Both the position numbers and the translations under genes were made by a program. Below, one piece after another: positions 1 through 64,000 of a DNA stretch of 64,000 bases. This DNA comes from Archangium lipolyticum (GTDB lineage: Bacteria > Myxococcota > Myxococcia > Myxococcales > Myxococcaceae), in NCBI RefSeq assembly GCF_024623785.1, contig NZ_JANKBZ010000004.1, positions 496,001 to 560,000 of the forward strand, written 5' to 3'. Each line of letters begins with the position of its first letter. Within the stretch, counting starts at the first letter, position 1. Below the pieces are notes generated by a model. The model saw nothing but the letters and a program-made list of their open reading frames with translations. It was not told the origin of the DNA and did no database searches.

Positions 1-233
1 AGCCCGCCATTGCCTCCAGCGAGCAGCGGCAACCCCGCGGCCACGAGCAGGTGGAAGAGCAGCAGGGACAGGCCCGCCTTGCGCGCGCCGAGCGAGGAGC
101 CGGCGAGCATCACCCCGAGCGTCTGGGCGGTGATGGGGACGGGGATGAAGGGCAGCGCGAGGGGAGGCATCAGCCCGAGCGCGGCCACGATGGCGGCGAA
201 CAGGGCGACATGGACGAGGTCGCGGGTCTTCAC
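1..233 (-). CDS. bioY: Biotin transporter substrate-binding subunit BioY (partial)
   Basis: Integral membrane S component that binds biotin for ECF-type uptake. Only the N-terminal 77 codons are in the window; the gene runs off the left edge. The visible part has the hydrophobic N-terminus followed by the BioY hallmark block PFIPVPITAQTLGVMLAG and then SLGARKAGLS. It starts at a GTG (231-233) that overlaps the TGA of the upstream bioN gene (GTGA), so translation is probably coupled. It is the last visible gene of bioM-bioN-bioY. The family call is confident because the PVPITAQT segment is very characteristic. Confidence 0.9.
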   Translation of the reverse strand, partial: MKTRDLVHVALFAAIVAALGLMPPLALPFIPVPITAQTLGVMLAGSSLGARKAGLSLLLFHLLVAAGLPLLAGGNGG

Positions 234-841
234 GAGGGTTCCTCGGGGTCGAAGCAGCGCGCGTCGATGGCGTCGGCGAGCGTGTCGGCGGTGCGGAGTG
301 TCTTGACGAGCAGCGGGACGAGCACGGCGAGGGGATTGCGTTCCAGGCCGCGCACGCGCTGGGCCTCCTGGATTTCACGCAGCCAGGTGGCCAGCAGGGG
401 GATGAAGCGCAGGGTGAGGGAGAGCAGCAGGCCCAGCCGCGCGGGACTCAGCCCGAAGCGGGCCAGGGGGCGGAAGGCGCGCTCCAGGGACTCGAGCATG
501 TCCGAGGCGCGCGTCGTCTGGGAGACGAGCGTGGCGAGCAGCAGCAACACGGCGAGCCGCAGCACGGACTCCAGCGCGAACACCCAGCCGGACAGCCACA
601 CCTGCATGAGGAAGAGCGGGCCGAGCACGAAGGCGGAGAGCCGGAGGACGGGGGCGACCTCGCGCGGGCGCAGGCGCGCGAGCCCGTAGAGGCCGAGCGT
701 GACGGCGAGCGCGGCGGAGACGACGGGCAGGGAGCGGAAGAGCAGCAGCCCCGTGCCGGCCGCGAGCAGCGCGAGCATCTTGGCGCCCGCAGGGACGGCG
801 TGGAGGGGCGAGTCCCGGTGGAGGTAGACGCCGAGGCTCAC
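230..841 (-). CDS. bioN: ECF transporter transmembrane subunit BioN (CbiQ/EcfT family)
   Basis: Membrane-spanning coupling subunit of the biotin ECF transporter, linking the BioM ATPase to BioY. The 203-residue protein has several hydrophobic segments (about residues 23-75, 85-110 and 140-155). The C-terminal half carries the two Arg-containing coupling motifs of EcfT proteins, here seen as QRVRGLER and DAIDARCF. Its ATG overlaps the TGA of bioM by ATGA (838-841) and its stop overlaps the GTG of bioY, so all three genes form one tightly coupled operon. The BioN rather than general EcfT assignment follows from the neighbouring bioY. Confidence 0.9.
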
Positions 842-1512
842 GCCATCATCCGGACGTAGGCGTCGAGGGCGACGGAGGGGACGTCATCGAGGACGATGCG
901 GCCCTCGTCGAAGACGAGCACGCGGTCGAAGTCGCGCAGCAGCTCCAGGTCGTGCGAGACGACGATGGCCGTCTGGGGCATGTCGTGGATGGCCCGGGCG
1001 AGACGGCGCTTGTTGCGCAGATCGAGCAGCGTGGTGGGCTCGTCGAAGACGACGTAGCGGGGCTCCATGACGAGCACGGAGGAGAGCGCCAGGAGCTGCT
1101 TCTGACCGCCACTGAGGAGGTGGGCGGGGTGTTGACGGAAGCCCTCCAGACCGTAGCGGCGGAGGATGGAGGTGACGCGCTCGGAGATTTCGGCCGGAGG
1201 GAGACGGAGGTTCTTCAACCCGAAGGCGATGTCCTCCTCGACGGTGGGGAGGACGATCTGGTTGTCGGGGTTCTGGAAGACGAAGCCCACCTTGCGGCGG
1301 ACGGCACGGGCGTCCTTGCGGGTATCGAGCCCCTCGACGAGGACCTGACCCTGATCGGGAACGAGGAGCCCGTTGAGGAGACGGACGAAGGTGCTCTTGC
1401 CGGAACCATTGGAACCGACCACGGCGACGCGGCGCTCGGAGAGGGAGAGGTCGAGCCCCTTGAGGACGTGGTGCTCACCGAAGTGGTGGTTGACGGCGCG
1501 GAGCTGGATCAT
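838..1512 (-). CDS. bioM: ECF transporter ATPase BioM
   Basis: Cytoplasmic ABC ATPase that powers biotin uptake. The 224-residue protein is the usual size for a single nucleotide-binding domain and shows Walker A (GSNGSGKST, about residue 33), Q-loop (FVFQNPDNQ), ABC signature (LSGGQKQLL, about 133), Walker B (YVVFDEPTT) and the switch His (VVSHD). It is the first gene of the operon. A pair of REP-like palindromes (1564-1688) lies just upstream, between it and the end of the NADH dehydrogenase gene, so its promoter must lie in 1513-1702 or further upstream. No biotin-regulator operator was recognised. Confidence 0.92.
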
Positions 1513-1563
1513 CGCTGCGGAAACGAGCGAGTGACTGTAGCGCCTTTTTGGTTCCGTGCATGT

Positions 1564-1688
1564 CCCCTCTCCCTCTGGGAGAGGGCTAGGGTGAGGGTAT
1601 TTCGTCCTCCCGGTGCGCCCCCCGTCACACGGAGAGCAACCCGGGACCCGTATACCCTCACCCCGTCCCTCTCCCAGAGGGAGAGGGT
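1564..1688. repeat. Inverted pair of REP-like palindromes (REPIN-type)
   Basis: Two copies of the window's dispersed repeat lie in opposite orientation. Copy A is at 1564-1600 and copy B at 1652-1688. Each has a short palindrome of the form CCCTCTCCC-N-GGGAGAGGG followed by a tail GGGGTGAGGGTAT (A has CTAGGGTGAGGGTAT). Because the copies are inverted around a spacer of about 50 bases, the whole segment can fold into one long hairpin. Single copies occur at 10187-10223 and 54379-54413. It sits between the stop of the NADH dehydrogenase gene and the start of bioM. Confidence 0.85.
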
Positions 1689-1702
1689 CTGACCCGGGTC
1701 AC

Positions 1703-3070
1703 TCAGTGCATGTGCGTCGGCTCGGGCTCGGGCCGCGTCAGGCCGACACCGGGGTGCTCCTCGCCGTGAGCCTCGGCGTCAGGAAGCGCCTGGGTGGACT
1801 GGATGGGAGGGAGCTTCCCCGCATGCAGGCCGGTGATGAGCCGCACGTCCCGCCGCTTGGTGAGATACGTGTAGGCCCAGTCGAACATCACGGCCAGCTT
1901 GTTCCGGAAGCCGATGAGGAAGGTGATGTGGATGCCCAGCCACATCAACCAGGCGGGCTTGCCGCGCAGGCGGACCTTGTCGTAGAGCACGCCGATCGCC
2001 GAGCCCCGGCCGATGACGGCGAAGGAGCCCTTGTCGTGGTAGCGGAACGGCTCCAGCGGCAGGCCCTCGATGCGGCGGCGGATGTTCCTGGCCACGTGCC
2101 GGCCCATCTGCATGGCCGCCGGGGCGATGCCCGGCACCGGCTTGCCGTCCTGCATCAGCGAGGCGAGGTCACCAATCACGAAGACGTCCTCGTGGCCGGG
2201 AACGGTCAGCGTGGGCTCCACCTTCACGCGGCCGGCCCTGTCGAGCGGCACGCCGAGCGTACGAGCCAGGGGAGAAGCGGCCACGCCGGCGCCCCAGAGC
2301 ACCGTGCGCGCGCGGATGCGGGTGTCGCCAACGGAGACGCCCTCTTCGTCCACGGCGGTGACCATGGCACCGGTGCGCACCTCCACGCCGAGCTTCTCGA
2401 GGTCCGCGCGCGCCCTCTGTGAGAGCTCCTCGGGATAGGTATTGAGGACGCGGGGGAGGCCCTCCAGGAGGAGGACGCGAGCCTGGGAGACGTCGACGCG
2501 GCGGAAGTCCCGGGGCAGGGAGTGCCGGGTCATGTACGCGAGGGCGCCGGCCAGCTCCACGCCGGTGGGGCCGGCACCGATGATGACGAAGGTGAGCCAC
2601 TCGCGCCGGCGCTCGGGGTCGGGATCGCGCTCGGCGGCCTCGAGGGCCAGCAGCACGCGCTCGCGGATGGTCCTCGCGTCGTCGATGGTCTTGAGACCGG
2701 GGGCGAACCGGGCCCACTCCGGATGACCGAAGTACGAGTGCGTGGCGCCGGTGGCGAGCACCAGGGTGTCGTAGGGGATGTCGCCGCCGTCACAGACGAC
2801 CACCTTGCGCTCCATGTCGATGGAGCTGGCCTCGGCGAGCAGCACGGTGGTGTTGCGGCCGCGCAGCACCTGGCGGATGGGGGCGGAGATGTCACCCGGG
2901 CTGAGGACGGCGGTGGCCACCTGGTAGAGCAGCGGCTGGAACAGGTGGTGGTTGTACCGGTCGAGCACGGTCACCTCGACGGGGGACTTCCGCAGCTTGC
3001 TCGCCGCCTGAAGTCCACCGAAGCCCGCGCCGACGATGACCACACGATGCCTCTGCGGGTTGTTTTCCAT
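1703..3070 (-). CDS. ndh: Type II NADH:quinone oxidoreductase (NDH-2)
   Basis: FAD enzyme that passes electrons from NADH to the quinone pool without pumping protons, bound to the inner membrane face. The 455-residue protein has an N-terminal FAD-binding Rossmann motif (VVIVGAGFGGLQ), the LATGATHSYF block, a second nucleotide-binding motif for NADH (FVIIGAGPTGVELAG), the third FAD contact (VFVIGDLA) and a C-terminal hydrophobic segment (KPAWLMWLGIHITFLIGFRN) typical of membrane-associated NDH-2. The ATG at 3068-3070 places the Rossmann fold close to the N-terminus. An in-frame ATG at 3098-3100 would add ten residues and cannot be excluded. Confidence 0.9.
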   Translation of the reverse strand: MENNPQRHRVVIVGAGFGGLQAASKLRKSPVEVTVLDRYNHHLFQPLLYQVATAVLSPGDISAPIRQVLRGRNTTVLLAEASSIDMERKVVVCDGGDIPYDTLVLATGATHSYFGHPEWARFAPGLKTIDDARTIRERVLLALEAAERDPDPERRREWLTFVIIGAGPTGVELAGALAYMTRHSLPRDFRRVDVSQARVLLLEGLPRVLNTYPEELSQRARADLEKLGVEVRTGAMVTAVDEEGVSVGDTRIRARTVLWGAGVAASPLARTLGVPLDRAGRVKVEPTLTVPGHEDVFVIGDLASLMQDGKPVPGIAPAAMQMGRHVARNIRRRIEGLPLEPFRYHDKGSFAVIGRGSAIGVLYDKVRLRGKPAWLMWLGIHITFLIGFRNKLAVMFDWAYTYLTKRRDVRLITGLHAGKLPPIQSTQALPDAEAHGEEHPGVGLTRPEPEPTHMH

Positions 3071-3209
3071 GCGCACAAAGGTGGTCCGTGGTGGGCGCAT
3101 CGACCAGCGCCCCCGTGAACACCTGGCACCTGGGGTGGGTGACGCATGCCCGCTCGCCCTGGGAGCGGGAGCCCCAGCGCCCGCTCCAGACCGGAGAGCC
3201 TCGCGAGCC

Positions 3210-3734
3210 CTACCCCAGCACGCGGAAGAACCAGACGGCCAGCGCGTAGAGCGCCGAGAGGCCGAGCAGCAGGAACTTCACTCCGGCCGCGATGGCCGCG
3301 AACTGGAGCAGGTGCTCGGGCGGCTGCTGGAAGGCGTCCAGCGCGCGCCAGAGCGCCGCGTCCTCGAGTGCATCGAGGAGCGCCGCGACGAACGGGGCCA
3401 GGCCGAGCCACGCGCCCAGGCGCGCATACTTCCCGGGCGCGGCCCTCGCGGCCAGCAGCGTCAGGGCGGAGACCAGGAAGGGATAGGCCAGCAGGAAGGG
3501 GACGTCGTGGAGCAGTGAGCTCCGCGCCGCGTTCCTCCCCGTCTCACCCCAGACCGAGAACATCTGCTTCGCGCGCTCGGCCGACCAGGCGAACTCATAC
3601 CCGATGATGGTGTACGGCTTCAGCTCCCGGTCGATGGCGGACAGTCGCAGGAAGAGCGCGACCGACAGGGCCCCGGAGATGGCGGCGATGAGCAGGAGGG
3701 TCTTCTTGCTCGGACGGGTCAGCAACGGCGTCAT
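3210..3734 (-). CDS. Hypothetical four-helix membrane protein
   Basis: No family recognised. The 174-residue product has hydrophobic segments near residues 12-30, 77-96, 105-122 and 145-170, separated by short charged loops, so it should be an inner membrane protein. The first loop (residues 31-75) is longer and polar. It lies on the same strand as the M24 peptidase lipoprotein upstream (33-base gap) and the NADH dehydrogenase downstream, and may share a transcript with the former. Confidence 0.7.
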   Translation of the reverse strand: MTPLLTRPSKKTLLLIAAISGALSVALFLRLSAIDRELKPYTIIGYEFAWSAERAKQMFSVWGETGRNAARSSLLHDVPFLLAYPFLVSALTLLAARAAPGKYARLGAWLGLAPFVAALLDALEDAALWRALDAFQQPPEHLLQFAAIAAGVKFLLLGLSALYALAVWFFRVLG

Positions 3735-3767
3735 GAGATACGGCCTCTCCTGCTCACGAGGGACGTC

Positions 3768-5159
3768 CTAGCGCACCAGGTGGAACGCCGTCTGCCGCTG
3801 GAGCGCCCAGCGCACCTTCCCGCTCGCGTCGATGATGACGTCCTCCTCCTGCGCCGAGCGAACCTTCTGCCCGCCCCACTCGGCCACCGGACTCGTCGCC
3901 TGCAACTCGATGGAGAACCACTGGTTCGGGATGACCCCGTGGTCTCCGTTCCCGGGCACGCCCTCCTGCCGGTCCCACAGGCCGATCATCGGCCCGGCCC
4001 CGTGCCCGTTCAGCCCGATGGGGTGCGAGTACACCGTCCCGTCGATGCCCTCGGCCCGCATCCGCTCGAGCGATGCCTTCAGGATTTCATTGCCCGTGCG
4101 CCCCGGACGCAGCTCCTCGAACACGATGTCCTGCAACCGGTTCGAGCGCGCCAGGGCCGCCTTCAGCCCCGCCGGTGCGTCCGTCTCGCCCTCGCGCAGC
4201 ACGTAGCCCATGTGCTGGGTGTCCGTGTTCAGCCCCAGCGCCGTCACGCCGAAGTCGCAGTGCAGCACGTCACCCCGCTCGATGACCGGATCCTCGCCCA
4301 GCTCCGCCTCCGTCTTCCCCTGCCGCTGCACCTCCACCGACGGCTGGAACCACGTCCCCAGCCCCAGGTCGTTCACCCGCTGGCGCATCCACCACACCAC
4401 GTCGCTCGTGCGCGTCTTGCCGGGGATGACCACCTGGTTCGAGAACCCCGTCTCGATGATGTTCCACGCGACCTTCGTCAGGTCCGCGTAGAAGCGCTCC
4501 TCGTCCGCGCTCCGCCACGCGATGAGGTCCACCGCGAGCCCGCCAGCCGGCTTCATCTTCGCCGTCCACTCGGGCCCGAGCGCCTCGGCCATGCCCTCGT
4601 ACTCGCCATGCGTCAGGCCATCCGCGAAGGCGAACGTGCGCGACACGTTGATACCGATGACCTGGGGCTTGCGCTCCTCCAGCACCGCCTTCAACACCTT
4701 CCACTGGTCCGGCCCCCACAACTCGGCCTGCCGGGTCGTCCCGCCCCGGTCCACCTGCATCTGCGCGCGCCGCGTCTCGTACACCCCGCCCTGCGACCCG
4801 CCGCCCAGCGCGAGCCGCTGCACCCCCAGCTGCGGACCCCGGTCATGGAAGACGTAGATGGTCCGCCGCCGAGCCGCGAACGTCGTGGGCGACACCAACG
4901 CCGGGAAGACGGGATCCTCGTTGTACTCGCGCATCGGCACCACCCACATCTCGATGCCGTACTTGCGCATCAGCATGGGGAGCGCCGTGTCCATGCGCTC
5001 GCGCAGCCAGGCCTGCTGCCGGGTGGCCTGGTCACGCAACGTGCCGAAGGGGCGCTCGGGCGCGGCCGCCTCCGGTGCGGGGGAGGCGGGGGCGGTGGTG
5101 GCACAGGCGGAGGAGACGAGGAACAGGGGGACGAGGAGACGAATCCAGGTGTTCTTCAT
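3768..5159 (-). CDS. M24-family (Xaa-Pro peptidase-like) metallopeptidase lipoprotein
   Basis: Predicted cell-envelope lipoprotein with a pita-bread metallopeptidase fold. The ATG at 5157-5159 gives a signal peptide ending in a lipobox (LVSSAC). An N-terminal creatinase-like region is followed by the M24 domain, in which five metal ligands can be read: Asp in LHCDFGV, Asp in NTDTQHMG, His in YSHPIGLNGHG, Glu in FSIELQA and Glu in SAQEEDV. All five ligands appear intact, so it is likely active as an aminopeptidase or prolidase; the substrate is unknown. An in-frame ATG six codons upstream is less likely because it weakens the signal peptide. Confidence 0.85.
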   Translation of the reverse strand: MKNTWIRLLVPLFLVSSACATTAPASPAPEAAAPERPFGTLRDQATRQQAWLRERMDTALPMLMRKYGIEMWVVPMREYNEDPVFPALVSPTTFAARRRTIYVFHDRGPQLGVQRLALGGGSQGGVYETRRAQMQVDRGGTTRQAELWGPDQWKVLKAVLEERKPQVIGINVSRTFAFADGLTHGEYEGMAEALGPEWTAKMKPAGGLAVDLIAWRSADEERFYADLTKVAWNIIETGFSNQVVIPGKTRTSDVVWWMRQRVNDLGLGTWFQPSVEVQRQGKTEAELGEDPVIERGDVLHCDFGVTALGLNTDTQHMGYVLREGETDAPAGLKAALARSNRLQDIVFEELRPGRTGNEILKASLERMRAEGIDGTVYSHPIGLNGHGAGPMIGLWDRQEGVPGNGDHGVIPNQWFSIELQATSPVAEWGGQKVRSAQEEDVIIDASGKVRWALQRQTAFHLVR

Positions 5160-5216
5160 GGCGGCGCAGCTTCGCACGTTGCGCCGCCGCGTCTACCCTC
5201 GTGAAAACCGCGCTTC

Positions 5217-6965
5217 TCACCGCGTGGCGAACACGAGGTCGTCCACGTCATCGAAGACGCCGCCGGGGCACGGCTCGGCGCTGCCCGCGTAGCGGAACAC
5301 ACCCCGCACCGCCTGCAACGCGCCCCCCGGCAGCACGAACGTCGCCGACAGCACCTGCACCCCCGGACGGCTCGGCGTGAGCGTCGCCAGGTACGTCCAC
5401 GCCGGATTGCGCGCATCCGCCGCGAAGTACAGGTCCAACCGGTTCTCGCCCGGATCCGTGTACGCCCACACCGTGGCCTCCACCCGCACCGTCTTCCCCG
5501 GCGCCAGCGTCCCTCCCTCCACCGTCACCACCCGCAGCCCGTCGAGCGCCTCGTCCCGCTCGTGCTTGCCACCGTCGCCGTCCTCGCACGAGCCCCACAG
5601 CGTGTTGGGCGCGTTCGACTCCGGGCCGAGCCGCCCCCGTCCCGTCAGCAGCGTGCCCGAGGTGCACCCCTGCTCCACCCCATCACACCGCGGCGCCCTC
5701 AGCTCCGGGTCGAACATCGCGCGCTCCACCCCGCAGCCCTCCGGGCCACACCGCGACTCCACCGCGCAGGGGCCGCACTCCAGCGTCCCTCCGCACCCGT
5801 CCGGCACCGCGCCACACACCCGGCCCGCCGCCTCGCACGTCAGCGGCAGGCACACGCCCGGCGCGTACCGCTCGCTCGTGGCCAGCGTCCCCTCCAGGTC
5901 GTTGGAGCCGCCCACCACCAGCACCGCGCCGTCCGGCAGCCGCACCAGCCCCGCCCCTCGCCGCGCCGTCCCCAGCGCCGGCTCCGCGCTCCACGTGTCC
6001 GACGCCACGTCGTAGCTCTCCACCGACGCGAGCGCCCCCGACATCACATGGAAGCCTCCCACCACCCGCACCCGCACCCGCCCGTCCCCACCCTCCTCCA
6101 CCCACGCTCCGTGCCCCTCGCGCGGCGTGCCCGGCGCCTTCGCCAACAGCCACTCGCCGCTCGCCGGGTCGTACAGCTCCGCCGTGGCCGCCGCACGCGA
6201 CGTGGTGCCTCCCACCACCAACACCCGCCCATCCGGCAGCCGCGTCACCGTGTGCCCCGAGCGGTGCGTCCCCGCCGCGCCTCCCACCGGGCCCGCCTTC
6301 GTCCACTGGCCGCTCGCCGGGTCGTACAGCTCCGCCTGCAGCCCGCTCACGAAGAGCACCTTGCCGCTCGCCAACACCACGCCCGTCTGGGCACCACCGC
6401 GCGCGGACGTCGGCGCGCCCGTGCGCGTCCACCGCCCCGTCGCCGGCTCGAACAGCTCCGCCGAGCGCACCGGGTGCCGGTCCACGTCGAAGCCGCCCGC
6501 CACCAGCACCCGTCCGTCCGGCAGCAGCACCGCCGCGGGGTCGTTGCGCGCCTCGGCCATGTCCGCCACCGCCGTCCACCGGCCCGTCGCCGGGTCGTAC
6601 ACCTCCGCGCTCGCCAGCGCGCCGAAGGACGCCGAGTACGTGCCGCCCACCACCAGCACGCGCCCGTCCGTCAGCGCCACCGCCGCGTGGTTGCGCCGCG
6701 CCGTGCGCAGCGCCCCCGTGGCACGCCACTCCCCCGTCTCCGGGTCGTACACCTCGCAGCTCGCGAGCGTGCGGCTGCCGTCGTGCCCTCCCGCGGCCAG
6801 CACCCGCCCGTCCGCCAGCGCCACGAAGGGCAGCAGCTTGCGCGGCGTGGTCAGCCCGCGCGCCACCGTCCTCTCCGACGGCTCCTCCGGTGCCGGCGCC
6901 GAGCTGCACGAGAACACCCATGTGAAGAGCGCCACCATGGCGCAGGACGTCGAAACCCTTTTCAT
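5217..6965 (-). CDS. Kelch-repeat lipoprotein with Cys-rich segment
   Basis: Predicted secreted lipoprotein with a Kelch-type beta-propeller. The ATG at 6963-6965 gives a signal peptide with lipobox WVFSC. About seven Kelch repeats follow (residues 25-385), each with DGRVLVVGG and YDPATGRW-type motifs. After these comes a Cys-rich linker (CGAVPDGCGGTLECGPC, followed by four more Cys) that is common in myxobacterial surface proteins, and a C-terminal beta-rich domain. Role unknown; Kelch propellers usually bind proteins or sugars. An alternative ATG lies four codons upstream. Galactose oxidase activity is not supported, since no copper-site motif was seen. Confidence 0.85.
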   Translation of the reverse strand: MKRVSTSCAMVALFTWVFSCSSAPAPEEPSERTVARGLTTPRKLLPFVALADGRVLAAGGHDGSRTLASCEVYDPETGEWRATGALRTARRNHAAVALTDGRVLVVGGTYSASFGALASAEVYDPATGRWTAVADMAEARNDPAAVLLPDGRVLVAGGFDVDRHPVRSAELFEPATGRWTRTGAPTSARGGAQTGVVLASGKVLFVSGLQAELYDPASGQWTKAGPVGGAAGTHRSGHTVTRLPDGRVLVVGGTTSRAAATAELYDPASGEWLLAKAPGTPREGHGAWVEEGGDGRVRVRVVGGFHVMSGALASVESYDVASDTWSAEPALGTARRGAGLVRLPDGAVLVVGGSNDLEGTLATSERYAPGVCLPLTCEAAGRVCGAVPDGCGGTLECGPCAVESRCGPEGCGVERAMFDPELRAPRCDGVEQGCTSGTLLTGRGRLGPESNAPNTLWGSCEDGDGGKHERDEALDGLRVVTVEGGTLAPGKTVRVEATVWAYTDPGENRLDLYFAADARNPAWTYLATLTPSRPGVQVLSATFVLPGGALQAVRGVFRYAGSAEPCPGGVFDDVDDLVFATR

Positions 6966-7120
6966 GACCCTCCCCACTCCGTTCCGAGAGGGACGGGTCT
7001 ACACTCAGGGTCTGACATCCCCGGGCCGCACTTCTCCTGTGATTCCCGGGAGTTATCGTCCTCTTCACGACAGGCCTGACGGGTTGTGCGGGATTCGTGC
7101 CGCGGCCCGTCATGGGCCCG

Positions 7121-7465
7121 TCACAGGTGTGTCAGGGAGCCGTCCAACCCATGACCCATGGGGTGCTCCTCCTCCTCGTCCACGTTCACGTTCACCGGCT
7201 CCGCCTCCAGGCCCTCGCTGTGCCGCGGGGGCAGCGCGCCACCGTCGTCGTCCTCCAGCTTCAGCAGGTGCGGGGTGCGCTCGAGGTACAGCTCGCCGTC
7301 GCGCACGTGGCGCACGTCCGCGTATTCCACCAGGAACTCGTCGCGAGACAGCAGGCGCGGCTCCAGCTCGAAGTGGCTCTCGCCCACCGCGCCCACGCGC
7401 CCCACCTTCCGGCCCTCCGCGTCCCGCACCACCATGCCCTCACGCACCTCTTCCAGCCGTACCAT
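7121..7465 (-). CDS. PRC-barrel/DUF2171-like protein
   Basis: A 114-residue protein whose first 60 residues (EVREGMVVRDAEGRKVGRV, then EPRLLSRDEFLVEYADVRHV) read like a PRC-barrel or DUF2171 beta-barrel domain, usually a small protein-binding or stress-related module. The C-terminal half is acidic (VNVNVDEEEEHP) and probably disordered. The ATG at 7463-7465 is preceded by GAGGAGG at good spacing, which fixes the start; a longer open frame upstream is not supported. It diverges from the small gene at 7673. Confidence 0.75.
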   Translation of the reverse strand: MVRLEEVREGMVVRDAEGRKVGRVGAVGESHFELEPRLLSRDEFLVEYADVRHVRDGELYLERTPHLLKLEDDDGGALPPRHSEGLEAEPVNVNVDEEEEHPMGHGLDGSLTHL

Positions 7466-7672
7466 GACGTCCTCCTCACGAGCCCCCGCGCCCTCCCGCA
7501 CCGGGCCCCTCTCCTTCTGAGTGGGGAACACCCGGCGCCACGGCAAGGGCTGGCAGGAGGGGCGGCCCTGGGGACAGGGGGTGGCTCCTCGCCCCGGCGC
7601 GCATGCGGCGAGTGGAGGCGTGGGGCCAGCGGGGTGCGCGGTGCCTAACGTTTCCGCGAGGAGGAAGCCGTC

Positions 7673-7870
7673 ATGCTCCTGGAAATGACCGCCGTGGAGG
7701 CCCGCGAACTCAAGGAGGTCCTCGACTCGTCCCTGCGTGAGTTGCTCGACGAGATCGCCCACTCGGACCATCGCGCCTACCGAGAGATGCTGCAGGCCCG
7801 TTACAGCCGGCTCGAGCAGCTCAACCACCGCCTGGAGGCGTCCGTCGAGAGCGATCAGGTCTACGCCTGA
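7673..7870 (+). CDS. Small helical protein of unknown function
   Basis: A 65-residue, charged, probably all-helical protein with a regular leucine pattern (TAVEARELKEVLDSSLRELLDEI). It resembles short conserved proteins often annotated as hypothetical in myxobacteria. A strong ribosome binding site (GAGGAGGAAG) precedes the ATG, which supports it as a real gene. It diverges from the PRC-barrel-like gene across about 200 bases and precedes the hybrid sensor kinase by 130 bases. No function can be assigned. Confidence 0.75.
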   Translation: MLLEMTAVEARELKEVLDSSLRELLDEIAHSDHRAYREMLQARYSRLEQLNHRLEASVESDQVYA

Positions 7871-8000
7871 GCCCTCCCGGCGTGCGCGAAAGTGTCGCGT
7901 GCGTGCGCCCCCTCAGGGCGCGAAAGGTGCGCATTCTCGGGACGTCCGGCATGCTTCGAGTACGGAGGCGCTCCGGGGAGCCCCGGGCGCCCGCGAAGAC

Positions 8001-10217
8001 ATGCACGTGACGATACCGGCCGCGCCCCTCCGTTTCCTCCTCTCCCCGTCGCTCGGAGAGGTGAAGGAGCACGTGCGGGCCGAGCTCTTCGGCCGGGCAC
8101 TCGCCCAGCGGCTGGGCCGCCCGGTGGTGGTGGAGCTGGCGCCCTCGTACGAGGCCCTGGAGCGGGAGCTGGTGGAAGGCCGGGTGGACCTCGCCTGGGG
8201 CACCGCCGAGCAGTGCACCGCCTTCGAGCCGGAGTCGCGCGCGGTGCTGAGGGCCGTGCGGGCGGGGCGCTGGTACTACCACGCGGCGCTGGTGTGCAGG
8301 GCCGAGCGGCCGCTCACCCTGGAGACGTTGAAGGGCACGCGCGCCGCCTGGGTGGCTCCGCGCTCCACAGGCGGATACCTGCTGCCCGTGCGCCACCTGC
8401 AGGCCCGGGGGCACACCGCCTCGGACACCTTCCACGAGGAGCGCTTCCACGGCACCTACCGCAAGGCGCTACAGGCGGTGCTGGCCGGCGAGGCGGACGT
8501 GGCCACCATCTACTCGAGCCACCCGGAGGAGAACACCGTCCGGGCCTACCTCGCCGAGCACGTGGGTGCGGACGAGCGCCTGCTCATCCCCTTCGAGTTC
8601 ACCGAGCCCACGCTGGCCGACGGGCTCATCCTCACGTCGCGGTTGCAGGAGGCGGACGCGGCCGCGCTGGTGTCCATCCTCACCACGCTGGCAGTGGGGG
8701 GCGCGGGGCTGGAGCCACTGCTGGGCCTCTTCGACAGCGAGGGTTTCGTGCTCTCCTCGCTGCCGGTACCCCGGCCGCCCCCGCTCCGGGCGGCGCGGCA
8801 CACGGAGTACCTGGCGGCGGAGCTGGACGCGCAGGAGCGGTGCATGCGGCTGTGGACGCCCACGGGCTCGGCCTTCGGGCGGGACACGCGCCACGCCGAG
8901 GGCCGAGCGCTGGAGACGGTGCTGGGGCCCGAGGCGGGAGCCGCGCTGGTGGCGCTCGCGCGGGCGGCGAGGCACAGCGGCGTGGGAGGACGGGTGGAGT
9001 ACCGCCTGGAGGTGGAGGGAGACACACGGTGGTACGCGGCCGAGGCCACGGTGCGAGCGCCGGCCCCGGGCAGCACGGCGAGCACCACCACGGCGCTGCT
9101 GGTGCGGGACGTCACCGAGCTGCGCGCACTGGAGGAGGAGCTGTACCGGCTGGCCTCCTTCCCACTGCTGCACCCGGAGCCGATGCTGGAGGTGGGGATG
9201 GACGGGGCGCTGCGCTACGCCAACCCGGCGGCGCACACGGCCTTCCCGGATCTGCTGGTGCGTGGGGCGGGGCACCCGCTGGTGGAGGCGACACTGGCGT
9301 GGGCGAAGCGGGGCGCGGAGGTGGGCGAGTCCCCGCCCACGGTGCAACTGGGAGGGCGGCACTGGGAGCTGACGGTGGCGCTGCTGTTGGACCCCGAGGG
9401 GCTGCGGGTGTTCGCCAAGAACGTGACGGCGCGCAAGCAGATGGAGGCCCAGCTCTTCAAGGCGGACCGGATGGCGGCGCTGGGCTCGCTGGCGGCGGCG
9501 GTGGGGCACGAGATGAACAATCCGCTGGCCTACATGCTGGCCAACCTCAGCTTCGCGACCGAGGAGCTGGAGCGGATCCGGAAGGCATTGCGCGAGCAGG
9601 GAAGCGAGCTGGGAGAGGACCTGGGCGACGTGGAGGAGGCGCTGGGCGAAGTGAGGGACGGGGCGGACCGGCTGAAGACGATCGTGCAGGACCTGCGGAT
9701 GCTGTCGCGCGCACCGCCGGAGCAACGGGAGCGGGTGGAGCTGGTACCGGTGCTGGAGCACGCGCTGAGCCTGGTGCGGGGTGAGCTGCGGCACCGGGCG
9801 AAGCTGGAGAAGGACTTCCGGCCGGTGCCGCTGGTGGACGGGGACGAAGGACGGCTGGGCCAGGTGTTCCTCAACCTGCTGTTGAACGCGGTGCAGGCGA
9901 TGAGCGAGCTGGACGCGGCGCGCAACGTGCTGCGGGTGGCGACGTACACGGGGCCTGGGGGCGAGGTGGTGGTGGAGGTGCAGGACACGGGGGTGGGGAT
10001 GGCGCCGGAGGTACTGGCGCGGCTGTTCGAGCCCTTCTTCACCACGAGGCCGGCGAGCACGGGGCTGGGGCTGTCGGTGAGCCACGCCATCGTGTCGAGC
10101 CTGGGAGGCACACTGCGAGCGGAGAGCCGCGAGGGAGTGGGCACGACCCTGACAGTCATCCTGCCGGCCGCGCCGTCCCACAACAACCCCTCTCCCTCTG
10201 GGAGAGGGACGGGGTGA
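8001..10217 (+). CDS. Histidine kinase with N-terminal PhnD/SsuA-like ligand-binding domain and PAS-like region
   Basis: 738-residue sensor kinase. Residues about 8-230 resemble a periplasmic-binding-protein fold of the PhnD/SsuA type (FLLSPSLGEVKEHV, RVDLAWGTAEQC, GEADVATIYSSHPEEN). PAS-like segments follow (about 270-480), then the H-box (LAAAVGHEMNNPLAYML), N-box (QVFLNLLLNAVQAM), G1 (VQDTGVGMAPEV), F-box (FEPFFTTR) and G2 (STGLGLSVSHAI). No signal peptide or transmembrane helix is visible, so the binding domain seems to sense a cytoplasmic ligand. No cognate regulator is adjacent. The last codons ([11 protein letters not shown]) and stop come from a REP-like repeat. The ATG at 8001 was chosen because the fold begins just after it. 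Confidence 0.85.
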   Translation: MHVTIPAAPLRFLLSPSLGEVKEHVRAELFGRALAQRLGRPVVVELAPSYEALERELVEGRVDLAWGTAEQCTAFEPESRAVLRAVRAGRWYYHAALVCRAERPLTLETLKGTRAAWVAPRSTGGYLLPVRHLQARGHTASDTFHEERFHGTYRKALQAVLAGEADVATIYSSHPEENTVRAYLAEHVGADERLLIPFEFTEPTLADGLILTSRLQEADAAALVSILTTLAVGGAGLEPLLGLFDSEGFVLSSLPVPRPPPLRAARHTEYLAAELDAQERCMRLWTPTGSAFGRDTRHAEGRALETVLGPEAGAALVALARAARHSGVGGRVEYRLEVEGDTRWYAAEATVRAPAPGSTASTTTALLVRDVTELRALEEELYRLASFPLLHPEPMLEVGMDGALRYANPAAHTAFPDLLVRGAGHPLVEATLAWAKRGAEVGESPPTVQLGGRHWELTVALLLDPEGLRVFAKNVTARKQMEAQLFKADRMAALGSLAAAVGHEMNNPLAYMLANLSFATEELERIRKALREQGSELGEDLGDVEEALGEVRDGADRLKTIVQDLRMLSRAPPEQRERVELVPVLEHALSLVRGELRHRAKLEKDFRPVPLVDGDEGRLGQVFLNLLLNAVQAMSELDAARNVLRVATYTGPGGEVVVEVQDTGVGMAPEVLARLFEPFFTTRPASTGLGLSVSHAIVSSLGGTLRAESREGVGTTLTVILPAAPSHNNPSPSGRGTG

Positions 10218-10223
10218 GGGTAT
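10187..10223 (+). repeat. REP-like palindromic repeat, single copy
   Basis: Contains CCCCTCTCCCTCTGGGAGAG followed by GGACGGGGTGAGGGTAT, the same element as copies A and B near 1.6 kb. It overlaps the 3' end of the histidine kinase gene; the TGA at 10215-10217 lies inside the repeat tail. Confidence 0.85.
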
Positions 10224-10279
10224 CGAGCCCCCGGGTTGAATCCGTCGAGGAGGCTGGGAGCTGAGAGTCGCCTCGCGCC

Positions 10280-10816
10280 TCAGCTACGGCGCATCGCGGT
10301 CTCCGCGCGCCGCACCTGGTCCACATCGAGCATGTACTTGAGCGAATCCGCCCGGTCGTAGACGACGGTGACCTCCTGACCCACGACGTACGCGTCCTCC
10401 GCGAAGAACGTGGAGTAGGAGCCTTCGCGCTCCAGACCGTCGCCGTCCTCGAACCGGAAGGTGAGCCGGCCGAGGCTCTTGGGCGAGTGCTGCACGTGGG
10501 TAATCCACCCCACCGTTGGCACGCCGTTGCGCAGCAGTTCCCCCTGCGCCTTCCGCATGCGCAATCCATGGAAGCCCAGTCCCGCGCCGCCGGCGATGAA
10601 CACGAGGCCCAGGAGCAGCCTGGCGGGATCGCCGGAGGGGGCCGGTTCCCGTGGACGAGTCACGTGCAAGCGTATGGGTCTGGCGACGGTGACATCCTCC
10701 TCCTGAGCCTCCTCGCCGCCAGAGAAGGAGGGGAGCGCGTCGTAGCTGAAGAACACGCCCGCCAGCAGCAGGGTCAGTCCCATGAGGCTCTGGCCGATCG
10801 GAGTCTCGCGAATCAT
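10280..10816 (-). CDS. DUF3592-type membrane protein
   Basis: 178-residue predicted inner membrane protein. There is a transmembrane segment near residues 10-28 and another near 65-85, followed by a soluble C-terminal part with a DUF3592-like beta-strand pattern (VPTVGWITHV, LTFRFEDGDG, YVVGQEVTVVYDRADS). Function unknown. The ATG at 10814-10816 puts the first helix at the N-terminus; the open frame extends 30 codons further, into the divergent promoter region of the neighbouring lipoprotein gene, and that extension is unlikely to be coding. Confidence 0.75.
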   Translation of the reverse strand: MIRETPIGQSLMGLTLLLAGVFFSYDALPSFSGGEEAQEEDVTVARPIRLHVTRPREPAPSGDPARLLLGLVFIAGGAGLGFHGLRMRKAQGELLRNGVPTVGWITHVQHSPKSLGRLTFRFEDGDGLEREGSYSTFFAEDAYVVGQEVTVVYDRADSLKYMLDVDQVRRAETAMRRS

Positions 10817-10906
10817 CGTGGGAGAGACTCTATCGCGAGGATCGCCTGCCAGCGCATGCACGCCGACATTACGGGGCACCAAAGTCGAAGTACCATCGCG
10901 CATCAA

Positions 10907-12061
10907 ATGAGACGATTACTCCCACTGCTCGTACTGCTGGCTGGCTGCGAATGGGTGGCCAACCCCATGAACTTCACCCGGGAAGAGGTCCCGCGCTTCA
11001 AGGCGCACGCGGACCACCCCGCGCCCGTGACGAATCCCACGTCCCTCAAGGTGATGGCGTGGAACGTGAAGTACGGGGCCTGCCGCATCGACTTCTGGTT
11101 CGACTTCTGGGGCGACCGCGTCCAGATGTCCTCCACCGAGGTGACGGACTGTCTCACCAAGGTGGCGGCGCTCGTCCGCGAGTACGACCCGGACATCCTC
11201 ATGGCGGAGGAGATCGAGGTCGACTCGAAGCGCAGCGCATACATCGACATGGTGCGCTTCCTGCTGGAGAACACGAACCTCCGTTACGCGGCCTACATGT
11301 CCACCTGGGACTCGCGCTACGTGCCGTCCGAGGGCGTGGGCCGCATGAACCTGGGCAACGCCATCTTCTCGCGCTACCCCATCACCAAGGCCGAGAGCAT
11401 CCGCCAGGTCGACCGCACGGACCAGGACGTGGTGACGGCGACCTTCTACATCAAACGCGTCATCGGCCGGGCCGAGGTGGACCTGGGCAACGGGCGCACC
11501 ATCGCCGCGTACGTGGTGCACACCGAGGCGTATGACCAGGACGGCACCAAGCAGAAGCACATCCAGCAGATTCACGACCTCCTGCGTGCGGAGAAGCTCC
11601 CGTGGGTCATCGGAGGTGACTTCAACGAGCTGCCGCCGGTGTGCGACGAGCGCGCGCCCGCGGAAGCCCCGGAGTCCTGCGACGGCAAGCTGCGGCTGTC
11701 CGGCTTCCTGGACGAGCGCGAGAGCAGCAAGGGCACCGAGTTCGAGCAGCCCCCCTACACGCCCAGCGTCATGAAGCCGTTCTACGAGGACTTCGAGCCG
11801 TTCATCCCGCTGGCCCGCTACGGCGTGGGCGAGGCGAACCAACGGCCCTACTTCACGCACTCGATGCTCGGTCCGGACGCGGTGAACGACCAGGGCGTGC
11901 CCGGCTTCTGGAACCGCACACTGGACTACCTCTTCATCCGAAAGGGCGAGGTGTGGACGGACACGGACGTCATCCAGGAGCCCGGCCGCCTCGGCGTCCA
12001 GAGCAACGCCCTCGAGCTGTCCGACCACGCCCCCGTGGCCGGCACGTGGAGGCTGCCATGA
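10907..12061 (+). CDS. Endonuclease/exonuclease/phosphatase-family lipoprotein
   Basis: 384-residue lipoprotein: a short signal peptide with lipobox LLAGC, then an EEP (DNase I-like) domain. Catalytic motifs visible are Asn in MAWNVKYG, Glu in MAEEIEV, Asp and Asn in GGDFNELP, and the C-terminal LSDHAP with the catalytic Asp-His pair. The family includes nucleases, phosphodiesterases and sphingomyelinases; the extracytoplasmic location favours the last two or a secreted nuclease. It overlaps the next gene by ATGA, so the two are translationally coupled, and it diverges from the DUF3592 gene across 90 bases. Confidence 0.85.
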   Translation: MRRLLPLLVLLAGCEWVANPMNFTREEVPRFKAHADHPAPVTNPTSLKVMAWNVKYGACRIDFWFDFWGDRVQMSSTEVTDCLTKVAALVREYDPDILMAEEIEVDSKRSAYIDMVRFLLENTNLRYAAYMSTWDSRYVPSEGVGRMNLGNAIFSRYPITKAESIRQVDRTDQDVVTATFYIKRVIGRAEVDLGNGRTIAAYVVHTEAYDQDGTKQKHIQQIHDLLRAEKLPWVIGGDFNELPPVCDERAPAEAPESCDGKLRLSGFLDERESSKGTEFEQPPYTPSVMKPFYEDFEPFIPLARYGVGEANQRPYFTHSMLGPDAVNDQGVPGFWNRTLDYLFIRKGEVWTDTDVIQEPGRLGVQSNALELSDHAPVAGTWRLP

Positions 12062-12903
12062 GAGCCCTGCTTCTCCTCGTCCTGCTGGGCGGCACCCTCT
12101 CGCTCGCGGAGCCACTGCCCGCCCGGGACACCGCCGACGTGGGCCCGCGCGGCTCCTGGAGCGTGGGCGTCTTCAACCCGCTGCGCATCGCGGTGCATGA
12201 CCGCGTCGAGCTCCAGACGCATCCGCTCCTCTTCTTCGTGGCCCCCCACGTGGATGCCCGCGTCGCCCTGGTGCGCTCGCCGCTCCGGCTGACGGGCGAG
12301 GCCGGCCTCTCGGTGCCGACGTTCGCCCTGCGCCTGGCCAAGGGGTTCTTCTTCCCCTCGTGGGACACCAGCCAGAACGACATCGGCTGGATGCTGGTTC
12401 CACGGGCCGGCCTGCTGCTCTCCGGAGACGTGCTCGCGCACGACGTGTGGACGCTCCGGGCGGAGGCCTCCTTCCGCGTTCCGTTGGGCCCCAACAGCGC
12501 CGAGCCGCTCAACTCCTTCCTCACCCCGTTGGATCTCCTGCTCGCGGCGCCGCTGACCGGCTTCCGCTCGCGCGTGGGCGGCGCGTACGACCACGCCTTC
12601 AACGAGCGCCTGCGTCTGCGCGGTGAGCTGAACCTCTACGTCACCGGCCCGCAGGGAAACCTCGAGGTGTCGGGCGTGGACGTGGGGCCGCTCGCCCCGC
12701 TCTCTCCGCTCATCGTCACCGCCCATGCCGGGCTCGACATCGCCCTCTTCCAGCACAGCCGCCTCACCCTGGGCGTGTTGTGGGCCAACGCGGACCAGGG
12801 GGCGACCAAGGTGGTGACGGGCAGCGACGGCTTCAGCGAGCGCGTCCGCGTTCGGGGGAACAACTTCCTCCCGACGCTGGACTTCATCTGGGCGGGTTTC
12901 TGA
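12058..12903 (+). CDS. Secreted or outer membrane protein of unknown family
   Basis: 281-residue product with a clear signal peptide (hydrophobic residues 2-16, cleavage probably near LAEPLPA). The rest alternates hydrophobic and polar residues with frequent aromatic ends of strands and ends in phenylalanine (LDFIWAGF), which suggests an outer membrane beta-barrel. The ATG at 12058 overlaps the stop of the EEP lipoprotein (ATGA), so it is co-translated with it; the pair may act together in the outer envelope. Its 3' end overlaps the convergent GNAT gene by 20 bases. Confidence 0.75.
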   Translation: MRALLLLVLLGGTLSLAEPLPARDTADVGPRGSWSVGVFNPLRIAVHDRVELQTHPLLFFVAPHVDARVALVRSPLRLTGEAGLSVPTFALRLAKGFFFPSWDTSQNDIGWMLVPRAGLLLSGDVLAHDVWTLRAEASFRVPLGPNSAEPLNSFLTPLDLLLAAPLTGFRSRVGGAYDHAFNERLRLRGELNLYVTGPQGNLEVSGVDVGPLAPLSPLIVTAHAGLDIALFQHSRLTLGVLWANADQGATKVVTGSDGFSERVRVRGNNFLPTLDFIWAGF

Positions 12904-13684
12904 GCTTGTTGGAGTAGATCCGGAACGTACACACCTCCCGGAAGCCCATCCGCCGGTAGATGCCCAATCCATCCGGCGAGGCCTGCAGGGCTCCGCGCTT
13001 CGCGCCGAGCCCGCGCGCGAACGCGAGCGTGTAGTGGGTGAGCGCCGAACCGTAGCCCCGGTTCCGGTGCTCGGCCCGGGTGCTGATGTCGAAGATGTGC
13101 GCGCCGTCCCCGCTCAAGTAGAGAGAACTCGTCCCCACCGGCTGGCCATCGACGAGCCCGAGGAAGAGCTTCAGCGGACGCTCCGCGAGCTGCCCGAGCC
13201 GGGCCACCCGCTCGTAGAAGTGCACCACGTGGGCATCCGGCGGCTCGAAGAGCGAGGCGATGACGCGGCCGAAGGCCTCCACCTCCTCCGGCCGCTCCAC
13301 CACCTTGATCTCCAGCCCGGCGGGAGGGCGCATCTCCGGGAGCTCGCGGAGATCGGCGACCATCCCCACGTCGACCTCATCCTCCAGGAAGTCGTGGCGC
13401 CGGAGTGACTCCAGGACCGCATCCTCGCGGAGCTCGTCGCAGGTCCACCACGCCGCGGGCCGCCGCGCGGCGTTGAACGCTCCGCAGATGCGGTCGGCCA
13501 GCGCCGGACCCTCCGCGCCCAGCCGCTTGCTGATCACCAGGTTGAAGGTGTCGGTCTCGTAGCCGGAGTCGATGACGGCGTAGTGCCCGGTCCGTTCGAC
13601 CCTCGAGGGGGGCCCGACCAGACCTGGATAGTAGGTGTTCTTGCCGATCAGCCCCTCGAACAGGAACTCGAGCTGCGCATCCAT
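12884..13684 (-). CDS. GNAT-family N-acetyltransferase
   Basis: 266-residue acyltransferase. The C-terminal 150 residues hold the GNAT fold, with the acetyl-CoA loop seen as STRAEHRNRGYGSALT (Arg/Gln-x-x-Gly-x-Gly variant) and the terminal strand block GIYRRMGFREVCTFRIYS. The first about 110 residues form a second, less conserved domain starting MDAQLEFLFEGLIGKNTYYPG. The ATG at 13682-13684 has AGGGAGG at good spacing, which rules out the much longer upstream open frame. Substrate unknown. It converges on the preceding gene with a 20-base overlap of coding ends. Confidence 0.85.
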   Translation of the reverse strand: MDAQLEFLFEGLIGKNTYYPGLVGPPSRVERTGHYAVIDSGYETDTFNLVISKRLGAEGPALADRICGAFNAARRPAAWWTCDELREDAVLESLRRHDFLEDEVDVGMVADLRELPEMRPPAGLEIKVVERPEEVEAFGRVIASLFEPPDAHVVHFYERVARLGQLAERPLKLFLGLVDGQPVGTSSLYLSGDGAHIFDISTRAEHRNRGYGSALTHYTLAFARGLGAKRGALQASPDGLGIYRRMGFREVCTFRIYSNKLRNPPR

Positions 13685-13800
13685 GGAACCTCCCTGGGTC
13701 TGTGTGGCGGCTCTCCTACCAGAAGCGACCCCGTTCAGGACACACGCAGAGTCATGGCCTTCGAGCAGAAGCCGCCGCTGGTTCGTCAGGGTCGGGTTCT

Positions 13801-15603
13801 TCAGCGAGGATGACAACGCACCACCCGCGCACGGGTCAACACACACGCCAGCACGACGAGCCCGAGTCCCCACGCGCCACCGCCCGAGGCCACGCCACAC
13901 CCGAAGCCCACCCGCAGGCCGAGCATGCCGCCCACGGTGAAGCCGAGCGGCGCCGAGAGGGCGCTCCGCATTCCGAACTGCTCGGCCCAGGCCTGGGCCT
14001 CGTGGGACCCTTCCGCGAGCGCCTCGGGAGGCACGACGGAGAAGACCCCAGACGCATCCGCCACCACGGGGGCTCCGACGGGCGAGCCATCGAGGAACAC
14101 CTGCACGGAGGCACCGGGCGCCGTCCTGCCCTCGAGCTGGGGCTGAGCGGCGACCCCGGCCGCGCCACTCCCGGGGGAGACCCAGGTGGGCACGGGAGGC
14201 GCGGCGAAGGCCTGAGCGATGACCTCCACGCGCCCCTCGAACTCGGGCGCGCCCGCGACGATGGGCTCGGCGCCCCGGGCCCCCTCGGGCGTGTAACCCG
14301 AGAGCCCCGCGCTCGCGGATGCGGCGCATTCCGAGGGCACACCACCGGCCGCCTGGACGAGCAGAAGCCCCCCTCCACCACCGCCTCCAGGAGAGGTGTC
14401 ACTGTCCGCGCCCACGCCGCCCTTCGCCGAGAGCACCGTGCAGCCGAGCTTCTCCGCGACACGCACGTGCACCGTACCGCCCGCGCCACCGCCACCACCG
14501 CCCCCATGAAGCGTCGTGGCCGAGGGCGCGGCCAGCCCGTTGGCCGTGATGATTCCGCGAGGACGAGGACCCTGGATTTCACGGGCACGCACGAAGACGA
14601 TGCCTCCCCCCGCGCCTCCACCCGAGCCCTCGATTCCCGCGCCACCGCCGCCGCCGAACAGCAGGCGCTCCACGGAGCTCGAGTAGCGCAGCGCCATGCC
14701 GCCACGGCCTCCCACGTCGCGCTCGAGCGCTTCCTGCGAGGAACGGCCGCCCTGCCCTCCCCTGCCGATGTGGCCTCCCCCGCCTCCGCCCGCGTCGTGG
14801 CAGTTGCCGCCGCCTCCTCCGTTGGCGAACCGGGCGTACCCGTGCGAGAGCGCATCGAAGGGGATGCTGACGAACCCCTCGCCCTTGCGCGCACCGCCCC
14901 CCCTCGTCGCCGGCCCGTCCTGCTCCGCGCAGTCGTAGAGATACAGGGCCACGTCCTTCTCGGCCTCGCCGCCGCGGAAGCCCGTGCCCTCCGCGTCCAG
15001 TGAGCCCTGGTTGAAGACGGTCTCGCTGGCGAGGAAGGCCAACACCCCGCCGCTGCGCCCGTTCCAGGGCGGAGCCCGCAGCGAGCCGGTGCTCGAGACG
15101 CGCACATCCGTGTGCTCGGGCACGCGCACCACCTGGGACGGAAGGGTGAAGTCATTCACGAGCGGCGCGGAGAGGCGCAGCATCCCGGTCGAGACACCCG
15201 CCAGGCGCGCCAGTTCCCAGCGGCCCGTGCGCGAGCCCTCCAGGTCGAGCGCGTCCACGCGCGACTGCTCGAGCGACAACCGCTCCCCCACCTGCAGCAC
15301 GAGCACCAGCTCGCCCGCGGCGAAGGCCGACGCGTCCTCCACGCTCAGCTCGGTGGCGCCCACCGGCGACATGGCGGCGAGCGCCGTGGAGGCATTGATG
15401 ACGATACCCGGGTCCCTCACCTGCAGCGAGCCATGCTGGCCATTGCCCAGGCCGAAGACATCCTTCTCGGCGAGGACCGCGCCCGGCAGCAGCACGAGCC
15501 CCACGGACAGGAGCCCGAGCAGGGCCCTCCGTGGATTCTCCGGGACGAAGCGACGCGAGGCGGCAGGCGACACGGGACTCCTCCAGTCTCCACCGCTCGT
15601 CAT
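13801..15603 (-). CDS. Secreted glycine-rich protein with MYXO-CTERM-like tail (AgmC-like, tentative)
   Basis: About 600 residues. There is an N-terminal signal peptide (LLGLLSVGLVLLPGAVLA), then an N-terminal block (EKDVFGLGNGQHGSLQV, VINASTALAAM) that resembles myxobacterial proteins annotated as gliding-motility AgmC. The middle is rich in Gly (runs such as GGGGGNCHDAGGGGGGHIG). An Ig-like segment with VFLDGSPVGAPVVAD follows. The C-terminus has a Gly-Cys-Gly followed by a hydrophobic helix and Arg (GFGCGVASGGGAWGLGLVVLA), similar to a MYXO-CTERM sorting signal, though followed by a longer tail than usual. A GTG ten codons upstream (15633) is an alternative start. Confidence 0.75.
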   Translation of the reverse strand: MTSGGDWRSPVSPAASRRFVPENPRRALLGLLSVGLVLLPGAVLAEKDVFGLGNGQHGSLQVRDPGIVINASTALAAMSPVGATELSVEDASAFAAGELVLVLQVGERLSLEQSRVDALDLEGSRTGRWELARLAGVSTGMLRLSAPLVNDFTLPSQVVRVPEHTDVRVSSTGSLRAPPWNGRSGGVLAFLASETVFNQGSLDAEGTGFRGGEAEKDVALYLYDCAEQDGPATRGGGARKGEGFVSIPFDALSHGYARFANGGGGGNCHDAGGGGGGHIGRGGQGGRSSQEALERDVGGRGGMALRYSSSVERLLFGGGGGAGIEGSGGGAGGGIVFVRAREIQGPRPRGIITANGLAAPSATTLHGGGGGGGAGGTVHVRVAEKLGCTVLSAKGGVGADSDTSPGGGGGGGLLLVQAAGGVPSECAASASAGLSGYTPEGARGAEPIVAGAPEFEGRVEVIAQAFAAPPVPTWVSPGSGAAGVAAQPQLEGRTAPGASVQVFLDGSPVGAPVVADASGVFSVVPPEALAEGSHEAQAWAEQFGMRSALSAPLGFTVGGMLGLRVGFGCGVASGGGAWGLGLVVLACVLTRARVVRCHPR

Positions 15604-15655
15604 AGGAGGGAACGAGGGAGGACGGCAACCCACGCGGCCCGTGCGGCCTCCGACC

Positions 15656-16426
15656 TCAGAACCGGCCCTGCGCGAGCGAGAACACGGGCATCATGCGGCC
15701 CGGGCGCGAGACGTCCGAGGTGATGACGGGAAGCGGCGCCCCCAGGGAGACGCGCTTCCCGTCGACGTTGAGGAGCGCGGGAGAGGGAGCCCTGGACGCG
15801 AAGGCACGATCCGGCTCCTTGGTGAGGTTGATGAAGACGGTCTGCACCAGGGCGACGAGCAACCAGCTGGCGACGTGGGTGGGCCAGAGGACGAGCTCGA
15901 GGCCCCCGTTGCGGTGCGGCCGGCTGTACTGCACGGCCCAGAAGACACCGTAGGTGGCGACACCGGAGAGCCACGTCCAGATGAAGCTGTGGGAGTAGTC
16001 GAGCTCCGTGGCGGCGATGAGCCAGATGGGGATGGTGCTGAGGAGCGGGAGGACGGCGCCGTTGAGGAGGATCATCGCGTGTGTGCCCGCGCCCAGGACG
16101 AAGTCCACGCCCTCTCCGCCGGTGAAGGCGGAGGTGAGGACGGTGGCGCCGAAGAGGGCGACGACCTCCACGGCCCACATGCCGGTGCCCACGAGGAGCT
16201 GCGTGCCAAAGCCGGTGAAGAACTCACCCAGGGGCCGCAGGAGCGAGAAGGACGAGTGCCGGGCGGGGACTCCGGGCACGTGCTCATGCGAGAGCAGCCC
16301 GTAGCCCGAGGGCGCGGCGAGCGTCGGCGCGAGCAGGCCGAGCGCACGAGGCTCCCGGGCCTCGAGCCGGGGAGCGTCCACCGGGGAGAACTGTAGGACG
16401 GAGAGGACGAGCAGCGTGGTGAGCAT
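15656..16426 (-). CDS. Membrane protein of unknown function
   Basis: 256-residue product with an N-terminal signal-like hydrophobic stretch (MLTTLLVLSVLQFSPVDA) and further helices around residues 75-100, 110-135, 145-165 and 180-205. No family recognised. The ATG at 16424-16426 has GGAG at proper spacing; the much longer open frame upstream is antisense to the Ser/Thr kinase gene and is discarded. It diverges from that kinase gene across about 110 bases. Confidence 0.7.
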   Translation of the reverse strand: MLTTLLVLSVLQFSPVDAPRLEAREPRALGLLAPTLAAPSGYGLLSHEHVPGVPARHSSFSLLRPLGEFFTGFGTQLLVGTGMWAVEVVALFGATVLTSAFTGGEGVDFVLGAGTHAMILLNGAVLPLLSTIPIWLIAATELDYSHSFIWTWLSGVATYGVFWAVQYSRPHRNGGLELVLWPTHVASWLLVALVQTVFINLTKEPDRAFASRAPSPALLNVDGKRVSLGAPLPVITSDVSRPGRMMPVFSLAQGRF

Positions 16427-16537
16427 GGTGGCTCCGGGATGAAGGCGCCGGGAAGGCGCGAGGTGGAAGTATGCCGCGCCACCGGGAATCAACGCTTCTG
16501 CTAACCTCCCACCCCGGCGGCTCCCCACCGCCCTCCC

Positions 16538-20374
<3,837 letters not shown>

Positions 20375-20425
20375 CCTCCAGGGCAACAGCGCCCCCCTTC
20401 CCCACCGTCCACCCGAGGACACGAA

Positions 20426-21979
20426 ATGCCCGCTCCCCATGGCCCGCCCCGTGCACACCCCGCGCACATGAATTTCACGTCCATCCGGCGGTCCTTCCGT
20501 TCCATGCACTTCCGGTTCCATCCCCTTGTACTGGGCGTGTCGACCCTGCTCGGCGGCCTGGCTTGCCAGCCCGAGCAGTTGGAGGAGAGCGAGGCACTGG
20601 CCGGGGTGGAGGCGGAGATGCGCGTGGCCAACTCCCTCACCACGCGGGCGCTCGTCTTCAACGCCATCTCCACCAACCGCCGGGCGAACGATCTGGTAGC
20701 GGGCAAGGGAGTGCCGTCCGAGGGGATACCGGGCCAGGGACTGGCGGACCTGTTCGACCCGGAGACGGGCGACGGGTACCTGCAACTGCAGCTGCGGGAC
20801 GAGGATGCGCAGCACTTCATGGAGTACCTGGTGGGCTGCGCGCTCGACGAGACGCAGGCCCTCACCTGGAAGGAGCCGCTCAGCGGCGAGGTACGCCAGT
20901 GGAAGGGCAAGGCGGGCCTGTGCACGCAGTGGCGGGAAGGGGTGCCGACGGAGGAGTGCAGGCGCCGGGTGTCGGCCTGCATCCTGGCGCGCAACAACGC
21001 CTTCGGCCGGAGGGTGGAGCTGTCCATCCGCGGCGAGGACCCGGAGGACCTCACGCGCTTCGAGATGGAGTCGCAGACGGGCGCGGTGGACTACGACCCG
21101 GACCTCGCGCAGTACGTGCCGAGCTTCCTGGGCTGCACCACGCTCCAGAGCGGAGCGAACCGGAACTGTGGCTGGCGGCCGGGCCACATCGGCCGGTGCG
21201 TGCCGGGCCAGACGGTGCGGCTGGGAGCGGGAGGGCGGGCCCCGGACCGGTGCTCCACGGGCCCGGCGCTGGGCGTCACCACGAGTGGCCGCTCGGTGCT
21301 GCGCGTGTGTGCCGGCATCATCGGCTGTGACTCATCCCACTCGCGCCGGCTCGCGCAGAGCGAGGGCACGTGCGCGGCGACCCCGCCAGCGGTGACGTTC
21401 ACCTGCCCCGCGTCGGGGGACTTCAACGTGATGCTGGCTCCGTACAACAGCTGGCTGGGGAGCACGGCCAGCGTGGGGGTGGAGACGGGCACGGCGGCGG
21501 CAACGGCCTACGCGCTCTCCGAGGGCGAGGTCTTCCGCTACCGGGAGGGCGCCTTCTACGGGACGATCTTCGACTCGGCTGCGCTGAAGGCGGAGGTGTC
21601 CGTCACCAAGGAGGGCCGCATCGTGGGCAAGGATCAGCACATCAACGGCTCGGTGTACCGGAAGATGTTCTCCTGCTACGCGCCGGAGTGGACCCAGGGC
21701 TCGGCGTACGCCACGCATCGCGTGTGCGCGCTGCCCGGCTCGGGAGCCGACTGCGCGGCCACGGTGACGGGTGCGTGCATCGACCCCTCGAACCCCTCCG
21801 CCTCGAAGTGCCTCGTGGAGGACGGGCCGCTCGTCAGCGGGGATGGGGACTTCGAGCTGTGCCAGGACCCGGAGCAGGAGCAGTGGACGGAGCCCGTCAC
21901 CGTCTACCTCCACGCCCCGTGCGAGCTCCAGACGAAGGACACGAGCCTCTGTCAGTGGTGGCCGCGCCCCAGGAAGTAG
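20426..21979 (+). CDS. Lipoprotein of unknown function
   Basis: 517 residues from the ATG at 20426, which has GAGG eight bases upstream. A hydrophobic stretch ending in LGGLAC around residue 49 looks like a lipobox, which would make the leader unusually long. Starts at 20468 or 20504 would give a normal leader but have no visible ribosome binding site. The mature part has many Cys (CQPEQ, CALDE, CTQW, CRRRVSAC, CTTLQ, CSTG) and no recognised domain. It lies between two Ser/Thr kinase genes on the same strand, with 18 bases to the next one, so it may be a substrate or sensor partner of that kinase. Confidence 0.7.
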   Translation: MPAPHGPPRAHPAHMNFTSIRRSFRSMHFRFHPLVLGVSTLLGGLACQPEQLEESEALAGVEAEMRVANSLTTRALVFNAISTNRRANDLVAGKGVPSEGIPGQGLADLFDPETGDGYLQLQLRDEDAQHFMEYLVGCALDETQALTWKEPLSGEVRQWKGKAGLCTQWREGVPTEECRRRVSACILARNNAFGRRVELSIRGEDPEDLTRFEMESQTGAVDYDPDLAQYVPSFLGCTTLQSGANRNCGWRPGHIGRCVPGQTVRLGAGGRAPDRCSTGPALGVTTSGRSVLRVCAGIIGCDSSHSRRLAQSEGTCAATPPAVTFTCPASGDFNVMLAPYNSWLGSTASVGVETGTAAATAYALSEGEVFRYREGAFYGTIFDSAALKAEVSVTKEGRIVGKDQHINGSVYRKMFSCYAPEWTQGSAYATHRVCALPGSGADCAATVTGACIDPSNPSASKCLVEDGPLVSGDGDFELCQDPEQEQWTEPVTVYLHAPCELQTKDTSLCQWWPRPRK

Positions 21980-21997
21980 ACTCCCGAGCCCGCGACC

Positions 21998-23404
21998 ATG
22001 ACGAACCCGAAGGACGGCGAGCACTCGCTCTATGGAGAGGAGCTCTCACCGGGAGCGCAGGTGGGCGGCTACATCGTCGAGAGCACCCGGTTCCGGGGCA
22101 GTGTCTCGACGCTCTATCGCGCGCGTGAGGCCCGCACCGGGGAGCCCGCGGCGCTGAAGGTGATGAGGCCGCAGTTCGCCGCGGCGCGGGGGGCGCTGCG
22201 CCGCTTCCAGCAGGAGGCGGAGACGCTGCGGCGGCTGAAGCACCCGCACATCGTGGACGTGCTCGAGCACGGGACACTGGCGGATGGCCGGCCCTTCATC
22301 GCCATGGAGTGGCTGGAGGGGAGGGACCTGGCGGCGGAGCTGGCGGCGCGAGGGCCCTTCTCGGCGCGCGAGGCGTTGGAGCTGCTGGAGCAGGTGGGCT
22401 CGGCACTGAGGGCGGCGCACGGGGCGGGCATCGTCCACCGGGACCTGAAGGCCCAGAACGTGGTGGTGCTGCCGAGGGCGATGGGGCCGCTGGTGAAGCT
22501 GGTGGACTTCGGGGTGGCGAAGCTGCTGGCGCCGGAGGAAGCGGGCTCGATGGTGACGAGCACGGGCATGGTGCTGGGCACGCCGCTGTCCATGGCACCG
22601 GAGCAGATCCGCGGGGAGACGCCGGACGCGCGGACGGACCTCTACGGGCTGGGCGTGTTGTTGTACCAGCTCGTCACGGGACAGCCGCCCTTCCAGGGGA
22701 CGACGCTGGTGGAGCTGGAGGAGCAGCACCTGCACGCGCCGGTGCCGAGAGCGAGCGAGCGTGCACCGGTGCCAGCGGCACTGGACGCGGTGGTGGGGCG
22801 CTGCCTGGAGAAGCGGAGGGAGGACCGGTACCCGGACGTGGACGCGGTGCTGGAGGAGTTGCGGCGCGCGGTGAGGGGGACGGGGCCGGGTCGCTCGAGG
22901 CAGGTGCGAGCGCTGGGGTTGTACGTGGAGGCACTCATCGAGGGGCAGATCGACGACGCCACGCTGGACGTGGTGGACGCGCTGCTGGAGGGAGCGCGGG
23001 CGAAGGCGGACGCGGTGGGGCTGACGGTGATGGTGGAGGGGAGCAGCTTCCTGCTGGGGGTGGCGGCGCTGCCGGAGGACGCGGGCGCCGAGCGGGAGTT
23101 CCGTCGCCGGGTGCTGGAGCTGGCGCTCTCGCTGGCGGAGGAGCCATTGCAGGATCTCCGGCTGGCGCGGGTGTTCCTGGCGCCCACGCTGCACGTGGAC
23201 ACGGCGACGCTGAGGCCGGACGCGAGCGGCAGACAGGGCCTGGGGGGTGGCCGGCTGCTGCGCCTGTCGGCCTGGACGACGGGGCACCCGGGCCGGGGCG
23301 TGGTGGTGACGGAGACGGCGCTCGAGGGGCTGGAGGACACCTTCCAGGTGGCGCCGCTCCCCGGGAAGGAGAGCCTGCGCCACGTCACCCGGCGCGCGGC
23401 GTGA
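21998..23404 (+). CDS. Ser/Thr protein kinase
   Basis: 468 residues. Kinase domain about 24-290 with AALKVM Lys, HRDLKAQN (147-154), DFGVAKL (170) and a SMAPEQ segment. The Gly-rich loop is degenerate (ESTRFRGSVSTLYRA) and keeps only one Gly. The C-terminal 170 residues (LGLYVEALIEGQIDDATL onward) have the spacing of a decayed cyclase-like domain rather than the usual transmembrane tail. No membrane helix is seen, so it is probably cytoplasmic. It follows the lipoprotein gene by 18 bases and converges on the FHA activator gene with a 3-base gap. Confidence 0.85.
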   Translation: MTNPKDGEHSLYGEELSPGAQVGGYIVESTRFRGSVSTLYRAREARTGEPAALKVMRPQFAAARGALRRFQQEAETLRRLKHPHIVDVLEHGTLADGRPFIAMEWLEGRDLAAELAARGPFSAREALELLEQVGSALRAAHGAGIVHRDLKAQNVVVLPRAMGPLVKLVDFGVAKLLAPEEAGSMVTSTGMVLGTPLSMAPEQIRGETPDARTDLYGLGVLLYQLVTGQPPFQGTTLVELEEQHLHAPVPRASERAPVPAALDAVVGRCLEKRREDRYPDVDAVLEELRRAVRGTGPGRSRQVRALGLYVEALIEGQIDDATLDVVDALLEGARAKADAVGLTVMVEGSSFLLGVAALPEDAGAEREFRRRVLELALSLAEEPLQDLRLARVFLAPTLHVDTATLRPDASGRQGLGGGRLLRLSAWTTGHPGRGVVVTETALEGLEDTFQVAPLPGKESLRHVTRRAA

Positions 23405-23407
23405 GGC

Positions 23408-24787
<1,380 letters not shown>

Positions 24788-24832
24788 GAACGAACGTTAA
24801 CACGACAATTCCCCGACACGACGGGGGCCCTC

Positions 24833-24879
24833 GAAAAGCAGGACGCCCCGGCCCGGCTGCTCGGCCGATCCGGGGCGTC
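24833..24879 (-). terminator. Rho-independent terminator of the Cys-rich secreted protein gene
   Basis: Read on the minus strand, a perfect 10-bp stem (GACGCCCCGG at 24842-24851 pairing with CCGGGGCGTC at 24870-24879) has a G+C-rich loop and is followed by CCTGCTTTTCGA. It lies 25 bases after the stop at 24904. Confidence 0.75.
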
Positions 24880-24903
24880 TGGGGAACTGGCGCGCGAGGG
24901 GGG

Positions 24904-25749
24904 TTACGCGAGCACGGCGATGAGCTTCGCCAGGCACCAGGCCTTCTTGACGCAGTTCCACGGCTTGTACCACTTGCACGCGCCGGTGCCGTTCCAGCAG
25001 CCCACGAAGTCGTTCCAGGCGTTGATGACGACCGGGCCCGCGTTGCGGATGCAGTTCACGCACGCGCCCCAGTTCTTGGCCACGCAGGGCCGCACGCAGC
25101 GGGCGATCTGCGCCGCCTCGGCGGTGGGGATGAGCAGGTTGCCGATGACCGAGGCCGCCTCCTTGCAGCTATTGGCGAAGGAGCTCTTCTCCTGCTCACC
25201 GAGCGCCGCCAGCTGGAGGAAATCGGGGCGCAGCACGTCCCGGTTCGCGAGCTGCTGCTGGCCCTCCTGGGTGAGCTGCTGCACGGGGCTCGGGGTGCCC
25301 TGCGGCAGCGTCAGGTGGGCCTCCTTGATCTCCCCCTGGGCGATGGCGGCGTGGATCTTCTCCCACTTGAGCGCCAGCGCCACGGTGCGCGTCTCGTGCT
25401 TGGAGGCGAGCAGCTCGAACTCGGCCGTGAGCCGCGCGTCACCTTCCTTGCCCTCGGACTTGCCCGCCGCCTCGGCCGCCGTGGAGACGATCTGATAGGC
25501 CGCCATCATGCTCGAGGCGTAATCATTGGTGAGGGCGTCGTAGCGCTCTCCCTCCGCGTCGGACAGCACTCCCTTCTCCAGGATGCCATCGGCGATCTTC
25601 TCCAGCTCGATGAGCTGGCTCTCCGCCTTGGTGGAGACCGCGTCGTACTCCCCACGGTCGAACAGGCTGCACTCCTGCGCGGAGGCCTGCGTCGACAGCA
25701 GCAGGACGCAACACACCAGGGACAGCAGCACGTGACGAATCTGGGCCAT
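24904..25749 (-). CDS. Secreted protein with Cys-rich C-terminal domain
   Basis: 281 residues. Signal peptide (hydrophobic residues 7-20, cleavage near ASA-QEC), then a helical, Glu/Ala/Lys-rich region (28-190) with no recognised family. The C-terminal 87 residues carry nine Cys (195, 218, 222, 230, 233, 251, 258, 266, 272) with Trp and Lys between them, suggesting several disulfides in a small compact or membrane-active domain. AAGGAG precedes the ATG at 25747-25749. A sigma54 promoter lies about 90 bases upstream and the FHA activator gene directly downstream, which suggests regulated induction. Function unknown; a structural, signalling or antagonistic role is possible. Confidence 0.8.
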   Translation of the reverse strand: MAQIRHVLLSLVCCVLLLSTQASAQECSLFDRGEYDAVSTKAESQLIELEKIADGILEKGVLSDAEGERYDALTNDYASSMMAAYQIVSTAAEAAGKSEGKEGDARLTAEFELLASKHETRTVALALKWEKIHAAIAQGEIKEAHLTLPQGTPSPVQQLTQEGQQQLANRDVLRPDFLQLAALGEQEKSSFANSCKEAASVIGNLLIPTAEAAQIARCVRPCVAKNWGACVNCIRNAGPVVINAWNDFVGCWNGTGACKWYKPWNCVKKAWCLAKLIAVLA

Positions 25750-25833
25750 GGAACCAACTCCTTGGAGAATGAGAAACGAGGGCGGCCGTCCAGCGCCCGC
25801 GCATGAGGGCTCGCGACGGCGGACGAGGGTTTG

Positions 25834-25849
25834 TGCAGCCGATGTGCCA
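25834..25849 (-). promoter_or_regulatory. Sigma54 (-24/-12) promoter of the Cys-rich secreted protein gene
   Basis: On the minus strand the sequence reads TTGGCACATCGGCTGCA, matching the sigma54 consensus YTGGCACR-N4-YTGCW with correct spacing between the GG and GC pairs. The transcript would begin near 25822-25825, giving a leader of about 75 bases before the ATG at 25749. Confidence 0.75.
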
Positions 25850-25939
25850 ACAGCTGGACAGCCTCGCGCTCCGAGGGAGCTCCGACCCCTTGGCTTAGTC
25901 GGGATAGCCGGACGGACAACACGCGAGACGGGAGGCGTG

Positions 25940-25957
25940 TTGTCACCGCGGCGACAA
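25940..25957. promoter_or_regulatory. Candidate activator binding palindrome (UAS)
   Basis: TTGTCACC-GC-GGCGACAA, an inverted repeat with one mismatch in 8-bp arms. It lies about 95 bases upstream of the sigma54 -24 element, where enhancer-binding proteins usually bind. The link to the FHA activator is inferred. Confidence 0.4.
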
Positions 25958-26121
25958 GGCACGACGCGTACCGGGAGCGGCCCCGCCGGGAGGACCTCCA
26001 GAGTGGGGAACGTCGCCCGGACGGCTACAACGGCCCCTTCCCGAGGCGGGGGGCGAGCCACTGCCCGTCCGTGGACGGGCGCACTGGAACGAGCGACGCT
26101 CGGGGGCCGAGAGACACGCGG

Positions 26122-26457
26122 ATGACGACACCGAGCGACGACCGCTTCCACATCGAGCTGCTCAAGCTGCTGCTGCACGTGGCCTGGAGCGATGACGAGA
26201 TCGACCCGCGCGAGGCCCGGGCCCTGCTCGGCGCGGCCCGCCGGTGGAAGGTGCCCCTGCCGGAGCTGCAGCGGCTGGAGTCCTGCCTGGAGTCGGGCGA
26301 GCCCATGCCGGCGCCCAACCTGGGCCTGCTGCGCCAGCGCCCGGACGAGGTGCTCGCGACGGTGCGCACGCTCATCGAGAGCGACACCCAGGTGAACCTC
26401 TCCGAGGAGGAGATGCTCGCCCAGATTCGCGAGCTGCTGGGCCTGCCCCCGGCCTGA
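26122..26457 (+). CDS. TerB-like small acidic protein
   Basis: 111-residue protein with a TerB/DjlA-N-like all-helical pattern (ELLKLLLHVAWSDDEIDPREARALL, acidic Asp pair after the first helix, then LIESDTQVNLSEEEML). TerB domains bind metal and occur in stress-related systems; no other ter genes are nearby. The ATG at 26122 starts the recognisable domain; upstream codons in the same frame are probably non-coding. It converges on the alpha/beta hydrolase gene with a 15-base gap. Confidence 0.7.
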   Translation: MTTPSDDRFHIELLKLLLHVAWSDDEIDPREARALLGAARRWKVPLPELQRLESCLESGEPMPAPNLGLLRQRPDEVLATVRTLIESDTQVNLSEEEMLAQIRELLGLPPA

Positions 26458-26472
26458 CGCGGCGAGGGCGCG

Positions 26473-27642
26473 CTACTCGTCGAGCAGCGCCGACCAGAAG
26501 GCGGAGAGCCGCCAGACTTCGGTCAGGTCCGTCTGGCGATCGAGCGCGGCGTGGGAGAGGAGGGGCGAGAGCAGGAGGCGCACCCGGGTCCGGGGTGCCA
26601 GCCAGTGCGCGAGGAGCGTGGACTCGACGGCGGGGATGACGGTGTCGTCCGTGCCGTGCAGCAGGAACACGGGCGTGCGCGGGGCAGGCGAGCGCTCGGG
26701 CGAGAGTGCCGGGTCAGCGGCGAAGTCCTTCACGTGCGGTAGCAGCAGCGACCCGAGCGCGGCGACATCCCGGTCGTTCACGTGACGCATGAGGGTGGCG
26801 GCGGGCTCGGGTAGCAGCGACTGCATCCGCCGGGCCTCGGCGAAGGTCTCGAGGGCCCGCTGCGCATCGTGCATGGCGAAGTGCGAGGCGCGAAGGAAGG
26901 CGAGGAGGCCCGCGCGCAGCGGCTCCACCTGCTCGGGGGGGACGAGCTGGCCGGCCATGTTGAGCAGGAGGATGACCACGCCGTAGTCATGAGGCTTGCG
27001 GCGCTGACCGTCGGACTGGACGCCGGTGCAGAGGAAGGAGAGCACGCGCGACAGGTCCCCATGCCCTCCGAGGGAGAAGGTGAAGGCGACCCTGCCCGCG
27101 AGCGAGGGCCGGCCCGCGGCGACGACGGAGAGCCCGCCGGCGAAGCTGATGCCCATGAGGCCCACGCGCCCATCGGGTGCGAGCTCCGGCCGCGAGGAGG
27201 CCCAGAGGGCGGCGTCTTCGATCATGTCCGGCTCGCGCGGGGTGAGCTGGTAGCGGAGCAGGTCGGGCAGTTCGAGGGTGATGACGGTGAGGCCCCCGGC
27301 GGCGAGGTTCCGGGCGAAGGCCGTCAACCGGGGCTCGTCGATGCCGTCCGCGTGCACGCCGGGGGTGAGGAGCACGGTCCTTCCATGGGGGTGCTCGGGC
27401 CGGAAGACGCGGGCGCGCAAGGGGCCGTGGCGCGAGGGGATGCGTGCGTCCTCGACGGAGAAGGGGCCGGTGCCCCAGCGGGCGATGCGCCCGGCCGCGC
27501 CCCCCTGCATGCCGGCGGCCCTCGCCACGAGGGACAGTCCCCGGAGCAGGCCCGGGACGACGAGCAGTGCGAGGAGCAGGAGCCCCCCCAGCACGGCCAG
27601 GAGCGTCACTCGGCGGGTGCGCGGGCGCATGAGCGGGGCCAT
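26473..27642 (-). CDS. Alpha/beta hydrolase, membrane-anchored or exported
   Basis: 389 residues. An N-terminal basic and hydrophobic segment (MRPRTRRVTLLAVLGGLLLLALLVVPGLL) is a signal anchor. The hydrolase fold shows the nucleophile elbow GISFAGG (about residue 165), the acid in LLHGTDDTVIPA and the His in SHAALD. A large helical cap (about 200-300) lies between. Substrate unknown; esterase or acyl-transferring activity is plausible. The starts at 27642 and 27630 differ by four residues and cannot be told apart. Confidence 0.82.
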   Translation of the reverse strand: MAPLMRPRTRRVTLLAVLGGLLLLALLVVPGLLRGLSLVARAAGMQGGAAGRIARWGTGPFSVEDARIPSRHGPLRARVFRPEHPHGRTVLLTPGVHADGIDEPRLTAFARNLAAGGLTVITLELPDLLRYQLTPREPDMIEDAALWASSRPELAPDGRVGLMGISFAGGLSVVAAGRPSLAGRVAFTFSLGGHGDLSRVLSFLCTGVQSDGQRRKPHDYGVVILLLNMAGQLVPPEQVEPLRAGLLAFLRASHFAMHDAQRALETFAEARRMQSLLPEPAATLMRHVNDRDVAALGSLLLPHVKDFAADPALSPERSPAPRTPVFLLHGTDDTVIPAVESTLLAHWLAPRTRVRLLLSPLLSHAALDRQTDLTEVWRLSAFWSALLDE

Positions 27643-27754
27643 TCAACCAGCGAACGTGCCCGCGCGCACGGTTCCGGAAAGCCGAAGGGCCAGACCCGCC
27701 GGGGCATCCTCGCCCCACGAGCCTGGCCCCTGGAAGGCCACCGCGAATCCGGGC

Positions 27755-28450
27755 TCAGCCGGAGATGATGCGCTTCAGCTCTTCCTTGTCATTGGAGAAC
27801 TGGAAGGCGTTGTAGAGCTGGAAGCCGTTCTGCCGGTCGAGGACGCGCGACCACAGCATCCGCACCACCTGCAGCCGGTCCTTGGAGAACTGGAACTGGC
27901 CCAGCACCTGCTGCACCTGGCCGACGAGGAAGTAGTTGCCCTCGGCGCCGTCCTCCAGGACGTTCATCTTGTCCTTGCCGAAGGGCTCGCGCGCCATGGC
28001 GTTCAGGATCTTCTGCAGCCTGCCGTCGGCGATGGGCTGATACGCCGGGACGGGGGGAGGAGGCGGCGTGGGGCGCGGGCCGCGGCCACGCAGCTCGGGG
28101 GCCTCGGCGATCACCTCGCGGATGTCGTTCAGCTCCTCGTAGGCCTCGCGGAGCTTGCCCTTGCCGCTGCCCCGCCCGCTGCGCTCGAAGGCCTCACCGA
28201 GCAACCGCTCCAGCCGGGCGAGGCGCTGCTCCAGGTCCTCGCGCTCGACGACCACCGGAGTGCCGCGACGGCCGCGCCAGAGCTCGTTGTCGTCATCACC
28301 CCGGAAACCGGAGGCCATCGGGGGCGCGCTGCCGGTGGCCTGGCCCGGAGGCGGCGCGAGCGCCGGAGCGGCCTGTGAGGGAACGGGCGCCGTCTGGGCG
28401 GAAGCGGCGGCGGCGGTGAGGAGGGCAACGGCGGCGAAGAGGGCCTTCAT
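27755..28450 (-). CDS. Exported DUF4476 protein
   Basis: 231 residues with a signal peptide (MKALFAAVALLTAAAASAQ), a Pro/Ala-rich stretch, a charged helix (EREDLEQRLARLERLLGEAFE), a Pro-rich linker, and a C-terminal DUF4476 domain (LQKILNAMAREPFGKDKM, QVQQVLGQFQFSKDRL, RVLDRQNGFQLYNAFQFSNDK). DUF4476 is common in Bacteroidetes and myxobacteria; function unknown. AGAAGG lies nine bases before the ATG at 28448-28450, which favours it over the ATG three codons upstream. It diverges from the DUF2809 gene across about 120 bases. Confidence 0.85.
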   Translation of the reverse strand: MKALFAAVALLTAAAASAQTAPVPSQAAPALAPPPGQATGSAPPMASGFRGDDDNELWRGRRGTPVVVEREDLEQRLARLERLLGEAFERSGRGSGKGKLREAYEELNDIREVIAEAPELRGRGPRPTPPPPPVPAYQPIADGRLQKILNAMAREPFGKDKMNVLEDGAEGNYFLVGQVQQVLGQFQFSKDRLQVVRMLWSRVLDRQNGFQLYNAFQFSNDKEELKRIISG

Positions 28451-28571
28451 GGGAGTCATCCTTCTGGGTGATGTCCTTGCTGCATCTGTCCACTCAGACG
28501 GCCAGCGAGCGTCATCATTCAAACGCATGACTCCTCCAGGGCGGGGACGCGCCAGCGGTACACTGTACCGC

Positions 28572-29039
28572 ATGAGCCCCGGTACTCCGGCCCCCGAGCA
28601 ACACCCTCCCGCGCGCGGGCGGCTGCTCCTCGTGCCCCTGATGCTCCTCGTCATCGCGCTGGGCCTGGGCTCGCGCTCGGCCCTGGCGGCGGTGTACCTG
28701 CCACCTTTCCTCCGGGCGTACACGGGTGACACGTTGTGGGCTACCATGGTCTATCTGTGCCTCGTCTTCGCGCGGCCGCGCATCCCGGTGCGCCGGGCGG
28801 CGGCCTGGGCCCTCGGCATCTCCGTGCTCGTCGAGCTCAGCCAGCTCTTCCATACACCCTGGCTCGATGCGCTCCGGGCCAACCGCTTCGGCGCCCTCCT
28901 CCTGGGCCGCGGCTTCGTCGGGTCCGACCTGCTCTGCTACGCGGCCGGCGCGGCGCTCGCCGCGGGCGTGGACCTGCTGTGGGCCCGCTGGCGCCGTCCC
29001 CTGCCGCCCCACACCGTGGCGAGCGGCACCCGGAGCTGA
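28572..29039 (+). CDS. DUF2809 membrane protein
   Basis: 155-residue inner membrane protein with four to five helices. It matches the DUF2809 pattern: LPPFLRAYTGDTLWATMVYL, then ELSQLFHTPWLDALRANRFGALLLGRGF and SDLLCYAAG. Function unknown. The ATG at 28572 follows a short leader; no strong ribosome binding site was seen. It diverges from the DUF4476 gene and lies upstream of the cold-shock gene. Confidence 0.82.
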   Translation: MSPGTPAPEQHPPARGRLLLVPLMLLVIALGLGSRSALAAVYLPPFLRAYTGDTLWATMVYLCLVFARPRIPVRRAAAWALGISVLVELSQLFHTPWLDALRANRFGALLLGRGFVGSDLLCYAAGAALAAGVDLLWARWRRPLPPHTVASGTRS

Positions 29040-29271
29040 AGGCCTTTATTCCCCTGGGGTCGTCCGGACCCCCTGTCGATTCCTTGGAACAGGTGCCCGC
29101 CCATGAGTGTTATGTGGTGGATCGCGGACCTGCATCCAACAGTGCGAAAGCGGGACGGGGAGGATTTCCCGGCTCGACTTCGCCCCCTGGACAGGTGTAG
29201 GCCCGGTTATCGCTCCAGTGAGCGAGCAGTTCGTCGATGGACGCCGGACTGCAAGGGAAAGAATCAGAGCA
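29040..29271 (+). promoter_or_regulatory. Long upstream leader region of the cold-shock gene
   Basis: 232 bases with no supported gene before the cold-shock protein start. It is somewhat less GC-rich than its surroundings near 29240-29275. Cold-shock mRNAs often carry long structured leaders, so this may be a thermosensing 5' leader; no conserved cold-box was identified. Confidence 0.35.
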
Positions 29272-29478
29272 ATGGCAAGTGGAACTGTGAAGTGGTTCAA
29301 CGACGCGAAGGGCTTCGGCTTCATCACCCAGGACAGCGGGGGCCCCGACGTGTTCTGCCACCACACCGCGATCCAGACCGACGGGTTCCGCACCCTGGCC
29401 GAGGGCCAGAAGGTGGAATTCGACGTGAAGAAGGGCCCCAAGGGCCTGCAGGCCGAGAACGTTCGCCCGATCGGCTGA
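29272..29478 (+). CDS. Cold-shock protein (CspA family)
   Basis: 68-residue single cold-shock domain that binds single-stranded RNA or DNA and melts mRNA structure. It shows [16 protein letters not shown] (RNP1) and DVFCHHTAI (RNP2, with Cys in place of the more usual Val), and ends [12 protein letters not shown]. It is the usual length for CspA proteins. The ATG at 29272 follows AAGGGAAAG. A rho-independent terminator follows at 29513-29547, so it is monocistronic. Confidence 0.95.
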
Positions 29479-29512
29479 TCGCGCGCCTCCGGCTCCTTAC
29501 CTTTCATTCACG

Positions 29513-29547
29513 AGGCCCGGCCTCCCTTGAGGCTGGGCTTCTTTTTT
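29513..29547 (+). terminator. Rho-independent terminator of the cold-shock gene
   Basis: A 12-bp stem (AGGCCCGGCCTC with GAGGCTGGGCTT, two G-T pairs), loop CCTT and then CTTTTTT. One of the clearest terminators in the window. Confidence 0.9.
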
Positions 29548-29568
29548 CACCCTTTCCCCGGAGACCCC

Positions 29569-29751
29569 ATGCAGGGAAGGTCGACAAAGCGACAGAAGGA
29601 AATGGCTCGCCAGCAGAAACAGCGCGACAAGGAGGCCAAGAAGGCCGAGCGTCAGCGCGACAAGGACGCCAAGCCCCCCAGGCAGCCGGGCGACGAGGAT
29701 CCCGACATCGCGGGCATCGTGCCTGGCCCCCAGCCGCCCCTCGAGATGTGA
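29569..29751 (+). CDS. Small basic protein of unknown function
   Basis: 60 residues. The N-terminal two thirds are almost entirely Lys, Arg, Gln, Asp and Glu (QKEMARQQKQRDKEAKKAER), a long charged helix, followed by a Pro-rich acidic tail (GDEDPDIAGIVPGPQPPLEM). GGAG precedes the ATG. Similar short Lys-rich proteins occur near cold-shock genes in myxobacteria; a nucleic-acid-binding role is only a guess. It starts 22 bases after the cold-shock terminator, so it may be read from its own promoter or by read-through. Confidence 0.65.
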   Translation: MQGRSTKRQKEMARQQKQRDKEAKKAERQRDKDAKPPRQPGDEDPDIAGIVPGPQPPLEM

Positions 29752-29913
29752 AACAGCCAGCCAGGCGCCAGACAGGCGTCCAGGGCCCGGGATCGCGAGA
29801 CGGTTCCGGGCTTTCGTCTATCTGGCGACCCTTGCCCATCCCCCTGTCAGGCGCCATGCATTAGGCCAGGGACGCGGTAGGTGGAGGTCCGGTGCCGCGC
29901 CAGTCAGGAGCAG

Positions 29914-30303
29914 ATGATGGGCAAGGGTGATGAACGCGCCCACGGCGCATCCGAGGAATACGAACCCCACGAACCGTCCTCTACGGGTGAGAAGCGCGTC
30001 TTCGACCAGCCCGCCACACTTCGGGAGCCCGCGGCGCCTCGTGTCCCCCGGGTCATGCCACCCTCGGCCGTGGCGGTCATTCCCCTCTCCGGCGAGGAGC
30101 GTCCACGCGCCGCCGAGGCCCGGCTCACGACGCTCCAGCAGGCGCGCGAGGCCACCGATGCGCTGCTCCACGAAATCTTCGAGGAAGAGCTCCTGTCGGC
30201 CCCGTTGGAACCCGACACCGCCAGGCGTGTCCCGGCGGCGCAGCCCAGGAAAGAAGAAGACTGGCCCGCGGAGCTGCACTCACTCCCCCTGAACGAGGAG
30301 TGA
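29914..30303 (+). CDS. Hypothetical protein
   Basis: 129 residues, acidic, low in hydrophobics, with no recognised domain. A helical stretch (AAEARLTTLQQAREATDALLHEIFEEELL) is the only structured-looking part. AGGAG lies just before two consecutive ATGs (29914 and 29917); the second has the better spacing. It converges on the repeat lipoprotein gene (36-base gap). Existence is moderately supported by the ribosome binding site and the absence of a better reading frame. Confidence 0.55.
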   Translation: MMGKGDERAHGASEEYEPHEPSSTGEKRVFDQPATLREPAAPRVPRVMPPSAVAVIPLSGEERPRAAEARLTTLQQAREATDALLHEIFEEELLSAPLEPDTARRVPAAQPRKEEDWPAELHSLPLNEE

Positions 30304-30339
30304 GGCGCCCCACGTGCCGAGGCTCACGCGGCTTCGAGC

Positions 30340-30762
30340 CTACTGCTCGTCACGCTGCGGCCGCGGGTCCTCGCTGGACCCCTCCGGGTCACGCTCGTCG
30401 CCGATGCCGTGCGGGGCCGTCTGCTCCTCGGGTGCGGTCTTGAAGCCTTCCTGGTCCGGCTGCGGATTCACGTCCACCGGTTGATCCATCCCGGAGCCGC
30501 CCCGGCCCTGGTCGTCGTCGATGCCGTGCGGGGCCGTCTGCTCCTCGGGCGCGGTCTTGAAGCCTTCCTGGTCCGGCTGCGGATTCACGTCCACCGGCTG
30601 CTGCTGGGACCCGGACTGGCCCGCGCCGCCCGTGCCCTGATCCTGTGACGGGACGTACTGCGGTCCCTGCTGACCCCGCTGCTGATCGCGGCAACCACCC
30701 GCGAGAAGCAGGGCCGTGGCCGCCGTGCCAAGAACCACCGCGCGCTTGAAACCCTTCATCAT
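30340..30762 (-). CDS. Lipoprotein with two identical 27-residue repeats
   Basis: 140 residues. Signal peptide with lipobox LLAGGC, then a Gln/Gly-rich region and two copies of a block beginning QPVDVNPQPDQEGFKTAPEE and ending QTAPHGI, 39 residues apart, separated by an acidic Gly-rich spacer. The protein is hydrophilic and probably disordered on the cell surface or periplasmic face. At DNA level the two copies (30402-30482 and 30519-30599) are nearly identical, so the duplication is recent or kept by conversion. It is the last gene of the minus-strand kinase/DyP cluster, 179 bases after the sigma factor. Confidence 0.78.
   Translation of the reverse strand: MMKGFKRAVVLGTAATALLLAGGCRDQQRGQQGPQYVPSQDQGTGGAGQSGSQQQPVDVNPQPDQEGFKTAPEEQTAPHGIDDDQGRGGSGMDQPVDVNPQPDQEGFKTAPEEQTAPHGIGDERDPEGSSEDPRPQRDEQ
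30402..30599. repeat. Direct repeat, two 81-bp copies 117 bp apart
   Basis: Copies at 30402-30482 and 30519-30599 differ at only a few bases. They lie in frame inside the lipoprotein gene and encode its two 27-residue repeats. Confidence 0.85.
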
Positions 30763-30941
30763 CCTGGCCTCCTTGCTGGGAGCCGTCTTTGGCTTCCCAC
30801 AAGGCTTTGGCCTGTCATGCCCCGATGCAGCCGCCGAGCGGGCTCACGCCACTCGTCCGCCCCGCGCGAGGGCATGGGAGGGCCTGTCCGGTCGCTCGCG
30901 ATCGTCTGGACGAGATGCTCGGCCACCATCTGGGATTGGAT

Positions 30942-31610
30942 TCACACGTGCGTGGTGGAATCCCCCGAGGCGATCAATCCCTCTTCCTCTGCGAGCGAGC
31001 GCAGGTGTGTCTTGATGCGCTGGAACTGCTGCCGGAGCGCCGCCGCCTTGCGCTTGAGCGCCGCGTCCGTCAGGTCCTCCTCACCCTCGGACATCACCCG
31101 CGCCACCTCTTCCCAGGACAGCCGCTGGTCCACCCGGAGCAACAACAACATCCGTTCCTGTGGATCCAGACTCTCGCGCAGCGCGCGGAAACGTTCCTTC
31201 ACCGAGGTGCGCTGCCAGGGCCGTGTCTCCGAGCGCGGCTTCATCGCCTCGTCCGGCAGCGCCGACATGCTCACCGGCTGCTCCCTCCCCGCGGGTGCGT
31301 GCATCACCTGGTAACACGCGTTGCGCGCCAGCCGGTACGCCCACGTCCGGAAGGAGCTCTCCCAGCGAAAGCCCGACAACCCCCGCAGCAGGTTCTCGCT
31401 GAAGAGACTGAAGGCATCCCGGCTCCGCTCGTAGTCGTGCAGCACCGATGCCATCAGCCTCATTATTTCCTGCCCATATCCCTCCAGCGCCCGCTCCACG
31501 GCTCCAGCCAGCTCGCCCCGGCCGCACAGCTCACGGATCTCCTGCTCCAGCTTCTCGCGCTCTTCCAACTGCATGGTGGCTCTCCCTCGTCCTGGACCGT
31601 CGGCTTCCAT
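30942..31610 (-). CDS. Sigma-70 family (ECF-like) RNA polymerase sigma factor
   Basis: 222 residues. Region 2 is seen as DAFSLFSENLLRGLSGFRWESSFRTWAYRLARN and region 4 as LDPQERMLLLLRVDQRLSWEEVARVMS with a following helix (QQFQRIKTHLRSLAEEEGL). It directs RNA polymerase to a dedicated promoter set. The ATG at 31608-31610 has AGAGGAAG overlapping the stop of the upstream kinase gene, suggesting translational coupling; an ATG at 31574 with GGGAGAG is an alternative. Pairing with the kinase suggests that phosphorylation or binding controls it. No anti-sigma factor is adjacent. Confidence 0.85.
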   Translation of the reverse strand: MEADGPGRGRATMQLEEREKLEQEIRELCGRGELAGAVERALEGYGQEIMRLMASVLHDYERSRDAFSLFSENLLRGLSGFRWESSFRTWAYRLARNACYQVMHAPAGREQPVSMSALPDEAMKPRSETRPWQRTSVKERFRALRESLDPQERMLLLLRVDQRLSWEEVARVMSEGEEDLTDAALKRKAAALRQQFQRIKTHLRSLAEEEGLIASGDSTTHV

Positions 31611-31619
31611 GTCTTCCTC

Positions 31620-34600
31620 TCACACCGGGCGCGGAGCCTCCGCACCGGCGCCTGGCTCCCCTGGCGATGACTCCATGGCCAGCAAGGCGTGCCGCTCGTA
31701 CCCCCCGGCCCCCTGCTCGCGCGCGATGCGCACCGCCTGGAGGAAGCCCTCGCGAGCCTCCTCCTCGTGGCCCAACGCCCGCTGGGCCTCGGCGCCAATC
31801 CGGTGCAGCTCCGCCTCATAGAAGTGCTCGCCCACCGCCTCGCCCCACTTCAATCCCTCGTGCACCGAGAGCAGCGCCTCTTGGGGCTGCCCCAACCGCA
31901 GGTGCACTTCCGCCAACAGCCCGAGGTGGTGCGGCATGCCGGCCCGCAGGCCCACCATCCGCCACCTGCTCAGCCCATCACGCATCTGTTCCAGCCCCTT
32001 CTCGGCCTGCCCCAGCTCGGCGAGCGCCCAGCCTCGCAGCAGGCCCGACCACACCAGCCACAGGCGGAACCAGTGCTCGCGCGAGAGGGCATGGCACTCC
32101 TCGGCCAGCTCGAGCGTGCCCCGCGCGTCGCGGCACAGCTGGCAGGACAGGGCCGCGTACAACAACACATACGCCCGGGTGTGCACATGGCCGATGCGCC
32201 CGGCCAGCGCCACCGCCTCGACGCGGTACTGCCGCGCCTGCTCCAGCTGGCCGAGCACGGAGTGGACGACGGCGGCGTGGATCAGCGCCATGGACCTCGG
32301 GTCCACCCAGTGCCGCACGGCCAGCTCGCGGTGCTGCGCCAGGGTGAAGTCCGCGCAGGACACCGCGCGCTCCACGAACTCGCGCGCCTGGCCCATCCGG
32401 CCCCAGATGAAGAAGTCGGTGGCCATCATCCGGTAGCCCAGGGCCAGCAGCTCCTGGTTGTGCTGACGCGAGCCCAGCCCCACGAGCTGCTCGGCCAGCT
32501 CGTGCGACAGGCGGTACTCGGCCCGGGCGAAGTAGTAGGCGTAGGGCCCCCAGTAGGACAGCTCCAGGCCCGGCAGCGCCTCTCCCACCAGCCCGAAGAG
32601 CTCGCGCGCCCTCACGTACGTCTGCTTCACCTCGGGCGAGCGGTAGCCCTGTACCTGGGAGAGCGGAATGCCGAGCGCGATGAGCAGCTGCAGCTCCTGC
32701 TGGATGCGCTGTCCGGCATCGGGCAGGGAGCGCAGCAGCTTCAACGCCTGCCGCAGATGGCTCACCGCTTCCTGGTTCGCCGAGTGCAGGCTGGCGCGCA
32801 TCCCGGCCTGCATCCACGAGCGGATGGCCGGATCGTACTCGCCCGCCTCGGTGTAGTGGTGGGCCAGCAACTCCGGCTGCGTCTCCACCACCTCGGGGAA
32901 CTGCTCCACCAGCGCCTGGGCGATGCGCCGGTGGTGCTGGCGCCGGGTGTTGCGCAGCAGGGACTGGTAGGCCGCGTCCTGGAGCAGGGCGTGGCGGAAG
33001 TGGTAGCGGGGCCCCTGCCCGTCCTCCTCCTCGCGCTGGAGCAGCCCCGCGGCCACCAGCTCCTCCATGTCCTCCAACAGCGCGGAGGAGTCGCGCCGCG
33101 TCAGCGTGGCCAGCAGCGCATGGGAGAAGTCGCGCCCCACCACCGCGCACACCTGGGCCAGGGCCTTGAGCCGCTCCGGCAGCCGGTCCAGGCGCGCCAG
33201 CAGCAGCTCGTGCAGGGTGACGGGAATGGAGGACAGGGTGCCCCCCTCCAGCACCATGCGCGTCATCTCCTCCACGAAGAGGGGGATGCCATCCGTCTTG
33301 GCCACCAGTTGTTGCACCTGCTCTCCGGACAGCTCGCGGCCTCCCGCCGCCTCCTGCACCAGCGTGGCGGTGAGCCGCGCCGGCAGCCGGTCCAGGCAGA
33401 GGGTGTGGAGCCGCTCCGGGACGGGCCAGGTGTGCTGGAAGCCCGGGCGGGCACTCAGCACGAGCATCACGCGCGAGCCGCCCACCCGGCCCAGCACGTG
33501 GCCGAGCAGATCCAGCGTGGACGGGTCCGCCCAGTGCAGGTCCTCCACCACGCCGAACACCGGATGCTCCCGGGCCATGCGCAGCAACAGGACCGCCAGC
33601 GCCTCGAGGGTGCGATCCTTCTGCCGGTCCGGTGAGAGCTGGAGGACGGGCAGGTTCTCCTTCACCGGCAACGAGAGGAAGGCGGCGATGAGGGCCATGG
33701 CGTCTGGCTCCATGCCAAACGCGCCCAGGCTCGCCTCCAGCCTGGCCAGGTTGTCACGTGGCGAGCCCTCCGGCTCCAACCGGAAGAGGTGCTGCAGCAT
33801 GTCGATGATGGGGTGGAAGGCGCTGTTGCCGAACTGGCTCCAGCACTGGCAACGCAGCCGGATGCTGGTGGCGGGAGACACCCGCTGGCGCAGCTCCTGG
33901 ATGAGGCGGGACTTGCCGATACCCGCCTCGCCCTGGACGAGCACGAAGGAGCCCCTGCCCTCACGGGCCTCCTCCCAACGGCCCATGAGCATCCCCAGCT
34001 CGCGGTCGCGGCCCACCAGCGGGGAGAGCGCACCGGTGACCAGCGTCCGATCGAACCGGAACACCGCCTTGCGCGCGTGCGTCACGCGCCAGGCCTCCAT
34101 GAGACGCGCTCCGGACAGACCCTCGAAGGTGCTCGCGCCGATCGCCTCGGACTCGAAGCCGCGCTGCACCAGCGTATGCGTGGTGTGGCTGAGCACCACC
34201 GAGCCGGGCTTCGCGCGCCGCGCCAGCCAGGCGGCGATGCGCGGGGCCTCGCCCTGGATGGTCGGGGTACGCCCCCGCAGCTCCGGGAGGATGTCGTCGA
34301 ACACCACCATCTCGGTGTGGATGCCCACCTGCACCGCCAGCGAGCCGATCAACTCCAGCCCCGCGCGCACCGCGTGCTCCGAGTCCTCCTCGCGCGCCAC
34401 CGGGTAGCCGAAGCAGGCCAGCACCTCGTCTCCCAGGCAGGTGGTGATGGAGCCGCCGTGCCCCTGGATGATCTCCGAGCAGCGCTTCTGGAAGGCCGCC
34501 TCCAGCTCGCTGAAGTCCTCCGGGTCCAACCGCTCCGCGAGCCCCGTCAGGCCCACCAGCCGACACGACACCAGCGTCACCGGCCGGCGCTGGGGCACCA

Positions 34601-35597
34601 GGGACCGTGGCTCCTCACGCCAGGGCCCCAGCCGCTCCTCCAGCCGGCGCAGCCTGTCACGCAGCTCGGTGGCCGAGCGCAGACGCCTCCCCGGATCCTT
34701 CACCAGGGCCGAGGCGGTCAACGCCGCCACCTCCTCGGGCAGCTCCGGACGGCGCTCGCGCACCGAGGGCACCGGCTCGGGAGACACCACCTTCGCGCGC
34801 AGCTCCTCCAGGGTGGCGCTCGGATAGGGCAGCTCGCCGGTGAGTATCTCGTACAACATGACGCCAGCGGACCAGAGGTCCGTGCGCTCATCCTGCTTCT
34901 CGCCCGCCCACTGCTCGGGGGACATGTACGGCGGGGTGCCGGCGGAAGGCAGGTACTGCCCGGCGGCGGCGACGCCGGACGTCAGCCACGCGAGCCCGAA
35001 GTCGAGCAGCTTCACCGTGCCCTGAGTGCCCAGGTAGACGTTGCTGGGCTTGAGGTCGCGGTGGACGATGTGGCGCTCGTGCGCGTGCTCCAGCCCCGCG
35101 GCCACGGCGATCATGATGTCGAGCGCGCGCCGCACGCCGAGCCGCTTCTCCCGGTGGAGCAGCGCGGCGAGCGACTCGCCCTCCAGGCACTCCATGATGA
35201 GGAAGGGAATGCGCGGCTCCCATTGCGCACCCACCCATTCGGAGACGTCGAAGATGCGGACGATGTTCTCGTGGTCGAGCTGCGCGATGGCCCGGGCCTC
35301 CTGGCGCAGCAGGTTCATCATCCACCGCTCACCCCGGCCCTCGCGCGGGAGGAGGAACTTGAGGGCCACCACGCGTTGCAGCTCCTCGTCGCGCGCGCGG
35401 AAGACCCGGCCCATGGCCCCACCCCCCAGCTCCGCGAGGATCTCGAACCGGCGGCCATCCGAGCCCCCCAGCCTCTCCCCGCGAACCGGCTTGCGGAACG
35501 GTGGAGGCTGCTGCGCCACCTCCTTCAGGAAGGAATCGCCGAAGTCGCCATCGTCGACGTGGGACGTGTCCAGATTGTGACCGGTCTTGTCTTGCAT
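31620..35597 (-). CDS. Ser/Thr kinase-pseudocyclase-AAA ATPase-TPR protein (paralogue 1)
   Basis: 1325 residues. Kinase (51-310): GGGAMGRVF loop, ALKFL Lys, HRDLKPSN (179-186), LLDFGLAW and YMSPEQW. Class III cyclase-like domain (about 345-510): starts TLVSCRLVGLTGLAE, where the first metal Asp of the usual FADIVGFT is replaced by Arg, while the second (CLGDEVLACFG) is kept, so catalysis is unlikely. AAA/STAND ATPase: Walker [13 protein letters not shown], then [12 protein letters not shown]-like repeats fill the C-terminal 450 residues. GGGGAG precedes the ATG. Architecture recalls kinase/cyclase fusions of TOMM clusters, but no TOMM genes are here. Downstream sigma factor is coupled. Confidence 0.9.
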   Translation of the reverse strand: MQDKTGHNLDTSHVDDGDFGDSFLKEVAQQPPPFRKPVRGERLGGSDGRRFEILAELGGGAMGRVFRARDEELQRVVALKFLLPREGRGERWMMNLLRQEARAIAQLDHENIVRIFDVSEWVGAQWEPRIPFLIMECLEGESLAALLHREKRLGVRRALDIMIAVAAGLEHAHERHIVHRDLKPSNVYLGTQGTVKLLDFGLAWLTSGVAAAGQYLPSAGTPPYMSPEQWAGEKQDERTDLWSAGVMLYEILTGELPYPSATLEELRAKVVSPEPVPSVRERRPELPEEVAALTASALVKDPGRRLRSATELRDRLRRLEERLGPWREEPRSLVPQRRPVTLVSCRLVGLTGLAERLDPEDFSELEAAFQKRCSEIIQGHGGSITTCLGDEVLACFGYPVAREEDSEHAVRAGLELIGSLAVQVGIHTEMVVFDDILPELRGRTPTIQGEAPRIAAWLARRAKPGSVVLSHTTHTLVQRGFESEAIGASTFEGLSGARLMEAWRVTHARKAVFRFDRTLVTGALSPLVGRDRELGMLMGRWEEAREGRGSFVLVQGEAGIGKSRLIQELRQRVSPATSIRLRCQCWSQFGNSAFHPIIDMLQHLFRLEPEGSPRDNLARLEASLGAFGMEPDAMALIAAFLSLPVKENLPVLQLSPDRQKDRTLEALAVLLLRMAREHPVFGVVEDLHWADPSTLDLLGHVLGRVGGSRVMLVLSARPGFQHTWPVPERLHTLCLDRLPARLTATLVQEAAGGRELSGEQVQQLVAKTDGIPLFVEEMTRMVLEGGTLSSIPVTLHELLLARLDRLPERLKALAQVCAVVGRDFSHALLATLTRRDSSALLEDMEELVAAGLLQREEEDGQGPRYHFRHALLQDAAYQSLLRNTRRQHHRRIAQALVEQFPEVVETQPELLAHHYTEAGEYDPAIRSWMQAGMRASLHSANQEAVSHLRQALKLLRSLPDAGQRIQQELQLLIALGIPLSQVQGYRSPEVKQTYVRARELFGLVGEALPGLELSYWGPYAYYFARAEYRLSHELAEQLVGLGSRQHNQELLALGYRMMATDFFIWGRMGQAREFVERAVSCADFTLAQHRELAVRHWVDPRSMALIHAAVVHSVLGQLEQARQYRVEAVALAGRIGHVHTRAYVLLYAALSCQLCRDARGTLELAEECHALSREHWFRLWLVWSGLLRGWALAELGQAEKGLEQMRDGLSRWRMVGLRAGMPHHLGLLAEVHLRLGQPQEALLSVHEGLKWGEAVGEHFYEAELHRIGAEAQRALGHEEEAREGFLQAVRIAREQGAGGYERHALLAMESSPGEPGAGAEAPRPV

Positions 35598-35716
35598 TCC
35601 CTACTCCCCGGTCGACGGGCCCTCTCTCCAGAGAGCCTTGATGAATGAAGTTATGGGTCCCATGGTCACCGGGCAATGCAACGGGTCGGGAGGGCAGGAG
35701 CAATGTCGGGGGTCGG

Positions 35717-37198
35717 TCACGAAGCCAGGAAGCGCAGCGCCCGGATTCCCGGCAGGAAGAAGTAGCCGCCGCCCCGCGTGTGGACGAAGCGGGGCAGCCC
35801 GGTGAGGCGCTGGCGCACCGGCTCGGCGGGAATGGTCACCGAGTAGGCATGGGGATCGCTCCCCTCCACCGCCGGATCATGATTGTCCCCGGCGATGGGA
35901 TCCCTGCTGTCGTAGTGCCCGGCGAACTTCGGATTGTTCATCCAGGTCTGCTGGACGAACTCGAACTGGCGCCGGATGTTGGCGTTGAGGGCGAGGAACA
36001 TCAGCCCCTGCTCGCCGTCCGGGTCCTTGTACGGCCGGCCGCGCCGCAGGAGCTGGTGGCGGTTGGAGATCTTCAGCGACTCCTTTGGATCTCCGGGAAT
36101 GAGCCCATCGCGCGGGTTGCTCCGGCGCACGTGCGCGTTGAGGGGGCAGCGCAGCCCCTTCGGGTCCGACGCGAAGCTGAAGTCGTTGTTGCGCGAGGGG
36201 TCCTTGCCGAGCCCCGGGTCATCCTTCGCCGGGCACAGCGAGAGCGGCGCGCCACTGCGCCACCGTCCCATCATCTTGGCCGCCAACAGCTCCTTGCGCG
36301 CCGCGTCTCCCTCGGGGTCCTCGGGGTCGTGGCTGTGCTCGGACAGGAAGCGCTCGAAGGCGTCCACGTCCTGCCGCAGCTTGCGGATGACCAGGTAGGA
36401 GCCATTGCGCCCCAGGTCCTTCGCCGTGGAGCACTTGACGTCGAGCACGGGCAGCAGCCCCTGGGGGTCCTGTTCCGCGGGCACGACGGGCGTGAAGGGC
36501 AGCTGCCCGTACTCGTTCTCGTAGCCGAGGATGAACTCCCCCGCCTTGACGGGCGCGCTCTGCCCCGGCTTCAGAGGGGCTCCCTCGAAGGTGGGCTGCG
36601 TCATGCCATCCCGGTAGCCGAACGCCTCCCGGGAACCCTCCTCGGTGCCATCGTCCCGGACCATGGGCTGCAGGTAGGCGTCCTGGATGAAGACCTCGCG
36701 CAGGCCATGCGCCTCATACCGCTGGCGATGCCGCTGGTGATAGGCGTCCATCGACCCCGACTGATCCAGGTTCCCATGGGTGAAGAGCATGAGGACGAGG
36801 TGGATGTCCTGCGCCCCTCCCTCGTCCGGCCGGCCGAACTGCCAGTTCGCCGGCGCGCTCGTGCCCGTGTCACCGAGGGCGCGGGCCCGGTACTCCTCGG
36901 CCATGCCCTTCACGAACTCGGGTAGGAAGGAGCCCACCACCTGCTCGCTCAACCCGAGCTTCCGCAGGCCGCTCGCGGAGAAGGCCACGTGCAGCGCGTG
37001 GCGCTTCTTCTCTCCCTTCGCCTTGCGCATCTCGAGCGCCTTCTGGGTGGTCACCTCCTCCGAGGCGATGTCCCTCAGCCACTTCTTCGCCCGCGCCACG
37101 TCCCCCATCTGGAGGAAGAGGTAGCGCGCGCGCCGAAGCTCCCCATAGCCCGCGAAGAGCAGCGCCTGGATGTCATGTGTTTCGAATGGTTGCTTCAT
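35717..37198 (-). CDS. DyP-type heme peroxidase
   Basis: 493 residues. Dye-decolorizing peroxidase that uses H2O2 to oxidise aromatic substrates. Motifs: the DyP GxxDG signature with catalytic Asp (FGYRDGMTQP, 194-198), the proximal heme His in NAHVRRSNPRDG (His356) and a distal-side Arg near RHQLLRRGRPY. It is longer than classical A/B types, with large inserts. No Tat or Sec signal is seen, so it is probably cytoplasmic or attached to a partner. GGAGAAC precedes the ATG at 37196-37198. It follows the duplicated membrane protein gene by 29 bases, so both are probably co-transcribed. Confidence 0.9.
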   Translation of the reverse strand: MKQPFETHDIQALLFAGYGELRRARYLFLQMGDVARAKKWLRDIASEEVTTQKALEMRKAKGEKKRHALHVAFSASGLRKLGLSEQVVGSFLPEFVKGMAEEYRARALGDTGTSAPANWQFGRPDEGGAQDIHLVLMLFTHGNLDQSGSMDAYHQRHRQRYEAHGLREVFIQDAYLQPMVRDDGTEEGSREAFGYRDGMTQPTFEGAPLKPGQSAPVKAGEFILGYENEYGQLPFTPVVPAEQDPQGLLPVLDVKCSTAKDLGRNGSYLVIRKLRQDVDAFERFLSEHSHDPEDPEGDAARKELLAAKMMGRWRSGAPLSLCPAKDDPGLGKDPSRNNDFSFASDPKGLRCPLNAHVRRSNPRDGLIPGDPKESLKISNRHQLLRRGRPYKDPDGEQGLMFLALNANIRRQFEFVQQTWMNNPKFAGHYDSRDPIAGDNHDPAVEGSDPHAYSVTIPAEPVRQRLTGLPRFVHTRGGGYFFLPGIRALRFLAS

Positions 37199-37227
37199 GT
37201 TCTCCGTCTCCCATCCACCGCGCGGCG

Positions 37228-38673
37228 CTACAGACACAGCAGCCATTGCCTCGTCCGCTCCGGGCTCATCCGCACCCGGACCCTCGAGCGGATCTCCCTG
37301 TTGTTGGCGATATTGCTGATGCTCTTGTCCGGGTGCCGGGTGAACCAGGCCTGGGTGGGCACCTGGTGCTGACGCACCCACTGCTTGAAGGCCTCCTCGC
37401 GGTCCGCGCCCAGCTCCAGGCGGAAGGGCCGCCGCAACAAGCGCGTGCGCGGGAAGCCCTCGGTGTTGCACCAGATGGTGGTGAGGCCGATGCTGGCCCG
37501 GTCCACGAAGCTGCCGAGGTAGCTCTCCCAGCTCCCGTCGTAGTTGCTGAAGAAGAGCACGCGGTACTTCGCGCGGCGCAGCAGCCGCCGCTTCCCGCCC
37601 TCCTGCCCGTCCTTGACGAGGACCCAGCGGGCGAAGTGGATGCCCTCGATGCCCCCGAGCTTGCCCTCGTCGAAGTAGTACGTCGCCAGGTAGCCCCAGT
37701 AACGGAACGCCAGCTTGATGAGCGGCAGCCGCAACAGGCCCGGTTTGAGGTCCACGACGTGGGTGAGCTGGTTCTGCGTCGCGAAGTCCTCGTGCCCGAG
37801 CAGCTCGCCCAGCCGGCTGGCGTCCTCATCGCCGTAGGCGTGCACCACCGGCTCGCGCCTGCCCGCGAACGCCCTCACCTTCTCCGTCGCCACCTCCAGG
37901 GCCTCCTGGCACAGCAGGGCCAGTCCCAGGGGAATGCCCACCGGTAGCGAGAGCCCGGCCAGGAACGTGCGCACGAACCGCGTCCGCAGCAGCCGCGTCT
38001 TCCACGGCAACGGCTCCGGGTCGAGCCGCGGCACCGGCTGGGCCCGTTCGAGGTACCGCCGGATGTCCTCCTGGAGCTCTCGCCCCTGCCTCAAACGGCC
38101 CTCCCGGGGGAGCGCGAGATACTCGTTGATGAGCTCGCGCACCCGGGCATCGTTGTCGATGCTCTCCACGGTCAGGCCCGGATAGCCCCGGTAGAAGAGC
38201 GATTCCGGCAGCGCGTGGTCGAGCAGGAAGCCCTGGAGCTCCTCGTCCGAGGCGTCCCGTGGGAGGTCGCAGTGGCAGTAGATGCGCTCCCTCAGCGTCT
38301 TCCCGGCCACCCGGATGAGGTCGTCGAGGAACTCCCCCACGGAGCCGTCGAAGTTGGCCTCGAAGGCCAGCATCCGCCGGCCGCTGCCCGGCACGATGAC
38401 CCAGCGCAGGAAGTGCGTGGCCTTCAAGGAATGAAAGGGGATGTGCGGGTTGTGCAGGGTGTCCTGGCCGATCTCCTTCAACACCGTCTCCAGCCGCCAG
38501 CACCCCTCGATGTCGGTCTGGATGGGCACGAGCACGGTCAGCGCGTTGCACCTCGCGGCCACCCGTGCCCTGGCTCGTTGCTGACGGGGTGACACCTCCG
38601 GGCGAGGCGCGAGCCCGCCGACCGACCCCTCTGCCTCTCGAATTGGAAATACCCGTGCGCTCGTATCGTCCAT
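37228..38673 (-). CDS. Membrane-anchored protein with two homologous halves, DyP partner
   Basis: 481 residues, no family name recognised. Two halves repeat the same pattern: ATHFLRWVIV (85-94) then MLAFEANFDGS (101-111) and ERIYCHCDLP (129-138); and GIHFARWVLV (344-353) then VLFFSNYDGS (372-381) and LTTIWCNTEGFP (397-408). Between them, residues about 236-258 are a hydrophobic helix (FLAGLSLPVGIPLGLALL). The repeats have the strand-helix spacing of ferredoxin-like (dimeric alpha/beta barrel) domains, the fold class DyP enzymes themselves use; this is inferred. GGGAG fixes the start at 38671-38673. It lies directly upstream of the DyP gene and after a cupin gene. Confidence 0.75.
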   Translation of the reverse strand: MDDTSARVFPIREAEGSVGGLAPRPEVSPRQQRARARVAARCNALTVLVPIQTDIEGCWRLETVLKEIGQDTLHNPHIPFHSLKATHFLRWVIVPGSGRRMLAFEANFDGSVGEFLDDLIRVAGKTLRERIYCHCDLPRDASDEELQGFLLDHALPESLFYRGYPGLTVESIDNDARVRELINEYLALPREGRLRQGRELQEDIRRYLERAQPVPRLDPEPLPWKTRLLRTRFVRTFLAGLSLPVGIPLGLALLCQEALEVATEKVRAFAGRREPVVHAYGDEDASRLGELLGHEDFATQNQLTHVVDLKPGLLRLPLIKLAFRYWGYLATYYFDEGKLGGIEGIHFARWVLVKDGQEGGKRRLLRRAKYRVLFFSNYDGSWESYLGSFVDRASIGLTTIWCNTEGFPRTRLLRRPFRLELGADREEAFKQWVRQHQVPTQAWFTRHPDKSISNIANNREIRSRVRVRMSPERTRQWLLCL

Positions 38674-38779
38674 GTGCAGTGCTCCCATGGACGTTGGAGG
38701 GCTCGACGCGCGTTCGTGACACACTTGCCGGAGGAGCTTCCCCGTCAGCCTGCTCCGCCGGACCCCAGGCGGCCAGCCG

Positions 38780-39304
38780 CTAGGGGTGGCGCCGCCGGAA
38801 CTCCTCGCTCAGCCGGGCCAGGTAGCTCGCGGCCTCCGGGGTGCCCTCCGCGGGCGCCCAGGGTGCGAAGGACTTGTCATTGGCCGGTGCGTAGGGGCCG
38901 TTCTTCACCTCGTAGATGACAGTGTCCGGAGCGAGCGCCACGAGGCCATGGAAGATGCCCGGGGCGAGGTCCACGCCGAAGTGCTCGCCACCGGCCTCCA
39001 GCGCCAGGCAGTCGCGCACGCGGCCATCCTCCTCGAAGGTGAAGAAGGCGACCGCGCCCCGCAGCACCACCCAGGCCTCCGACTTCGGCGGCTCCAGGTG
39101 CCGGTGGGGCCGCACATAGCTGTCCGGTTGGATGACGTTGAGCATCCGGTGCAGCGTCTCGGCCTCGGCCTTGTGGAAGGGCAGGATGATGCGGCGGCGG
39201 GGGCTCGTCCGGGAGACCTCGGTAGCGTGCTCGACGAGAGCGCGGGAGAGGACCACCAGCTCACCCTCGGGTGCATCCAGGGCGCGTCGGGAAGAAGGGC
39301 TCAT
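38780..39304 (-). CDS. WbuC-family cupin metalloprotein
   Basis: 174 residues. A cupin with the WbuC-type block: RPHRHLEPPKSEAWVVLRGAVAFFTFEEDGRV, giving two His and a Glu as likely metal ligands, and a later His in GIFHGLVAL. WbuC proteins are often linked to surface polysaccharide genes, but none are here; in this cluster it may act on small aromatic or sugar substrates beside the DyP peroxidase. It lies 40 bases after the kinase gene and about 106 bases before the duplicated membrane protein gene, on the same strand. No strong ribosome binding site was seen at this ATG. Confidence 0.82.
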   Translation of the reverse strand: MSPSSRRALDAPEGELVVLSRALVEHATEVSRTSPRRRIILPFHKAEAETLHRMLNVIQPDSYVRPHRHLEPPKSEAWVVLRGAVAFFTFEEDGRVRDCLALEAGGEHFGVDLAPGIFHGLVALAPDTVIYEVKNGPYAPANDKSFAPWAPAEGTPEAASYLARLSEEFRRRHP

Positions 39305-39344
39305 GGCCCCGAGCGGAGCACAGGCGCTCCCCCCTGGCCACGTG

Positions 39345-42300
39345 TCACGGGTGCATCGGCTCCTCGCCGCGCGAGCCCATGTCCTGAAGCTGACGGCGCA
39401 GACTCGCCTGGGCCCGCTGCTCGTAGGCGAGCATCTCGTGCTCGCGGGCGAACTGGATGGCCTGGAGGAACTCCTCGCGGGCCTCCTCCTCGCGGCCGGC
39501 CCGCCGCAGCAGCTCGCCCCGGGCGCGGTGCAGCTCGGGCAGGTAGGAGTACTCCTCCGTCACCGCCGGCCACGTCAATGCCTCGTCCACCACGGCCAGT
39601 CCCTCCTCCACCTCTCCCAACCGCAGGTGGAGGATGGCCTGCATGCCCAGGTTGTGATGCATGCCGGCGAGGAGGCCTGACTGCTTCCACTGCTCCATCA
39701 CCTCGCGCATCAGCCGCAGTCCTTCCCGTGGCTGTCCCAGCTCGCCGAGGGCCCAGGCCTTCATCGCGGAGGGCCACAGGTACCACAGCAGGAAGCGGTG
39801 CTCGCGCGCGAGCGGGATGCACTGCTCCGCCAGCGCGAGGGTCGTCCGCGCGTCCCACCGCAACTGGGCGCCGAGCGAGCAGTACGTTAGCGCGAAGGCC
39901 GTCGTATGCGGGTGGCCGATGCGCCCGCACAGCTCCAGGGCCTCCCGCGAGAAGCGCTCGGCCTCTTCCCCCCGTCCCAACACGGAGAGGATGACGGAGC
40001 CATAGGCCAGCGCCGACGCGCGCGGGTCCACCCAGTGCTGGACGGCGAGGCGCCGGTGTTGTTCGAGATCGAAGTCCGAATACGCCAACGACTGCTCCAC
40101 GTGCTTCAGCGCCCAGGTCATCTCCCCCCAGGTGAAGAGGTCCGTGGCCATCATCCGGTGCCCCATGGCGAGCAGCTCCCGGTTGCCCTGGCGCTCGCCC
40201 AGGCCCACCAGCAGCTCGCCCACCTCGTGCGCCTCCCGCGTCTTGCCTCGCGCGAAGTAGTAGGCGAAGGCGCCCCAGAAGCTCAGCTCCAGGCGGGGTA
40301 GCTCGTCGGCCACCTGCAGGACGAGCTGCCTCACCCGCGTGTACGTGCTCTCCACCTCGGAAGAGCTGAAGCCCTGCACATACATCAGCGGAATGCCCAG
40401 GGCGATGAGCAGCTGCAGCTCCTCCGCCGTGAGCGTCTCGGCATCCGGCAGGGCCCGCAGCAGCTTCAGTGCCTGGGTGAGGTGGCTCACCGCCTCCTGG
40501 TTGGCCGAGCGCAGGCTGGCGCGCACGCCGGCGAGTCTCCAGTAACGGATGGCGGGCTTCACCTCCCCGGCCTCGGTGTAGTGGTGGGCCAGCAACTCGG
40601 GCCGTGTCTCCGCCACCTCGGGGAAGTGCTCCGCCAGGGCCCGGGCGATGCGCTGGTGGTACTGCCGCCGCGCGCTGCGGGGCAGGGACTGGTAGGCCGC
40701 CTCCTGGATGAGGGCATGGCGGAACTGGTAGCCGGGCTCGGCCTCCTCGTCCCGCGACTGGAACAGCCCCGCGGACAGCAGCCCCAGGAAGTCCCTGCGC
40801 AGCGCGGCCTCGCCCAGCCCCGTGAGGATGACGAGCAACGCGTGCGAGAAGCTCCGCCCCACCACCGCGCACAGCTGCGCGAGCTGCTTCTGCCGGCGCG
40901 GCAGCGAGTCCAGCCGGGCCAGCAGCAGCTCCTGCAACGTGACGGGGATGGACGCCGCCGCCCCGCCCTCCAACATCACGCGCGTCATCTCCTCCACGAA
41001 GAGGGGGATGCCGTCCGTGCGGGCCACCAGGTGCGCCACCACCTCGTCCGGCAGGCCCTGGCCCCGCGCCACCTCTTTCACCAGCCGCTCCGTGCACGCC
41101 GCCGGCAGCCGCTCCAGGGAGATGGACTGGAAGCCGGAGCGCTGCGCCCAGGGCGGGCGGAACTCGGGCCGGGCGCTGAGGACGAAGAGCAGGCGCGTCT
41201 TCTCCACGATGCCGAGCAGGAACGTCAGCAGTTGCAGCGAGGACGGGTCCGCCCAGTGCAGGTCCTCCACCACCACCAGCACCGGGCGCTCGCCCGCGTT
41301 GCGCACCAGCAACGAGGCCAGGGCGGCCAGCGTCTCGTCCTTCTGCCGCTGCGGGGTGAGACGCTGGTGCGGCGAGTCCTCGGCCACGGGCAGTGACACC
41401 AGCGAGGCCAGCAGGCGCACCTGCACCGGCCTCAGCCCGCGCTCCTCGAGGAGCCGCTCCACCGCGTGCAGGTTCTCCTCGGGCGTGCGCTCCGGGCGAA
41501 GCCACATCCGCTGTAGCATCTCGATGACGGGGTGGAAGGCGCTGGTGCTGAACTGGCTCCAGCATTGGAGCCGCAGGTGCATGGGCTTTTCATTCAGCAC
41601 CCGCTCGCGCAGCTCCTGGATGAGACGGGACTTGCCGATGCCGGCCTCGCCACTGACGAGCACGTAGCCGCCATGTCCCTCGCGGGCCCGGCCCCAGGCC
41701 TCGAGCAACGCCTCCAGCTCACGCTCGCGGCCCACCAGCGAGCTCAGCTTCCCATCCCGCTCGAGCGTGCGCTCGAAACGGATGACGGCCGCGCGCGAGC
41801 GCAGCACGCGCTGCACCCTCAGGGTGCGCCGCCCCTCGAAGGCCCGGTCCCCGAGCGGCTCGGTGTCGAAGGCACGCTGGACCAGGCTGTGTGTATTGGG
41901 CCCGACCACCACCTCGTCCATCCCGGCCTGCCGCGCCAGCCAGGCGGCGATGCGTGGGGCCTCGCCTTGAATGGTGGGCGTGTGCCCCCGCAGCTCCGGG
42001 AGGATGTCGTCCAGCACCACCATGTCCGTGTAGATGCCCACCTGCACCGCCAGCTCCGGGTTCGTCCCCGGCGGCAGCCTGGTGCGGAGCGCCTCCTGCA
42101 CGGCCTTGGGCAGATCCAACCCCGCGAGCACCGCGCACTCCGCGTCCCCCTCCTTCGCCACCGGATAGCCGAAGCAGGCCAGCAGCTCGTCCGCCATGCA
42201 CAGGGTGACGAAGCCGCCGTGGCTCTGGATGACCTCCGAGCCAGCGCGATGGAAGGTCGCCTCCAGCTCGCCGAAGTCCTCCGGATCCAACTCCTCGGCC

Positions 42301-43379
42301 AGCGCGGTGAGCCCCGCCACCCGGCAGGAGACCAGCGTCACCTGACGGCGCTGGGGTGCCACCAGCCGCCGCGACTCGCGTCCCGGGCGCAGCAGCTCCT
42401 CCAGCTCGCGCAGCTCGTCCCTCAGCTCCGCGGCGGAGAGAAGACGCTTCTCGGGATCCTTCGCCAGCGCCACGGACAGGAGCGACTCCAGCTCCCAGGA
42501 CACCTCCGGGTTGCGCTCGCGCGGTGACGGTACCGGCTCCGGCGAGAGCGCCTTCTCACGCATCTCCTCCACCATCAGGCCCGGGTAGGGCAGCTGTCCG
42601 GTGAGCAGCTCATACAGCATGATGCCGGCCGCCCAGACGTCCGTGCGAGCGTCCACCCGCTCGCCCAGCCACTGCTCCGGGGACATATAAGGAGGCGTGC
42701 CGGCCATGGGCAGGTGCATGGCGCTGCCCGGGGTGACGAGCCACGCCAGGCCGAAGTCGAGCAGCTTCACCGTGCCCTGCCGGGTGATGAAGACGTTGTT
42801 GGGCTTGAGGTCGCGGTGGATGATGTGGTGCTCGTGAGCGTGCGCCAGCCCGGCCGCCACGTCGCGCATGATCTCCAGGGTGCGGCGTAGGGGAGGCCTC
42901 CGTTCCCGCATCAGCAGGTCCGAGAGCGACTCACCATCCAGACATTCCATGACGAGGAAGGGGACGGTGGGCTCGCCAGGTCCCCCCTTCCACTCGGACA
43001 CGTCGAAGATGCGGACGATGTTCTCGTGGTCGAGCTGCGCGATGGCCCGGGCCTCCCTCAAGCCCATGCCGGCGAGCTCCTCGCGAGGAAAAAGGAACTT
43101 GAGGGCCACCACGCGCTGCAGCTCGTCGTCGCGGGCACGGAGCACCTGGCCCATGGCGCCCTCGCCCAGCGCCTCGATGATTTCGAAGCGGCGGCCGTCC
43201 GCGCCCCCCAGCCGATCCCCGGGGAGCAGCCGGCGGAACGTCGACGCCGGGCCATAGCTGGCCACCTCCATCAGGAATGAATCGCCGAAGTCGGACGCCA
43301 CACCGTCCGCCTCGGGCTCCACTTCATCCCAATGGGGATGCGCCGACCTCTGGCCGTCCTGATCGCCGGTCTGTCCCAT
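39345..43379 (-). CDS. Ser/Thr kinase-pseudocyclase-AAA ATPase-TPR protein (paralogue 2)
   Basis: 1344 residues, alignable nearly end to end with the 31.6-kb kinase. Kinase about 65-330 ([34 protein letters not shown]). Cyclase-like domain begins [22 protein letters not shown], again with Arg at the first metal-Asp position, and keeps [13 protein letters not shown], where the Gly-Asp pair is now Ala-Asp. Walker A is [23 protein letters not shown] follows. TPR helices make up the C-terminus. GGGGGAG precedes the ATG at 43377-43379; the ORF extends 64 codons further but these are not supported. It heads the minus-strand DyP cluster and diverges from a response regulator gene. Confidence 0.9.
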
Positions 43380-43692
43380 GGCACTCCCCCCGCCCCTCCA
43401 CCAGAAGCTAGGGGTGCACGAGGAGCCGAGCAACGCATCCGTCCGACAGGGTGGGGGCAGCGTCTTATTTCGTTCGCGGCGGGCCACCTCGCGCGCTCGC
43501 GGGCGCGTCCACCAGCAAGGCGAGCGGGCCCTGGTGACGCGACCATGGCCATCTCGTGCAACGCGCACCAAATCTCACACATCACACCAGTGAGTCGTGG
43601 ACTCCACCGTAATAAGAGGCGGGGAACGGAGCTCCCAACTGGCGAGGCCCATCCCGCTTTCACACCGTCCACAGAAAGGAGCAGGTGAAGTC
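43380..43692. other. Divergent intergenic region between kinase and response regulator genes
   Basis: 313 bases holding the promoters for the minus-strand kinase/DyP cluster and the plus-strand response regulator. AT-richer patches at 43466-43475 (TCTTATTTCG) and 43555-43615 (CACCAAATCTCACACATCACAC, then GTAATAAG) are the likely promoter areas. No sigma54 element, terminator or small gene was seen. Confidence 0.45.
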
Positions 43693-44148
43693 ATGAGTAC
43701 CATTCTTCTTGTCGATGATGAGCCGGAGCTCCTCGACCTCTACACGGAAGTTCTGGAGCTGATGGACCACCGCGTCCTTCGTGCACATGATGGACGGGAG
43801 GCCCTGGAGATCGCCCACGAGCGGCGGCCGGACCTCGTGGTGACGGACTGGCAGATGCCGCGGATGAGCGGGGTCGAGCTGTGCCGGCGCCTCGTGCAGG
43901 ACGAAGAGCTGCATGACGTTCCCATCATCATGCACAGCTCGGCGACGGACCCGCATGCGCCGGGCGTCCGGGCCTTCCTCTCCAAGTGCTCGGAGCTGAC
44001 CGAGTTTGAAGAGGTGGTGAACAGGACCCTGACGGACTCGTGCGCGAGTCAGCAGGGTCCGCCCTCCCGGCACATCACCCTGGAGGACCTCTCGCGGGTG
44101 GCTCGGACGACCTGGGAGACCGATAGCGGGTGTGCGACGGTCCACTGA
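43693..44148 (+). CDS. Single-domain response regulator
   Basis: 151 residues, a receiver domain without an output domain (CheY/SpoIIR-like arrangement). Phosphorylation site and pocket are intact: acidic pair in LLVDDEPEL, phospho-Asp in LVVTDWQMP, Ser in IIMHSSATD (the Thr/Ser position) and Lys in AFLSKCSEL. The C-terminal 30 residues are extra and unstructured. AAAGGAGCAGG precedes the ATG at 43693, which overrules a longer upstream frame. The MHYT histidine kinase 0.8 kb downstream is a candidate partner. A strong terminator follows at 44165-44206. Confidence 0.9.
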   Translation: MSTILLVDDEPELLDLYTEVLELMDHRVLRAHDGREALEIAHERRPDLVVTDWQMPRMSGVELCRRLVQDEELHDVPIIMHSSATDPHAPGVRAFLSKCSELTEFEEVVNRTLTDSCASQQGPPSRHITLEDLSRVARTTWETDSGCATVH

Positions 44149-44164
44149 GGTCCCTTCATCAGAG

Positions 44165-44206
44165 AGCAAGCGGGCCGGAAGATTCATTTTCCGGCCCGCG
44201 TGCTTT
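44165..44206 (+). terminator. Rho-independent terminator after the response regulator gene
   Basis: An 11-bp perfect stem (GCGGGCCGGAA at 44170-44180 with TTCCGGCCCGC at 44189-44199), extended by AGCA/TGCT, and ending in a TTTT run. It lies 17 bases after the stop and 37 bases before the ECF sigma gene. Confidence 0.88.
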
Positions 44207-44243
44207 TCGAATCGAGCCTCCTCTACCGGTGCGGGAGGTTTTC

Positions 44244-44801
44244 ATGCAACGGACTCTCGCTGGGGATGACCAGCACTTCCAATCCCTCATCGGCCCGCAT
44301 CAGCCACTCCTGCTCGGACTCGCACGCAAGTTGTGCCGCAATGGTGGCGCCGCGGATCCGGAGGATCTCGTCCAGGACACGCTGGAGCGCGCACTGCTCC
44401 ACCTCGACCAGCTCCGCGAGTGGAGTGACAGCACGCGCCGCGCGTGGTTGTGCACCACGTTGCAGCGGAGATTCCTCGACCAATGCCGCCGCCAGCGCAC
44501 CGAGAGCACCGAGGGCCCGAACCTGGAGCGCGTGGGCGCCCCGGTGCTCGTGCGCGAGCCCCGCGCGTGGCACACCTGGGAGCAGGTCTCCGACGAGGAG
44601 CTGCGGTGGGCCATCACGCGCCTGCGCCCTCCTCTGCGCACCGCCTTCGAGCTGCACCTCGCGGGGCTGCGCTACAAGGCCATCGCCGGGCAGCTCGGCA
44701 CCTCGACGGGAACCGTGGGGTTCTGGCTGCACCAGGCGCGGCGCGAGCTGAGGGCCCTGCTGCGCCCCATCGCCACCGCGCACGCCGAATCCCCGAGCTA
44801 G
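44244..44801 (+). CDS. ECF-type sigma-70 family sigma factor
   Basis: 185 residues. Region 2 appears as GGAADPEDLVQDTLERALLHLDQLREW and region 4 as LRPPLRTAFELHLAGLRYKAIAGQLGTSTGTVGFWLHQARREL, the latter with a clear helix-turn-helix. GGGAGG precedes the ATG at 44244. No anti-sigma factor gene is adjacent, so control may come from the neighbouring two-component proteins or from its own C-terminal tail. It lies between a response regulator and an MHYT histidine kinase, separated from the first by a strong terminator. Confidence 0.88.
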   Translation: MQRTLAGDDQHFQSLIGPHQPLLLGLARKLCRNGGAADPEDLVQDTLERALLHLDQLREWSDSTRRAWLCTTLQRRFLDQCRRQRTESTEGPNLERVGAPVLVREPRAWHTWEQVSDEELRWAITRLRPPLRTAFELHLAGLRYKAIAGQLGTSTGTVGFWLHQARRELRALLRPIATAHAESPS

Positions 44802-44918
44802 GCGAGCGGCCAGCCGTGTATCGGACGGCTTGCGTTTCTGGAGCACCGTCCCAGACAGGGGGACATGGAGTAGCGGGCGTTCACGGTTTGTAGAAACACC
44901 GTGCACTTGGGTTCCGAG

Positions 44919-46937
44919 ATGGTCGCGGGAAATCTGCTCGGGTGCCTTCGGTGCGCCGGGGAGCACATCGAAGGAGCCCATCACCCGGGCCTCGTGCTGC
45001 TCTCCATCCTGATCGCCGTGGCGGCGTCCTATACGGCCCTGGACCTGGCGGGCCGGGTGGCGGGGACGTCCGGAATGGCGCGGCGGATCATCCTGGGCAG
45101 CGGCGCGGCGATGATGGGCGTGGGCATCTGGTCCATGCACTTCGTGGGAATGCTGGCCTTCCGCATGCCCATGCGGACGAGCTACGGGCCCGGGCTCACG
45201 GCGCTCTCCATGGGGGTGGCCATCCTCGGGGCCTGGGCGGCCCTGTTCGTGGTCAGCCGCAGCCTCGTCACGCCGGAGCGGCTGGTGATGGGGGGCGTCT
45301 TCATGGGGCTGGCCATCTGCGCCATGCATTACATCGGCATGGCCGCCATGCGCATGGAGGCGACGCTCCAGTACGAACCGCTGCTGTTCGTGCTCTCGGT
45401 GCTCATCGCCATCGCCGCGTCGGTGGCCGCGCTGTGGCTGGCCCTGCGGTTCCAGCGGGAGCAGCGCGCCTGGACCTGGCCGAAGCTGGTCAGCGCCCTG
45501 CTCATGGGCATGGCCATCTCCGGCATGCACTACACGGGAATGGCGGCGGCCCGCTTCACCCCCACGCCCATGCCAGCCGGGTACATCGCCAGCGGCTTCG
45601 AGATTGGCGGGCTGGGCGCGGCGGCCATCGGCGTGGCCACGCTGGGCGGACTGGCGCTCACCCTGATCGGCTCGCTGGTGAACCTCGAGCAGCGGCGAGC
45701 CCAGCGCACCTTGACGCTGCTCGCGGACACCAGCGCCCTGCTGGGACGCAGCCTGGACATCCCCACCATCGCGGAGCTGATGGCGGGCCAGGTGGCGCCG
45801 GAGGTGGGCGACGGGTGCCTGGTGGACCTGTTCGAGGAGGACGGCGTCTCGCTGCGCCGCATGGCGGTGCGCTACCCGAGTCACCGCGAGCGGGAAGAGC
45901 GCTACCGGTGCACCCGCTACGTCCTCGATGAGCACTCGGAGTCACCGCTGCAGAAGGTGCTGCGCACCGGGCAGTCCGAGCTGTTCTCGCCCCTGCCGCG
46001 CGGCGTGCTGGAGCGGCTGGCCAGCGGGCCCGAGAATCTCACGCTGCCGAGGGACGCGGGGGCGCGGGCGCTGCTCATCGTGCCGCTGATGCACCGTGAA
46101 CGGGTGCTGGGCGCCATCACCGTCTTCACACGGGAGCACCCGCTGGCGGATCCGGAGCTCGCGCTGGTGCACGAGCTGGGGCGGCGCGCGGGCAGCGCGG
46201 TGGAGAACGCCCGGCTCTACCACGAGGCGCAGGAGGCCATCCGCGTGCGCGACGAGTTCCTCTCCATCGCCTCGCACGAGCTGAACACGCCGCTCACGCC
46301 GCTGTTGATGAACCTGCAGCGGCTGCAGCGCACGGTGGCCGGTGGCGAGGGCACACAGGCGCTGTCCGACGAGCAGTTGCAGCGGATGGTGGGCGTGGCG
46401 CAGCGCCAGACGAAGCGGCTGGCGCGGCTGGTGAGTGAGCTGCTGGACATCTCGCGCATCCGCCTGGGGCGGCTGGAGCTGAGCCGGGAGGAGCTGGACC
46501 TGGGGCAGGTGGTGCGCGGCGTGGTGGAGGGGCTCGGCGAGGAGCTGGTGTGGACCGGGACGAAGCCCACGCTGCACGTGGAGGGTCCGGTGGTGGGGCA
46601 GTGGGACAGGGCCCGCCTGGAGCAGGTGGTGGGCAACCTGCTGGCCAACGCCGCGCGGTACGGACAGGGCAAGCCGGTGGACGTGACGGTGCGCGGATAC
46701 GAGGGCGAGGTCTGTCTGGTGGTGAAGGATCGGGGCATCGGCATCGCGCCCGAGGCGCGCAAGCGCATCTTCGAGCGCTTCGAGCGCGCGTCCTCGCACA
46801 ACTTCGGTGGGCTGGGGCTGGGCCTCTACATCGTGCGGCAGATCGTCGAGGCCCACGGCGGCACCATCGGGGTGGAGAGCGAGCTGGGGGTGGGCTCCAC
46901 CTTCACCGTGAAGCTTCCCCGGCGGCAGACACACTGA
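44919..46937 (+). CDS. MHYT-domain sensor histidine kinase with GAF domain
   Basis: 672 residues from the ATG at 44919 (a GTG at 44901 is also possible; neither has a strong ribosome binding site). An N-terminal seven-helix MHYT sensor shows three motif copies: SMHFVGMLAF, AMHYIGMAAM and GMHYTGMAAA, thought to bind copper and sense a diatomic gas or redox state. A GAF domain follows (about 280-430), then the H-box (SIASHELNTPLTPLL), N-box (QVVGNLLANAARYG), G1 (VKDRGIGIAPE), F-box and G2 (GGLGLGLYIVRQI). The response regulator upstream is a plausible partner. The location next to the DyP cluster suggests redox sensing, but this is inference. Confidence 0.9.
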   Translation: MVAGNLLGCLRCAGEHIEGAHHPGLVLLSILIAVAASYTALDLAGRVAGTSGMARRIILGSGAAMMGVGIWSMHFVGMLAFRMPMRTSYGPGLTALSMGVAILGAWAALFVVSRSLVTPERLVMGGVFMGLAICAMHYIGMAAMRMEATLQYEPLLFVLSVLIAIAASVAALWLALRFQREQRAWTWPKLVSALLMGMAISGMHYTGMAAARFTPTPMPAGYIASGFEIGGLGAAAIGVATLGGLALTLIGSLVNLEQRRAQRTLTLLADTSALLGRSLDIPTIAELMAGQVAPEVGDGCLVDLFEEDGVSLRRMAVRYPSHREREERYRCTRYVLDEHSESPLQKVLRTGQSELFSPLPRGVLERLASGPENLTLPRDAGARALLIVPLMHRERVLGAITVFTREHPLADPELALVHELGRRAGSAVENARLYHEAQEAIRVRDEFLSIASHELNTPLTPLLMNLQRLQRTVAGGEGTQALSDEQLQRMVGVAQRQTKRLARLVSELLDISRIRLGRLELSREELDLGQVVRGVVEGLGEELVWTGTKPTLHVEGPVVGQWDRARLEQVVGNLLANAARYGQGKPVDVTVRGYEGEVCLVVKDRGIGIAPEARKRIFERFERASSHNFGGLGLGLYIVRQIVEAHGGTIGVESELGVGSTFTVKLPRRQTH

Positions 46938-47139
46938 CACCCGGCATCACGCTCGGCCGCACGTGGATCCGCTCCCAGCGGATTCGCGGGCGCGCGGGTG
47001 TCCAGCCGAGAAAGTCCGGGAAGGAGCTACAGGCCCTCCCAGCCTCCCACCAGGCAGGGGACCGAGGTTGCCGAGCCGTCACACGGAGCATGCGTAGTTT
47101 CACCCCCGCACCACAAACGCAGCAAGGAGGGGTTGAACC

Positions 47140-47700
47140 ATGCCCACACCGACTCTCACGACCAGCGCCTACGTTCTCCACAACCTCGGTCTCGCCTCGG
47201 GCTTCGGCGGCTCGCTCTTCGGCCGCATCGCCCTCAACCCGTCGGCCAGGCTCATTTCCGACAAGCAGGACCGGGCGAAGATCGTCAACGCGGCGTGGAA
47301 CGGCTACAACATCGTCAACGCCATCGGGCTGGGGACGTCCGCCCTCACCTGGTTCTTTGGTCGCTCCAAGGTGAGCGGCCGGAGCATCTCGCCGACGGCG
47401 CGCAAGCTGGTCATCGCCAAGGACTTCCTCATGGGCGCCACGCTGGTCAGCGGCCTCGTCAACCTCATCGGTGGCGGCTTCCTGGCCAAGCGCTCCCTGC
47501 AGGAGGGCATCCCCATGGAGTCCGGCAGCAAGGCCTCGGAAGAGGCCCCGCAGGACGTGAAGAGCGCCACCAAGCTCGTCAACTGGCTGGGTGTCTTCAG
47601 CCTCGCCACCATGGCCGGCCTGATCGGCGTGTCCACGTGGCTCGACAACGAGGCCCAGACCAGCTCCAAGTGGAGGCTGGTGGCCAACATCCTGCCGTGA
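47140..47700 (+). CDS. Four-helix membrane protein of unknown function
   Basis: 186 residues with four hydrophobic segments (about 13-33, 50-75, 88-113 and 145-168). The first loop (ALNPSARLISDKQDRAKI) and the third loop (EGIPMESGSKASEEAPQDV) are charged. No family recognised. A strong ribosome binding site (CAAGGAGGGG) supports it. It stands alone after the MHYT kinase gene, about 200 bases away, and is followed by a hairpin at 47772-47807. Confidence 0.75.
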   Translation: MPTPTLTTSAYVLHNLGLASGFGGSLFGRIALNPSARLISDKQDRAKIVNAAWNGYNIVNAIGLGTSALTWFFGRSKVSGRSISPTARKLVIAKDFLMGATLVSGLVNLIGGGFLAKRSLQEGIPMESGSKASEEAPQDVKSATKLVNWLGVFSLATMAGLIGVSTWLDNEAQTSSKWRLVANILP

Positions 47701-47771
47701 CCGCTGGCACCTGAAGCCACGCACTCCCCGGCCTCCGCGCGCGCTCGCGAGCGGGGGCCGTGGTGTCTGGA

Positions 47772-47807
47772 CGCTCGCCCGTCCCACCCGAAAGGACGGG
47801 GTGAGCG
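47772..47807 (+). terminator. Hairpin, possible terminator after the membrane protein gene
   Basis: An inverted repeat with arms CGCTC-g-CCCGTCC and GGACGGG-gt-GAGCG around loop CACCCGAAA. It lies about 70 bases after the stop and lacks a T-run, so it is either a weak terminator or a structured element. Confidence 0.4.
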
Positions 47808-47883
47808 CCCGGTATTGAACGGTGTGCCCTCTACCCGTTGGCCCGGGAGGTGCACACCCTTACGCGCCAACGGAGGGGATGGA

Positions 47884-49173
47884 ATGGAAGGAAGCCAACG
47901 GACGCGAGTCCTGGTGTGTGCATGGGCAATCCTCGTGGTCGCCTGCGGGCCCGGCGGGGACGGGTGGGAAGAGTCCTTCCCTTCCGAGCCCGGCGCTTCC
48001 GAGGAGGTGGCCACCGAGGCGCCCCTGCCCAACGGGGGGCTCGAGGTGGCACCCGTCCACGTGGAGACGGAGGTGGGAGAGCCCCGGGCGGTACCCCCGC
48101 TGTTCCAGCCGGGCTACCACGCGGCGCTGCGCTGGTCCCACAGCACGGGCAACGTGACGTTCCGCCTGCGCGTGCCGGTGGGCCGTGCGGGGCAACGGGT
48201 GCGGCTCGCCTTCCGATCGGGAGATGGAAACCTGGTGCTGCGCCGGGCCACCGTGGCGCGCGCCGGGCCGAACGGCTCGCTGGCCTCCGCGCCCGTGACG
48301 GTGACGTTCTCCGGCACGCAGGGCTTCTCCGTGGGGGCGAGGAAGCGCGTGGTGTCGGACCCCGTCCCCTTCCCGGTGGGCTTCCGTGACGAGCTGGCCG
48401 TGTCCTTCGAGGTCCAGGGCGCGCTGGGCGTGAGCGCCATCGAGACGCTGCCCGGCAGCTACGTGCGCTCGGGGGCCTATACGGGCACCACGGGCGCCAT
48501 CGGTGGCTCGGCCTGGGCCCGCGCGGTGGGGCTCGCCACGGTGGACGTCGAGGGCCCGCCCGCGCGCGCCTTCGTCGCCATCGGGGACAGCATCACCGAG
48601 GGCTACATCACCGAGCGCGACGACACGCGCCTGGCGTGGCCCTCGCTGGCCGAGGCCCGGCTGGGCGTGCCCGTCGTCAACGCCGGCGTCTCCGGCCAGG
48701 GCTTCTACGAGGAGTTGGAGAACCTGGATCAGGAGGTGCTGCCGCTGCAGGGCATCACCGACTGCATCGTGCTGCTGGGCACCAATGACCTGAGCTCGCT
48801 GGGGCTGGAGGGATTGCAGACGCGGATGAACCTGCTCCTCTCGCGGCTCGCGCCCCTGTGCCGCACCTGGGTGGGCACGCTGCTGCCCAAGGAGAAGTCC
48901 AACCACGGCGACTACGAGGTGGTGAAGAGGGACCGGCTGGCGATGAACGCGTGGATCCGGAGCACCTTCCCCGACGTCATCGACTTCGAGGCGGTGACGC
49001 GCCAGCCGGACAACGTGCACCTCTTCCTGGACGGGCTGGAGGTGGACGGCATCCACCCGAGCGCCGAGGGCCATCGCGTCATGGCCGCCGAGGTGGTGCG
49101 CGTGCTGCGCGAGCGGGGTGTCCAGCCGGAGCAGGGCGTACAGCCCCAGGGCGACGAGCCCCCCGCGCCCTGA
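47884..49173 (+). CDS. SGNH/GDSL-family esterase lipoprotein
   Basis: 429 residues. Signal peptide with lipobox VVAC, a beta-rich N-terminal domain (about 60-230), then the SGNH hydrolase core with block I IGDSITEGYI (nucleophile Ser), block II Gly in NAGVSGQGF, block III LLGTNDLS, and block V DGIHPSAEGH with the catalytic Asp and His. All four blocks are intact. It is probably a secreted esterase acting on a polysaccharide or lipid. GGAGGGG precedes the ATG at 47884, ruling out the longer upstream frame. Confidence 0.88.
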   Translation: MEGSQRTRVLVCAWAILVVACGPGGDGWEESFPSEPGASEEVATEAPLPNGGLEVAPVHVETEVGEPRAVPPLFQPGYHAALRWSHSTGNVTFRLRVPVGRAGQRVRLAFRSGDGNLVLRRATVARAGPNGSLASAPVTVTFSGTQGFSVGARKRVVSDPVPFPVGFRDELAVSFEVQGALGVSAIETLPGSYVRSGAYTGTTGAIGGSAWARAVGLATVDVEGPPARAFVAIGDSITEGYITERDDTRLAWPSLAEARLGVPVVNAGVSGQGFYEELENLDQEVLPLQGITDCIVLLGTNDLSSLGLEGLQTRMNLLLSRLAPLCRTWVGTLLPKEKSNHGDYEVVKRDRLAMNAWIRSTFPDVIDFEAVTRQPDNVHLFLDGLEVDGIHPSAEGHRVMAAEVVRVLRERGVQPEQGVQPQGDEPPAP

Positions 49174-49303
49174 GCCCCGGCGAGGGAGGGAGACGGCAAC
49201 TTTCCAGTGCTCCCACCTCGGGCCGGTCCACGAGGAAATCGGGCGTGACCGGCCACGCCCGGGACGTTATCTCCTCGCCCGAGGGGACACCCGGCACGGG
49301 ACG

Positions 49304-50866
49304 ATGACGAGCACCTGGTACGACGCAGTGGTGGTGGGGGCGGGCTTCGGCGGACTGGCCACGGCGCTCGAGCTCACCCAGCGGGGCGCCCGCGTGGCGC
49401 TCTGCGAGACCCTCAATTATCCGGGAGGTTGCGCCAGCACCTTCCGGCGGCACGGCTACGCCTTCGAGGCGGGCGCCACCCTCTTCTCGGGGCTCGCCGA
49501 GGAGCAGCTCTTCGGGCGGTGGATGCGCCAGCTCGGGCTGGACGTGACGGTGGACTGGTTGGATCCGCTGGTGGAGCTGCGCACCCCGGGCATGCGGCTG
49601 GGCGTGTACCGCGAGCGCCAGCGCCTGATGGAGCAGCTCCTGGCCTTCCCCGGCGCTCCGGCCGATGCGCTGCGCGGCTTCTTCACGCTGCAGCAGCAGG
49701 TGGCGCAGGCGCTGTGGCCTCTCTTCGATGATCCCACGCTGCTGCCGCCGCTCGACCTTCGGGCACTGCTGCGACACACCTCGCGGGCCACGCGGTACCT
49801 GCCGCTGGTGCGCTGGATGGGACGGCCGCTCGGCGCCGTACTGGAGCGCTACGGACTGCTGCGCTTCACCCCGCTGCGCACGTACCTGGACGCGCTCTGC
49901 CAGATAACGGTGCAGTGCGGTGCCCTGGAGGCGGAGGCCCCCTTCGCGCTCGCGGCCATGGACTACTACTGGCGCGGCACCGGGCACGTGCGCGGTGGCA
50001 TCGGACGGCTGGCGGGCGCGCTCGCGGGGGCCGTAGGTACCGGGGGAGGCGAGGTGCTGTTCGCCAACCGGGTGAAGTCGCTCGAGCCCGTGCCCGGAGG
50101 CTGGAAGGTGACGTCGCGCCAGGGAGAGCTGCACGCGCGCCACGTGGTGGCGAACATGCTGCCCCAGGGGCTGGTGCGCCTGCTGGGACTGCCGCCCGAG
50201 CGCGTGCCCTCGCACCTGCGAACGCTGGCGGGACGGGTGGAGGAGGGCTGGGGCGCGGTGATGCTGTACCTGGTGGTGCGAGCACCGGAGGAGTCCTCGC
50301 CGGGCGCGCACCACCTGGAGCTGGTGCAGAACGAGCAGGCGCCCTTCGTGGAGGGCAACCACCTCTTCGCCTCGCTCAGCGGCGAGGCCGATACGGGCCG
50401 CGCGCCGCCGGGACACCGGACGCTGACGGTGTCCACGCACGTGCCGCTGCGCTCGTTGATGGCGCGCTCGGAGGAGGAGCAGGCCCGCCTCGTCTCCACC
50501 ATCCAGGAGCGGATGCGGCAGGGATTGAGGCGGCTGGCGCCCGAGTGGATGGAGAACGTGCAGCACGAGATGACGGCCTCGCCGCGCACCTTCGAGCGCT
50601 TCACCCAGCGCGAGGCGGGTGCCGTGGGAGGAGTGCCGAGGCGAGCCGGGCTGCACCACTACCGCACGTTGGGGCCGCGCGAGGTCCAGCGCGGGCTGTG
50701 GCTGGTGGGGGATTCGGTGTTCCCGGGGCAGAGCACGTTGGCCACGGCGCTCGGAGGGGTGCGCACCGCGGCGAGCATCGCGAGAGGGGTGAGGTCTCAG
50801 TCACCCTCGAAGCGGACCCCCGCGGCCCTGGCCTCGGACACCAGCCGGTCCACCTTGTCGACGTAG
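49304..50866 (+). CDS. CrtI-like FAD-dependent oxidoreductase
   Basis: 520 residues. N-terminal FAD motif (DAVVVGAGFGGLATALEL), then CETLNYPGGCASTF, and near the C-terminus a second FAD-contact block (GLWLVGDSVFPGQSTLATALGG). This is the phytoene-desaturase (CrtI) superfamily arrangement; substrates could be carotenoids, retinoids or other polyenes. No other carotenoid genes are nearby. The last 23 residues (SQSPSKRTPAALASDTSRSTLST) are antisense to the photolyase gene, with which it overlaps by 70 bases, so they may be an acquired tail after loss of an earlier stop. Confidence 0.8.
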   Translation: MTSTWYDAVVVGAGFGGLATALELTQRGARVALCETLNYPGGCASTFRRHGYAFEAGATLFSGLAEEQLFGRWMRQLGLDVTVDWLDPLVELRTPGMRLGVYRERQRLMEQLLAFPGAPADALRGFFTLQQQVAQALWPLFDDPTLLPPLDLRALLRHTSRATRYLPLVRWMGRPLGAVLERYGLLRFTPLRTYLDALCQITVQCGALEAEAPFALAAMDYYWRGTGHVRGGIGRLAGALAGAVGTGGGEVLFANRVKSLEPVPGGWKVTSRQGELHARHVVANMLPQGLVRLLGLPPERVPSHLRTLAGRVEEGWGAVMLYLVVRAPEESSPGAHHLELVQNEQAPFVEGNHLFASLSGEADTGRAPPGHRTLTVSTHVPLRSLMARSEEEQARLVSTIQERMRQGLRRLAPEWMENVQHEMTASPRTFERFTQREAGAVGGVPRRAGLHHYRTLGPREVQRGLWLVGDSVFPGQSTLATALGGVRTAASIARGVRSQSPSKRTPAALASDTSRSTLST

Positions 50867-52206
50867 GCGTCCATGTCCGCCTTCCGCTCCAGGCCTCCCG
50901 ATGACATGTAGCGCACGGTGCCGAAGATTTCGCGCTCACCCCAGGGCCGGTCGTGCAGGCCGAACACCCAGCCGATGTTGGCGTAGGAGTTCGCGTCCCG
51001 CCCGTCCAGGAGGTACTTGTTGTTGAGCTCCAGCGCCATGCGGTGCCCGTGCTCGGGGGTGCTGCTCCACTCCAGGATCTTCTTTCCCCAGTACATGCGC
51101 ATGGCGTTGTGCATGTAGCCCGTGTAACGCATCTCGCGCATGGCGGCGTTCCAGTACGGGTCGTGCGTGCGCGCCCGTTCGAGCTGCTCCTTCGTGTACT
51201 GGTGGTGCCGCTCGTCGCCCCGGTGCTTCTCCAGCGTCTTCCGGGCCCACTCGGGCAGGCACTCGAAGGAGTCGTAGTGGGGCGTGTACTCGGCGAAGTT
51301 CTGCGCCAGCTCGCGCCGGACGATGAGCTCCTCGAGGAAGCTCTCGCGCTGGTGGTCCGCCACCTTCGCCTCGCGCGCGGCGAGCGCCACCTCCACGGGG
51401 CTCACCTGACCGAAGTGGAGATACTTGCTCATGTGCGAGACGTGGGTCGTCTCCGGGTGGGGGCGGCTCTCCTGGTACTCGGGGAGGTGCTCCGTGAGGA
51501 ACTTGCGGAGCAGGCGCTTCGCCTCGCTCGTGCCGCCCTTGAAGCGGTGGCTCACCGCCGGCACGGAGCGGTCCAGGTCCAGCTTCGCCAGCACCGCGTC
51601 GAGGTCCTCCAGGTCGAGCCCCTTCACGCCGAGCCCCAGCGAGTCCGTCTTGAGCGGCGTGGGCGAGAGTTCCACGAGGTACGCGATCCAGAGGCGGTGG
51701 ATCTTGGGACGAAGGGTGCGCGCGGCGAACTCGGCCTTGCCCGAGGCGGCCGCCACGGGAACCACCACGTCGCCCTCGACTTGAATCACCGGGCAGGAGG
51801 CCTTGTCGGCCACGGCCCGGCGCCACTGCTTCTGGTGCCGCAGGTAACCCCGGTCACACACCACCAGTGCCGCGTGCCGGGCGAGCTTCAGCGCCACAGC
51901 ATCCGGGCCACCGCGCTGGACCACGAGGGGAATCTTCCGGCGAGCCAGGGCGCGCTGCGTGTCCTGGAGCCCCTCCAACATGAAGCGGTAGTGACGGACG
52001 TTGGCCTCGGGGTAGCCGTCCATCAGCCCGAAGCCCACCAACAGCGGCAACTTTGCCTCGTTGGCCCGCTGGATGGCGTATTCCAACGCGGGGTTGAACG
52101 CGGCACGCTGGCTCTGCTGCATCCAATAGAGGATGTACTCGCCACTCTTCGACTCGTGGGTGTTGAGCCGTTGGATGCGGCCCTCCTCGATGGTCCTGCT
52201 CGCCAT
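50797..52206 (-). CDS. phr: Class II deoxyribodipyrimidine photolyase
   Basis: 469 residues. Light-driven repair of cyclobutane pyrimidine dimers using reduced FAD. The N-terminal antenna domain starts YILYWMQQSQRAAFNPALEYAI, typical of class II. The catalytic C-terminal half shows NFAEYTPHYDSFECLPEWA, YTGYMHNAMRMYWGKKILEW and DGRDANSYANIGWVFGLHDRPW, all class II hallmarks. Its gene is the last of a minus-strand series after the HEAT protein and kinase-tail protein genes, with only a 3-base gap to the latter. Its 3' end overlaps the CrtI-like gene on the other strand by 70 bases. Confidence 0.93.
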   Translation of the reverse strand: MASRTIEEGRIQRLNTHESKSGEYILYWMQQSQRAAFNPALEYAIQRANEAKLPLLVGFGLMDGYPEANVRHYRFMLEGLQDTQRALARRKIPLVVQRGGPDAVALKLARHAALVVCDRGYLRHQKQWRRAVADKASCPVIQVEGDVVVPVAAASGKAEFAARTLRPKIHRLWIAYLVELSPTPLKTDSLGLGVKGLDLEDLDAVLAKLDLDRSVPAVSHRFKGGTSEAKRLLRKFLTEHLPEYQESRPHPETTHVSHMSKYLHFGQVSPVEVALAAREAKVADHQRESFLEELIVRRELAQNFAEYTPHYDSFECLPEWARKTLEKHRGDERHHQYTKEQLERARTHDPYWNAAMREMRYTGYMHNAMRMYWGKKILEWSSTPEHGHRMALELNNKYLLDGRDANSYANIGWVFGLHDRPWGEREIFGTVRYMSSGGLERKADMDAYVDKVDRLVSEARAAGVRFEGD

Positions 52207-52209
52207 GGC

Positions 52210-53040
52210 TCACCGGTGGAGGGACTGGGGCTCGCGCTTCCGGGAGCTGGCGGAGACCGGCAGGTAGCACTTGCCCTTGTACTCGGCCTGGCTCTCGTAG
52301 CATGGCGGGCGTTTGGCCAGTTCCACCCAACAGCCGCCGCGGATTTCCACCTCGCCCTCATTGGGTTTGCAGGGCGTCTTGGCCTGATCGACGAACGGCG
52401 CCTTGGGCAGGGGATAGGCGATGGGCGCCTGCCCCATCCTGGCCTTGTGGATCAACACGGGCGCACGGTGCGAGGCCATGGCCTGCTCGGCCCTCCACCG
52501 CTCCACGGATGAACGGCTCGTGTCCTGCTGCCCGTACCTGTCCCGCTCCACCAGATGGATGACCAGGCGCGCGGACAGGAGCACCAGGACGACCGCCGCG
52601 GCGGTGCGCCAGCGGCTGGCGCGCACCCACCGCCAGCCGGATACGGGCAGATGCCACAGGAACTCCAGCAACCCCATCGGCACGCGGGTGAGGTGGACGC
52701 GAGCCTCCTCATCGTTCGCAACCCGCCCGACGGCGGTGCCAAGCAACTCGAGCATCCCGCGAAGCTGGGACAACTGGCCGGAGGCCGGAGCCTTCTCCAC
52801 CTCCAGCACGAACTGGGGAGGCATGGACTGGGAGCGCAAGCACACCCGCCACTCCTCTTGCGGCTCCATGGGAGCGCGCTCGCTCGGGAGCAGCACCAGA
52901 GCCGGGTTGTCCGTGAACGCGTTACGGGCCTCGTAGAGCCGGCCCAATTCCTCGGTGTCCGGCTCCGGCTTCCGGACCGCGTACCGCTTGAGGAGCTTGA
53001 AGCGCCCCAACCAGCCCCTGAAGAACCCCCTGTCCGCCAT
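52210..53040 (-). CDS. Orphan Ser/Thr-kinase C-terminal-tail protein (no kinase domain)
   Basis: 276 residues with one transmembrane helix (about 156-170, VVLVLLSARLVIHLV). After it comes a periplasmic tail with the pattern LPKAPFVDQAKTPCKPN, IRGGCWVELAKRPPC, then YKGKCYLPV. That Cys/Gly/Trp tail is what many myxobacterial Ser/Thr kinases carry after their membrane helix, but here the kinase domain is missing; the N-terminal 140 residues are a different, charged domain (MADRGFFRGWLGRFKLLKRY). GAGGAGG precedes the ATG at 53040. It could be a sensor or decoy for the extracytoplasmic ligand of such kinases. It lies between the HEAT and photolyase genes. Confidence 0.75.
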   Translation of the reverse strand: MADRGFFRGWLGRFKLLKRYAVRKPEPDTEELGRLYEARNAFTDNPALVLLPSERAPMEPQEEWRVCLRSQSMPPQFVLEVEKAPASGQLSQLRGMLELLGTAVGRVANDEEARVHLTRVPMGLLEFLWHLPVSGWRWVRASRWRTAAAVVLVLLSARLVIHLVERDRYGQQDTSRSSVERWRAEQAMASHRAPVLIHKARMGQAPIAYPLPKAPFVDQAKTPCKPNEGEVEIRGGCWVELAKRPPCYESQAEYKGKCYLPVSASSRKREPQSLHR

Positions 53041-53093
53041 GTGCGCCTCCTCGCCCCGCTTCCTCAATGTTTGAAGACTCATCTCCGCACTCC

Positions 53094-54290
53094 TCACGAT
53101 GCGAACAGGCCCATGTACCCGAGTGCTTCGGAAGCCGCATGGCGGAGGGCCGGGCCTCCTTCGCGCGCCAGCCGCGACAAGGCCGGTGCCGTCTCGGCCG
53201 CGAGTGGGCCGAAGAGCCCGAGCGCCACCACCGCATCATGCTTCAGCCCCGGGAGTGAGGACAGGCCACTGAACGCATCGAGCACGAGCCGGAAGGACGA
53301 GTCCGGCCTGTCCAGCAGGCGCGACAGCGGCGGAATGGCCTCGCGAACCCCGAGCCTGCCGAGCGCCAGCGCCACCTGACCCCGCACCTCCTCGGGGACG
53401 GAGGAATCCTCCAGCGCCACCAACAGGCTCGGTGCGAGTGCCTCCGTGGCAGGACCTCGAACCGACAACGCGGCGGCGGCCCTGCGCGCCACGGATGAAG
53501 AGGAATCGTGAAGTGAGCCCAGCAGCGCGCCAGCGACTTGCGTGCTCGTGGGCGAGAACCGCGCGAGCGCCTCGGCGGCGGCGGCCCGGACACGCGCCGT
53601 CCCCGCCCGCAGGGCCTCCAGGAGCACCTCGGACGTCTCGGGCAGGGGCTCGAGCCGGCCCAGGCGCCCGGCCGCCTGGATTCGCGTGCTCTCGTCCCCA
53701 CCCGCCCGGAGCGCATCGACCGTGACGCCCCACAACCCGGGGGTGTCGTCGTCATCGGGCAGGAAACCGGCGGCGAGGTGGCGCACACCCGGCACGTCAT
53801 CTCCGAGCAGGCGCTGGAGCTCGGTCCGCACGGACGGAGGCGCCGGAGGATGGAGCACGCGCAGCGCGGCCTCCCGGACCTCCGCGCGCTCCGAGCCCAG
53901 GTGCGGCACCAGGGCGCTCGTATCGAAATCGGCCTGCCGCAACGCCAGGATGCAGTCCTCCCTCACGCGGGCATCGTCGTCCGCCAGACAGCGGATCAAC
54001 CCTGGAATCGCCGCGGCATGCGGACACGTCACGACAAGCCGCGCGGCGATGCGCCGGACCGCGGGCTGCTCGCTCTCGAAGAGTTCCACGACACGGCCGG
54101 GGAGTGCTTCCTGTAGGGGAAGGTGCAACCGGGCCTCGGTGAGCTGGAGCAGACGCTCGATGGCCATCCCCTGTTCGGTGGGAGGCGCATCCAGCACGGC
54201 ATACACCAGGAGGGTGATCGCCCCAGGTTCCTTGCGAAGCGCGGCCACTGGCAGCGCGAGCGCTTCCTTCAGCCCAGCAAGTGGGTCCAT
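53094..54290 (-). CDS. HEAT-repeat protein
   Basis: 398 residues made of repeating helical pairs with HEAT-like signatures (VRRIAARLVVTCPHAAAIPGL, AEVREAALRVLHP, ESTRIQAAGRLGRLEPL, SSSVARRAAAALSV, VRGQVALALGRLG). HEAT proteins are binding scaffolds; no enzyme motif is present. No signal peptide, so cytoplasmic. The ATG at 54288-54290 is chosen because the longer frame would run back into the REP-like repeat. It appears to head a three-gene set with the kinase-tail protein and photolyase genes. Confidence 0.8.
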   Translation of the reverse strand: MDPLAGLKEALALPVAALRKEPGAITLLVYAVLDAPPTEQGMAIERLLQLTEARLHLPLQEALPGRVVELFESEQPAVRRIAARLVVTCPHAAAIPGLIRCLADDDARVREDCILALRQADFDTSALVPHLGSERAEVREAALRVLHPPAPPSVRTELQRLLGDDVPGVRHLAAGFLPDDDDTPGLWGVTVDALRAGGDESTRIQAAGRLGRLEPLPETSEVLLEALRAGTARVRAAAAEALARFSPTSTQVAGALLGSLHDSSSSVARRAAAALSVRGPATEALAPSLLVALEDSSVPEEVRGQVALALGRLGVREAIPPLSRLLDRPDSSFRLVLDAFSGLSSLPGLKHDAVVALGLFGPLAAETAPALSRLAREGGPALRHAASEALGYMGLFAS

Positions 54291-54378
54291 GGAGATGGCT
54301 GCTAGCACACCCGGACATGACCAGGAAGGTAGTGCCTTGGAAACCGCCTTGAGTTGTCGACAGGGCGCCAGAGCGTAG

Positions 54379-54413
54379 ACCCTCACCCCGGCCCTCTCCC
54401 AAAGGGAGAGGGT
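54379..54413. repeat. REP-like palindromic repeat, single copy
   Basis: ACCCTCACCCCGGCCCTCTC then CCAAAGGGAGAGGGT, the same element as at 1652-1688 with an AAA loop. It lies between the HEAT protein gene and the YeiH gene, which diverge, so it may sit in their promoter region. Confidence 0.8.
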
Positions 54414-54505
54414 GCGCTCGGGAGCCTCCGAACCATCCAAAAAGCTGATGGCTCATCCCGTCTTCCGTCTGGTTTCCCCGAGGGCTCCGAACCCATCGTG
54501 AGGGC

Positions 54506-55396
54506 ATGAACGCTCCCGCTGTCGCGCTCGTGGCCGGCATCCTCGTGGCCCTGCTCGTGGGCAACCCCTACGTGGAGTGGACCCGCCGCGTCACCCATCC
54601 CCTGCTGGCCCTCTCGGTGGTGGGGCTCGGCGCCGGCATGGATCTGCGCGTCGTCGCCGCCGTGGGAGCACACGGCGTCATCTACACCGTGGCGGGCATC
54701 ACCGTGTGCCTGGTGCTCGGCACCCTGTTCGCCCGGGCGCTCGGCGTGTCCCGGGAGGCCGGTCTGCTCATCAGCGTCGGCACCGCCATCTGCGGCGGGA
54801 GCGCCATCGCAGCCATGGTCCCCGTGCTGCGCCCCAAGACACACGAGGTCTCCGTCGCGCTCGGCACCGTGTTCCTCCTCAATGCCGTGGCGCTCTTCGT
54901 GTTCCCCGCCGTCGGGCATGCCGTGGGACTCGACGCGAGCCGGTTCGGCCTGTGGAGCGCCCTCGCCATCCACGACACCAGCTCCGTGGTGGGTGCCGCC
55001 CTCCAGTTCGGACCCCAGGCCCTGGAGGTGGCCACCACCGTCAAACTGGCTCGAGCCCTGTGGATCGTCCCGCTCACCCTCCTGGTCGGCGCATGGCGGC
55101 GCAACTCGGGCGACGCATCGCCCCAGCAGGGCAAGGCGCGGCATCCCTGGTTCATCCTCGGATTCATCGCCACGGCGGCGCTCGTCACCTGGGTGCCCAT
55201 GCTCCGGCCGGCAGGGCAGCTCGTGGCAGCCGCCTCCAGGCAGGCACTGGTCCTGACACTCTTCCTCATCGGCGCGAACCTCACCCGTGACGCGCTCCGC
55301 TCCGTGGGCGTGCGGCCCCTCGCCCAGGGCCTGGCGCTCTGGGTGTGCATGGCGGGCATGAGCCTCGGCGCCATCGTCCTGCGCCTCGTGGACTGA
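54506..55396 (+). CDS. yeiH: YeiH-family (UPF0324) putative membrane exporter
   Basis: 296 residues, about eight to nine transmembrane helices. The UPF0324/YeiH signature is clear: HPLLALSVVGLGAGMDL, GTAICGGSAIAAMVPVL, AIHDTSSVVGAAL and LFLIGANLTRDALRSVGVRPL. The family is proposed to export sulfur compounds or organic anions; substrate unproven. It converges on a LysR-type regulator gene 7 bases away, the same pairing as yeiH with yeiE in enterobacteria, which supports control by that regulator. Confidence 0.85.
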   Translation: MNAPAVALVAGILVALLVGNPYVEWTRRVTHPLLALSVVGLGAGMDLRVVAAVGAHGVIYTVAGITVCLVLGTLFARALGVSREAGLLISVGTAICGGSAIAAMVPVLRPKTHEVSVALGTVFLLNAVALFVFPAVGHAVGLDASRFGLWSALAIHDTSSVVGAALQFGPQALEVATTVKLARALWIVPLTLLVGAWRRNSGDASPQQGKARHPWFILGFIATAALVTWVPMLRPAGQLVAAASRQALVLTLFLIGANLTRDALRSVGVRPLAQGLALWVCMAGMSLGAIVLRLVD

Positions 55397-55403
55397 GGCG
55401 CGC

Positions 55404-56306
55404 TCAGAGGTGCAGCAGCGCCGGTGGCGCGGCACGAGCGTGGCGCAGGAAGCGGCCCGCGAGGCCCGAGGGCTCATCCACCGGCAGCACCCACGAGAAG
55501 GCCCGCTCCACGCTCAATCCCGGTACCGGCAGCACCCGCAGCCGGCCCAGCGCCAGCTCGTCCTGGATGCTCCACCTGGACAGGAAGCCCACGCCCAGGC
55601 CGAGCCTCACCGCGCCCTTGATGGCCTCGTTGTCGCCGAGCTGCAGGTCTCCCGCCTGAAGCCCCCGGCGCACGCCCGCCTTGCGCAGCGCCCGCTCCAT
55701 CACGGCCCGTGTCCCCGAGCCCGGCTCGCGCCAGAGCAGCGGCACCGCGCGGAGCGCCTCCACCGAGCGCACCCGCAGCAACTCCGCCGGGGCCCGCGAG
55801 GAGACGACGGGCACCAACTCGTCATCCAGGTAGCGCTCCAGGCGGATGAGGGCGGCACGGGCGTGTCCCTCCACCAGGCCCAGCGGGGCACGGCCCTCGC
55901 CCACCCACGCGAGCACCTGTGTGGTGTTGCCCACCTCCACCCGCGCCTGCACGCTCCGGTGCGAGCGCAGGAAGGAGGCCAGCAGCTCCGGCACCACGTA
56001 GCTGGCGACCGTCGTGCTTGCCGCCAGCACCAGCTCTCCGCCGGGCTCCTCCTCGACGGAGACCGCGAGCGCCGCCTCGTCCAGCAACTGGTGGATGCGC
56101 TGCGCGTACTCCAGCAAGGCACGGCCCGCGTCGTTGAGGCGCACGCCTCGCGCGGTGCGCACCAGCAGCGGCTGGCCGCATTCGCGTTCGAGCTGGCGCA
56201 CCTGCGCCGTCACCGCGGGCTGGGACAGGTGCAGCAGCCGCGAGGCCGCCGACACCTGTCCCGTGGTGGCCACTACCCTGAACGTCTCGAGCCGCCGCGG
56301 ATCCAA
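55404..56306 (-). CDS. LysR-type transcriptional regulator (YeiE/CysB-like)
   Basis: 300 residues. N-terminal winged helix-turn-helix (VVATTGQVSAASRLLHLSQPAVTAQVRQLERE) begins nine residues after a TTG start at 56304-56306; no upstream ATG fits, so TTG is the probable start. The C-terminal effector domain follows (ELVLAASTTVASYVVPELLASF; DNEAIKGAVRLGLGVGFL). It converges on the YeiH gene and follows the PatZ-like gene by 22 bases on the same strand, so it may be read partly from that gene's promoter. Confidence 0.85.
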   Translation of the reverse strand: MDPRRLETFRVVATTGQVSAASRLLHLSQPAVTAQVRQLERECGQPLLVRTARGVRLNDAGRALLEYAQRIHQLLDEAALAVSVEEEPGGELVLAASTTVASYVVPELLASFLRSHRSVQARVEVGNTTQVLAWVGEGRAPLGLVEGHARAALIRLERYLDDELVPVVSSRAPAELLRVRSVEALRAVPLLWREPGSGTRAVMERALRKAGVRRGLQAGDLQLGDNEAIKGAVRLGLGVGFLSRWSIQDELALGRLRVLPVPGLSVERAFSWVLPVDEPSGLAGRFLRHARAAPPALLHL

Positions 56307-56328
56307 CCGTGTGAACAGAGGGCCCTCC

Positions 56329-59061
56329 TCACTCCAGCACCTTCACCGCCTTTACCACGCCATCTCCCACGGCCTCTCCCTGGTGGATGGTGAAGCCCAG
56401 CCTGCGGCAGACGTGCTGCATCGCCCCGTTGCCCGACAGGATGTCCGCGACGATGCGCCGCAGCCCCCAGTCCCGGCCCACCGTCACCAGCCGGCTCAGC
56501 AGCTCCGACCCCAGGCCCTGCCGCTGCACCGCGTCGCTGATGAGCATCGCGAACTCGGCGTCCTCCGTCCCCGGCAGCCGTGTGAGGCGCCCCACCCCGA
56601 GAATCTCCCCGCCGCGCCTCCGCTCCACCACCAGTGCCATCTCCCGCCCGTAGTCGTTGAAGCAGATGCGCGCCAGCCGCTGGTGCGCCACGCGCTGGTC
56701 CAGCTTCATCATCCCCGCGTACCTCAAGAACACCGTCTGCTCCGACAGCGTCTTGTGGAACTCCACCATCTTCGGCTCGTCCTCGGGCCGGATGGGGCGG
56801 ATGTTCACCTCCTCCCCATCCTTCATCCTCCACCGGGCCACGTACTTCGTCGGGTACGGGAGGATGGCCAGCCGGGGCAGTTCCTCCTCCTTCACCTCCG
56901 GGCCGTGCAGCACCACGCGCGCGTCCAGCGCCACCAGCCGCCCCGCCGACGCCAGCAACGGGTTGATGTCCACCTCCTTGATGAAGCGCTGCTCCACCAC
57001 CAGCTGGCTGAAGCGCACCAGCAGCTTCTCCAGCTCGACCAGATCCACCGGTTTGCGCCCGCGCACGCCCCGCAGGGCCTCGTGGATGCGCGTCTGCTCC
57101 ATCATCCGCCGCGCCAGCGTCGTGTTCAGCGGCGGCAGGGCCAGAGCCCGGTCCTTGAACACCTCCACCAGCGTGCCACCCGCGCCGAACAGCAGCACCG
57201 GCCCGAACTGCGCGTCCAGGCTGCTGCCCATGATGAGCTCGTAGCCGTCCAGCTTCACCATCGGCTGCACCGTCACGCCATCGAACGCGTCCGCCTGGCC
57301 CAGCTCCTCCAGCTTCATCCGGATGCCATCGAAGGCGCTTCGCACCGCGTCCGCGTCGCAGAGGTTCAGCCGCACCCCGCCCACGTCCGACTTGTGCGTG
57401 ATCCGCTGCGAGTGCAGCTTCAGCACCACCGGGTAGCCCAGCGACTCCGCCTCGCGCACCGCCTCGTCCACGCCCCTGGCCAGCCGGGTCTCCACGGTGG
57501 GAATGCCATACGCGGCCAGCAGCCGCTTGGACTCGTGCTCCGTCAGCAGCAGGCGGCCCGCGGCGCGCGCGTCGCGGATGAGGGCCTCGGCCTCCTCGCG
57601 CCGCTCCGGCTCCTCCGTCAGCACGGGCGTCTCGTACAGCCCCTCCAGGTTGTACGTGTAGCGCCACATGTAATTGAAGATGCGCGCCGCCGTGTCCGGG
57701 TAGCCGAACGTCGGAATTCCCAGGTCGTTGAGGATGCGCTCGCCCGCCGCCACCTCCGAGCCTCCCATCCAGCTGGCGATCACCGGCTTGCCCATCTTCA
57801 CGTAGGGCTTGAGCCGGTCCGCCGTCTGCGTGGGCTCGGTCACGTCCTGCGGCGCGAGGATGACGAGCAGGCCGTCACTGTTCTCGTCCGCGCCCGCCAC
57901 CTCGAGGGCCTTCGCGTAGCGCTCGGGGTCCGCGTCGCCCAGGATGTCCACCGGGTTGCCGTGGCTCCACGCCGAGGGAAGGATGGCGTCCAGCTTCGCC
58001 ACCGTCTTGTCCGACAGCTTCGCCAGCTCGCCCCCGCCCATCACCAGCGCGTCCGTGGCGAGGACGCCCGGGCCGCCCGCGTTGGTGACGATGGTGAGCC
58101 GGCGGCCGTCCGGACGGGGCTGTTTGGCCAGCACCTCGGCCATGTAGAAGAGGTCCGCGATGGAGTCCACGCGCAGCACGCCCGTGCGCCGGAAGGCCGC
58201 GCTCAGCACCTCGTCACTGCCCGTGAGCGAGCCCGTGTGCGAGGCCGCCGCCGCCGCCGCCTGCGCCGTGCGTCCCGCCTTGATGACGATGATGGGCTTG
58301 TGCAGCGCCACCTCGCGCGCCGCCGACAGGAAGCCCCGCGCGTCACCAATCGTCTCCATGTAGAGGAGGATGCTGCGCGTGCGCGGGTCATCCCCCAGGT
58401 AATCGATGATGTCGCCCCACCCCACGTCCAGCATCGAGCCCATGGAGACGAAGGCGCTGAAGCCCACCGACTCGCGCATGCTCCAGTCGAGGATGGCCGT
58501 GAGCAGCGCGCCGCTCTGGCTGACGAAGGCCACGTTGCCCGATCGTGCCATGCCTCCCGCGAAGGTGGCGTTGAGCCCGCTCGGCGGCCGCATCACCCCC
58601 AGGCAGTTGGGCCCGATGATGCGGATGCCCGCCTCGCGGGCGATCTGACGGACCTCCTGCTCCAGCTTCACGCCCTCGGGGCCGATTTCCTTGAACCCCG
58701 CGGAGATGATGATGGCGCCCTTCACCCCTGCCTGCGCGCACTCGCGCATCACGCCGGGCACGGTGGTGGACGGCGTGACGATGATGGCCAGGTCCACGGG
58801 CTCGGGCAGTGCATCGAGCGACGGCCAGGCCCGGATGCCCAGCACGTTCGTGCGCTTGGGATTGATGGGGTAGACGGTGCCCCCGAAGGGGCTGCTGATG
58901 AGGTTCCAGAGGATGGTGCGCCCCACGCTCCCCTGCCGTTCGCTCGCCCCCACCACCGCCACGCTGCGCGGATTGAAGATGGCGTCGAGTGGATGACGGC
59001 CTCGCAGGTGCAGCAGGTCGTACGAGGGATCGTTGGGCGGCGGACGCTTCGTCTGGGCCAT
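56329..59061 (-). CDS. PatZ-like protein: ADP-forming acyl-CoA synthetase domains plus GNAT acetyltransferase
   Basis: 910 residues. CoA-binding domain ([18 protein letters not shown]), succinyl-CoA-ligase-like domains ([15 protein letters not shown]), an ATP-grasp domain ([32 protein letters not shown]), and a C-terminal GNAT domain with [13 protein letters not shown]. Proteins of this form acetylate lysines, notably of acetyl-CoA synthetase, and link acyl-CoA state to metabolism. The ACD-type phospho-His segment [13 protein letters not shown] (His275) is intact here, unlike in enterobacterial Pat, so synthetase activity may be retained. The start at 59059-59061 is before the CoA-binding domain. 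It diverges from the SitA6-like gene. Confidence 0.88.
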
Positions 59062-59203
59062 AGAGTCCGCTTTCTGGTCCCGAATGACCTCGGGTTCAAC
59101 AGCAACCGTGTGGCGAGCACACGCCGCGTTACCTGAGCGGCAATGGAAACGGCGAGGACACGGGGGTGTGGCGGATGTGGAACAGGCTACGCTTCGCGGA
59201 CCC

Positions 59204-59875
59204 ATGAGAGCCCCGCCGAGAATCTGGCTGCCACTGCTCGGGCTGTTGGCCGCATGCGCGACCTCGAGCCCCGTTACGCGGGAGGAGAACCAAGCCCCGG
59301 AGGTGGTGTCCTCCTGGGAGGAGGGATGCGAGGACGAGCGCAGCCTCGTCCTGCTGTGCCGTGATGAGGGAGAGGAGTGTGGCTTCTTCCGCTGCCGGGA
59401 GGTGGTTCCCCGCGAGGTGCTGTTGGCCTACCGGGGCGGCGGCTACATCCCGGGCGCCTCACCCGCTTCTCCTCGCCGTTGGTGGGGCCACCCCGGAGGC
59501 TGGCCACGCAACAACGAGCCCGTCCTCACCTTCCGCTTCAACCGTCACTTCGACCCCAAGCCTCCTGCCTTCCTCCTTCCTCCGGGCCGTTGGGTTCGTC
59601 ATCACCTCTTTCCCCAAGCCAGGGAGCTCAGGGAGTGGTTCCATCAGCGGGGGATACCTGACATCCACCAGTTCACTCTCCTCATTCCGGAACATGTCCA
59701 CATCCGCATCCACAGCGGTGGACCTCGTGGGGGCCTGTGGAACCAAGCCTGGTGGGACTTCATGGAAGCCCGCCCCTATGCGTCACCCGAGGCCATCTAC
59801 CGGCACGCGAGAGAGCTGATGTTCCGCTTCGAGCTGACGGGTCCCATTGTGCCGTATCATCGCGGAGGACGCTGA
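59204..59875 (+). CDS. SitA6-family polymorphic toxin lipoprotein
   Basis: 223 residues. Signal peptide with lipobox LLAAC (Cys18), the family N-terminal block ([32 protein letters not shown]) and a C-terminal toxin domain: [49 protein letters not shown]. The His pair (133-134) with His155, 164-170 fits an HNH/AHH-type nuclease. SitA lipoproteins are passed between myxobacterial cells by TraAB outer-membrane exchange and kill non-immune kin. The gene directly downstream is the expected immunity partner. Codon use seems less GC-biased than in neighbouring genes. Confidence 0.85.
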
Positions 59876-59884
59876 GGTGGCGAG

Positions 59885-60601
59885 ATGACGAAATTCTATC
59901 GGCTCCGAGCACCGAGACCGTCACGGTACACCGGCAATCTCGACGCCAGGCACAAGTGGGGCAGCCTCCCTGGGCTTCACTGCTCCGAATGCGGAGCCAC
60001 CTGGGCAGGCAGCGCGACCGCGTACCCAGGCGTGGACTTGTCTTCCATTCCCGAGCGCGGAGAGTATGAGAGGCCTCGACCGGAGCCCTTCGAGGAGTTC
60101 GTGAGGTTGCGGGAACGGGTGCGGCCACTCGTACCTCCTGGTGGCCAACTGCTCCCGGGTGCCGAGTTCGGTCCGCTGGTGGGCTCAGCCACGGGCACCT
60201 TCAGCCCACTCTTCCTCCATTTCGCACGAACGAAGTTGGTGAGCCGCGAGGCATTGGAGCAACTCCAGGCCGCGGGTGTCCGAGGACTGCGTGCATTCCC
60301 GACGGAGCTACGTTTCCGGCAGAAGAAACACCCGGAGATGCTGGAGCTGGAAATCCTGGCCCACGGGAAGCTGCATCCAGACTGCACGCCCCAGCGGTCT
60401 CCGCCTTGTGCCCGGTGTGGCTGGGATGACTTCGCCTTCCCAGAGGAGCCCCTGCTGGACGCAGCATCACTCCCCACGCACACCGACCTGTTCCGCCTGA
60501 GTGATTTCGAAACGATTCTCATCGGCACCGAACGCCTCGTGGACGCGGTGCGCCGCCTGAATCTGGACGGAGCCGACATCCACGAGGTGCCCGTGCGTTG
60601 A
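59885..60601 (+). CDS. SitI6-family double-CxxCG immunity protein
   Basis: 238 residues, cytoplasmic (no signal peptide). Two zinc-type motifs CSECG (33-37) and CARCG (175-179) are the family's double CxxCG signature. The start ATG lies nine bases after the toxin stop with GAGG between, so toxin and immunity are co-translated. Expected to bind and neutralise the SitA6-type toxin made by itself or kin. No traA or traB is in this window. The 22 bases to the convergent reductase gene contain a short inverted repeat. Confidence 0.85.
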   Translation: MTKFYRLRAPRPSRYTGNLDARHKWGSLPGLHCSECGATWAGSATAYPGVDLSSIPERGEYERPRPEPFEEFVRLRERVRPLVPPGGQLLPGAEFGPLVGSATGTFSPLFLHFARTKLVSREALEQLQAAGVRGLRAFPTELRFRQKKHPEMLELEILAHGKLHPDCTPQRSPPCARCGWDDFAFPEEPLLDAASLPTHTDLFRLSDFETILIGTERLVDAVRRLNLDGADIHEVPVR

Positions 60602-60622
60602 GGCCTCGAGCCTCCTGGCGCC

Positions 60623-61258
60623 TCAGTACGCCGCGGTGAAGCGGCGGCGCACGAACTTCGGCTTCTCGAGCTCGTCGATGAGCGCCACCGCGTAATCCTC
60701 GGCGGAGATGGCGCTGTTGCCCTTGGCGTCCGTCACCAGCTGGTCCGTGCCGGTGCGGTACTTCCCGGTGCGCTCTCCCGGCTGGATGAGCGCGGCCGGG
60801 GCGAAGAACGTCCAGTCGAGGTCCGACTGACGGTACACGTCGTACGCCGCGATGTGCGCCAGCGCGATGGGTTTCCAGGCGGCCGGGAAGGACGGCGTGT
60901 CCACCACCCGCACGCCCGGAGCCACCTCGAGACCCCCCGCCCCACCCACCACCACGAGCCGGCCCACCCCGGCGCGCTTCACCCCCGTCACGAGCGACTG
61001 CGCCGTGGCGGCGAGCGCCTCGGTGACGTCTCCCTGCCGCGGACCGATGGCCGTCACCACCGCGTCATGTCCCCCGGCCACCTGCGCCACGCTGGCCGGG
61101 TCTCGCGCGTCTCCCGAGACCACCTTCAGGTTCGCGTGCTTCAGGTCGAAGCCCGCGGCATTGCGTGCGATGGCCGTGACCTGGTGACCCCGCGACAGGG
61201 CCTCCTGGGCGATGCGGCGGCCAATGGTTCCCGTGGCTCCATAGAGTGCGATCTTCAT
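60623..61258 (-). CDS. NAD(P)-binding atypical SDR reductase
   Basis: 211 residues. N-terminal NAD(P) motif MKIALYGATGTIGRRIAQEAL, then GHDAVVTAIGP and a GRLVVVGGAGGLEVAPG segment. It lacks the Tyr-x-x-x-Lys of classical SDRs, as usual for the NmrA/YwnB-like group. Such reductases are often found beside HxlR or TetR regulators and respond to quinone or electrophile stress. The ATG at 61256-61258 is close to two matching palindromes (61294-61318, 61372-61395), which probably bind a repressor of this gene. Confidence 0.85.
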   Translation of the reverse strand: MKIALYGATGTIGRRIAQEALSRGHQVTAIARNAAGFDLKHANLKVVSGDARDPASVAQVAGGHDAVVTAIGPRQGDVTEALAATAQSLVTGVKRAGVGRLVVVGGAGGLEVAPGVRVVDTPSFPAAWKPIALAHIAAYDVYRQSDLDWTFFAPAALIQPGERTGKYRTGTDQLVTDAKGNSAISAEDYAVALIDELEKPKFVRRRFTAAY

Positions 61259-61293
61259 GGTTCTTGTCCTTCCCTCGAAATGCTTCCCGCTCC

Positions 61294-61318
61294 TTCCGTA
61301 ACCATCATGGTTACGGAA
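61294..61318. promoter_or_regulatory. Operator palindrome 1
   Basis: A perfect inverted repeat with 12-bp arms around one central base: TTCCGTAACCAT-C-ATGGTTACGGAA. It shares the core TCCGTAAC-N7-GTTACGGA with operator 2 at 61372-61395, 78 bases away, and lies 35 bases before the reductase start. Confidence 0.75.
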
Positions 61319-61371
61319 TGGGGCAAAAAAAATCAGCCCGACGGCTGCTGTTCATCGTGTTCCGCTCTCTT

Positions 61372-61395
61372 TTCCGTAACAGGTATAGTTACGGA
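61372..61395. promoter_or_regulatory. Operator palindrome 2
   Basis: TTCCGTAAC-AGGTATA-GTTACGGA, with the same 8-bp arms and 7-base spacer as operator 1. It lies between the reductase gene and the gene at 61472, so it may control either or both. Confidence 0.72.
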
Positions 61396-61471
61396 TGGGA
61401 CGGCTGTCAACCTGGAGTGGCCCGGGTACCGGCTACGCGGGAAGCCCGCTCGGCGGTAGGCTCGCCGGGCC

Positions 61472-61960
61472 ATGGCTCGCCGCAAACAGGCCGATGAGAC
61501 CACCGCCCGTGTCCGCAACCTCATCGCGCTCGACTCCGCCAACATCATGCGGAGACTCGACGCGCGCCGGGGAGAGATGTTCGTCCTCTTCTCCCGCCTG
61601 CGCAGCCGCGAGCCCATGCTCAGCACCCTCTCTACCCGGTACGCCTCGGCCACCTTCCACGACCTCATGAACCTGCCCGCGCGCGAGCAGTCCGTCGTGG
61701 ACCACTTCTACGAGTGCCTGGACTCGCTGCGCTGGTACTTCACCTACACCGAGGACATGCCCAGCACCGCCCAGCAGACCTTCAACACCCTCCACCGCCG
61801 GCTCGAGGAGGCCCACCGCCAGCTCGTCGCGACCATCGGCCACCCCGTCACCCCCGAGGGCACCACCGTCGTCGAGGGCGAGGTCCTCCGCCGCGAGGAC
61901 TCCGCACCCGAGGCCGCGCTCGTCCGCGCCTCGCCTCCCCGCCGCCGCCGCGCGGAGTGA
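61472..61960 (+). CDS. Hypothetical helical protein
   Basis: 162 residues, soluble and helix-rich, with no family recognised. Recognisable stretches are NLIALDSANIMRRLDARRGEMF, TRYASATFHDLMNLPAREQS and DHFYECLDSLRWYFTYTEDM. The C-terminal 25 residues are Arg-rich and probably disordered. No signal peptide or membrane helix. The upstream region carries operator 2 and may make it co-regulated with the divergent reductase. Confidence 0.7.
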   Translation: MARRKQADETTARVRNLIALDSANIMRRLDARRGEMFVLFSRLRSREPMLSTLSTRYASATFHDLMNLPAREQSVVDHFYECLDSLRWYFTYTEDMPSTAQQTFNTLHRRLEEAHRQLVATIGHPVTPEGTTVVEGEVLRREDSAPEAALVRASPPRRRRAE

Positions 61961-62117
61961 CGCATCCGTCACCACGCGGCGGGTCGAGCCACCGTCAGAC
62001 CGCATGCGCGCCTCCAGGGCCGAGGCCGGAGCGCTCGGCGGGACCAGCGCCCCTCACCGTGGGGCCCCCTCCTGTCTCCTGGAACACGACGAATCTTCAT
62101 CGTCAGGAGGAAGTCCG

Positions 62118-62525
62118 ATGCGAGCTCCGCGCCTCATCCCCCCGCTCTGTTGTGCGCTGTGGCTGTTCCAGGCCCTGCCGGCGAGCGCCGCCCCACCCAC
62201 TCCAGGAGGAGAGCCTCCAGCGGGGCTCATCCAGGCCAATGCCGAGGCCCTCTGCTTCTTCATGGAAGAGATAGCGGCTCAGCCCAAGCAGCCGGACTGC
62301 GAGGAGAAGACAGCCCAGGAGCTCTCCGCGCTCTACCCCAGCCTGCCACCGGCTCAGCGCGCACAGCTCCAGCAGCTCCAGGCCGAGTGGCCGACGCTCC
62401 GCCAGCAATGGCTGGCGCTCGATGAGACGCAGAAGGAGACCATCCGGAGTCAGTGGGCGGCGATGGCCCAGGAGCAGCAGTCCCAACAGGGAGTGGGAGG
62501 CTCCGGACCTTCACCCACCCCGTAG
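62118..62525 (+). CDS. Small secreted helical protein
   Basis: 135 residues. Signal peptide (PLCCALWLFQALPASA, cleavage near ASA-APP), then a Pro-rich linker and an all-helical region rich in Gln, Ala, Leu and Trp (TAQELSALYPSLPPAQRAQL). Two Cys (CFFMEE, DCEEK) could pair. AGGAGGAAG precedes the ATG at 62118. Function unknown. It is followed 47 bases later by the SDR gene on the same strand. Confidence 0.75.
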   Translation: MRAPRLIPPLCCALWLFQALPASAAPPTPGGEPPAGLIQANAEALCFFMEEIAAQPKQPDCEEKTAQELSALYPSLPPAQRAQLQQLQAEWPTLRQQWLALDETQKETIRSQWAAMAQEQQSQQGVGGSGPSPTP

Positions 62526-62572
62526 CGGCCATGTGTATAAGGAGGGCGCTCAGCAGGAGGAGACCCTCTGGT

Positions 62573-63352
62573 ATGGACTTGCAGCTCTCTGGCAGGGTGG
62601 TGTTGGTCACGGGTGGTTCGGAGGGGCTTGGCGCCGCCGTGTGCGACCGGCTCGTCCGGGAGGGGGCACGCGTGGCGCTGTGCGCCCGGAATCCGCGGCG
62701 GCTGGAGGACACCGCGGCCACCCTGCGCTCGCTCGGAGGCGAGGTGCTCGCGGTCCCCGCCGACGTGTCGCGCGCGGAGGACCTCGAGCGCTTCGTGTCC
62801 GCCGCGCACGAGCGCTGGGGACGCGTGGACGCGCTGGTGAACAACGCCGGCTCGGCCTCGGCGAAGGCCTTCCTCTCGGTCACCGACGCGGAGTGGGAGG
62901 AGGATCTCCAGCTCAAGCTGTTCGCGGCGATGCGCGCCGTGCGGCTGACGGTGCCCCACCTGCGCGCGGCTGGAGGCGGAGCCATCGTCAACGTGCTGTC
63001 CATCAAGGCCAAGGAGCCCGGGAAGAACACCACGCCCTCCTCGGTGTCCCGCGCGGCGGGGATGGCGCTGACGAAGGTGCTCTCCAAGGAGCTGGGGCCG
63101 GAGGGCATCCGCGTCAACGCCGTGCTCGTGGGGATGATCGAGAGCGGCCAGTGGGAACGCCGCGCCCAGGCCGCGGGCAAGCCGCCGGAGGTGCTGTACG
63201 CCGAGCGGAGCCGGGAGGCGGGGGTGCCTCTCGGGCGCATGGGCCGGGCCGAGGAGTTCGCCGACGTGGTGGCCTTCCTCGTCTCGTCGCGCGCCTCCTA
63301 TGTGACGGGCACGGCCATCAACGTGGATGGCGGCCTGTCCGGCGCCGTCTGA
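62573..63352 (+). CDS. SDR-family protein lacking the catalytic Tyr and Lys
   Basis: 259 residues. Rossmann fold with the cofactor motif TGGSEGLG (13-20), VNNAG (89-93) and the catalytic Ser in NVLS (143). Where the Tyr-x-x-x-Lys should be, the sequence reads PSSVSRAAG, giving Ser156 and Arg160. The rest of the fold, including the C-terminal GRMGRAEEFADVVAFLVS and GTAINVDGG, is normal. Either it uses other residues, or it binds NAD(P) without reductase activity. A GGAGGAGA lies 12 bases before the chosen ATG; an alternative ATG at 62531 lies upstream. Confidence 0.8.
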   Translation: MDLQLSGRVVLVTGGSEGLGAAVCDRLVREGARVALCARNPRRLEDTAATLRSLGGEVLAVPADVSRAEDLERFVSAAHERWGRVDALVNNAGSASAKAFLSVTDAEWEEDLQLKLFAAMRAVRLTVPHLRAAGGGAIVNVLSIKAKEPGKNTTPSSVSRAAGMALTKVLSKELGPEGIRVNAVLVGMIESGQWERRAQAAGKPPEVLYAERSREAGVPLGRMGRAEEFADVVAFLVSSRASYVTGTAINVDGGLSGAV

Positions 63353-63452
63353 GGAGAGGAGGCGAGCGGGAGAGCGCCAGACCGCCCGGCGCGGGGGCTT
63401 CGCGGCCGGTTCCTGTCTCGGTCCGGAGCTTTCGTCTAGAGTCCCGGGCCGC

Positions 63453-64000
63453 ATGCTCGAAGCTTCTCGTGGCCGGCGGTGGGCGTTCATCCTCACCCCG
63501 TTCCTCCTCTGTGCGCTCGGCGGGGCCCTCTGGCACTCCGGGTCTCCGAATCCTGTGCGCCGGCAGTCCCGGACTCCGCACACCGTCAGGTCCTCCGCGC
63601 AGCCCGGCAAGCCCTTGCGGCTCGCTCAGGCCCCCCTGCCCGCGCAGCCCGCTCAGGCCCCCGAGCCCTCCATCCGCCGCGCACTGCCCCCGCCCTCGCC
63701 CCGGGCGCTCAAGCTCCACCAGCTCGGAGAGAAGCTCGGCGTGCGCCCGGAGATCCGCCTGGAGAACCCCTGCGTCCTTCAGTCCGGGACCGCCTGTGCC
63801 CGCACGGCCCTCACCCCCTTCTTCGAGTCCCTCGACACCCTCTCCGCCGGCAAAGCCTCCGCCCCCGCCGTCATCTCCGCGTTCGGCAACTCGCTGATCG
63901 CCGGAGATCGCATCGTGGACGTGGTGCGCGAGGAGCTCGGCGGTGCCTTCGGTGACGGCGGCCGCGGCGTGCTCTTCGTGGACCGGCTCGCGCCGTACGG
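63453..64000 (+). CDS. SGNH-hydrolase-like exported protein (partial, runs off window)
   Basis: The visible 182 codons start at an ATG at 63453 with a signal-anchor helix (WAFILTPFLLCALGGALWH), a Pro/Arg-rich linker, then ENPCVLQSGTACARTALTPFF and the start of an esterase-like domain (AVISAFGNSLIAGDRIVDVVREEL). That block resembles the GDSL nucleophile block but has Asn where Asp is usual (FGNSL). The remaining catalytic blocks lie beyond the right edge. The frame stays open to position 64000. Confidence 0.7.
   Translation, partial: MLEASRGRRWAFILTPFLLCALGGALWHSGSPNPVRRQSRTPHTVRSSAQPGKPLRLAQAPLPAQPAQAPEPSIRRALPPPSPRALKLHQLGEKLGVRPEIRLENPCVLQSGTACARTALTPFFESLDTLSAGKASAPAVISAFGNSLIAGDRIVDVVREELGGAFGDGGRGVLFVDRLAPY

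Follow-up and report, generated by a model that had tools for sequence, protein, structure and literature searches.

Why does a gene for a DyP-type heme peroxidase stand, in Archangium lipolyticum, beside a gene for a protein that resembles no named family, with a giant kinase on either side? For most DyP peroxidases the physiological substrate is, to our knowledge, not known. The DyP systems that have been described include EfeUOB iron uptake, encapsulin cargo and life-cycle switching (PMC8197335). A preliminary description of the window (the whole stretch of 64,000 nucleotides that was analysed) proposed that a cupin, a membrane protein that we call the partner, and DyP form a three-gene unit under kinase and sigma-factor control. 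The features at issue are as follows.

30945..31610, minus strand: sigma-70 region 2-like gene, directly behind the downstream kinase (PF04542; synteny)
31620..35597, minus strand: downstream Ser/Thr kinase-AAA_16-TPR protein, 1325 aa (Pfam; kinase tree)
35717..37198, minus strand: DyP-type heme peroxidase, 493 aa (TIGR01413, DyP_N and Dyp_perox_C over cut-off; PDB 8re3)
37228..38673, minus strand: partner, tandem ferredoxin-like (ABM/SchA-like) barrel protein with a hydrophobic linker helix, 481 aa
38780..39304, minus strand: WbuC-type cupin (TIGR04366; synteny in other Archangium genomes)
39345..43571, minus strand: upstream Ser/Thr kinase-AAA_16-TPR protein, 1408 aa as the longest ORF (Pfam)
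43693..44145, plus strand: single-domain response regulator, divergent from the upstream kinase (PF00072; synteny)

The ORF calls for the 64-kb window place the cupin, partner and DyP genes on the minus strand between two giant kinase ORFs, and the family models agree with the layout given in the preliminary description. Only 29 bases separate the partner stop (37228) from the DyP ATG (37198), and an alternative in-frame ATG at 37246 would make the two genes overlap. All three ORFs show codon-position GC of the coding type; by the same measure the upstream kinase, whose longest ORF begins with TTG, more likely starts at the ATG at 43379. A scan returned neither promoter-like sites nor terminator-like sites between the genes, a result that says little for a high-GC myxobacterium. 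Divergent from the upstream kinase, positions 43693-46934 (plus strand) encode a response regulator, an ECF-type sigma factor and an MHYT-GAF histidine kinase.

Two of the three proteins belong to known families. The cupin scores 139.7 bits with the NCBIfam WbuC model TIGR04366 (cut-off 42). DyP, the only one encoded in this genome, exceeds the cut-offs of TIGR01413 (108.2 versus 100.5 bits) and of both Pfam domains (PF21105, 35.1 versus 27.5; PF20628, 32.1 versus 20), and its closest PDB chain is 8re3 (E=3e-63). The GxxDG motif with its distal Asp, the distal Arg and the proximal His are present as D197, R312 and H356, which are invariant in every aligned family member without a gap at these positions. 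In the cut-off and in these three residues the protein is like other members of the superfamily (TIGR01413; class I/P/V scheme; 8re3), and it is predicted to be catalytically complete.

The partner, in contrast, matched nothing in Pfam or NCBIfam, searched to E values up to 1, or among PDB sequences; the preliminary description had likewise placed it in no family. Its two halves are homologous: their local alignment scores 85, versus a mean of 30 (sd 4.4) and a maximum of 58 in 500 shuffles. A hydrophobic helix lies between them at residues 236-255, so the proposed arrangement of two related halves around such a helix holds. An AlphaFold2 model (pLDDT 83.4, pTM 0.84) contains two beta-alpha-beta-beta-alpha-beta halves, ferredoxin-like and forming a barrel, which are linked by a long helix at 232-269. 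In a structure-database search the best matches were ABM/SchA-like barrels, namely the tandem protein WhiE-ORFI (9lmn; VIA-align Z 14.3 over 221 residues) and the polyketide decarboxylase Abx(+)O (9ltx; Z 11.1), followed at lower scores by single-domain cyclases, cofactor-free oxygenases and IsdG-type proteins, with chlorite dismutase matching weakly. The tandem ferredoxin-like fold is thus common to the partner, WhiE-ORFI and Abx(+)O. However, sequence identity to the latter two is about 11%, the partner adds a hydrophobic linker and an obligate DyP neighbour, and no curated model in Pfam or NCBIfam assigns it to the ABM/SchA-like barrels. We conclude that it represents an unnamed family of known fold that is absent from both collections. 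In the family alignment H87 and H346, which occupy strand 2 of the first and the second half, and a DG at the third strand vary little or not at all. Moreover, one dimeric alpha/beta barrel superfamily includes both DyP and chlorite dismutase (PMC4420034). The pair therefore consists of two barrel proteins, one of them the peroxidase.

Whether the pairing matters can be judged from other genomes. A scan of contigs representing one genome per species with the partner alignment yielded 225 relatives, and 80 loci from other genomes were listed. A partner found mostly without DyP elsewhere would have spoken against the preliminary description, but DyP follows the partner directly, on the same strand, at all 80 of these loci. 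They come from Myxococcota, Bacteroidota, Alphaproteobacteria (with Mesorhizobium heavily sampled), Actinomycetota, a gammaproteobacterial MAG and a Gemmatimonas MAG, and the pairing spans at least five bacterial phyla. Independent searches of 195 Myxococcota genomes, one for each of the two proteins, placed 59 of 60 partner genes beside DyP; the remaining one lies at a contig end. Among two-half partners, 30 of 31 are less than 500 bases from DyP, the exception being cut by a contig end; all 29 one-domain partners lie within 1.3 kb of it. In the same genomes, DyP matches with no partner within 3 kb number four, two of which are fragments. One-domain partners that lack the hydrophobic linker are also found beside DyP. 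The distribution of the pair is patchy, and one genome of the same genus has neither gene. Because the neighbourhood is conserved in other genomes, the linkage is far beyond chance, and we regard the pair as obligate. A separate arrangement common across Myxococcota consists of a one-domain partner, a conserved 338-aa gene without a Pfam match, and then DyP (for example, L172 8469-10025).

Further evidence comes from gene fusions. We classed 86 loci, plasmids included, by architecture. Partner and DyP share a single ORF in 53 of them: in 45 as part of a P450-partner-DyP fusion of about 1400 aa, in five with a separate P450 gene and in three on their own. In another 11 loci P450, partner and DyP are three separate genes, two loci have a catalase-like gene and no P450, and 20 have the pair alone, such that a P450 is present in 61 of the 86. 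The order from partner to DyP is constant throughout. The 53 single-ORF fusions and the constant order are strong domain-fusion evidence that the two proteins work together. Of the 86 loci, 80 have a hydrophobic linker, which makes membrane tethering of the partner plausible. Most fused forms have two or more hydrophobic linker segments, versus one in the window partner, and two such segments would put the P450, the barrel halves and DyP on the same side of the membrane. A model of a natural partner-DyP fusion (pLDDT 72, with a weak DyP part) is too weak for any reading of an interface.

The linked P450s retain the heme-binding Cys motif, but in most of them the acid-alcohol pair of the I-helix is incomplete, one of its two members being lost; the variants include Pro-Thr in fused forms, Glu-Pro in some Bacteroidota and Gln-Pro in Skermanella. 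P450 peroxygenases lack this pair (PMC10988616), and use of peroxide is therefore plausible for many of the linked P450s. It is not expected to be uniform, since Asp/Glu-Thr is kept at 11 loci. No P450 gene lies at the window locus. Among the roughly 60 P450 genes of the genome, the closest homologue of the Archangium DyP-linked P450 (41%) is found on a contig other than that of the window, C33. There it directly follows a kinase of the window type (L181 5396-11104) and carries I-helix Asp-Asn rather than Asp-Thr. Its position behind a paralogous kinase is no more than suggestive.

The cupin behaves differently. In other Archangium genomes it is found directly behind the upstream kinase (kinase A), on the opposite strand and kilobases away from DyP, where it is convergent to a series in the order sigma, kinase B, patatin (in three species), partner, DyP, P450. 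No DyP locus examined outside the genus has the cupin. Hence the cupin goes with the upstream kinase and not with the partner-DyP pair, and we reject it as a member of the unit; chance neighbourhood is the best reading of its position. The proposed three-gene unit thus survives as a conserved and often fused pair, and at other loci the true third component is the P450 and not the cupin. The patatin-like phospholipase gene directly before the partner (for example, L020 6952-7977) was seen in three Archangium species only.

Kinase and sigma-like genes accompany the pair in relatives of the window genome. Kinases of the window type occur as 13 full-length copies in this 12.6-Mb genome, and such a kinase adjoins partner and DyP in 15 of 16 two-half Myxococcota loci, which are not independent of one another. 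In a kinase tree, the upstream kinase falls in a clade of eight, all neighbours of partner-DyP loci, and most DyP-linked kinases are in three clades that hold no other copy from the window genome. Support is full for two of these clades and weak for the third, and the DyP-linked kinases at L160 and L162 fall outside all three. The sigma-like gene (PF04542, 26.2 bits versus a cut-off of 24) lies behind a DyP-linked kinase in 13 genomes, with 64-74% identity outside the genus, and was not found behind the other kinases of this type in the window genome. Myxococcaceae relatives have a kinase of the same type next to partner and DyP, usually followed by the sigma-like gene, and several relatives have a single-domain response regulator beside the partner or the kinase. 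Conserved synteny therefore lends support to the idea of kinase and sigma-factor control, a putative regulation that is read from gene order. A defence system was considered and rejected: PADLOC gave no match for the partner, DyP or cupin, and for the kinases the best matches cover the generic kinase domain.

We propose that partner and DyP together form a membrane-associated oxidase of two components that uses peroxide to convert a lipophilic small molecule, with a P450 as a frequent third component, a reading to which we assign a probability of roughly 0.5. A complex of partner and DyP is, as a prediction from comparative sequence data, well supported. For A. lipolyticum we infer a physical complex, its membrane attachment, a substrate class, an order of reactions and a mode of regulation. 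The core would be a two-protein peroxidase consisting of DyP and its obligate barrel partner of two ferredoxin-like halves, with the hydrophobic linker probably attaching the partner to the cytoplasmic face of the membrane. The most likely role of the partner is to bind a lipophilic small molecule, or an intermediate of the reaction, and to offer it to DyP, and DyP would oxidise this ligand using either hydrogen peroxide or a hydroperoxide. The intermediate may then pass, in many bacteria, to a P450 that often lacks the acid-alcohol pair and is sometimes part of the same polypeptide; the P450 would thus be an optional second catalyst. Counting against this reading are the lack of a P450 at the window locus and the 20 of 86 loci that have the pair alone. 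In myxobacteria the likely role of the giant kinase, sigma-like protein and response regulator is to control expression or to signal the state of the pathway.

The main rivals to this oxidase are natural-product tailoring and an antioxidant role, and the fold of the partner is what makes the former attractive. If the barrel were a cyclase, decarboxylase or cofactor-free oxygenase, with DyP and the P450 as oxidative tailoring enzymes of a polyketide-like pathway, then WhiE-ORFI and Abx(+)O as best matches, TcmI and SnoaB lower in the list, and P450s as partners would all be accounted for. However, no polyketide or peptide synthase was found among the conserved neighbours examined, the unit moves with regulators across phyla, and the low identity to those polyketide proteins also counts against tailoring, which we consider rather unlikely. 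A similarly doubtful alternative is that DyP clears peroxide or lipid hydroperoxide at the membrane, the partner being a mere anchor and the kinase and sigma genes a stress response. The predicted completeness of the DyP active site, the hydrophobic linker and the kinase and sigma synteny are in keeping with such a device, but a plain anchor needs neither two conserved barrel halves with an invariant His on each strand 2 nor fusion to a P450, and some one-domain partners beside DyP lack the linker altogether.

It is still less probable that the partner is a heme-handling barrel of the IsdG/chlorite-dismutase kind that gives heme to, or takes it from, DyP and the P450. Both client enzymes contain heme, and the weaker fold matches include IsdI and chlorite dismutase, but these two reach Z scores of only about 3, other DyP and P450 enzymes do without such a helper, and no heme-binding motif was recognised in the partner. 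Chance proximity of partner and DyP, which a large genome with many kinases might produce, is refuted by the conserved linkage and the 53 fusions, and we consider it extremely improbable.

A more specific and tentative version of the oxidase, which we think improbable as it stands, is that the P450-barrel-DyP assembly uses peroxide to turn membrane-derived lipids into oxylipin-like signals, with the neighbouring kinase and sigma or cyclase-TPR proteins as regulators or readers. Three things make it attractive: P450 and catalase-like genes replace each other, some Archangium species have a patatin gene beside the partner, and fungi offer a precedent for joining peroxidase and P450. In linoleate diol synthases (Ppo) and CYP5619, both fungal, a peroxidase or dioxygenase likewise shares one chain with a P450 (PMC4420034, PMC5919972). 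However, the peroxidase domain of linoleate diol synthases is of the cyclooxygenase type, whereas the bacterial fusions described here contain DyP, from another superfamily, with the barrel domain in between, and are thus not linoleate diol synthase-like in the strict sense. A further parallel is with catalase-related allene oxide synthase and hydroperoxide lyase. In corals and plants, catalase-related and P450 enzymes perform the same chemistry (PMC5617202), and a similar swap is seen at two loci, where a catalase-like gene takes the position of the P450 (L018 7060-8217 and L055 9667-10524). Yet Thr-His, the hallmark of fatty-acid-hydroperoxide catalases according to a work cited in PMC10813956, is replaced by Ala-His in L018 and by Ser-His in L055, and this counts against the oxylipin-like pathway.

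For the DyP systems that it covers, the review cited above (PMC8197335) mentions no P450, fusion or neighbour. Our search of the open-access journal literature turned up no account of a DyP-partner or DyP-P450 fusion or of such an assembly. An obligate partner and natural P450 fusions offer a direct handle on DyP substrates, the latter as single chains suited to expression and assay. Deletion of the gene pair should expose the pathway, the partner family would gain its first functional assignment, and the myxobacterial kinase and sigma neighbours are a possible regulatory readout. If the oxylipin-like version were true, the assembly would be a convergent bacterial counterpart of the fungal peroxidase-P450 diol synthases.

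Two further observations concern the surroundings of such loci. In most Rhizobiales loci, a TPR protein with a guanylate-cyclase domain is encoded directly before the P450-partner-DyP gene (for example, L046 4644-6422). A broken partner-DyP remnant (L012 1501-2034; G001 C1, near 5266243) marks a second site in an Archangium genome, again beside a kinase.
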